IMG/VR virus record: IMGVR_UViG_3300047195_000577
Coordinates: 1-31,437 of that record
Reading direction: 5' to 3' (one strand)
DNA from: a virus
Length of the DNA: 31,437 bases
The notes below the pieces were generated by a model. The model made no database searches and had not been told where the DNA came from. It worked only from the letters and a program-made list of their open reading frames with translations. Below, one piece after another: positions 1 to 31,437 of the stretch (position 1 is its first letter; each line of letters opens with the position of its first letter). Made by a program: the position numbers and the translations under genes.

Positions 1-2
1 CT

Positions 3-32
3 CAGCCTGTGGCCAAGATGTTCTCATGGTAG
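3..32 (+). CDS. 3' end of an upstream gene (partial, uncertain)
   Basis: The first bases can be read as the last nine codons of a plus-strand gene, ending QPVAKMFSW and a TAG at 30-32, just before the Shine-Dalgarno of the next gene. The spacing fits the tight packing seen elsewhere in this arm. The fragment is too short to assign a function, and another frame stays open longer, so this is only a plausible reading. Confidence 0.25.
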   Translation, partial: QPVAKMFSW

Positions 33-47
33 CAAAGGAGGCTTACA

Positions 48-380
48 GTGTTCACGTGGAGCGCGTTCTGGACGTACTTCGGCAATCACCTGCCCCTAGT
101 GCTCTACTGCATGGCAGCCCTGCTGCTTGGCCTCTTGGTAGGTCTCAAGCTAGAACGATCTAAATGGCAAGTGTACCTGAAGGCATACCACAACCAGATC
201 TCAAACGACAGGGTAGCAAGCCTCAAGGCTGACGTGCTCAAACTGCGCAATCAGAACGCAGTGTTGCAGGAAAAGTTCACCTTCCAACAGAGCATCATAA
301 AGGGAGCACACTTGCAAGCGAGCAAAGTGCTCGAAGTACTAGCCAGTTTGCCTAACAGGCAAAAGGTAGACGAGGAGTAA
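48..380 (+). CDS. Membrane-anchored coiled-coil protein, unknown function
   Basis: This 110-residue protein starts at GTG 48 behind an AAAGGAGG at about 34-41. It has one strongly hydrophobic segment (about residues 14-33, ending LLLGLLVGL) followed by a long charged, Leu-rich helical region (about 40-90) likely to form a coiled coil. The expected arrangement is an inner-membrane anchor with a cytoplasmic or periplasmic helix. Rz-type inner-membrane spanins share this layout, but there is no outer-membrane spanin partner in or beside the gene, so that idea is weak. It is followed after three bases by the next gene, so the two are probably co-transcribed. Confidence 0.75.
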   Translation: MFTWSAFWTYFGNHLPLVLYCMAALLLGLLVGLKLERSKWQVYLKAYHNQISNDRVASLKADVLKLRNQNAVLQEKFTFQQSIIKGAHLQASKVLEVLASLPNRQKVDEE

Positions 381-383
381 CCC

Positions 384-833
384 ATGCAAGCATACAACCG
401 TGAAGTGGACCTTGTTCGCATTGAAAGAGAACTTGTCCTTGATGCCATGTTGGTGGAACGTCTCAAGGCTTTTGAAGGCTCTGAGTTTGCAAGTGTAAAT
501 GTAGAGCTCACAGACACGCCTTCGCTTAGGGTCGGCATTTGTCCCATAAGCACGCTAGATGAGGCACGGGAACATGAGATCTTGAAAGACCTTCCTGCTG
601 CTTTAGGGCTGCTTGGGGGAACTTGGCACCGCAAGTTTGGTGAGAGCATGGGGGAGTTCTATTGGACCACAACCAGAACATGGAGGTTTGAGCAGGAGGG
701 CAAAGAAGTTGAATATGATGTTGTTCTCATACTCTGGCGTGCAGCGCTCAAAGGCTGCAAAGTGGTAGAAGTCGAGAAGCTCGTCAAGTGCTATGAGAGC
801 ATTTGCCCTGAGAGCACCGAGGTGTTAAGCTAG
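384..833 (+). CDS. Hypothetical phage protein (149 aa)
   Basis: The start is ATG 384, with GAGGAG six to ten bases upstream and only three bases after the previous stop. The protein is acidic, mixed alpha/beta in appearance, with no signal peptide or membrane segment. The middle has an aromatic run around GEFYWTTTRTWRF (about residues 90-102) and a C-terminal helix with two Cys. I do not recognise the family. The CTAG-containing base use is like the rest of the phage and unlike the cassette that begins at 963. It is the last gene before a 129-base non-coding stretch. Confidence 0.75.
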   Translation: MQAYNREVDLVRIERELVLDAMLVERLKAFEGSEFASVNVELTDTPSLRVGICPISTLDEAREHEILKDLPAALGLLGGTWHRKFGESMGEFYWTTTRTWRFEQEGKEVEYDVVLILWRAALKGCKVVEVEKLVKCYESICPESTEVLS

Positions 834-841
834 TGCATCTA

Positions 842-900
842 GGGGACAGTCCCCCGGTTAGACGAATATGCTACACAGGAAGCATATGGGGGACATCCCC
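842..900. promoter_or_regulatory. Cluster of three dyads in the 834-962 intergenic gap
   Basis: The gap holds three short inverted repeats: GGGGACAGTCCCC (842-854), ATGCT/AGCAT with an eight-base loop (868-885) and GGGGGACATCCCC (888-900). The outer two share the core GGGGACA-TCCCC and lie about 46 bases apart, near 4.4 helical turns, as paired operator half-sites often do. None is followed by a T-tract, so an intrinsic terminator is unlikely. I see no convincing sigma-70 promoter in the gap. The rest (901-950) shows nothing clear, and AGGAGGAGG at about 950 serves the gene at 963. A regulatory role is inferred from symmetry only. Confidence 0.45.
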
Positions 901-962
901 GTTTTCATGGGAGTATAGAGGCATGGTGGTAATAGAGACTACTGCTTAGGAGGAGGTACACG

Positions 963-1208
963 ATGACAGGTAGCGAATGCAGCCACGATGCGGAATGGAT
1001 TGGCGAGAGATCAATCCTCAAGGCGCGGCTGGCGAAGATGCGGGAGGCGGCAGAGGGCGTGTTGGCTATCCTCGAAATTGGGAGCGATCCTGGTCTACAT
1101 CACATGATCACTCTTGAAGGCAGGGTAGCATGGATTAATCGGATGATTCCCAGACGCGAAAGACTTCGTGTCGTGCTGGCCGAGGGGGAGGAGGAGAGCG
1201 ATGGGTGA
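963..1208 (+). CDS. Small cassette protein with KARLAKMRE segment (81 aa)
   Basis: This is the first gene of the CpG-rich small-ORF block, starting at ATG 963 after a strong AGGAGGAGG. Residues 19-32 (ILKARLAKMREAAE) closely resemble KAEARLAKMREGAVER in the protein encoded at 1475 and SLKARCEGMRE in the one at 2835, so the three share a helical segment. The C-terminus is charged (GEEESDG). No enzyme motif is visible. Its stop lies inside the next gene (ATG 1201), which indicates translational coupling. The function is unknown. Proteins of this kind are usually accessory and vary between related phages. Confidence 0.7.
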   Translation: MTGSECSHDAEWIGERSILKARLAKMREAAEGVLAILEIGSDPGLHHMITLEGRVAWINRMIPRRERLRVVLAEGEEESDG

Positions 1209-1482
1209 CTTGAATCTGACTATGCCGAAGTGCGGTTACTGTGGGGGCTGCCACACCTACTCGGCAGAGATGTGCAGGGACATGCTATTAAAGCCGGGGT
1301 TTGCGTCCATCACCGTTCCCATGGACTACGAGTCTATATGCGCAGCCGTGCGCGCTCGCATCCGCGAAGGGGCGGTGGAGAGGGCATTGACGAAACTGAA
1401 AGATCTGTATCCGTGGCTCGAAGTTGACAACGAGGAAGCGGCCGAGGTCGTCGATGCCGTGTTGGGGGTGAGCAATGAGTGA
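1201..1482 (+). CDS. Small Cys-rich cassette protein with DAVLG tail (93 aa)
   Basis: An upstream in-frame ATG at 1168 exists, but ATG 1201 is preferred: it overlaps the previous stop by eight bases and has GGGGGAGGAGGAG just upstream. The N-terminus has CGYCGGCHTYSAEMC (about residues 11-25), a cluster of four Cys and a His that could bind zinc. The C-terminal half contains IREGAVERAL and ends AAEVVDAVLGVSNE. Both segments recur in the next protein, with matching stretches of DNA, so part of this gene has been duplicated. The zinc finger is an inference from spacing and no family is recognised. Confidence 0.7.
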   Translation: MGDLNLTMPKCGYCGGCHTYSAEMCRDMLLKPGFASITVPMDYESICAAVRARIREGAVERALTKLKDLYPWLEVDNEEAAEVVDAVLGVSNE

Positions 1483-1731
1483 CCTGAGGGAGAAGGTGGA
1501 TGAGTTAATAGCCGACCTCGCCGTCTGCGAGCGTGAGCGGGATGAGAACTATGATCAAGCCGTAACAAACATGGATAGGGCGTTAAAGGCCGAGGCTCGT
1601 CTCGCCAAGATGCGTGAGGGGGCGGTGGAGAGGGTGGGGAACATACTGGATGAAATATCGAATGCGTCTCAACTCGCTTGGGTTGGGGATGTAACTGCAT
1701 TTGCCACCCGCATCGTCGATGCCGTGTTGGG
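1369..1731 (+). repeat. Direct repeats shared by two neighbouring small genes
   Basis: Two exact sequence blocks occur in the same order in consecutive genes. GGGGCGGTGGAGAGGG is at 1369-1384 and 1619-1634. TCGTCGATGCCGTGTTGGG is at 1448-1466 and 1713-1731. The offsets are 250 and 265 bases, so the copies have diverged by a small indel. They encode the shared (R)EGAVER and VDAVLG peptides. This is what an ancestral tandem duplication of a gene segment, or recombination between related small genes, would leave behind. Confidence 0.8.
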
Positions 1732-1741
1732 AAAGGAGTGA
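1475..1741 (+). CDS. Coiled-coil cassette protein, paralogous segment to its neighbour (88 aa)
   Basis: ATG 1475 overlaps the preceding stop by eight bases. The first half (residues 1-50) is highly charged and heptad-like (REKVDELIADLAVCERERD). It is followed by KAEARLAKMREGAVERV and a C-terminus ATRIVDAVLGKE that repeats the end of the previous protein. The length and the arrangement of coiled coil plus helical tail suggest a small oligomeric accessory protein. No catalytic motif, signal peptide or membrane segment is present. The function is unknown. Confidence 0.7.
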   Translation: MSDLREKVDELIADLAVCERERDENYDQAVTNMDRALKAEARLAKMREGAVERVGNILDEISNASQLAWVGDVTAFATRIVDAVLGKE

Positions 1742-1746
1742 GGGGG

Positions 1747-1956
1747 ATGGGCAAGCTCGGCGAAGAACTTTGGAAGGAGATTGAGACTGTGCAAGGCTTT
1801 GCATTCATCAGTGACGATCTGTGTCTACGGTCCGATGCCTATATCCTGCCGAGACTCCGTGGCGCGTTGAAGTACCAACGCAAGGGGGTGCGGATCATGG
1901 AGAAGTTGTTGCGTAAGTACGATTCGCCCCGCGACAGCGGGAAGGAGGGGGCATGA
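1747..1956 (+). CDS. Hypothetical cassette protein (69 aa)
   Basis: ATG 1747 is chosen over the in-frame GTG at 1738 because GGAGTGAGGGGG lies at the correct distance only for the ATG. The protein is basic at its C-terminus (RIMEKLLRKYDSPRDSGKEGA) and mostly helical, with no Cys pair or membrane segment. Its last codons overlap ATG 1953 of the next gene in an ATGA junction. The family is not recognised. The base composition matches the surrounding CpG-rich cassette. Confidence 0.6.
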   Translation: MGKLGEELWKEIETVQGFAFISDDLCLRSDAYILPRLRGALKYQRKGVRIMEKLLRKYDSPRDSGKEGA

Positions 1957-2141
1957 AAAGGGCGATTATCTTGGATGGGTCGCAAAGTGTGATTTTCATC
2001 ATGGCCAGACCCGGCGAAAATATCCATCTTGGGGTACTTACAGAGGGCCGACCCCCGGGGACTCATGTCTACGTCCATCCATGCGAAGCCAAGTCTCTGA
2101 TCAGTGCGCTCGAAACCGCATTGGGCGAGGTATCGAAATGA
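1953..2141 (+). CDS. Hypothetical cassette protein (62 aa)
   Basis: The start codon overlaps the previous stop (ATGA), and the gene itself ends in an ATGA overlap with the gene at 2138. The predicted protein opens with beta-like segments (RAIILDG, SVIFIMAR), has a Gly/Pro-rich turn (TEGRPPGTHVYVHP, about residues 30-43), and finishes in a short helix. It looks like a compact alpha/beta mini-protein of unknown function. Support comes from position, Shine-Dalgarno (GGGAAGGAGGGG) and operon spacing rather than from a recognised family. Confidence 0.6.
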   Translation: MKRAIILDGSQSVIFIMARPGENIHLGVLTEGRPPGTHVYVHPCEAKSLISALETALGEVSK

Positions 2142-2662
2142 GCGCCATGTCTGACCTTCGCCGTGCGGTAGAGGCGCTGCTCGTTGCTCTCGATGCATAC
2201 AAAGCCCTGCCTCTAGATCAAGGCATGAGGCACAAACGGGCCGATACCGGCCGGGAAGTGGTATTCCGAACGGAACACGTTCGCGCCCTTCTCACCGCCA
2301 ACCCGCCCGCGAGGGAGGAGGACATGAGCGGCCCCGATGGTCCAATAGCGGATACTAGCGATGGGTACAAACAGGATTACGACGAGGATAACCACGGCGT
2401 GGACCCTGACGATCCCTGCCCGAGGTGTGGCACGGTTCATGCTCTGCGCGATGAGTGTCCGCATCTCGCTCCTCCCGTCGCCGTTATCCACGGGAGCGTA
2501 GATGAGTATATCAAGTCTCCCGCCAAGCGCTGGCGATGTGAGACGTGCGGGAAAATAGTTAGTGATGATGAATTGTGCGAGCCGAATGAGGATTACCAAG
2601 AATTCCATCATTTGGATATTCGTGGAATGCCGTGCGGCCCGGTTGAGGAGGAAGAGGCATGA
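2138..2662 (+). CDS. Putative zinc-ribbon protein (174 aa)
   Basis: The start is placed at ATG 2138, in an ATGA overlap with the preceding gene. The N-terminal 60 residues are helical (MSAMSDLRRAVEALLVALDA), followed by an acidic linker (about 62-85). Two Cys-rich knots come next: CPRCGTVHALRDECPH (about residues 88-103) and CETCGKIVSDDELC (about 132-145). The paired CxxC knuckles suggest one zinc ribbon or two small zinc-binding loops, which would fit nucleic-acid or protein binding. The C-terminus is strongly acidic (EEEEA). The family is unknown. An internal ATG at 2323 behind GGGAGGAGGAC could give a shorter product. Confidence 0.65.
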   Translation: MSAMSDLRRAVEALLVALDAYKALPLDQGMRHKRADTGREVVFRTEHVRALLTANPPAREEDMSGPDGPIADTSDGYKQDYDEDNHGVDPDDPCPRCGTVHALRDECPHLAPPVAVIHGSVDEYIKSPAKRWRCETCGKIVSDDELCEPNEDYQEFHHLDIRGMPCGPVEEEEA

Positions 2663-2838
2663 AGGCGCGAGCGATCACTAAGACAGAGACGGCGATCGTC
2701 AAGGCGGCGTATACGTGGTGGAAATGGTACCACTCGGGCGGGACGGACAACCCCCGATCTGGATTCGCGCAACGGGGGGCACTAGACAAGGCCATTCTCG
2801 CCGACAAGCGGGCCAAGCGCGAAGGAGGAAAGCGATGA
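2659..2838 (+). CDS. Small basic Trp-rich protein (59 aa)
   Basis: The frame runs from ATG 2659, in an ATGA overlap with the previous stop and behind GAGGAGGAAGAGG, to TGA 2836, which overlaps ATG 2835 of the next gene. The protein is basic, with a Trp/Tyr cluster (AAYTWWKWYHSGG, about residues 16-28) and a Lys/Arg-rich C-terminal helix (ADKRAKREGGKR). A small helical, possibly nucleic-acid-binding protein is an inference. The perfect coupling on both sides supports it as a real gene despite its size. Confidence 0.65.
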   Translation: MKARAITKTETAIVKAAYTWWKWYHSGGTDNPRSGFAQRGALDKAILADKRAKREGGKR

Positions 2839-3443
2839 GCGAGCCAGTGAAGCGGTTTGAGTGCAACGGGAATGTCTATGAGGAGCCGGAGGGGGAGTTT
2901 GTCCTCTTCTCCGACCACGAACGGGCCCTGGCGGAGAAGGACGCCGAAAGTGACGAATGGCGGAAACAGGCCGGCAGACAACTGACTGGTTGCGCGATCA
3001 TGGCGAAGCGCGCCGAGAAAGCCGAAGCCGTCCTGGAGCAAGAACGCAAACATCGGGAAGACTACACAAAGTTCAGAAAGTTCTTCGGGGTTCCCGAAGG
3101 GGGCAATATCTATGATTGGGCGACCGATCTTCTCAAGGCAAAACGAGAAAACTTGGGCCATTTGGAAATAGATCTCCGCGTCTCCCGCGCCAACGAGAAG
3201 TATCTACTTGCCGAACTCGCCTCCCTCAAGGCGAGGTGCGAGGGGATGCGGGAAGTCATCGAGGAAATCGCAAAAGATAGAAAAGGGAGGACGCCCGCGA
3301 TATATAGAGCGATGGCGCGAGCGGCAATCATCAACGCCTCCCTCCCCGTCGAGGGGCTCGCGGAACGGGTGGCGGGGGACAATCCATATCTGCTTCACGG
3401 CGACGAGTTAGAACGCGCGGAGAGGGCGACGCATAACCAGTGA
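2835..3443 (+). CDS. Coiled-coil accessory protein (202 aa)
   Basis: ATG 2835 is coupled to the previous gene by ATGA, with GGAGGAAAG upstream. The N-terminus (about residues 1-30) has beta-like FECNGNVYEEPEGEFVLF. Most of the rest (30-140) is a charged coiled coil. Near 145-180 come SLKARCEGMREVIEEIA and IYRAMARAAI, a tail pattern common in small phage accessory proteins and related to the KARLAKMRE segment encoded at 963 and 1475. No catalytic motif is seen. It is the longest product of the cassette and may be the most elaborate member of the repeat-bearing set. Confidence 0.7.
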   Translation: MSEPVKRFECNGNVYEEPEGEFVLFSDHERALAEKDAESDEWRKQAGRQLTGCAIMAKRAEKAEAVLEQERKHREDYTKFRKFFGVPEGGNIYDWATDLLKAKRENLGHLEIDLRVSRANEKYLLAELASLKARCEGMREVIEEIAKDRKGRTPAIYRAMARAAIINASLPVEGLAERVAGDNPYLLHGDELERAERATHNQ

Positions 3444-3456
3444 TAGGAGGTACGAG

Positions 3457-3543
3457 GTGAGTCCTGTAATGGCGAGTTGGCTTCTTCTGGTCACGGTCGG
3501 ATTCATTGTTGGCTACATAGCAGGGAGCAGACGCCATGAGTAG
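3457..3543 (+). CDS. Single-pass membrane micropeptide (28 aa)
   Basis: GTG 3457 sits behind AGGAGGTACGAG, one of the best Shine-Dalgarno sites in the block. The short frame ends at TAG 3541, overlapping ATG 3536 of the next gene. The peptide has a hydrophobic core WLLLVTVGFIVGYIAG (about residues 8-23) with an Arg-rich end (SRRHE), as expected for a one-helix inner-membrane peptide with the basic end in the cytoplasm. Phage micropeptides of this sort often modify host membrane functions. The specific role is unknown. Confidence 0.55.
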   Translation: MSPVMASWLLLVTVGFIVGYIAGSRRHE

Positions 3544-3700
3544 CCACAAGGTGGAGAGCTGCGCGACGTGCGTGTGGTCAGACAAATATCCGTATAATTT
3601 TCTATGGATATGCACAAACCATATAGATGTCCCTGATATCCCCTGCGCTCGTGGGAAGTTGCCACGGGTGCCGAAGTGGTGCCCAAGGAGGAAACCATGA
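3536..3700 (+). CDS. Cys-rich mini-protein, likely metal-binding (54 aa)
   Basis: ATG 3536 overlaps the stop of the preceding micropeptide gene by eight bases, and the TGA at 3698 overlaps ATG 3697 of the next. Cysteines fall at residues 9, 12, 26, 37 and 49 (CATC, WICTNH, IPCARG, KWCPRR). The closing PKWCPRRKP resembles a common ending of small phage Cys-rich proteins. A structural zinc site is likely but inferred. There is no known enzymatic motif. Confidence 0.65.
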   Translation: MSSHKVESCATCVWSDKYPYNFLWICTNHIDVPDIPCARGKLPRVPKWCPRRKP

Positions 3701-3897
3701 AACTTTACAAGGTTTCGTTAGGATCAAAGGATATGTCCGCCGCTTCTCATACTACTGGCCATTACCACGTAATCGCCAATTCAATTGCCGACGCTGTGAA
3801 GAAAGCGGAAAGGGCGGCAAAAGGAGAGGTGCCTTCACACCGATATGCCGTGTTAGTCGAGCAGATGAGTACGGACAAGGTGGGATTGATCCGATGA
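3697..3897 (+). CDS. Hypothetical alpha/beta mini-protein (66 aa)
   Basis: ATG 3697 is coupled to the previous stop and preceded by AAGGAGGAAACC. The protein starts with MKLYKVSLG, a typical short beta-strand opening, has GHYHVIANSIADAVKKAERAA in the middle, and a final strand YAVLVEQM. The order strand, helix, strand resembles many small single-domain phage proteins in which a beta-sheet packs against one helix. No function can be assigned. It ends in an ATGA overlap with the gene at 3894. Confidence 0.65.
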   Translation: MKLYKVSLGSKDMSAASHTTGHYHVIANSIADAVKKAERAAKGEVPSHRYAVLVEQMSTDKVGLIR

Positions 3898-4076
3898 AGC
3901 GCCGTATCGTCGTCGAGATTGATTGCGAGGAGAAGGAATGCGGGGAATGTATAGCGATGGAATTGGCGCAAGAGGAGGAGAGGGCCGAATGCCTATTGTT
4001 TTGGGAATGGTTAAAGCGATCGCAGGACGGCTATTTGCGTTGTCCCGCTTGCAAGAGGGCGGAGGTGAAAAAATGA
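3894..4076 (+). CDS. Small Cys-rich protein, possible zinc binder (60 aa)
   Basis: ATG 3894 overlaps the previous stop. Cysteines occur in CEEKECGEC near residues 11-19, a single Cys near 33, and CPAC near 50-53. Two CxxC-type knuckles separated by an acidic helix suggest a zinc-stabilised fold. It is the last clearly CpG-rich gene of the cassette. Its stop overlaps the ATG of the next gene, whose base use is already that of the main phage genome. The function is unknown. Confidence 0.65.
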   Translation: MKRRIVVEIDCEEKECGECIAMELAQEEERAECLLFWEWLKRSQDGYLRCPACKRAEVKK

Positions 4077-4303
4077 GCATCAAAGAACTCAAGAACATGG
4101 AGGCTTGTATGGATCACACGTCAGACTTTGATGAAGGCTATGATGAGGGTTTCAGCGCAGGCTATGAGGACGGTCTCCAGGTAGAGCGCGACCTGCAGGA
4201 AGACCTCATAACACAGCTAGACAAACTGAAACAAGAAGTGAAAGACCTGAAAAAGGCCCTTCATCATCTGAGGGGCAAGCTAGAACTGGAAAGAAAAGCT
4301 TGA
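4073..4303 (+). CDS. Acidic coiled-coil protein with Gly-Tyr repeats (76 aa)
   Basis: ATG 4073 overlaps the preceding stop by four bases. Residues 18-34 contain a short repeat, DFDEGYDEGFSAGYEDG, in which an acidic residue, Gly and an aromatic recur about every four residues. This is followed by a heptad-rich helix (about 38-75). Related DEGYxxGxxxGY segments are frequent in small phage and bacterial proteins and probably form a surface-exposed helix. The codon use is phage-like, not cassette-like, which places the right edge of the foreign block near 4076. The stop overlaps the -35 box of the next promoter candidate. Confidence 0.7.
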   Translation: MSIKELKNMEACMDHTSDFDEGYDEGFSAGYEDGLQVERDLQEDLITQLDKLKQEVKDLKKALHHLRGKLELERKA

Positions 4304-4328
4304 CAAGTTGACGTTCTTTTGTTACCTT
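4300..4328 (+). promoter_or_regulatory. Candidate sigma-70-type promoter for the recombination module
   Basis: TTGACA (4300-4305) is followed after 17 bases by TACCTT (4323-4328), a perfect -35 with a weak -10. It lies in the only sizeable gap (4304-4397) between the small-ORF block and the nuclease/ATPase genes. A second TTGACG at 4308 offers an alternative -35 without a better -10. The rest of the gap holds no other clear signal except the Shine-Dalgarno TGAGGAGG before 4398. Confidence 0.45.
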
Positions 4329-4397
4329 AGACCTTTGTTCCAGCGAAAAAAATCCAACTTCCGTTTATACGGGCAGATGCCCTGAGGAGGACAGAAA

Positions 4398-4637
4398 ATG
4401 GCGAATCTGATAGGTCGAGTACAGGGTTTTAGAAAGTCAGGATCAAGGCGAAACCAAGAAGCAACCAGGCTAGGTGACGGTAGTGTGCTTGCACGAGTAG
4501 CTACATGGAGGACTTTCGCGCAGATCTACATGAGAGCTGATGGTTCAGGTTACGTGATGGTCACGCGAGAACCAAACCACGGACGTATACATAGCTCTGA
4601 ATGGGGTCCCGAAGGAGCACAACATGGGCACCTTTGA
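4398..4637 (+). CDS. Hypothetical small protein (79 aa)
   Basis: ATG 4398 follows GAGGAGGAC at a good distance. The N-terminus is basic (GRVQGFRKSGSRRNQEATR), and the rest is predicted beta-rich with Trp, Tyr and His (TWRTFAQIYMRADGSGYVMV). It overlaps the nuclease gene by 14 bases and is the first gene after the promoter candidate at 4300, so it should be co-expressed with the recombination genes. I do not recognise it. A nucleic-acid-binding role would fit its charge, but this is inference. Confidence 0.65.
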   Translation: MANLIGRVQGFRKSGSRRNQEATRLGDGSVLARVATWRTFAQIYMRADGSGYVMVTREPNHGRIHSSEWGPEGAQHGHL

Positions 4638-5586
4638 TGTTCAGGAAGCAGAACGCAGACGTGAGTCCCCCGCAGGCATGCACTTCTATGGTCTCTATCG
4701 TGAGTGCCCCCGCAAGTGGTACTTGAAGTATCCCTGCGGGCTGCGTCCTAAGCAAGTGAGCCCAGCACTCATGCTAGGAGGAGCCCTGCATGAAGCCCTC
4801 GAGGTGTACTATGAGGACTTTTCTCTCATGCGAGCTCAGAAGATCTTCCGTGAAGCCTTGGCAGATCGCAAGCCCAACTACCAGGACAGCATGAAGTTCT
4901 TGGACGACTTCAATAGAGGGCCAGTCATGTTAGAGACCTTTCACCGCGAAGTAGGCCTCAAGGACAAGGAAAGTTATGAAGTTATAGAGTTAGAACACGA
5001 GTACCAAGTACCAATAGGTCCCCCAGAAAGCAAGTTCCTGTTCACAGTAAGGCCAGATAAAGTGCTCAAGCGCAGGACTACCAAAGTAATCTACCCTGTA
5101 GAAGTGAAGTCTACCTCCTATAGTGTGAGTGCTGCTGCTAGCTCTGCTGAGCGCAGCGACCAAGTAACAGGCTATCTTTGGGCTCTGAACAAGATGCACC
5201 CCGAGTGGCAGTTAGGAGGTTGTTTAATAGACACAATCTATAACAAGAAATCAGTCTTTGAAGCTAAGCGTATGGAGACCCCAGCCATGCGAAGCAAGCA
5301 TGAGTTGGCTACGTTTGAGATGGGCCTCTATGGCACCATAGTAGAAGTCACCCAGAAGTACAAAAGCCTCGAGAACTATCCCTGGCCCTTGTTGTTCCCT
5401 CAAGTCCGCGCAGCGTGCTCGCATTGGGGCTGTGAGTACATGGGGGTGTGCTTTACAAACATGCAACCAGGCGAGATCCCTCCAGGCTTCCAGCACGATG
5501 ACTGGCGAGGCGAATTGAGCCAAGCGTTCAGAAAAACCCAAAGCTTCAAGTTGGACAGCATCACGTATGGAAAGGAGCCCGTATGA
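4624..5586 (+). CDS. Cas4/RecB-like PD-(D/E)XK exonuclease with Fe-S cysteines
   Basis: This 320-residue protein belongs to the PD-(D/E)XK superfamily, whose RecB/Cas4/AddB-type members degrade DNA ends. The expected motifs appear in order: GGALHEALEVYY with His56, RPDKV with Asp145, PVEVKST with Glu160 and Lys162, and QVTGY with Gln180 and Tyr184. One Cys near the N-terminus (ECPRKWYL, Cys28) and three in CSHWGCEYMGVC (about residues 262-274) match the four-Cys iron-sulphur arrangement of Cas4 and AddB. It starts at ATG 4624 behind AAGGAGC, and its stop overlaps the ATPase gene by four bases. Phages commonly encode this nuclease beside a Sak4-type ATPase. The pair would process ends for single-strand annealing recombination. 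Confidence 0.88.
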   Translation: MGTFDVQEAERRRESPAGMHFYGLYRECPRKWYLKYPCGLRPKQVSPALMLGGALHEALEVYYEDFSLMRAQKIFREALADRKPNYQDSMKFLDDFNRGPVMLETFHREVGLKDKESYEVIELEHEYQVPIGPPESKFLFTVRPDKVLKRRTTKVIYPVEVKSTSYSVSAAASSAERSDQVTGYLWALNKMHPEWQLGGCLIDTIYNKKSVFEAKRMETPAMRSKHELATFEMGLYGTIVEVTQKYKSLENYPWPLLFPQVRAACSHWGCEYMGVCFTNMQPGEIPPGFQHDDWRGELSQAFRKTQSFKLDSITYGKEPV

Positions 5587-6344
5587 GCATAACAAGTTGG
5601 GTAGAAAGGATAGGCTACTATGACAAAGGCCAGAGCCAGAAGGTTAGAGCATTGCTCTTTGGCGACACAGGCACTGGGAAGACTAGGCTTTCCGGAAGCT
5701 TCCCTTCTCCGTTCTTCTTGGACAGCGATAGAGGTGGCAAGACTCTTGAGAGTTTACACGTTCCCTTTTTACCAATCCAACGTGAGGGCAAGATCTTCGA
5801 GGAAGTCATGGAGATCCTTAGGACCTTACAGGCTGGAAAGGACCCCTTTGACAAGCTAGTAGTGGAGACCCTAGTGTTCGACAGCGTGACTAGCCTTGCT
5901 GACATGCTCATGATAGAAGCCATGAGAACCAGCGGCAAGACAGCCCTTGACCCCACGAAGAGCAAGCCAGAGTGGGACCATTACGCTATCGTGCAAGCAA
6001 GGTTAAAGGCTATCCTCAAGTTTGCCCAAGACCTGGATGTAAACGTCGTGGCCACGTGTGGCACCAAGCTCGAGAAGGACGACATCAGGGGCACGTTTGT
6101 GGGCAAGCCCAATATCATCGGTGGCTACAGGGATCTCATTAGCTATGACTTTGACGATGTGGTGTTCATGACCTGCGAGGGTACTCAAGCAGCTAGAAAA
6201 TACCTTGCTTACACCGGGAGGGTTTCATACTACGAAGCCAAGTCAAGGTCGGGTCTAGCATTCAAGGTTGAGGACCCTAGCTATGCCAAGATGTGGGGAG
6301 CAAAGCAACAGGAGGTGTTTTTGAGCCCCAATGTTCCTACATGA
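5583..6344 (+). CDS. Sak4-like RecA-fold ATPase (phage nucleotide-binding protein)
   Basis: A P-loop (GDTGTGKT, residues 27-34) and a Walker B-like LVFDSVTS (Asp100, Ser101) define a compact RecA-like ATPase of 253 residues. The N-terminus (WVERIGYYDKG), the FFLDSDRGG segment after the P-loop and the GG-Y-RDLISYDFDDVVF segment are typical of the phage AAA_24/Sak4 group, which promotes single-strand annealing with an ssDNA-binding partner. The gene is coupled to the nuclease by ATGA and followed by a putative ssDNA-binding gene, the usual Sak4 neighbourhood. The family call rests on motifs and context, not on a search. Confidence 0.85.
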   Translation: MSITSWVERIGYYDKGQSQKVRALLFGDTGTGKTRLSGSFPSPFFLDSDRGGKTLESLHVPFLPIQREGKIFEEVMEILRTLQAGKDPFDKLVVETLVFDSVTSLADMLMIEAMRTSGKTALDPTKSKPEWDHYAIVQARLKAILKFAQDLDVNVVATCGTKLEKDDIRGTFVGKPNIIGGYRDLISYDFDDVVFMTCEGTQAARKYLAYTGRVSYYEAKSRSGLAFKVEDPSYAKMWGAKQQEVFLSPNVPT

Positions 6345-6346
6345 GG

Positions 6347-6397
6347 GCAAAGGCGTTGCCTTTGCGTTACAACGTGCTTTAGGGGGATACCCCCCTA
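6347..6397 (+). promoter_or_regulatory. Two hairpins in the gap before the ssDNA-binding gene
   Basis: GCAAAGGC/GCCTTTGC with a GTT loop forms an eight-pair stem at 6347-6365. TAGGGGG/CCCCCTA with an ATAC loop forms a seven-pair stem at 6380-6397. Neither has a T-tract. The second ends just before the AGGAGA Shine-Dalgarno of the gene at 6407, so it could control translation initiation or shield the mRNA. Its G-tract/C-tract design resembles the dyads at 842-900. Confidence 0.5.
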
Positions 6398-6406
6398 GGA
6401 GAACTT

Positions 6407-6832
6407 ATGCCTAAGGTCGCAGTAGCTGGATTGCAAGATGTAAAGCCTGAGGAACTTCTGGCCAACTCAAGGTACACCGTGGACTGCTACAGAAGTCAAA
6501 TCATTGATCGTGAAGGGGGCAACAAAAGCCTCGCGTTGAACTTCGTGGTCAGAGCAGGACCCACCCAGGAGGGCAACGTGAGCCCTGAGGACAGAAGGCT
6601 TTCGGACTTCTTCCCCCTCACCAACTTCGAGAACATGAAGGACGGTGGAACGTTCGTGAAGCGGAAGCTGAGAGAAGCGTGCGATGCCTTTGGGGTTGAG
6701 ATCGACGATGACGGCAGCTTTGATTCGGATGACTTCCTGCTCAAGCAAGCTGATGTGGTGACCCGCAACAAAGACAACAGGGACACAGGCGTTGCTGAAA
6801 CTAGCATCAACAAATACCTCAAGCAGTCGTAA
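6407..6832 (+). CDS. Putative ssDNA-binding / recombination accessory protein (DUF669-like)
   Basis: This 141-residue protein has a beta-rich start (SRYTVDCYRSQIIDREGGNKSLALNF, read in two parts around residues 22-47) and a conserved-looking block LSDFFPLTNF-ENMKDGG-TFVKRKL (about 65-89). It ends with DTGVAETSINKYL. Such proteins, grouped as DUF669 or ssDNA-binding candidates, are often found directly after Sak4 ATPases and are thought to coat single strands. The order nuclease, ATPase, this gene supports that role. An acidic patch (EIDDDGSFDSDDF, about 101-113) is typical. The start ATG 6407 follows AGGAGAACTT. Confidence 0.65.
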   Translation: MPKVAVAGLQDVKPEELLANSRYTVDCYRSQIIDREGGNKSLALNFVVRAGPTQEGNVSPEDRRLSDFFPLTNFENMKDGGTFVKRKLREACDAFGVEIDDDGSFDSDDFLLKQADVVTRNKDNRDTGVAETSINKYLKQS

Positions 6833-6844
6833 GGAGGCCAGAAC

Positions 6845-7033
6845 ATGACAGCGTTCAAGAAATGGTGTTGGGCAGCGGTTATTACAGGGGCTGTGTTCGT
6901 GATCGTGGGCATCGTGGGGCTCGCAACAGGAGCCATCCCTGCCATTGTGATCGTGATCTTGCAGATCGTCGGCGTGGTGCTCGACATGGTGGGACTCCCC
7001 TTGCTAGCAAAACCCACTCCCCCAACACCATAG
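6845..7033 (+). CDS. Two-helix membrane protein (62 aa)
   Basis: ATG 6845 lies behind TAAGGAGGCC. Two hydrophobic helices are visible: AAVITGAVFVIVGIVGLA (about residues 10-27) and AIVIVILQIVGVVLDMVG (about 33-50), joined by TGAIP. The ends are polar, with a Pro-rich C-terminus (KPTPPTP). Size and hairpin topology match class II holins and other small phage membrane proteins. Because it sits among early genes and not in a lysis cassette, a holin role is uncertain. Its stop TAG overlaps the GTG that may start the next gene. Confidence 0.65.
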   Translation: MTAFKKWCWAAVITGAVFVIVGIVGLATGAIPAIVIVILQIVGVVLDMVGLPLLAKPTPPTP

Positions 7034-7275
7034 TGTCTGTTCCCGCTAGGGAGAGGGCCTACCCTCTCCCTTCTCTGTTCGTAGAAAGGATCAGGAAGCT
7101 TGTTAATAGCAACCTCCCGGTCATCCCTAAAGACGTTGGCAAGCTGCTCAAAGCTTACCTCGAGGCAGAAGCCTTGCTTGTTGGAGGACATGTCGTTGGC
7201 GTGGCTGGAAATAGCAAGGCTCCTGAGAACGTTCCAACATTGGAAGGGGCCAACAGCGCCCTCAAGGAGACGTAG
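7033..7275 (+). CDS. Hypothetical protein with uncertain start (80 aa)
   Basis: The open frame ends at TAG 7273 and codes for a protein-like sequence with helices (FVERIRKLVNSNLPVIP, then DVGKLLKAYLEAEALLVGG). The only conventional start is GTG 7033, overlapping the stop of the membrane gene (TAGTG), but no Shine-Dalgarno precedes it. A strong hairpin (7048-7071) lies inside the first 13 codons. Either translation is coupled and reads through the hairpin, or the true start has been lost and this is a remnant, or a rare CTG at 7075 is used. The alternative frame 7100-7318 looks like non-coding sequence. Confidence 0.45.
   Translation: MSVPARERAYPLPSLFVERIRKLVNSNLPVIPKDVGKLLKAYLEAEALLVGGHVVGVAGNSKAPENVPTLEGANSALKET
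7048..7071 (+). terminator. Strong hairpin, terminator-like
   Basis: AGGGAGAGGG and CCCTCTCCCT form a perfect ten-pair stem closed by a CCTA loop, followed by TCTCTGTTCG, a T-rich but interrupted tail. It directly follows the membrane gene that ends at 7033. The shape fits an intrinsic terminator or an attenuator between the recombination module and the genes beyond. The imperfect U-tract and the possible coding of the region lower the confidence. Confidence 0.5.
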
Positions 7276-7277
7276 AC

Positions 7278-7463
7278 ATGCAGGCAAAAAAGAACAAGTT
7301 GAGGAAGTTGACATCTAAGCAAGTGCAGGCCATCAGGAAGGCCTTCTGGCATACTGAGACCAGGTACATGCGCAGCGCGAAGCAACTCGCAGAGCAGTAC
7401 CACGTCACGGTGCAGACCATCTACAACGTGGTCAACGAGAAGTACTACAGCGAGGTAGCTTAA
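7278..7463 (+). CDS. Small helix-turn-helix DNA-binding protein (61 aa)
   Basis: The protein is basic at its N-terminus (MQAKKNKLRKLTSKQ) and contains a helix-turn-helix: RSAKQLAEQYHVTVQTIYNVV (about residues 32-52; read as SAKQLAEQY, turn, VTVQTIYNVV). This HTH type is found in resolvases, homing-endonuclease tails and small phage regulators. It lacks a catalytic domain, so a repressor or architectural role is likely. ATG 7278 has AAGGAGACG upstream. The stop TAA overlaps the next ATG (TAATG). Confidence 0.75.
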   Translation: MQAKKNKLRKLTSKQVQAIRKAFWHTETRYMRSAKQLAEQYHVTVQTIYNVVNEKYYSEVA

Positions 7464-7705
7464 TGCTCAAGGTCAAGATCTTTCGAGGCGTAGCAGAAAG
7501 CTTCGATGTTGAGGAAGGCTTCAATGCTTGGAGTACTGAGAACGAAGACATTCAAATCGCAACAGCGCAGTTTGTGGTAGGTGAAGCCGGAATGGAAAAG
7601 TTGATCGTGTTCTATACAGAACGTCAGCCAGCTCTCAAGGCATCGGCACGACCCGCAAGTCAGATTGTTCTGCCGTTCCCTCAAGGAACAGAGGTAGAAA
7701 ACTAG
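7463..7705 (+). CDS. Hypothetical small protein, weak Cse60-like pattern (80 aa)
   Basis: It starts at ATG 7463, sharing one base with the previous stop. The order VKIF strand, acidic helix (SFDVEEGFNAWST), then two strands (QIATAQFVVGE, EKLIVFYTE) is reminiscent of the small Cse60-like fold seen in some phage and Firmicute proteins. The resemblance is by pattern only. The C-terminus is Ala/Pro-rich. The next gene begins immediately after its stop, so the two are co-translated. The function is unknown. Confidence 0.65.
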   Translation: MLKVKIFRGVAESFDVEEGFNAWSTENEDIQIATAQFVVGEAGMEKLIVFYTERQPALKASARPASQIVLPFPQGTEVEN

Positions 7706-8212
7706 ATGAACATGATAGAACGCATAAGCTGGGAGAACGTCGACTCCGGCAACCTTGTGGGCGCCATGGTGTATCGCGTTGTCGTGGGGGAAGGCCCCCA
7801 CGACATCGTAGAAGCCATAGCAAGGATAAGGTCCCATGGGGTAGGCAAGTTGGTTTGCTTTGCAGGGGACTTCACGCTTGAGAACTCAGACGAGATGTTC
7901 ACGTTGGTCAAAAGCCTTTACGACATGGGCTACGGCATCGCAGCCCTGAGCAATGGGAAGATCTACTTTCCCTGGTTCACCTTGGTAACGTACCTTATTG
8001 TGACTACTGCCACGGCGTGGCCAGGCTTCAAGGTTCAAGAGCTGCGTTGGCAAAGGGCAGACCTACATGCTTGCATGCCAGCAAATCCTGACACCTGTAA
8101 CTTGTTCGTGGAGGACGTACCAGAAAGGCTGCTAGGCTTCCTGAAGGAGCACGGCAAGGAAAAGTGGCGCATGCTGTTCCACACAAAGGTCATAAGCGAG
8201 GAAGTCCTATGA
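7706..8212 (+). CDS. Hypothetical protein, possibly a degenerate radical-SAM/QueE-like fold (168 aa)
   Basis: ATG 7706 directly follows the previous TAG. The central part reads like the core of a small radical-SAM or QueE-type barrel: KLVCFAGDFTLEN where GG-E-P would normally stand (about residues 49-61), then LVKSLYDMGYGIAALSNGKI (about 68-87) and LVTYLIVTT. The Cys triad (CxxxCxxC) that would bind the iron-sulphur cluster is absent, so a normal radical-SAM reaction is not expected. It could be a degenerate homologue or unrelated. The gene is certain and the resemblance is speculative. Confidence 0.6.
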   Translation: MNMIERISWENVDSGNLVGAMVYRVVVGEGPHDIVEAIARIRSHGVGKLVCFAGDFTLENSDEMFTLVKSLYDMGYGIAALSNGKIYFPWFTLVTYLIVTTATAWPGFKVQELRWQRADLHACMPANPDTCNLFVEDVPERLLGFLKEHGKEKWRMLFHTKVISEEVL

Positions 8213-8484
8213 TAGGATGGGACGACATTGAGTTCCATTACATCTACGACAAGCACAGGCGCTTGAGAGGTGCCATTGCCACGGATGGCACCCGCACAGG
8301 CTACAGCTACATCCACAAGCATGATCTCCACAAAGCAAGCAAGAAGCTCGCACGCAGGATCGCCATAGGCCGCATGCTCACATGCTACCTTGTCAAGGAC
8401 GAGTTCGGCAACTGGATACGTTGTCGCAACAACAGCAGAACATGGGTACCTAGGGAAGTCTATCCCTACTTGGAGGTCTTATGA
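8209..8484 (+). CDS. Basic hypothetical protein (91 aa)
   Basis: ATG 8209 is coupled to the previous stop (ATGA). The protein is rich in His, Arg, Lys and Tyr (EFHYIYDKHRRLRG; YIHKHDLHKASKKLARRIAIG), with a beta-like C-terminal half (MLTCYLVKDEFGNWIRC). The charge suggests nucleic-acid binding, but no motif proves it. The end overlaps the next membrane gene by four bases, continuing the coupled run. The family is not recognised. Confidence 0.65.
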   Translation: MIGWDDIEFHYIYDKHRRLRGAIATDGTRTGYSYIHKHDLHKASKKLARRIAIGRMLTCYLVKDEFGNWIRCRNNSRTWVPREVYPYLEVL

Positions 8485-8696
8485 CAGGTTTGATTTGGTT
8501 TTTGTTCGGCCTTACAGTTGGGCTCCTTGCTGCGTTCTTTGCTCACAGCTACGTTCTCGATGCAAAGAAGCCTACAGGGCTCCCTATTGAGACAGCGTTG
8601 AGTGAGATAGAGCAAACTATTGCAGCCACGCCGTCGCCGGAACTTTGGGAGCTCTATCAAAAGCTGCTAGCAAAGCACAAGGCAGCAAGTAAATGA
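8481..8696 (+). CDS. Single-pass membrane protein (71 aa)
   Basis: ATG 8481 overlaps the previous stop and lies after TTGGAGGTC. Residues 3-24 (GLIWFLFGLTVGLLAAFFAHSY) form one transmembrane helix near the N-terminus. The remaining 45 residues are a helical cytoplasmic or periplasmic tail (SEIEQTIAATPSPELWELYQ). No signal-peptidase site is evident, so an N-terminal anchor is expected. The role is unknown. The stop TGA overlaps ATG 8693. Confidence 0.7.
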   Translation: MTGLIWFLFGLTVGLLAAFFAHSYVLDAKKPTGLPIETALSEIEQTIAATPSPELWELYQKLLAKHKAASK

Positions 8697-8863
8697 TGAG
8701 AATCCTACCAACAGACATCACTGGCAAGACAACCCCAAGCGTGTACTACTTTGGTGAGTTCAACGTATGGGCAGATTCTCACAACATTGGAAAAGACGAG
8801 GGAGAATGGGAACTCTACTGGGAGGCTTGGGCAGATGGCTTTGCGTGGGGGCATGAGTCATGA
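8693..8863 (+). CDS. Small acidic Trp-rich protein (56 aa)
   Basis: The frame from ATG 8693 (ATGATG at the previous stop) to TGA 8861 is coupled on both sides by four-base overlaps. The protein is acidic and has many aromatics: VYYFGEFNVWAD, then EGEWELYWEAWADGFAWG (about residues 36-53). The W-E-x-W-x-D-G-F-x-W-G type ending is reminiscent of small phage proteins of unknown role. There is no membrane segment and no Cys. The function is unknown. Confidence 0.6.
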   Translation: MMRILPTDITGKTTPSVYYFGEFNVWADSHNIGKDEGEWELYWEAWADGFAWGHES

Positions 8864-9156
8864 GAACAATCTTGTTACTTGCGTGCTTGCTTCTAGCGGC
8901 GGGAAACCTAGCAAGCGAGCCAATAAAGCACCCCGTTACAGGAGAGCAAGGTTTCTTTGTCAGCGAAGCAGACATGAGGGCAACCTTAGTACTACTGCAG
9001 GAACGTGACCTTTACCAAGCTAGCTACGAAAAAGCCATGTTAGAACAAGAGAGCTTACAGATCCAGTGTAGCTGCAAAGCAAAGCTGCACTACGCTGTGA
9101 TGCTGGCAGAAGGCGTTCTCGTTCTCATAACCACTACTTTATGGCTGCTCAAGTAA
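8860..9156 (+). CDS. Secreted or membrane protein with signal peptide and C-terminal helix (98 aa)
   Basis: It opens with MRTILLLACLLLAAGNLASEP, a typical signal sequence with a possible cleavage after residue 18. A segment to about residue 70 with a charged helix (LVLLQERDLYQASYEKAMLEQE) follows, and then a C-terminal hydrophobic helix (AVMLAEGVLVLITTTLWLLK, 79-98). A CSC pair lies near 70-72. A periplasmic helix held in the membrane recalls unimolecular spanin or superinfection-exclusion proteins. No lipobox is clear. It precedes the polymerase gene by nine bases. The role is uncertain. Confidence 0.65.
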   Translation: MRTILLLACLLLAAGNLASEPIKHPVTGEQGFFVSEADMRATLVLLQERDLYQASYEKAMLEQESLQIQCSCKAKLHYAVMLAEGVLVLITTTLWLLK

Positions 9157-9165
9157 GGAGCCTCC

Positions 9166-11751
9166 ATGTTTGTCAGAACAGCAAGCAAGTGCAAGGACTG
9201 CCCCTTGCGAGATCGCAAACGAGTATGGGGCCAAGGCAAGCTAACAGGCATAGCCCTCATAGGAGAAGCCCCAGGTCAGGAGGAAGACTTTGAAGGAAAA
9301 CCTTTCGTGGGCCGCGCAGGTAAGGTCCTCACCTGGGGCGTGGAGAGCGCTCATATCCCGCGTGAAAGCCTTTGGCTCACCAACGCGCTTGCCTGCAGAC
9401 CCCCAGGCAATAAGATCGATAGCAGCGAAGCACAGCAAGCCCTCATGTGCTGCAAGCCAGGCTTCGATGAAGAACTCGAGTACCTGCAACGATCCAACAT
9501 TAGAGTCCTTGTGCCCCTGGGAGCTACCGCCTTGCGGGCCCTTGATCTGGATGGCAGCATTACGAAGGTTCGTGGTAGTGTATATCAGGTGGGTTCGTTT
9601 GTGGTGGTGCCTACTTTTCATCCCTCGTACATCATGCGGGCGCAGTTCAAGAAGGAAACATCGGAGGTAACGTATAAGTATGTCTGGATCGCGGACCTGC
9701 ACAAGGCCCATGAACTACTCGAAAAGGGCTGGCAAGCGCCACAAGAGCGCTTCGTTCTACAACCAATAGTTGAGGATGTTCTTGCGTGGTGCGATGAAGC
9801 GATCAGCAAGAAAGCCCTCATTGGGGTTGATATTGAGACCGACAGCAGTCACGTGTTCGTTATCGGCCTTGCAAGCAGCGGTGAAGACGCTCTCAGCGTT
9901 CCTATCTACCAACATGGAGGCTCCCCTTACTGGGTCAATGGCGATTGGCAACGAGTCAAGCACAAGCTCGACGAGCTGTTCCAACAATGTCCTCTCATGT
10001 TCCAGAACGCTTTGTTCGACGTACCGTACCTAAAAGGAGAAAGCTTTGCGATTGACTTTGATCGCGTCCAAGAGGACACTCTTGTACTTCACCATGCAAT
10101 CTCGCCAGAGCTTCCACACAATCTCGCTTTCATCGTATCGATCTACGGCGAGACACCCTACTGGAAGGCAGACTTACTGGATCGCAGGGGTAGTATTGCT
10201 GAAATGCCCGATGAGGTCCTACGGCGTTACAACTTACGGGATGCCGTGGTCCTCCATCAGGTCCTCCCTGGGATGCTCGCTGACCTACGGGAGATGGAGG
10301 CTGAAGACGTTTACCGCGAGGAATCTCTCAGGCTACTGGCTCCAGTAGGTGAGATGATAGCCACAGGTTTCAAGTTAGACAGCAAAAAGCTAGAAAGCAT
10401 CACGCTAGGTTGGAAGCATGAGCAAGCACATCTTGAGGCTACGCTCAAGCATGGTTTACCTTCTGGCTTTAACCTCGACAGCGATGATGACCTACGTTGG
10501 TTCTTGTTCGGTATCAAACCCGCGAAGTTCCAAAAGCTAGACAAGCTAAAGGAGTACAACGATGCTAGCAAAACAGGCAAACGCACACTACGTGCTGGGA
10601 CCAAGATCCACAAGGAACTACTTGCGCTACAGGAGATTGCTCTCAACATACAGCCCGTCTACCTGCTCGAAGGTTGGACTGGGAGGAAAACCAAGACGGG
10701 AAGCAGAGCTGTTGATAAGCAAGGTCTCCTCGCTTTCCAGATCCAACTTCAAAACAGGCTCAAGCTAGTCAAGGAGTTCAAGCATGAGAAGTTCAAAACA
10801 GAGCAAAGCAAGATCGAAAGCTTGCTTGCGTGGCTCGCAAGCTACAAGGAGTACTCAGAGCTCAGCAAGTTGCTTTCCACGTATACAAGCTATCCTGTTG
10901 GCCATGACGGAAGAGTTCACACGCAATTCCTTGTTCATGGAACTACTACTGGGAGGCTATCTAGCAGATCTCCAAACTTACAGAACTTGCCTAAGAAGCA
11001 TGAAGAAGCAAGGGAACCTTTTGTCGCATCTGAAGGTAATGTGCTGCTTAGCGCTGACTACAGCAACCTTGAGGTTAGAGTGCTTGCTTATGAAACGAAC
11101 GACAACGCTCTTGTACAAGCTCTTGCAGTTGGAACCAACATCCACGATGAAAATACCAGAGTACTTTTTGGGATAACCCCCCAAGACCCCAGGTGGGAGG
11201 TCGCCCGCAGAGCCGCGAAAGTTTTCATGTTCGGTGGCATAAGCTACGGAGGTAGTGATGCAGAGATCCACGAAAAGATATCCCTTGAGTGCCCCGAAAT
11301 GCTTCTCACTCGGGCTGAGTACATCGCTGCCAAGCATAGGTGGATGTCCGCTCATCCTGCGTATGGCATCTGGGCAGCTTCCATCAGGAAGCAGGTCCAC
11401 GTTACAAGAACGTCGCGCACGTTCTTGGGTAGGGTCAGAACATTGCATGGAGAACCAAGGGACATAGAAAAGGAAGCCTTGAACACGCCCATACAAGGCG
11501 GTGCAGCCCACATCATCAACAGGGCCATGATAGCAATTCATGCTAGAAAGCGAATCTTGAAGAGCAAGTTGTTAGTACAGATCCATGACCAGTTGATTTA
11601 TGATGTTCCTAAAGCCGAGTTAGAGATCATGATGCTGGTTGTGCGCGAGGAAATGGAAGCCCCCATGAAGTACTACAACAAACTTGCTAGCTTTCCTGTT
11701 GACCTTGCAACAGGCTCCAGTTGGGGGGACCTCCATGCAACAGAGGCCTGA
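9166..11751 (+). CDS. Uracil-DNA glycosylase-DNA polymerase A fusion
   Basis: This 861-residue replicative polymerase has three parts. Residues 1-190 form a family 4-like uracil-DNA glycosylase: Cys9 and Cys12 (CKDC), Cys77 (ACRPPGN) and Cys95 fit the Fe-S spacing, with GEAPGQEED (33-41) and HPSY (His152) as active-site motifs. Residues about 215-380 form a 3'-5' proofreading exonuclease with Asp222/Glu224 (VDIETD), FQNALFDVPYL and YNLRDAVVL. From about 580 onward is family A polymerase: motif A ADYSNLEVR (Asp631), motif B RRAAKVFMFGGISYG (near 680), motif C QIHDQLI (Asp808). No 5'-3' exonuclease is present. Phage SPO1 polymerase also carries an N-terminal UDG domain. The start ATG 9166 follows AAGGAGCC. 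Confidence 0.93.
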   Translation: MFVRTASKCKDCPLRDRKRVWGQGKLTGIALIGEAPGQEEDFEGKPFVGRAGKVLTWGVESAHIPRESLWLTNALACRPPGNKIDSSEAQQALMCCKPGFDEELEYLQRSNIRVLVPLGATALRALDLDGSITKVRGSVYQVGSFVVVPTFHPSYIMRAQFKKETSEVTYKYVWIADLHKAHELLEKGWQAPQERFVLQPIVEDVLAWCDEAISKKALIGVDIETDSSHVFVIGLASSGEDALSVPIYQHGGSPYWVNGDWQRVKHKLDELFQQCPLMFQNALFDVPYLKGESFAIDFDRVQEDTLVLHHAISPELPHNLAFIVSIYGETPYWKADLLDRRGSIAEMPDEVLRRYNLRDAVVLHQVLPGMLADLREMEAEDVYREESLRLLAPVGEMIATGFKLDSKKLESITLGWKHEQAHLEATLKHGLPSGFNLDSDDDLRWFLFGIKPAKFQKLDKLKEYNDASKTGKRTLRAGTKIHKELLALQEIALNIQPVYLLEGWTGRKTKTGSRAVDKQGLLAFQIQLQNRLKLVKEFKHEKFKTEQSKIESLLAWLASYKEYSELSKLLSTYTSYPVGHDGRVHTQFLVHGTTTGRLSSRSPNLQNLPKKHEEAREPFVASEGNVLLSADYSNLEVRVLAYETNDNALVQALAVGTNIHDENTRVLFGITPQDPRWEVARRAAKVFMFGGISYGGSDAEIHEKISLECPEMLLTRAEYIAAKHRWMSAHPAYGIWAASIRKQVHVTRTSRTFLGRVRTLHGEPRDIEKEALNTPIQGGAAHIINRAMIAIHARKRILKSKLLVQIHDQLIYDVPKAELEIMMLVVREEMEAPMKYYNKLASFPVDLATGSSWGDLHATEA

Positions 11752-13066
11752 TGCGTTCAAGGAGCATGAGTATGAGATCTTTTGGAAGCCAGAAGACTTC
11801 GACAAGTACCTGCCAGAAGACGGCTTTCTGACAGACTTAGTTCTCACCCTGAGAGGTATTGAGACCCCTACAGTGTTCACACTGTGGACAGGGGTGTTCT
11901 TGTTATCGAGCTTGTTGAAACGTGATGCGTACCTGCAGTGGTTCCCCAGCCCGGTGTACCCTAACTTTTATGTTCTCCTCGTGGCACCCCCCAAGGTCTG
12001 TGCAAAATCCACCTCCATCAGCTTTGCAAGCAAGTTGTTGTTAGAGTACCCAAGCCTGCTTGGAGGGGTCTTGCGTTACCGCAAGTTGCCCAACATCGTG
12101 AGCACGAGGGCTACCCCAGAAAGCCTGTCTGATGCGCTGCTCCCGCAAGAGTTCAAGTATATTGAGGGGACAGAAATCAAAACCTACCGCAAGGGTTCTG
12201 AGCTCACTATCATGGCAGGTGAGGCTAGCACTTTCCTGGGCAAGCAAAAGTACAATGTGGGCTTGATAGATCGTTTGGTGCACCTTTATGACAGCTCTGA
12301 CATGGATCAGGATCGCACCAGGAAGACAGGGGTACAGGTCTTTGAGAACACTTACGTTACCCTCATCGGAGCCACGACTCCTGAAGGTGTGAGACAAAGC
12401 ATACCTGAGGAAGCCTTTGAAGGGGGCTTCATGAGCAGGTTGATTGTAGTCTATCAGAACCACGCGACTAGAGCGTTTCCCTTCCCACGCATGGTAGGAC
12501 CAGGCAAGAAAGAACTAACAGAACGCTTAGCTTGGATTGCAGAGAACGTTCAAGGTGCTTACGTGCTAGAACCAGAAGCAATAGATCTCCACAAGGACTG
12601 GTACATGGAGTTCCACAAAGGGCTAGAACTACGTGAAGGCACCGAACGTAATAAAGCTATGTACCACAGGTTTGATATTCACCTGTTGAAACTAGCTTTG
12701 ATCTTGCGAGCACAGCGTTATGAGAAGGGCAATGTAATCACCACGAGGGACTACCTGCAAGCACGCAAGATCTTGGACGTGACCCTCGAACGTGATCATA
12801 GCCCTATTGAGGACGTAGGGGCTAGCACCTATGGCAAGCATTACAACCGTATCAGGAAACTGATCTCAGAACAGCCCCGCGTGCGCATGAAACTCTTGCA
12901 AGCAATGAGTCCTTATGAGTGCACTGCTGACAACGTGAGCAGCATCGTGAACAGCCTTGTTGAAGAAGGCAAAGTAAGCATAACCCTCGATGGCAAGAAC
13001 AACACTATCTGCAGCAAGACCGGAAGGGAGGTCTACACATGGGCAGCAAGCTTAACGAAGCAGTAA
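11735..13066 (+). CDS. DUF3987-like replicative helicase/primase-helicase candidate
   Basis: ATG 11735 (443 aa) is favoured over an in-frame ATG at 11684 because GGGGGGAC precedes it and it overlaps the polymerase by only 17 bases. A RecA-like core is suggested by a P-loop-like APPKVCAKST (84-93), a Walker B-like TIMAGEAST (Glu163) and a sensor-like VTLIGATTPEGV (about 208-219). The C-terminal 70 residues resemble a winged helix (SSIVNSLVEEGKVSI). The organisation matches DUF3987 and related phage DnaB-like proteins placed beside DNA polymerase. The P-loop lacks both canonical glycines. Primase activity is not visible, and the helicase call is from context and fold pattern. Confidence 0.65.
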   Translation: MQQRPDAFKEHEYEIFWKPEDFDKYLPEDGFLTDLVLTLRGIETPTVFTLWTGVFLLSSLLKRDAYLQWFPSPVYPNFYVLLVAPPKVCAKSTSISFASKLLLEYPSLLGGVLRYRKLPNIVSTRATPESLSDALLPQEFKYIEGTEIKTYRKGSELTIMAGEASTFLGKQKYNVGLIDRLVHLYDSSDMDQDRTRKTGVQVFENTYVTLIGATTPEGVRQSIPEEAFEGGFMSRLIVVYQNHATRAFPFPRMVGPGKKELTERLAWIAENVQGAYVLEPEAIDLHKDWYMEFHKGLELREGTERNKAMYHRFDIHLLKLALILRAQRYEKGNVITTRDYLQARKILDVTLERDHSPIEDVGASTYGKHYNRIRKLISEQPRVRMKLLQAMSPYECTADNVSSIVNSLVEEGKVSITLDGKNNTICSKTGREVYTWAASLTKQ

Positions 13067-13698
13067 GGAAGGAGCTTGCTTCACGCAAGCTAGCAGGGGA
13101 GAGCACAGCTAGCATAGCAGCAAGCTTACATGTCAGCGAGAGAACTATCTGGCGCATGCTCAAGCTAGAAGGTGTCGTGCTCAAGAGAGGCCGTAAGCTC
13201 AAAGATGACTTTTCGTGCTTTGCCAAGTACCTACAAGCACACCCTGAAGTGAAGCTGCCACGCAGCATCAAAGCTTGCAGCAAGCTGTCAGGGTGCTCTG
13301 CAGATAGCATCAAGATGTACTTGTACAGGCATAGAAGGGACATCTTGCAAGCAGTAGGCAAGTTGAACTTCACAACGCTGCCCCTCAAGATCAAGGACGT
13401 GAAAGGCCGTGTCATACCTTGTAGGGCTATTGAGACCTATAAAGTACGGGTTGAAAGCTGGACCCACGCAGTCAGGCTAGAAGCCAAGCTCAAGGGGGGA
13501 GCAGGACTAGCTTTGTTCAGGTTGTCTTCCAAGCTAGCCCTTGCTCTAACAGAACGTTATGGCCCGCCTTCGATCCAAGAGGGCACAGGGGTGCCCCCTG
13601 TGGCGGACAAGAACGCATGCCAAGGCTTACCGGCTTCAGCGAACTTGGCAGCATCGACTAGCTTGCGCAGTTCAAAAGCACCTGGCACAAAGGACTGA
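13039..13698 (+). CDS. Double helix-turn-helix DNA-binding protein (219 aa)
   Basis: ATG 13039, behind AAGGGAGGTC, overlaps the helicase by 28 bases. The first helix-turn-helix is TASIAASLHVSERTIWRMLK (about residues 23-42). A second is CSKLSGCSADSIKMYLYRHR (about 83-102), with a basic linker between. Phage regulators and terminase-small-subunit-like proteins share such HTHs. A regulator of the early/late switch or a replication initiator are alternatives. The last 45 residues lie antisense to the end of the 1900-residue virion gene and look low in complexity (Ala/Ser-rich), so the conserved domain probably ends near residue 175. Confidence 0.75.
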   Translation: MGSKLNEAVRKELASRKLAGESTASIAASLHVSERTIWRMLKLEGVVLKRGRKLKDDFSCFAKYLQAHPEVKLPRSIKACSKLSGCSADSIKMYLYRHRRDILQAVGKLNFTTLPLKIKDVKGRVIPCRAIETYKVRVESWTHAVRLEAKLKGGAGLALFRLSSKLALALTERYGPPSIQEGTGVPPVADKNACQGLPASANLAASTSLRSSKAPGTKD

Positions 13699-16600
13699 AA
13701 CATGCGTCCTTTGGTGGGGTTGAAGTTGGGTACCCCGTCTTTGATGGTGATGCCCCAAACGTCAGCCCGTGCCTGTGCGCCGCGTTGTCCGGGTGCTAGA
13801 CCACTTAACGTATTGATGCCCAGTTGCCAAACAGGTCCCCCTGTGAATTGCATAGGTGTCCAAGGCAAGAAGTCCTGTGCTTTGATACCGAGACCGTATT
13901 GCATCGCTCCTATGATGGCAGCAGAGTTCCAAAGCCAGCTAGCTACGAAGGTAGCCTTGCCAGCTGCGCTGCCGTACTTGAGGTTGCGACGTATGTTCTC
14001 AACGTAGTACAAGGGATAGTGGCCCATCATACCGAACAACTTGCCTACCACACCCCTGAAGGCCATGGGGGACATCCCTGCCCTATAGGGGAACATGGTC
14101 CAGTTAGTCATGTGGGAGGTATACAAGCCCCTGAGACCTCCCCACTGGCCATTGCGTGCGAGCTCTAGGGCTTGGTCTTTCACCTGAGGGGGTACTGAGT
14201 TCAGGCCAGCCAGTTCCAGGAAGTTCTGCTCTGGCATGTTGAGGCCACCTTTTAGGCTAGCCTGGTAGCGTTGCAGGGCATCATCAAAGCGCATCCCTGC
14301 AGCTTCATAAGCCACAACACGAGACCATTCATCGCTGTTGCGGTACCAACTCATGCCCTTGTTCAAGAACTTACCCATGAAGGTCTCGGGTCCCAGGGAC
14401 TTCAAGGTTTCCTCGCCACCTGCAACAGGTAGATTTGCAGCAAAGGTCCCCATAGCACGGTGGTGGTCGAACAGGCTCCCGTCAACGTCTTTGGCTACTT
14501 TCTGGATCGCTAGCTTCACCCAATGATTGCCTCGAGGACCAAGACTTGGTGCCAGCACGTTGTACACCTGCAACATGTTCCTAATAGGCAATAGGGGTTT
14601 GAAACCCATCGTGGACATGTAACTCATGCCAGTGAAGAACTTGATGAGATCCATTCCGAGACCTTGCTCTATGCCGAACTTCTGCAACGCTGCCAAGCTG
14701 CTTTCTTTCATGGCTTTCTCGAAGCCCCCTTGAGGCAAGCCCATGACGTCACTCATGTAGGCCCACATGCGAAGTTTCCCTACTTCATCAGTGCTCTCAG
14801 TAACTAGCTTCACCACTTCACCCCAGGTGTCCTTCAGGAGCAACTCACGGTGGCCAATAGCACCATAGCGTATGACTGCAGCGAGAGGGTCTAGCTCTTG
14901 TGAGAGTGCCAGAACATCGCTTACCCTGGTGTGCTGGAAGAACGCATCGATTTCCTTGGGGACGTTCTGGCCAAACACGTCCTTTAGGTATTCATTGATG
15001 CTGCCATCAGTGTACTTGGCTTGAGGATTACCTAAGAAGTGTTTATTCATTTTAGGAAAGTAGTCCTGCAAGAACCCCGCGACACCAAACTTCCCATGTA
15101 GGCCTTCTCCAGGTTTCACACCCCAAAGCTGCCTCAATAGCCTTCCTGCATTGAGCTCTGTCTCAGTAAGGCCTCTTGCAAGAACTACTGCAGGCTTGTC
15201 TGCATCGCTAGCACGGAACCATTCGCCTATGAACACCCTGCGTTCGAGCTTCATGGGTTTCTGGTTTGTATCCAAGAAGATGGTATGTGCAAGCTGGCCT
15301 AGCTCGTTGTCCTGACCTCGCATGACACCCCTGATGTCCTCGATACCCATTACGCCCTTTAGCAAGTTGGGATCTCCACCCTTTGCAGTGTGGCTCTCAA
15401 ACCACCCCACCGTGCCGCGCCAGTACTGGCTCACGGTGTCCCACTGCTTGCCAAGACGTGTTTTGGGTTCATTCACAACTAGCAGTTCTGGCGGAAAGGT
15501 CCCCTCAGCAGGCTTAGCAAAGGTCTCGTGTCCTATATAGCCAGACAGCTCTGGCATCCATTCAGGGGTGGGCACCTCAGCGATGCGTGCATGCAAGGCT
15601 TCTGTGCTGTTGAGCAAGATAGCCTTGCCAGTGCTGTCGTAAGCAAGCCACTTGCCGTTCTCAGGGACAATCCTCAAGCCTTTATGCAGGGCTGTCTTGC
15701 GGATCTCCTCGAAGTCTTTCCAACCCCCCTCGAGGTAGCCCTTCATGCTCGCCATGTCGTTGAAGACACGACGTTCGTTGATCTCAGGGATGAAAACCTC
15801 AAGTTGTTTAGACAACTTGCTGCCAGACAAGTACCCTTGCCCTGTAGCTTTCAAGTAAGTCTTGTTCTCGCTAAGCACCCTATCCTCAAAGCTATCGAAC
15901 TCCTTGAGGATGTCCTCGTAGTTGCCTGCTAGCAAGCCGTTCTTGTATTGCACCTCAACTTGCTTGCCTGGTATGACTATGGCAACCTGGGGGCCTAGAT
16001 CGCTGGGGATCTTGGGCATGATCTCGGGGTTGTTCGTAAGCAAGTCCTCTATGTTCTTGCCCTTGTAGAGCACGTTGGTGGGAGCTTTCCTCAGGTAGAC
16101 CTGGAGTTCTTTGTTCGTGGGGTCTAGCTTCAGTGAAAGTCCCTGTCTGTTCAAGAACGTCCTCAGGTAGGGCTCGTCTACTGTTTGAGCGATCAAGGTT
16201 CTTGCTAGGGCCTCGTAGCTGTCAAAGCTAGCTTCACGCACAACAGGACTAGCTAGATCCCCTGCCACTTCATGGATGCCTAGCATCACCTTACCTGTGG
16301 CGTTGTCAAACTTCACGCTTGCGTTCTGCAACGTCCCAGCAGCATAGTTGACCCACTCGGGGGAGAACACCTGCTGCTTGGCTAGCAACTTGGGGAAGTC
16401 CCTTGCAAAGCCCTTCTCCATGAGGGTCTTCTGCGTGCGCACCATCTGTTGGGGCATAAGGATGTCCTGCAAGCCTTTAGCTAGACTTTCAGGGCTCGCT
16501 GCACGCAGGGACTTGCCAGTAAGTTCCCCACCCAAGCCAGTATACACTGTGCCTTGCTGACGCATGATACCCTGGAGCTTACCTTTAGCATGCACTGACA

Positions 16601-19259
16601 CAAGGCCAGTACGGTAGCTTGTTAGAACACCCTCAAGAGCTCCCTTTGCTGTAGCAACCTTGCCCCTTACGAGATCTACTGGGGACATAGCAAAGTTTCC
16701 GCCCTTGATGGTCCCTGAAGTAAGAGCAAACTCCCACTCCTTGGGGGCGTTCTTCTGTACCCACCCGATAGGCTCACCCGCGAAGCTGACTCCCCTGCGG
16801 GAAGTACCCTTTGCCCTGGCTGTGACTTTCAAGTCCTTGATAGTTACCTTACCAAGATCATATGGCCGTACTGTTACAGCAGCTTGTTTGCCTACCATCT
16901 TGGTGGGGTAGATATCGAGACTGTCTAAGTACTGCATGATGTTCTGCAGGTAGCGCCCTTCACCTACTGCAGGGTCTATCTTGAGGGGTAGTTCTAGAAA
17001 GTCCTTAGGGTTTTCCCTGCTATGTATGCGGATCATCTTGTCAGCAGCATAGCTTCCCCTTACGTTGCTCGTGCTCTCAACAGGGGCTTTCACGAAGTCC
17101 ACCAACAGTCTGTTGAGGTTCTCCTCAGGAGCTCCTGAGATCCTAGCGTATTCCTTCACGAACTGCTGCAAGTTCACCCTGTCGTACTCAAGGGTAGTAG
17201 GGTTGACTGCAACAAGTTTTGCTGCCAGCTCAAGACGTTTTGAGTCAGCAAGAGGTAAGTTGCCTTTGAGCACTTCACGGATCTCAATATGCTGACTCGC
17301 TGCAGTGTAGGTCTTCAACATGGGCTCAGACAGCTTGGGTGCCTGCATCATGCGAGGTAGCAAGTCGGGGTAGTCTTTCATCAACCCTGCATTGATCTGG
17401 TAGCCTTGTCTCAGAGCATCACTTGCAGCTAGCTTGTGGATGTAGTCAACATTGAAGTCCTGATAGCCTGTCATGTGGGGTTGACCTGGTTCCTGCGCCC
17501 ACTTCCACCCATACATGTGATCTTTCACATGACGTAGTTCATGTGCTATGACTAGCTTCTGATCTGCTATATCTTTCATGCCTGAGAAGTCTAGCCTATA
17601 GTTGCCAGTCTCGTAGTTGTACTCTGTGATAGCCCAAGCGTTCTCGCTAAGCCTTCCATCAATGTTCTTGCTCACGTTGGTGCCGTTGTCCCACACAACG
17701 TCTAGCTTCTTGGTGTCAATACTCCATTCATCTGCCACGGCTTTGAGCCAGTTTTCATTGCTGTCTGACAGCTTGAGACCAAAGCGGCGTTCTAGTAGAG
17801 CACCACCGTAATCCATCAACATGGCTTGAGAGCTCGCGTAGCCCTGAGTTTCCCAGTTGCCGTGGACGTACTTCTCAAAAGCCTTTCGAGACATACTCGC
17901 TGGGGTGGCAGGCAGACCTTCTACCACCACGTTCTTGAGCAAGGTCTTTCCCTGGAGCACGTCAGCAACTTCTTGGGGTTTCAGCACAGGGAACATCCTA
18001 GTACGCCCTGCTTGTTCATAGGTCTGCGAAAGCCACGCTGTCGCGGCTTTGAAGTCAGCAAAGTCCATAGAACTACCCATGCCAGTCTCATAAAGCTGAA
18101 TAGCTTTGCTCTTGATGCTCTGTGCCACGGCGTAGTTGTTGGAGTTCGCCAGCATGGTGAAGATCTTCTCAGGCTCCGCTGAGGGCAAAAACCTGTTCAC
18201 CGCCACTGTCGTGCGCATGTTGTCAGTGGCAAGCTGCGCTGCTTTAGGGTAGCGAGCCAGTTCATCGGTGCTTATGTTAGCACCAGAGATAACCCTTCTC
18301 ATGAAGTCTTGAATGCCTTCATCGTTGAGGCCTTCGTAGTATGCTTTGTGTTGGCCTTTGGGTAAGAACGCTAGCTTGGCCCCCCTCAGCAAGGGCCACA
18401 CTGTGTCGGTGGCCATGTTCATGAGAGCGTCACCAAGGAAGTAACCCCCAAACCACTTGGCGTTCTTCTTGAGCAAGTCAGCTATGTTGGCATCTTTGGG
18501 GGCTTGATTGAGCACAGCAAGCATGTTCTCACGCAGTACCCCTATCGCTGCAGTGGTGCTCGCGTGGGCTGCTGCACCAGCGAGACCCCAAAGGGCGATC
18601 TTAACAGGGCTCGTGGCCTTGCTTGCTGCACTGATGATGCCACGCATGGCTAGCTTGCCGAGACCTACAGGAGCCGCACTTCCCCCTGTGATAGGCAGCA
18701 ACATCAAGAACTCTGCCATGGTAGGCAACACTGTTGAGGCTATCTTGAGCAAGCTCGTCCTTCTTGACATGTCTTCATCGGGTGCTATTTCAGCCTCAAA
18801 GAAATCAGAAAGCCTCATTCGATCACGGGGGTTTGCAGCCCAAAACTGAGAGGCCTCCAACTCAGGAGACCTCACTACATCTTTCTCGTGTGCTATCAAG
18901 GGGGCTATCAACTTCGTGCCAAAAAAGTTAGTTAGCATGCTAGAGTTAATCAAGGAACTCTGTGCTACGAGGTTGGACATGTACTTGAGAGCCTTTTTAT
19001 CGCCCTTCTTGGCTCCCTGAGAAAGTGTAAGTGCCTGCACTTCAAGATCCTTGTCTCTCAAGGCAGGTCTAGTAAGAACAATGTTTCCTAGAACCTCATA
19101 TTGTGCTCTTGGTGAGAGAGACTTAAATTGATCGTCTACTGCAAGATAATCGCTTGCTATTTTGCTGCGAACCTCCACTTGACCTCTGTAAGAAAGGTCT
19201 TGGAACTTTTCATCGTTGTCCAGCTCCAGCATCTTCTGGAGCAATACCTGTCCTCCCAT
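13557..19259 (-). CDS. Giant internal virion (ejection) protein with HELRH metallopeptidase motif
   Basis: At 1900 residues this is the largest gene, placed last in the virion operon after two smaller internal-protein candidates, as T7 gp16 follows gp14 and gp15. T7-type proteins of this class form the ejectosome that carries DNA across the cell envelope. The N-terminal quarter has hydrophobic stretches (about 175-240). VIAHELRHVKDHMYG (570-584; His573, Glu574, His577) is a classic zincin HExxH motif. Near the C-terminus is another hydrophobic segment (FVASWLWNSAAIIGAM). In T7 gp16 the enzymatic domain is a transglycosylase, so a peptidase would be a different choice. The start ATG 19259 has only a distant AAGGA. 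It overlaps the HTH gene antisense by 142 bases. Confidence 0.85.
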   Translation of the reverse strand: MGGQVLLQKMLELDNDEKFQDLSYRGQVEVRSKIASDYLAVDDQFKSLSPRAQYEVLGNIVLTRPALRDKDLEVQALTLSQGAKKGDKKALKYMSNLVAQSSLINSSMLTNFFGTKLIAPLIAHEKDVVRSPELEASQFWAANPRDRMRLSDFFEAEIAPDEDMSRRTSLLKIASTVLPTMAEFLMLLPITGGSAAPVGLGKLAMRGIISAASKATSPVKIALWGLAGAAAHASTTAAIGVLRENMLAVLNQAPKDANIADLLKKNAKWFGGYFLGDALMNMATDTVWPLLRGAKLAFLPKGQHKAYYEGLNDEGIQDFMRRVISGANISTDELARYPKAAQLATDNMRTTVAVNRFLPSAEPEKIFTMLANSNNYAVAQSIKSKAIQLYETGMGSSMDFADFKAATAWLSQTYEQAGRTRMFPVLKPQEVADVLQGKTLLKNVVVEGLPATPASMSRKAFEKYVHGNWETQGYASSQAMLMDYGGALLERRFGLKLSDSNENWLKAVADEWSIDTKKLDVVWDNGTNVSKNIDGRLSENAWAITEYNYETGNYRLDFSGMKDIADQKLVIAHELRHVKDHMYGWKWAQEPGQPHMTGYQDFNVDYIHKLAASDALRQGYQINAGLMKDYPDLLPRMMQAPKLSEPMLKTYTAASQHIEIREVLKGNLPLADSKRLELAAKLVAVNPTTLEYDRVNLQQFVKEYARISGAPEENLNRLLVDFVKAPVESTSNVRGSYAADKMIRIHSRENPKDFLELPLKIDPAVGEGRYLQNIMQYLDSLDIYPTKMVGKQAAVTVRPYDLGKVTIKDLKVTARAKGTSRRGVSFAGEPIGWVQKNAPKEWEFALTSGTIKGGNFAMSPVDLVRGKVATAKGALEGVLTSYRTGLVSVHAKGKLQGIMRQQGTVYTGLGGELTGKSLRAASPESLAKGLQDILMPQQMVRTQKTLMEKGFARDFPKLLAKQQVFSPEWVNYAAGTLQNASVKFDNATGKVMLGIHEVAGDLASPVVREASFDSYEALARTLIAQTVDEPYLRTFLNRQGLSLKLDPTNKELQVYLRKAPTNVLYKGKNIEDLLTNNPEIMPKIPSDLGPQVAIVIPGKQVEVQYKNGLLAGNYEDILKEFDSFEDRVLSENKTYLKATGQGYLSGSKLSKQLEVFIPEINERRVFNDMASMKGYLEGGWKDFEEIRKTALHKGLRIVPENGKWLAYDSTGKAILLNSTEALHARIAEVPTPEWMPELSGYIGHETFAKPAEGTFPPELLVVNEPKTRLGKQWDTVSQYWRGTVGWFESHTAKGGDPNLLKGVMGIEDIRGVMRGQDNELGQLAHTIFLDTNQKPMKLERRVFIGEWFRASDADKPAVVLARGLTETELNAGRLLRQLWGVKPGEGLHGKFGVAGFLQDYFPKMNKHFLGNPQAKYTDGSINEYLKDVFGQNVPKEIDAFFQHTRVSDVLALSQELDPLAAVIRYGAIGHRELLLKDTWGEVVKLVTESTDEVGKLRMWAYMSDVMGLPQGGFEKAMKESSLAALQKFGIEQGLGMDLIKFFTGMSYMSTMGFKPLLPIRNMLQVYNVLAPSLGPRGNHWVKLAIQKVAKDVDGSLFDHHRAMGTFAANLPVAGGEETLKSLGPETFMGKFLNKGMSWYRNSDEWSRVVAYEAAGMRFDDALQRYQASLKGGLNMPEQNFLELAGLNSVPPQVKDQALELARNGQWGGLRGLYTSHMTNWTMFPYRAGMSPMAFRGVVGKLFGMMGHYPLYYVENIRRNLKYGSAAGKATFVASWLWNSAAIIGAMQYGLGIKAQDFLPWTPMQFTGGPVWQLGINTLSGLAPGQRGAQARADVWGITIKDGVPNFNPTKGRMFQSFVPGAFELRKLVDAAKFAEAGKPWHAFLSATGGTPVPSWIEGGP
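13584..13602. terminator. Hairpin in the convergent gene overlap
   Basis: CACAGGGG and CCCCTGTG with a TGC loop form an eight-pair stem inside the 142-base overlap of the two opposing arms. Neither strand has a T-tract after it, so it does not look like a standard intrinsic terminator. It is the only strong dyad at the meeting point and could slow or pause polymerases from both sides. Confidence 0.35.
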
Positions 19260-19260
19260 G

Positions 19261-21528
19261 TTATTGGAAGTATCCTTGAGCTTCCGCGCTTAGAGGAGTC
19301 TCTTTGTTCACCGTTGGGTTGCTCCCAGGAGGAGCTCCTGTTTTAGGACCCGGGAATCCAAAGTTCTCTCCTACAACTTCTCCCATTCCAGGAATCTTTT
19401 GCCCAAGCCCCAAAAGGTTTAAGAACCACCCTGTTGCTGGCGTGGTGTTGCTCCTCACATCGAGACTCCCCAACCACTGACCATTCGCATCGAAGTACTG
19501 CCAGAAGTTTGTAAGGACTCCAAGAACAAGCTCCCTTTGCTGTTTGTAGATAGGATTTGCCATAGCAATGTTCCATTCCTTAGTGACCTTCACGAGGTCA
19601 TCAGGATTGTTCTTCATTGCAGTGCTCATTACATCCTTGAGCATAAGCAAGCCTGCCTCGTAGCTTTTCATGAGCAAGGCTCCTTGCTGAGTTTTGAGCC
19701 ATTCTTGCGCGGTACCAGTAAGCATTTGTGTTTGGAGATAATTTGATAGAGCCTGAAACTGTTCTGTGTTCAGGGCTTTACCCTTGATACCTTCAAGACC
19801 CGGGACTTCTACTGTGATCTTGAAGACCTTCTCACCCATGCGTTCCTCTTGTGCCCTTGCAGTCTGTGCATTGTACGCTGCGGTGTTGATCCCTGCTACA
19901 AATAAGCTTTGACCTTTTTGCGCATCACCATTTCCCAACATCTTAAAGTAGCTATCTTTGGCAATCTCTTGGAAACGGCTTGTTCCTTTAGGTAAAGAGG
20001 AAAAATACTCATTGAGCGCTCCTGATGTTCTTGCAGCATCCCCCTTACCAATCTCAACTCCCGCTGCGCTCTTCGCAAAATGCTCGTATAGATTCTTGCC
20101 AAGCTTCCAAGCAGCCTTGTTTGGCACTGCATCAGGTTCCACGAAGGGAAGCACAACACCCTGCTTGGCCCCTGAAGGGACAAAATCCTTAGGAGGCTCT
20201 GTCCTGGGATCTATGGGAACATTGGTTTTGAGCACCTTTATCTGCTCTGTTTTCTTGACAGTCTTTGTAGGAATCAAGGACTCCTGCAAGGCAAGCGAAC
20301 TCGCAAGCCCTTCGTCAACGACAACACCGTTGATAGTCCCTTTAGAAAGCCAGTATGTCTTACGGCCCCCTTGCCAAGCAGCAAGTTTCTTGGGGTCCTT
20401 CGCAATATCAGCAGTAGGTCCTGTCCCCACAACCTCAATGGGTTGCGCCATTACAGCAGCACCCCCATGAGAAACCATCGCGGCTGCCTCTTCTGGGGTG
20501 ATTTTTACAGTTGCCTGTGCAGGAGGCTGCCTGGAGGGCTGTTGTAGAGCAGAAGAAGCTCCAGCAACTCCTAACCCTGCTGTAGGGGTCCTTCTAGCAA
20601 GCATTGCTTCTGTCGCAGTCTGCCTTCGTGTTGATATAGGAACCTCTGCAGGGAGTCCTTCTCCTATGTTCCAACCAGCAGACTTAGGAATATCTCCTCC
20701 TACAAGCTCATAACGAGCCCGCTCTGCCAAGGGGATCTCGGGGTTATTGGTCCTGATCTGATAGAGAGCTTTGTTCGCTTCATCGAGGGTGATTTCCTTA
20801 CGTTGATAAGCCCCCAAGACAGTTTTGCTGAAGGAAGCCTTAAACTCTGCCTGTCGTGCGGGGTCTGTGATGCTTTGATACCACTCATGGGTAGTTCCTA
20901 CTTTGGCGGGGTCTAGTCGTCCTCCCTTAGCATCTCGTTCAAAGATTGCCTTGTAATCGCTGTAAACCTGGTTAAGTACCGTGTTGTATTGAGGGCGCTC
21001 CACAGGAGCTGCAGGGGTCTCCGCTGTAGCTGCTTTGCCCTGACCTGAGATCTTCTTAGTACCTACAATCTCTTGGTAGTTCGTAATGGTCTTGAGTTCA
21101 GTTTCCAAGTCTGAAGGACCCAAATCAGCGAGGGTGCCTTTCTCACCGGAAAGGAACTTATTCACTATTGCAGTCTGAATGTCTATCTGGGAAAACGGTG
21201 CTTCTAAGGTAGCCTTTGCCCATTGCGCGATAGCTGCATCAGACATACCTAGCGAGGAATAAAGGTTCTTATACATCTCTCCAAACTCATCGAAGGCCGC
21301 AAGGGGTCCTACTCCATCAGCCCCAAAAGCACGTTCAGCGTACTTTTTATCAATGCTTTCCAACAGTTTGAGGTTTTTGTTAAGATCCTGTTCCCTTTCC
21401 ATCAACTTCAACTGCTTAGCGTTCTGCATGAGCTTTATGCTTGCCTGCATGCTTTCGTTGGCATACTTGAGTGCGCTCACGAGGGGGTTTTCTTTTCCTT
21501 GTATAACGGTAGGACTAGATATTGCCAC
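19261..21528 (-). CDS. Internal virion protein, T7 gp15-like by position (755 aa)
   Basis: It starts at GTG 21528 behind AGGAGGTTAAT and ends two bases before the giant gene. The protein is Ala/Gln/Lys-rich with long helices (SMQASIKLMQNAKQLKLMERE near residues 27-47), an Ala/Pro-rich middle (PAAPVERP, QPSRQPPAQA) and a helical C-terminal third that ends Gly/Pro-rich. No enzyme motif is visible. Position between a 191-residue Ala/Gly-rich protein and a very large C-terminal neighbour suggests the second ejection protein of a short-tailed phage. Sequence similarity to T7 gp15 is not evident by eye. Confidence 0.75.
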   Translation of the reverse strand: MAISSPTVIQGKENPLVSALKYANESMQASIKLMQNAKQLKLMEREQDLNKNLKLLESIDKKYAERAFGADGVGPLAAFDEFGEMYKNLYSSLGMSDAAIAQWAKATLEAPFSQIDIQTAIVNKFLSGEKGTLADLGPSDLETELKTITNYQEIVGTKKISGQGKAATAETPAAPVERPQYNTVLNQVYSDYKAIFERDAKGGRLDPAKVGTTHEWYQSITDPARQAEFKASFSKTVLGAYQRKEITLDEANKALYQIRTNNPEIPLAERARYELVGGDIPKSAGWNIGEGLPAEVPISTRRQTATEAMLARRTPTAGLGVAGASSALQQPSRQPPAQATVKITPEEAAAMVSHGGAAVMAQPIEVVGTGPTADIAKDPKKLAAWQGGRKTYWLSKGTINGVVVDEGLASSLALQESLIPTKTVKKTEQIKVLKTNVPIDPRTEPPKDFVPSGAKQGVVLPFVEPDAVPNKAAWKLGKNLYEHFAKSAAGVEIGKGDAARTSGALNEYFSSLPKGTSRFQEIAKDSYFKMLGNGDAQKGQSLFVAGINTAAYNAQTARAQEERMGEKVFKITVEVPGLEGIKGKALNTEQFQALSNYLQTQMLTGTAQEWLKTQQGALLMKSYEAGLLMLKDVMSTAMKNNPDDLVKVTKEWNIAMANPIYKQQRELVLGVLTNFWQYFDANGQWLGSLDVRSNTTPATGWFLNLLGLGQKIPGMGEVVGENFGFPGPKTGAPPGSNPTVNKETPLSAEAQGYFQ

Positions 21529-21537
21529 ATTAACCTC

Positions 21538-22113
21538 CTATAGCATTGCACCGAGCACCGTAGCTCCTGTTGCAGCATTGCTTGACACATAACCCATAAG
21601 GTCTCCCAACCAGGTGTTCTGCTGTACATAGGTCGGCTGCCAGTACTCAGGTGCAGCGAGGCTTCCACCAACCCCCGCAAGCTGCCCAAAGAGGCCTTGC
21701 TGGCTCTGTAGCAATCCTGCTCCTGCCCCTGCAAGTTGGCCTGCTAGCTGGGTTTGCATTGCCATGATGTCCTTCGCGGCGCCAGCTTGCACTTCAGCAG
21801 CAGCTTTGCCCGCTGCCCCCGCAGCCCCGCTACTGTAGTAAGCGTTCTCCTCGTTGTAGGGTGTAATCGCTGCCTTTACAGCCCCAGGTGTTATGGCATT
21901 GGCATAGTCCTGCGCAGCTTTCGCATAAGGGCTATTAGCTCCCACAGCCTGCTCAAACAACCCTGGCAGGGCTTTCATGAATGCCCCCATGGGGTCCATG
22001 GCGCTTTCCTGGATGCCTCCCATGAGGCCCATGATTTGCTTCATGAAAGCGTCTGTTTGGGGGTTTACGTTCTTGACATCGCTAGCACTGCCATAACCTT
22101 TTACTTCTGTCAC
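21538..22113 (-). CDS. Small internal virion protein, T7 gp14-like by position (191 aa)
   Basis: GTG 22113, behind AAGGAGGTCAAC, overlaps the transglycosylase stop (GTGA). The protein is rich in Ala, Gly, Gln and Met, with GAAGAAGKAAAEVQAGAAKD (about residues 95-114) and QLAGQLAGAGAGLLQSQQG (about 122-140). Such amphipathic, Gly/Ala-rich segments are typical of ejection proteins that insert in the outer membrane. It is the first of three size-ordered internal-protein candidates. The role is inferred from composition and order. Confidence 0.72.
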   Translation of the reverse strand: MTEVKGYGSASDVKNVNPQTDAFMKQIMGLMGGIQESAMDPMGAFMKALPGLFEQAVGANSPYAKAAQDYANAITPGAVKAAITPYNEENAYYSSGAAGAAGKAAAEVQAGAAKDIMAMQTQLAGQLAGAGAGLLQSQQGLFGQLAGVGGSLAAPEYWQPTYVQQNTWLGDLMGYVSSNAATGATVLGAML

Positions 22114-22559
22114 GTTGACCTCCTTGCTTCCGTGATGGAAAGCTGCACTTCAGGCAACACAGCATAGAGGGCCTTCATGTAAGGCAAGACTCTTGCTACA
22201 TAGGCTTTTCGTTTGTTCTCCCTATCTGGCAACGCACCTGCGTTGTAAACACCCAAGCCTTTCTCAAGGCCGTATTTCTCAACGTTCTGCCTGAGGAACC
22301 TAACCCCATAGGCTATATGTGCATCAACATCGTTCTTGAATTGAGGATGAAACCTTGAGTTAAGCTGGAACAACCCAAAGTCCACTGAGCCGTCTTTGTT
22401 GGGTTTTCCTTTCACCTTGGACTTGAAGTTGCTCTCGTGTCCCACAACAGACAACGCCACGATGGGATTGAAGTTCTGCTTGATGGCTTCTTTCCAGACC
22501 TTCTCCACTAGCTTTACGTCCCATTTGTTCTTGCTCGCTAAGGCCTCGTAGAGCTTCAA
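22110..22559 (-). CDS. Lytic transglycosylase (SLT-like), TTG start
   Basis: The protein (149 aa) has the lysozyme-like SLT fold markers: PIVALSVVGHESNF with the catalytic Glu42, SVDFGLFQLNSRFHP (about residues 60-74), and GVYNAG near the end, which match the E, GLFQ-N and Y-N-G pattern of the family. It cleaves the peptidoglycan glycan strand. In this position it is more likely to be a virion-associated enzyme that opens a local hole on entry than the main endolysin. The start is taken as TTG 22559, which overlaps the GNAT stop (TTGA) and follows GGGAGGAGGTGAAGC. No ATG is usable. Confidence 0.87.
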   Translation of the reverse strand: MKLYEALASKNKWDVKLVEKVWKEAIKQNFNPIVALSVVGHESNFKSKVKGKPNKDGSVDFGLFQLNSRFHPQFKNDVDAHIAYGVRFLRQNVEKYGLEKGLGVYNAGALPDRENKRKAYVARVLPYMKALYAVLPEVQLSITEARRST

Positions 22560-23032
22560 AGCTTCACCTCCTCCCGTAACAGGCTGTAGATATGAATGTC
22601 TATCAAGCGTCCTTTTGCTAAAGCCGCTGCTCTCATGCAGCCCTCGTGACGGAAGCCAAGACGTTCCTGCAAGAACCTCCTCACGGCCCTGGCGTAGTCC
22701 GCCACGTAGGTCTCCAAACGTTCTAGCCTGAATGTAACAAAGGCCCAAAACAAGCACTCCCGCAAGCACACCTGCCTTGAGCTGAGGTGCTTGTCCCAGA
22801 AGGTAGCATGAAACTCTGCCTTGTGGCCAGGCACGATGTGCTTGATGAGCACCAAGCCCCCCTCGAGCTCCAACGTGATGCTGTCGCGGGCCAGAAAGTT
22901 CTCCAGGAAGACTTCTGGATTTTTCATGTCCTCGTCGGTGAACAGACTCTCGAAAGGCTTTAGCTTCTCCCATAGGTCAAAGAGCTTCTCACGTGAGAAT
23001 GCTGCAAGTTTCACCCCCATCGGCAAGTCCAT
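22556..23032 (-). CDS. GNAT-fold acetyltransferase-like protein (158 aa)
   Basis: ATG 23032 is preferred, fused to the previous stop as TGATG with GAGGAT upstream; an in-frame TTG at 23035 is possible. The N-terminal half is helix then strand (ITLELEGGLVLIKHI), and the C-terminal part reads ARAVRRFLQERLGFRHEG, then KGRLIDIHIYSLLREE. These are the end of a GNAT acetyltransferase of the RimJ-like kind (GF-x-x-EG, then G-x-x-x-D-x-x-x-Y-S-L-L). Genes like this recur between tail and internal-protein genes of podoviruses, with unknown substrate. The acetyl-CoA loop (Q/RxxGxG/A) is poorly conserved, so activity is uncertain. Confidence 0.75.
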   Translation of the reverse strand: MDLPMGVKLAAFSREKLFDLWEKLKPFESLFTDEDMKNPEVFLENFLARDSITLELEGGLVLIKHIVPGHKAEFHATFWDKHLSSRQVCLRECLFWAFVTFRLERLETYVADYARAVRRFLQERLGFRHEGCMRAAALAKGRLIDIHIYSLLREEVKL

Positions 23033-25095
23033 CAAGAATCCTCTCGTCCAGGTACTTCGCCGCCGAGTACCCTTACTTTCATGGTGATCTCGTTGAGCAC
23101 ATAAGGTGCTATATCAGCAACAGAAGTCAACCTGAACCTCACGCAAGAACCTCTCATGCGGAAGTTCACAGCACCCTCGTCATGGTCTGCTAGAATGCGT
23201 AGCGTGCCTAAAGGCTTCCAATGCTGCCCACGGTCGTTGGAAGCTTGCACAATGAAGTCCAAGTTGCTTGTCACCCAGGTCTCAAGCTTCACCCCAAACT
23301 GGTAGAACAATTTCTCATCATCAGGGAGATTGTAGTCCATGTCACGGGTAATCAACTCAACCCCTATTGCGGTGCCTTCATCGTTGTTGCTGTCAACCAC
23401 GTACTTCCAAATAGTGTCATGCTTGAGGATGTAGACATCCTTGATTGTGGTACTGGAGCCCTTGATAGATTCCCAGGTGGGAAACCCCGCAAGCTCAGAA
23501 CCTGCCCATGTGGCTGCAGCCTTCACGATGCGGTAATGTACCAAGGCAGCATCTGCTGGCGCAACATCAACCATCTCGAGGGTAGTAAGATTAGTCACGC
23601 TGAGCACCGTGGTAGCAAAGTCATAGTTGCCAGTCCCAAGTGTATCCACAAGAACACTGTCTCCAGCGGCCACTACAAAGGCCGTTACCCAGTCAGTTCC
23701 GTTGCCCACAAGGGTAGCGTCACCAAGCACTGTTGTGACATGGCCGGTGTCATAATCTTGCGATACAAAGGTCTCCCAAGTCAAGCTATTGACCCACGAG
23801 TTCGTAGCTAGCATGTGGCAGTTGATGTCCTCCCACGTCCAGGCTTTGGTCTTGTAATTGAAGCTCCAGATAGCCTCAATTTCGTTGGTATCCTTAGGAA
23901 ACCCAAACAACACCCTATCGTTGAGCAAGTCTGTCGCGGCACAGATCTTCCAGTGACGTGTAGGTGCTACTTCAACGATGCTGCGCTTCACGATAGGGGT
24001 TCCTATGGGAGCAAGCCCGTTGGGGCTTAGAGCATAGATGTCGTCTTGACCTACAAAGAACAAACTGTCTATCCAACTAGTCACGGCACGCATGCCAAGC
24101 AGCCCTACACCGCCGGTTTCTAGCTTCTGAAAGCTCAAGGGCAAGTTGAGCAAGTTGGTCTGGCGTCCCACATAGATTGCATCATCAAAGAACGCTACGA
24201 GGAAGTCCCCCAAGGGCACCAAGCGCTTGATCTCACCTTTCACGTAAGGCAGATCTAGATAGCCTCCATTGGTGAAGTCATCAAGGTCGCCTAGCTCTGT
24301 CCAACGTATGCGTTGCCTGCATTGCTGGCCGCCTTCAAAGATGTTTGCTATCCACACCCTGTTCTTGAAGTACGTCACACAGCTCGGTATCAAGTCTGTC
24401 TCAGCAGCGTTGTAGTCAGTAAAGTCAGTACCATTGTAGCTGTAAAGGAACCTACTGGAATCAGCAAAGAGAATCTTAGGTGTTCCCCCTGTGATGACAA
24501 CGCTATCTACAATATAGGGCTGTGTCGCACCAAAGGACCTTCTGATCTTCCAGTTAGCCCCATGGTAGCTTCCTGAGGCCCCCGAAGTGAGAACGAGGGC
24601 TGTTCCATTTGTGATGCTTGTAATCTCGTCAGCAAACTCATAAGTAGCACCATACACCAGCACATCACGATAACCAAGTTCATTTACGCTATCGTTCCAA
24701 TGAGTGTCAATGTCCGCAGCAACAGCGGTGCTCCCTGCAGTGGTGGTAACATGACTTGTCCCAGGAGCATACTCCCAATAGAGCCCCGTGGTAGTCCCTA
24801 AAGTGATCTCATAAACGAACTTCTGATCCATCGCAATGAGTTTCTGGACACCCGACACAGACCAGAAGCTATCCAAAGCCTGCCAAGGAGGGTAACTCGC
24901 AGCAAGGCTGTTAAACAACTTTGTCCCAGGTCTCCTTTTGAGACCTCCTCCTGTTGCAACAAGGTTTTTAGCTTCCAAACACGCCCCTTCAGCAACCATC
25001 TGAGGGGGCACGTTGAGCACAATGCCTTTGTTGTACGGCCTCTCAAAGCCTGTTTGGGAGTTCCCTGGAATGACTATGCTTTCTGCAGTAGCCAT
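23032..25095 (-). CDS. Tail tube/nozzle beta-propeller protein (T7 gp12 / P22 gp10-like)
   Basis: This 687-residue, beta-rich protein has the opening of the short-tailed phage nozzle group: GFERPYNKGIVLNVPPQM, then ATGGGLKRRPGTKLFNSL (about residues 45-62). Repeated blade-like units follow, such as GDFLVAFFDDAIYVGR, SLFFVGQDDIYALS and DRVLFGFPKDTNEIEAIWSFNY. T7 gp12 and P22 gp10 form the tail tube or nozzle below the portal and adaptor rings. The middle holds a low-identity insertion (TTVLGDATLVGNGTDWV and around). ATG 25095 directly follows the membrane gene stop, behind AAAGGAAAGG. Confidence 0.82.
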   Translation of the reverse strand: MATAESIVIPGNSQTGFERPYNKGIVLNVPPQMVAEGACLEAKNLVATGGGLKRRPGTKLFNSLAASYPPWQALDSFWSVSGVQKLIAMDQKFVYEITLGTTTGLYWEYAPGTSHVTTTAGSTAVAADIDTHWNDSVNELGYRDVLVYGATYEFADEITSITNGTALVLTSGASGSYHGANWKIRRSFGATQPYIVDSVVITGGTPKILFADSSRFLYSYNGTDFTDYNAAETDLIPSCVTYFKNRVWIANIFEGGQQCRQRIRWTELGDLDDFTNGGYLDLPYVKGEIKRLVPLGDFLVAFFDDAIYVGRQTNLLNLPLSFQKLETGGVGLLGMRAVTSWIDSLFFVGQDDIYALSPNGLAPIGTPIVKRSIVEVAPTRHWKICAATDLLNDRVLFGFPKDTNEIEAIWSFNYKTKAWTWEDINCHMLATNSWVNSLTWETFVSQDYDTGHVTTVLGDATLVGNGTDWVTAFVVAAGDSVLVDTLGTGNYDFATTVLSVTNLTTLEMVDVAPADAALVHYRIVKAAATWAGSELAGFPTWESIKGSSTTIKDVYILKHDTIWKYVVDSNNDEGTAIGVELITRDMDYNLPDDEKLFYQFGVKLETWVTSNLDFIVQASNDRGQHWKPLGTLRILADHDEGAVNFRMRGSCVRFRLTSVADIAPYVLNEITMKVRVLGGEVPGREDS

Positions 25096-25308
25096 CTAAG
25101 CCTTTCCTTTGGTCTTGCTTGTAGGCTTCGCAACTTTCTTGGTCACAACGTTAGCAGTAAAGTACGCACCCCCTACCCCCGCAATAGCAAGGAAGCAGTT
25201 GCTTGCTGTTGCTTCAGTGAAGTGCTTAAATACCATAATGAGCACCAAGCACAGCACCAGGCCTGCTATGGCAGCCAACGCGACCCAGACCTTTCTCATG
25301 CCTTCCAT
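25096..25308 (-). CDS. Small membrane protein, holin candidate (70 aa)
   Basis: Behind AGGAGGCTAG, ATG 25308 starts a protein with a hydrophobic helix (VWVALAAIAGLVLCLVLIMVF, about residues 7-27, cited here as two parts VWVALAAIAG and LVLCLVLIMVF). A second segment is CFLAIAGVGGAYFTANVV (about 38-55), and the tail is Lys-rich (KKVAKPTSKTKGKA). Two transmembrane helices and a basic cytoplasmic end are the standard look of a small holin. The neighbours include a peptidase-like gene and another membrane coiled-coil gene, giving a possible lysis group inside the virion operon. Confidence 0.65.
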   Translation of the reverse strand: MEGMRKVWVALAAIAGLVLCLVLIMVFKHFTEATASNCFLAIAGVGGAYFTANVVTKKVAKPTSKTKGKA

Positions 25309-25319
25309 GTTCTAGCCTC

Positions 25320-25715
25320 CTATGCTCGTGCAAAAACACGTTTGCTCACAAGCTTACCTTCCCTTACGGTGCGAGAGTCCCCATAAGGGTCATAGTCAAA
25401 GGTCACAAAGTGAACAACAGTACCTGAACCGGTAGTCCTTTCCCAACGATCAATGATAAGCTCACCTGGCTTTGCTATGTAATCTGGGCCTTCTGTTCTC
25501 TTGGTCCACTTCACCCCCGTGATGTCAGATAGAAGTGCTGCTGCATCGAGTACCAAGCAGTTCATCGTGACTTGTTCCTTACCCAAAGCCTCTAGGAAGA
25601 TCGGTATGACATCAAGCCTCTCGTGTACTTGGCTTTCTCCCAGATGCACGATGCAATCAACGTAGCACCCGTCCTTACCCAGGATCTCCATCAGCTTCTG
25701 ACGAGGTTCGTTCAT
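25320..25715 (-). CDS. Possible cysteine-peptidase-like protein (DUF261/C39-like pattern)
   Basis: The 131-residue protein has DGCYVDC (Cys17) near the N-terminus, VVHFVTFDYDPYGDS (His102, Asp109) near the C-terminus and a helical middle. A Cys near the start followed by an HFV-x(3-6)-DP element is the arrangement of C39-like peptidases and of the phage DUF261 group. That would fit a cell-wall or processing peptidase, perhaps an endolysin, since a holin candidate is next to it. I judge this from motif spacing only. ATG 25715 follows GAGGGAG, two bases after the previous gene. Confidence 0.6.
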   Translation of the reverse strand: MNEPRQKLMEILGKDGCYVDCIVHLGESQVHERLDVIPIFLEALGKEQVTMNCLVLDAAALLSDITGVKWTKRTEGPDYIAKPGELIIDRWERTTGSGTVVHFVTFDYDPYGDSRTVREGKLVSKRVFARA

Positions 25716-25717
25716 TG

Positions 25718-25978
25718 CTACTCCCTCAGGTGCTCTACAAGCATTGCCTCAATGCGCGAGAGTGATAATTGGATAGTATCGTACTTGTTCTCCAGCACGC
25801 TGATCCGTATGTTGTTTGCCGACACGTTGACCTGTGTGGAGACTTGAGCATCCTTGAGATCTTCTATAACCCTCATTCGCATGGCAAGCGTTCCTGTCAC
25901 GGTCCACCCCATGACTGCAAGAGCCACAGCGATGCACATCCCGATGATCCACTTGACTGTTCCTTTGCCGTTTTCCAC
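25718..25978 (-). CDS. Membrane-anchored coiled-coil protein (86 aa)
   Basis: The start is taken as GTG 25978, because AAGAAGGGAGATCGC stands before it right after the stop of the upstream gene. An ATG at 26029 (103 aa) would overlap that gene by 38 bases and lacks a site. A transmembrane helix (VKWIIGMCIAVALAVMGW, about residues 8-25) is followed by a coiled coil (LKDAQVSTQVNVSANNIRIS, then NKYDTIQLSLSRIEAMLVEHL). This layout fits an inner-membrane spanin or a XhlA-like lysis accessory protein. With the adjacent holin and peptidase candidates it suggests a lysis cluster, unproven. Confidence 0.62.
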   Translation of the reverse strand: MENGKGTVKWIIGMCIAVALAVMGWTVTGTLAMRMRVIEDLKDAQVSTQVNVSANNIRISVLENKYDTIQLSLSRIEAMLVEHLRE

Positions 25979-25991
25979 GCGATCTCCCTTC

Positions 25992-26291
25992 TTAATGCAC
26001 CACGCAAACCACGTCAGGATTTGCCCCATTGCGATACAGCTCGCCAACGGCGAGGCCCCCAGCCACAGCAGCAGCGTTGTTCGCATAGACAACAAGCCCG
26101 TCCACAACAGGAGCCCTTCCAAGCCTGAACTGCCAGCTAGACAACAGTTTGAGATATGCCTGTGCAACAGGAAGTCCCTTCTCAAGTCCCACGCTAACTT
26201 CAAAGCCATCAAAGGGGAACACATCAGCATCGAGGGCATCGAGGTCTATTGAGCCCCCACGGGCATCTATATCAAGGGGTTGTTTGCTCAT
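25992..26291 (-). CDS. Hypothetical virion-operon protein (99 aa)
   Basis: ATG 26291 is preceded by TAGGTGAAG. The protein starts acidic (LDIDARGGSIDLDALDADVF) and continues with mixed segments (AYLKLLSSWQFRLGRAP), an Ala-rich stretch (YANNAAAVAGGLAVGELY) and a closing VVCVVH. The end (AAAVAGGLAVGELYRNG-x-x-x-VVCVVH) resembles the final part of small phage structural proteins that present a beta-hairpin tip. No catalytic motif is present. It lies between the 200-residue structural gene and the putative lysis group. Confidence 0.65.
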   Translation of the reverse strand: MSKQPLDIDARGGSIDLDALDADVFPFDGFEVSVGLEKGLPVAQAYLKLLSSWQFRLGRAPVVDGLVVYANNAAAVAGGLAVGELYRNGANPDVVCVVH

Positions 26292-26298
26292 TCTTCAC

Positions 26299-26901
26299 CT
26301 ATGGCACGTAGTGAACAACTGCATAGCCAGTTCCAGTACCCACCACAAGATTTATATAGGCATGTACGTTAGTAGCATCTACTGCAATTTTGTCCAAAGT
26401 ACGTCCACTAGGAGGAGTTACAGAGATGCTTCTGATCTTCGTGACATCTAGTCCATGAGCCGCACTGGCTGCTATATCGAATATCGGCCAGTTAAGAGTA
26501 AGAACCTTTGTATAAAGACCTGTAGCTCCTAAGCTAGCAAGACTCGCCCTTGAAGCTCCTTGCATGACATTAAGAGCAACAACAGTCCAACCAGAACCGA
26601 CCCAAACTTTTAGGACATCCAAAGTGGTATCGTACCAAAGCGCCCCGTTTTTAAGAGGACTCCCAGAAAGTCCCACTGTAGGAGCACTTTCAGTAGGTAG
26701 GTAGTAGCTAATCGAACTTCCTGCCTTATGCAGCCAGTCAAGAGCAGCAACCCCCCCAGTAGCGTCAGCATCGTAAGTTGTGTGTTCATTCTTGATACGT
26801 TCCTGTATCGCAGCACGCAGTGCTCTGATCTCATCGTCACCTTGCGTTGGGGTGTCAGAAGTTCTAGGATTGTCCAAGAACGTAGAGTTCCATGTAGCCA
26901 C
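26299..26901 (-). CDS. Structural protein, fibre-like (200 aa)
   Basis: GTG 26901 overlaps the previous stop (TAGTG) behind AAGGAGGACA. The N-terminus WNSTFLDNPRTSDTPTQGDDE followed by IRALRAAIQERIKNEH (about residues 24-39) is a recurring opening of phage virion proteins, a short anchor plus a helix. The middle has NGALWYDTTLDVLKVWVGSGW (about 86-106, cited as NGALWYDTT and LKVWVGSGW), a pattern seen in fibre and head-decoration proteins. The C-terminal 80 residues are beta-rich with no enzyme motif. Likely a head fibre or tail fibre component. Confidence 0.7.
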   Translation of the reverse strand: MATWNSTFLDNPRTSDTPTQGDDEIRALRAAIQERIKNEHTTYDADATGGVAALDWLHKAGSSISYYLPTESAPTVGLSGSPLKNGALWYDTTLDVLKVWVGSGWTVVALNVMQGASRASLASLGATGLYTKVLTLNWPIFDIAASAAHGLDVTKIRSISVTPPSGRTLDKIAVDATNVHAYINLVVGTGTGYAVVHYVP

Positions 26902-27857
26902 TATGTCCTCCTTAGCTTGCCGTAGTCCTGCCTACGGTCATCACGCACTTCACCCAGACTGACAGTTCTCTGGATGTAGTCTGTTATGTCACGCTTCACG
27001 CTATAAGCAGAAGCATTATCTCCAGCCCTTCTGAAGCCCCACCAGAGCCCCCACAACGCAATAGCATAATGGTACTGTTCTGAAAGTTCTGGTTCATCTG
27101 TCGCAGCAGCCATGTCAGTAGGTGCGCGGTAGTACTCCATCTGGACCCACTCATTTGAATCCCAAGCAGAGTTGAAGTAAAGTGCGTTGCCCCTGCGAAA
27201 GTATTTCGTGGGAGCGCCCATAGAGAGCAAGTCAAAGGTGGACACTTTCTCAGCAAGCATGATCTCTTGCTGATCTGCCACATTCATCAATTTGAGAACT
27301 TCTAAGAAGTTGCCTTCAGTTCGGAACCTATCACTTGCCACAGGTAGTACAATGTTCACATTTGCAAGGGTGTGGCTCGCAGTTACCAGGTACAGCCTTC
27401 TCGGACAAAGTGTCACAAGTTCCCCTGCAACGGGAGCAGTTGTAAAGTCCGAGTCTAAGGTAAGGGTTCTCGTTGCCCCTACATAGTCCATTACAAGTTT
27501 AGTCTCCCCAGAGACCTCAATGACCCACCCCACATAGGCATCGTCAACCATGATAATATCAAGTTGGGGGGGAACGTACCAGGGGGACAAAATCACCTCA
27601 TTAGCCAATGCAAGTGACTGATCCTCCAAGGTATTGGTAGTCCCCTTCGTCTGGAAGTAGCACTCTCCATAGAGGTTGTTATGGCGAAAGACCCTCGCGG
27701 TTGCGGGGTCCTTCCAAAAGGCAATCTGTCTCTGGCCCTCGTTTGCTACCCACGTAAGCAAGGGTCCCCCTGCGTACTGCACGTCTGTAGTAGGGTCTAG
27801 ATCGCTAGGCTCTCCTATCTGCTGCCAAATCTCTTGACGGAGCAACTCTAATGTCAC
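26901..27857 (-). CDS. Putative head-tail adaptor/connector protein (318 aa)
   Basis: It starts at GTG 27857 behind AAGGAGGTCAAG. The opening LELLRQEIWQQIGEPSDLDP and LLTWVANEGQRQIAFWKDP (about residues 32-50) fit the adaptor type in which helices sit below the portal ring. A beta-rich middle (residues 60-200) follows, and then the conserved-looking MEYYRAPTDMAAATDEPELS-EQYHYAIALWGLWWGFRR (about 248-285). Such proteins link portal and tail nozzle in podoviruses. The -35 box of the homing endonuclease promoter is written on the complement of its Shine-Dalgarno region. The name is inferred from pattern and order. Confidence 0.68.
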   Translation of the reverse strand: MTLELLRQEIWQQIGEPSDLDPTTDVQYAGGPLLTWVANEGQRQIAFWKDPATARVFRHNNLYGECYFQTKGTTNTLEDQSLALANEVILSPWYVPPQLDIIMVDDAYVGWVIEVSGETKLVMDYVGATRTLTLDSDFTTAPVAGELVTLCPRRLYLVTASHTLANVNIVLPVASDRFRTEGNFLEVLKLMNVADQQEIMLAEKVSTFDLLSMGAPTKYFRRGNALYFNSAWDSNEWVQMEYYRAPTDMAAATDEPELSEQYHYAIALWGLWWGFRRAGDNASAYSVKRDITDYIQRTVSLGEVRDDRRQDYGKLRRT

Positions 27858-27859
27858 AC

Positions 27860-27888
27860 TTGACCTCCTTGCATTGTTGTGCTATATT
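27860..27888 (+). promoter_or_regulatory. Near-consensus promoter for the homing endonuclease
   Basis: TTGACC (27860-27865), a 17-base spacer and TATATT (27883-27888) make a near-consensus sigma-70 promoter on the plus strand. The expected start of transcription, six to eight bases after the -10, falls at 27895-27896, the first base of the ATG, so the mRNA would be leaderless. The -35 box overlaps the complement of the AAGGAGGTCAAG that serves the opposing adaptor gene. Confidence 0.65.
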
Positions 27889-27895
27889 GAACAAC

Positions 27896-28264
27896 ATGAA
27901 ACACTACAAACACTACGTCCGAATCTTGGTTGACCCCTTGCACTTGTCTCTCCCCGAACTTGCTTATTTGGCAGGTATCATAGATGGGGAGGGTTGGATT
28001 GGATGGGCTGGAAGAGCCCCTTGTGTGAAGATCTGTAATTGCAAGGCTAGTCTGTCTGATTGGCTTGAACCCCGCATTCCATTTGGAAAGACAAACTGGT
28101 ATAAACCCAGACCTGGGGGGAAACAGAGGTTTTTTATTTTCCAGATCAGGTCCGTGAGAGGGACACAAGAACTGCTTCGAAGAGTACTCCCCTATTTGGT
28201 CATTCGAACTGAGGCGGCAAAAACTATGTTGAGTCGTCTCAATGAAGGTTGGGGTCTTGGCTAG
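27896..28264 (+). CDS. LAGLIDADG homing endonuclease, free-standing
   Basis: The 122-residue protein has a single LAGLIDADG motif, AYLAGIIDGEGWIG (about residues 23-36), and then a basic, beta-rich body (KPRPGGKQRFFIFQIRSV) and a helical end. Single-motif proteins work as homodimers that cut a target site and promote copying of their own gene. It lies on the opposite strand to all its neighbours in a 422-base gap between virion genes. ATG 27896 has no Shine-Dalgarno, matching a leaderless mRNA; an in-frame ATG at 27851 lies upstream of the promoter and is rejected. No intron or intein is visible, so this is a free-standing gene. Confidence 0.85.
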   Translation: MKHYKHYVRILVDPLHLSLPELAYLAGIIDGEGWIGWAGRAPCVKICNCKASLSDWLEPRIPFGKTNWYKPRPGGKQRFFIFQIRSVRGTQELLRRVLPYLVIRTEAAKTMLSRLNEGWGLG

Positions 28265-28281
28265 CACGATTCATACCTCCT
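28265..28281 (-). promoter_or_regulatory. Shine-Dalgarno and GTG without an obvious gene
   Basis: Right at the stop of the 89-residue gene, the minus strand reads AGGAGGT (28281-28275), eight bases, then GTG (28267-28265). This is a full initiation signal pointing into the homing endonuclease locus. It either starts the antisense frame 28267-27854 or is the old initiation site of the adaptor gene, separated from it when the endonuclease gene arrived. Confidence 0.5.
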
Positions 28282-28549
28282 ACTGGTAGTACACCAGAAG
28301 ATAACCTGATTGCATCGTTTGGACAATCAAGCCGTTCTTGTTCTCGAAGATAGGTTGAATATCGTTGAAGTTAGGACCATCAGCCTCAGCAGACCAAATG
28401 AGATCCCCCGCAGCATCGTTCACTACCAGCACGTGTCCTGCAGTGGTGGCTCCCACCCAACGCAAGTAAGTCAACCTCCAACGCCCTGTTAGAGCATCAG
28501 CAACAGTAGAGCACTTGATAGGGCTTTTCCCTGAATTGGTAACAGCCAA
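28280..28549 (-). CDS. Small beta-rich structural protein (89 aa)
   Basis: It starts at TTG 28549 behind AGGAGGTTCTAGC. The sequence is predicted as mostly strands (WRLTYLRWVGATTAGHVLVV, then GDLIWSAEADGPN, then IVQTMQSGYLLVYYQ). The T-A-G-H-x-L-V-V-x-D-A-A-G-x-x-I-W type core occurs in small phage virion proteins of unknown role. It is the gene immediately upstream of the inserted homing endonuclease. Its stop TAG overlaps an AGGAGGT that points into that locus. Confidence 0.68.
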   Translation of the reverse strand: MAVTNSGKSPIKCSTVADALTGRWRLTYLRWVGATTAGHVLVVNDAAGDLIWSAEADGPNFNDIQPIFENKNGLIVQTMQSGYLLVYYQ

Positions 28550-28551
28550 AG

Positions 28552-28743
28552 CTAGAACCTCCTATGTGAGGCAGTTAGGTTACGACCCCGCCGCCGCCAG
28601 TAGTTACGTTTGCCCCCCAAGAGAACGTCGAAAGTTCTCACAGTAAGGTCTCCAAGTTCATGAGCGAAGCCCCGCACCCTTACAGTGAGATCCCCGTACT
28701 CGAGATAATGCCGCAGGCGTAGAGCCAGATCCCCCAACGTCAT
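28552..28743 (-). CDS. Basic protein with three GDL repeats (63 aa)
   Basis: ATG 28743 overlaps the stop of the 647-residue tail protein (ATGA), with no strong Shine-Dalgarno, so it probably relies on coupling. Three imperfect 13-14 residue repeats begin at residues 4, 17 and 31: GDLALRLRHYLEY, GDLTVRVRGFAHEL and GDLTVRTFDVLLGG. An Arg-rich tail (KRNYWRRRGRNLTASHRRF) follows. The repeat suggests a small solenoid or beta-hairpin ladder. The function is unknown. The repeats support it as coding. Confidence 0.6.
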   Translation of the reverse strand: MTLGDLALRLRHYLEYGDLTVRVRGFAHELGDLTVRTFDVLLGGKRNYWRRRGRNLTASHRRF

Positions 28744-30683
28744 GCTGTTACCCGTACCTGCACGTAGCGCCAGGCTTTCGTGCCGCTAGCATAGGGCTCC
28801 CAAGCAGGCAGCACAGCATCCCAAGCAAAGCTAGTTGCACTTCCACGCCATTCGATGGTCCCTATTCCAGTACCAGTCTGATATGCATTCACCACGATCT
28901 CGAGGTGCTTTAGCACTGCGGTCCTAAAGTCCTTCACGCTAGAATAGAAAGTCTCCCCTGCAAGCAGTTGGAGCCTTCCCCAGCTTGAGTCAAAAACTGC
29001 AGGCGAGCCCAAAGCGTCTTTCCACTCATCCCAAGGGGCTCCTTCTTGCACAAGAGGATGTTCCTCACCCCAAGTCCACCCAGTGTTGAAGTACACATGC
29101 AAGGTGTGCAAGCGTGCCACAGCATGCAGGTGCCCCACGAGGAATGCTGTGCTCGCGCTAGTTGAGAACGTCTCAAGTTCTGCTGTGGCAGTCAGGTTTC
29201 CTGCCATAACCCTTACAAGGAGGCCTCCTGTCCAGAAGGCATCAGGAAGCACCCCTTCAGCAACAAGGCAATCTACCTGCACGATCTCGTTGTGAGAGAC
29301 CAACGTACCAGGCAACACCCCAAGGGCGTTCAGGCACCCTACAGCAACTTGGTAGTCTTTCTGGATGCTAGGCTCTAGCAATACCCCTGTAGCTTGCAGT
29401 GCTAGGCCTTCAGCACCGTGTTCCCCTACGACATCAGGCTCACAGATCTCAATAGTGGGCTCAAAGCGGAACAGCTCAAAGTCTATTGTGACAGGCGTGC
29501 TTGCATCTATGTGAGGTTCTAGCAGTACCCCCGTGGCAGTCAACAGGTCCGCTACGAACTCTATCGTAAGTTCTGCTGTGGGTGTAAGTAAGCTAGCTTC
29601 AGCAGCAAGCACCCCCGCAGCTTCACTTGTTCCGCCAAAGACCTCAATCTCAGCTTGACTCGCTACAGGAACGAGAAGTTCAGCTTTTATGCTTGCATGA
29701 GCAACATTGTTGGCCTCAGCAGCAGGGGGCAATGCTGTTGCTGTGAGCAACGCTGCAAGCACAACAGCAGCCTTTGCCGCAGCAATAGAAGGCCCAAAAG
29801 CCCTCGTTCTCGCTTGCAAGCCTTCACGGGCTTCCATAGCGATGCTGTTCTGGGTACTTGCATGAGAAGCTAGTAAGCTTGCCTGTGCTACCTCAGCCTT
29901 ATCTGCAACAACTACCTCATGATGTACAAGCAGGGCTGTTCTCTGCACCGCCGTAGCAGAGAAACTTGCAGGTGTCAGAACGACGTTCCTGGTCTCACTG
30001 ACCCTTATGAGCGCCCCACCGCCTGTCTGGTTCTGCGACAACGCCCAGCCCACCACTGCAGCAGCAGAAGCAGTCCCAGCAGTGACAGTCGCAGCAGAGC
30101 AACTAGCTTCCAAGTCATTCCCTGTGGTGGTAGAGCCCTCAGTAGAAGGACTTTCTGTTACAGTTGAAAGTGTGGCCCCCGTGATAGTAATGGTAGGCGT
30201 AGCAAAGCTAGCGTTGTTGCCCGCGATGGTGGTGAAGTTCCGTAAAGCATCCCCTGCTTTGATGCCAGGGTTGGCATCCATCGTGGCAGAGTACCCCAAG
30301 CCGCTAGAAGTGTCAGAACCTTTAGCCCCCACAGGCACGTTGATAGCACTACCTGCAGTAGGCCTATAGCGAACAGCAAGGCCTAAGGTGACGTTCCCGC
30401 TCGTGATCGAGAACGTAGGGGTTGCAGTGTCGCCTGTTTGCCAGTAGCGGTAGAACGCGGCCCAATGCACAGACCCTACATCAACACCACTCTCTGTGGT
30501 GCCATTAGTTCCATTGGTGCCCGAGATGGCAGTCCACCCAGCAAGGGTATTGATAGTAGTGCTGTAGGGCTTCCCACCAATGTAGATAACATGCAAGTCC
30601 CCTGCTTGGGGGCTTGCAGGAAGCGCTACTGCACAGGTAGTGCTCCCCGAGACCCACGCACCAGCAGTAACTGTGAGGGCCAT
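28740..30683 (-). CDS. Tail/fibre-like protein with degenerate repeats (647 aa)
   Basis: ATG 30683 follows AGAGGCTCGC. Residues 1-230 form a jelly-roll-like N-terminal domain (AGDLHVIYIGG, LAGWTAISG, AFYRYWQTGD, TPTFSITSG), a type seen in phage adhesins and secreted proteins. From about 240 to 520, weak tandem units recur every 30 or so residues: LLTATALPPA, DLLTATGVLLEPHI, LALQATGVLLEPSI, LNALGVLPGTLV, LVAEGVLPDAFW, NLTATAELETF. The C-terminal 110 residues are a beta-domain with several Trp (EWRGSATSFAWDAVLPAW). A virion surface role (fibre or spike) is likely. Host receptor and enzyme are unknown. Confidence 0.72.
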   Translation of the reverse strand: MALTVTAGAWVSGSTTCAVALPASPQAGDLHVIYIGGKPYSTTINTLAGWTAISGTNGTNGTTESGVDVGSVHWAAFYRYWQTGDTATPTFSITSGNVTLGLAVRYRPTAGSAINVPVGAKGSDTSSGLGYSATMDANPGIKAGDALRNFTTIAGNNASFATPTITITGATLSTVTESPSTEGSTTTGNDLEASCSAATVTAGTASAAAVVGWALSQNQTGGGALIRVSETRNVVLTPASFSATAVQRTALLVHHEVVVADKAEVAQASLLASHASTQNSIAMEAREGLQARTRAFGPSIAAAKAAVVLAALLTATALPPAAEANNVAHASIKAELLVPVASQAEIEVFGGTSEAAGVLAAEASLLTPTAELTIEFVADLLTATGVLLEPHIDASTPVTIDFELFRFEPTIEICEPDVVGEHGAEGLALQATGVLLEPSIQKDYQVAVGCLNALGVLPGTLVSHNEIVQVDCLVAEGVLPDAFWTGGLLVRVMAGNLTATAELETFSTSASTAFLVGHLHAVARLHTLHVYFNTGWTWGEEHPLVQEGAPWDEWKDALGSPAVFDSSWGRLQLLAGETFYSSVKDFRTAVLKHLEIVVNAYQTGTGIGTIEWRGSATSFAWDAVLPAWEPYASGTKAWRYVQVRVTA

Positions 30684-30693
30684 AAGCGAGCCT

Positions 30694-31437
30694 CTACTCG
30701 AACACCATGACTTTGCTCACATGGGGAATCCAACTTATGCTAGGCTGCCCTGCGTAGGCAAGTTCTCCAAGCACAGTTGTCCCGCTTACAAGTCCTCCCG
30801 CAACGTTCTTGCCCGTGCTCATCAGTAGTGAAGGTGTCTGAAGAACACCCCTTGCCCCCTGGAGAGCAGCTTCAACATCCGTCCCCCCACCCGCCGCCGC
30901 TTCCCCGAGCCAATCCACATCACTCCAACCTATATCGTCGAAGTACAACAACGATCCGTCAGTGGGAACCCACGTCTGTTCGGGAGCGCCGATCTTTATT
31001 GATTCTACCTGATACGCTGTAAAATCATTATCAAGTTCCGAATAGATTTGTGCCCCATCTACCCGGACTACAAGGCCGCCATTCGCGCCTGTCCCCCCCA
31101 CCCAATGGACTTCGATTCTATGCCATGCTCCTCTTAGATCGGAAATTTCGCTATCTCCGGCGGTCAAACCAGTACCGTCGACCTGCCAGTTCAATTGGGC
31201 GACTGTCCCCCCTTGTCGTTCGATGCGGATACGCCAGCTGGCACCTGCTCCCAAATCATCCATTTTAATTATCTGCATCAAATCCCATGCTGGGACGGCA
31301 AGCGTTTCGATGTAGATATAAACACGGAGATAAAAATCGGTGAGAGATTCTGTCCAGTATGCGCGAGATGTGTTGGTTGCCGCATTCCCTCCACCGTCGA
31401 AAGCCAACTTCATTGAATGAGTGCCAGTATTCGCCCT
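30694..31437 (-). CDS. LamG/jelly-roll-type virion protein, 5' end beyond the window
   Basis: The frame is open to the right edge: ANTGTHSMKLAFDGGG runs through the first ATG at 31413, and GTHSMKL is the usual start of a LamG-like core, so the true start lies outside. About 160 residues form a concanavalin-like jelly roll (YLRVYIYIE, WRIRIERQGG, WHRIEVHWVGG, LYFDDIGWSD). The last 60 residues hold DVEAALQGARGVLQTPSLL and VLGELAYAGQPSI, degenerate copies of the repeat in the next protein. Sugar binding on the tail is the likely role. The base use of the jelly-roll part appears slightly different from the neighbouring gene. Confidence 0.75.
   Translation of the reverse strand, partial: RANTGTHSMKLAFDGGGNAATNTSRAYWTESLTDFYLRVYIYIETLAVPAWDLMQIIKMDDLGAGASWRIRIERQGGTVAQLNWQVDGTGLTAGDSEISDLRGAWHRIEVHWVGGTGANGGLVVRVDGAQIYSELDNDFTAYQVESIKIGAPEQTWVPTDGSLLYFDDIGWSDVDWLGEAAAGGGTDVEAALQGARGVLQTPSLLMSTGKNVAGGLVSGTTVLGELAYAGQPSISWIPHVSKVMVFE

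Follow-up and report, generated by a model that had tools for sequence, protein, structure and literature searches.

An HELRH-bearing, lineage-specific module in a giant phage protein at the gp16 position: a candidate zincin-like metallopeptidase

Metallopeptidase (MPTase) domains carrying an HExxH motif are found in about 36% of polyvalent proteins (PMC5512222). The MPTase core in these proteins consists of an N-terminal helix, three strands, the HExxH helix and then a helix with a Glu ligand, and one widespread phage clade is marked by an Asp three residues after HExxH together with a His that closes strand 2 (PMC5512222). Iyer et al. (2017) favour self-processing as the function of such domains in polyvalent proteins, leaving open an attack on host proteins (PMC5512222). 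Among phage proteins that enter the cell, the N4 virion RNA polymerase (vRNAP) is a giant ejected protein, and domain swapping is known to occur between ejection proteins (PMC8954989).

The stretch of DNA analysed here (hereafter, the window) comprises the 31437 bases of a virus record, which may be a fragment. It belongs to a tailed virus that infects bacteria or archaea, and gene order and size suggest the short-tailed type. Its late block lies on the minus strand and comprises overlapping or closely spaced genes encoding, in order, a protein of 687 aa, a GNAT-like protein, an SLT transglycosylase and proteins of 191, 755 and 1900 aa (Table 1). This block is opposed by a plus-strand replication block with a primase/helicase and a family A DNA polymerase that bears an N-terminal domain of the UDG superfamily. 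The polymerase and the uracil-DNA-glycosylase-superfamily domain occur in one protein (9166-11751; PF03167, E = 2.5e-21; PF00476, E = 5e-62), and the vir526 polymerase aligns with it over the same length at 44% identity.

Table 1. Positions in the window of the late genes, of the parts of the giant protein and of the HELRH motif.
Feature	Position	Strand	Basis
687-aa virion structural protein	23032..25095	minus	phrog_3287, E 1.9e-15
GNAT-like / head-morphogenesis-like small protein	22556..23035	minus	weak PHROGs matches; homologues in four relatives
SLT transglycosylase gene	22110..22559	minus	Pfam PF01464 above its cut-off
191-aa protein, gp14 position	21538..22113	minus	ORF; homologues in L036, L040
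755-aa protein, gp15 position	19261..21528	minus	ORF; size vs T7 gp15 747 aa (PMC8954989)
1900-aa giant protein, gp16 position	13557..19259	minus	ORF; homologous giant genes, same place, 15 related records
Conserved N-terminal module, residues 1-378	18126..19259	minus	comparison with relatives
Lineage-specific module, residues ~379-651	17307..18125	minus	BLASTP and alignments; boundaries +/- ~30 residues
Putative zincin-like core, residues 494-640, inside the module	17340..17780	minus	helix/strand order, two low-confidence models
HELRH motif, residues 573-577	17529-17543	minus	ORF translation
Second stretch missing from L036, residues ~780-906	16542..16922	minus	alignments
Conserved C-terminal module, residues ~949-1900	13557..16415	minus	comparison with relatives

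The last three late genes are adjacent and stand in the order gp14-like, gp15-like, gp16-like. Because this gene order and the rough sizes of the products resemble those of T7 gp14, gp15 and gp16, the 1900-aa protein is likely to be ejected with the DNA at infection. No sequence similarity of the cassette to known or solved ejection proteins was detected in PDB, Pfam or PHROGs. The initial annotation had placed the transglycosylase activity in a separate gene, as the Pfam match confirms; this gene uses a TTG start that overlaps the preceding stop. An SLT match occurred in only two of the 13 records searched, the window and L013, the L013 copy lying in a different place. The gene is thus possibly a further lineage-specific element added to the cassette. 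L036 and L040 have no counterpart of it at that place.

Related records were gathered with the polymerase, and then with the conserved ends of the giant protein, as bait. This yielded 16 records in which a giant gene occupies the equivalent place, and in 15 of them it also has sequence similarity; in the remaining record, L017, the giant (1335 aa) gave no BLAST match to that of the window and was assigned by position alone. The 16 are not all independent, as L005 and L006 are the same over the giant gene and both are 98% identical to L002. The C-terminal module aligns in 15 related giants and the N-terminal module in the closer ones. Neither the giant protein nor its relatives gave anything usable in Pfam, PHROGs or NCBIfam, and a PDB sequence search with the giant protein returned no match.

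Examining the closest relatives, L036 and L037 (33% identity to the 1900-aa protein), revealed that they align with it from about residue 12 to 376 and again from about residue 652 through to the end, and that some 55 residues stand in for the roughly 273 of the window protein. In addition, the L032 giant (1245 aa) lacks the entire centre. HELRH therefore belongs to a discrete module, which was either gained here or lost in the sister lineages. No HExxH was found in the related giants (about 24,500 residues in 16 records), and on these comparisons the motif arrived or vanished together with its domain, rather than eroding. The GC content of the module (0.51) is no different from that of its flanks (0.50-0.53), so that a recent transfer is not indicated. 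No recognisable domain was found in the second stretch missing from L036.

The centres of three other giants, in L010 (18931-19593, minus strand), L009 (9309-9971, minus strand) and L007 (8595-9227, minus strand), carry a different conserved domain with the pattern GFDG ... FYPD/N. Its likeness by eye to the ADP-ribosyltransferase of polyvalent proteins was not confirmed, as Pfam gave no match.

The motif lies in VIAHELRHVKDHMYG, which the initial annotation had singled out and which the ORF translation bears out as residues 570-584 of the 1900-aa protein (17508-17552, minus strand). HELRH is the sole HExxH within this protein, and Asp580 stands three residues past it. R576 and K579 deviate from the classical zincin signature, abXHEbbHbc. 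An HExxH of any kind arose in 2.3% of composition-preserving shuffles of the whole protein and in 0.6% of shuffles of the 273-residue module alone, falling to 0.44% and 0.03%, respectively, when the hydrophobic lead-in was included; HELRH having been chosen by eye, these percentages serve as a guide and not as a test. When all six frames of the window were scanned for ORFs, two further HExxH motifs emerged: HECPH, which lies in an overlapping frame, and HEQAH in the DNA polymerase, the latter a chance match. Since HEQAH occurs there, and since HExxH is over-represented only twofold in proteins at large (PMC3650047), the bare motif is weak evidence.

We modelled residues 439-669 and 494-640 with AlphaFold, in both cases without relatives, and obtained pLDDT values of 36 and 40.5, which make the models too poor for use; fold searches with them gave no meaningful match. 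The second of these low-confidence models comprises a helix (499-511), a hairpin (543-548/553-557), the motif helix (564-583) and a further helix (604-611), and the first, also poor, agrees in outline; in both, HELRH falls within helix 564-583. Candidate third zinc ligands downstream of the motif are Asp605 and Glu645, and an LSEPM in the module resembles, by eye, the NEFMA of N4. No His was found near predicted strand 2 in the low-confidence model. Aligning the module against 11 N4-type MPTase domains with hhalign gave no significant match (probability 0.9%, E = 0.06), the alignment being confined to the motif. Taking the prior and the motif together, a zincin fold seems fairly likely for the module.

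Searches for relatives of the module, which had limited reach, gave no family match in Pfam, PHROGs or NCBIfam and no homologue in phages and plasmids (tblastn), in viral contigs, in the records of 12 relatives or in about 400 bacterial genomes. Two marginal matches among 398 genomes (E = 3e-4 and 5e-4 per genome) proved to be an unrelated protein that lacks HExxH and a short frame that reads HTLRH. Degenerate DNA patterns fared no better: AHELRHxxD matched 54 loci in the viral contigs and AHELRHVxD 70 loci in the genomes, mostly in frames that look non-coding, with no relative of the module in either set. No provirus bearing the conserved modules was found in the bacterial genomes. The initial annotation had held that loss of the His and Glu residues in homologues would speak against a peptidase; the loss that we found is that of the entire module, and no homologue of the module came to light. 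One locus, L060:3-5303 (minus strand), contains a giant phage ORF of 1767 aa, cut by the end of the locus, that has VAHELRHAAD close to the N-terminus, followed later by DUF7178, and is possibly a separate zincin-bearing polyvalent protein.

A zincin metallopeptidase is the best reading of the module, and it fits both the polyvalent-protein theme and the N4 vRNAP. On balance we favour a zincin-like metallopeptidase of the phage polyvalent-protein type, carried as ejected cargo, that would cut either the giant protein itself or a protein of the host. We thus regard the module as probably a member of a known theme, the phage-delivered peptidase, and not as an established zincin. The earlier proposal of a peptidase-bearing ejection protein is borne out in part: the gp16-type position, the separate transglycosylase gene and the confinement of the motif to a discrete module are in agreement with it, and the AlphaFold models are too poor to support the zincin fold.

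Gene order and size suggest that the 1900-aa protein would be the largest of three ejection proteins, with its conserved N- and C-terminal modules presumably belonging to the ejection machinery and the HELRH module, as lineage-specific cargo, set between them. His573 and His577 would hold the zinc and Glu574 would activate the water, with a downstream acidic residue, Glu645 or Asp605, as the putative third ligand. Carried into the cell within the ejected protein, the module may there cut the giant protein and so release its parts, or else act on a protein of the host at an early stage of infection; we slightly prefer self-processing, for which Iyer et al. (2017) argue. More tentatively, the giants may share a conserved injection chassis with a central cargo slot that is filled lineage by lineage: by a zincin peptidase of a new family here, by other domains in L007/L009/L010 and in L013, and by nothing in L032. 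On that view the virus would use a single chassis to inject exchangeable enzymes.

Alternatively, the module could be an unrelated accessory domain, for example a structural or membrane-interacting part of an ejection protein, in which HELRH matches by chance within a helix. The size and content of ejection proteins vary greatly (PMC8954989), chance motifs such as that in the polymerase do occur, the motif has little excess in proteins at large, and neither the structure nor the profile tests lend support to a zincin. Against this stand the rarity of the motif with its lead-in among the shuffles, most of all for the module, and the placement of the motif, which both models put in the helix that follows a hairpin, as in zincins, and we consider a chance match unlikely, albeit with some weight.

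A rather improbable variant is that the module retains a zincin fold that is no longer proteolytic and helps the giant protein to be packaged or assembled. In N4, encapsidation of the vRNAP depends on its HExxH region, yet the protein is packaged without being processed (PMC5512222), and a clear third-ligand Glu like that in N4's NEFMAW was not found in the module. However, both His residues and the catalytic Glu are intact here, whereas inactive zincins are often substituted at these positions (PMC3650047), and the relatives are presumably packaged without any such module.

Proteins are the substrate of most zincin peptidases, which counts against the option, raised in the initial annotation, of a peptidase that cuts cell-wall peptides and so aids the phage through the envelope. 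Wall-degrading domains are frequent in ejection proteins (PMC8954989), but such a role is very unlikely here, being less needed in a cassette that already encodes a transglycosylase, and the module resembles no known wall peptidase in the family searches.

If the preferred reading of a zincin-like peptidase is true, this would be another phage that injects a peptidase with its DNA, and the relatives with and without the module on one chassis would offer a natural comparison. The role of HExxH domains in ejected proteins, self-processing as against attack on the host, would then be testable by removing a single module.

Compared with described systems, the giant protein resembles phage-type polyvalent proteins (PMC5512222) in its giant size, its several domains, its likely delivery at infection and the one HExxH domain in its middle, and the order of helices and strands seen in the poor models is similar to that of polyvalent MPTases (PMC5512222). 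Asp580 recalls the clade with an Asp three residues after HExxH, whose strand-2 His is missing here (PMC5512222). As a point of difference, none of the polyvalent-type domains tested gave a significant match by sequence or by profile, and no other polyvalent domain was recognised. The likeness to the N4 vRNAP, gp50 of the Schitoviridae, with its HExxH-bearing C1 domain, lies in a giant gene at the same position, convergent to the replication block; unlike gp50, the window protein gives no match to an RNA polymerase domain in Pfam or PHROGs and no significant hhalign match to the N4 domains, and its ejection is proposed from gene position. The cassette differs from that of T7 in its separate transglycosylase gene, in the extra central modules of the giant protein and in having no detectable match to the solved proteins. 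In its layout it is nevertheless like that of T7 gp14-gp15-gp16 (196, 747 and 1318 aa; PMC8954989), with three adjacent genes in the same order encoding 191, 755 and 1900 aa, the first two of which match their T7 equivalents in size.
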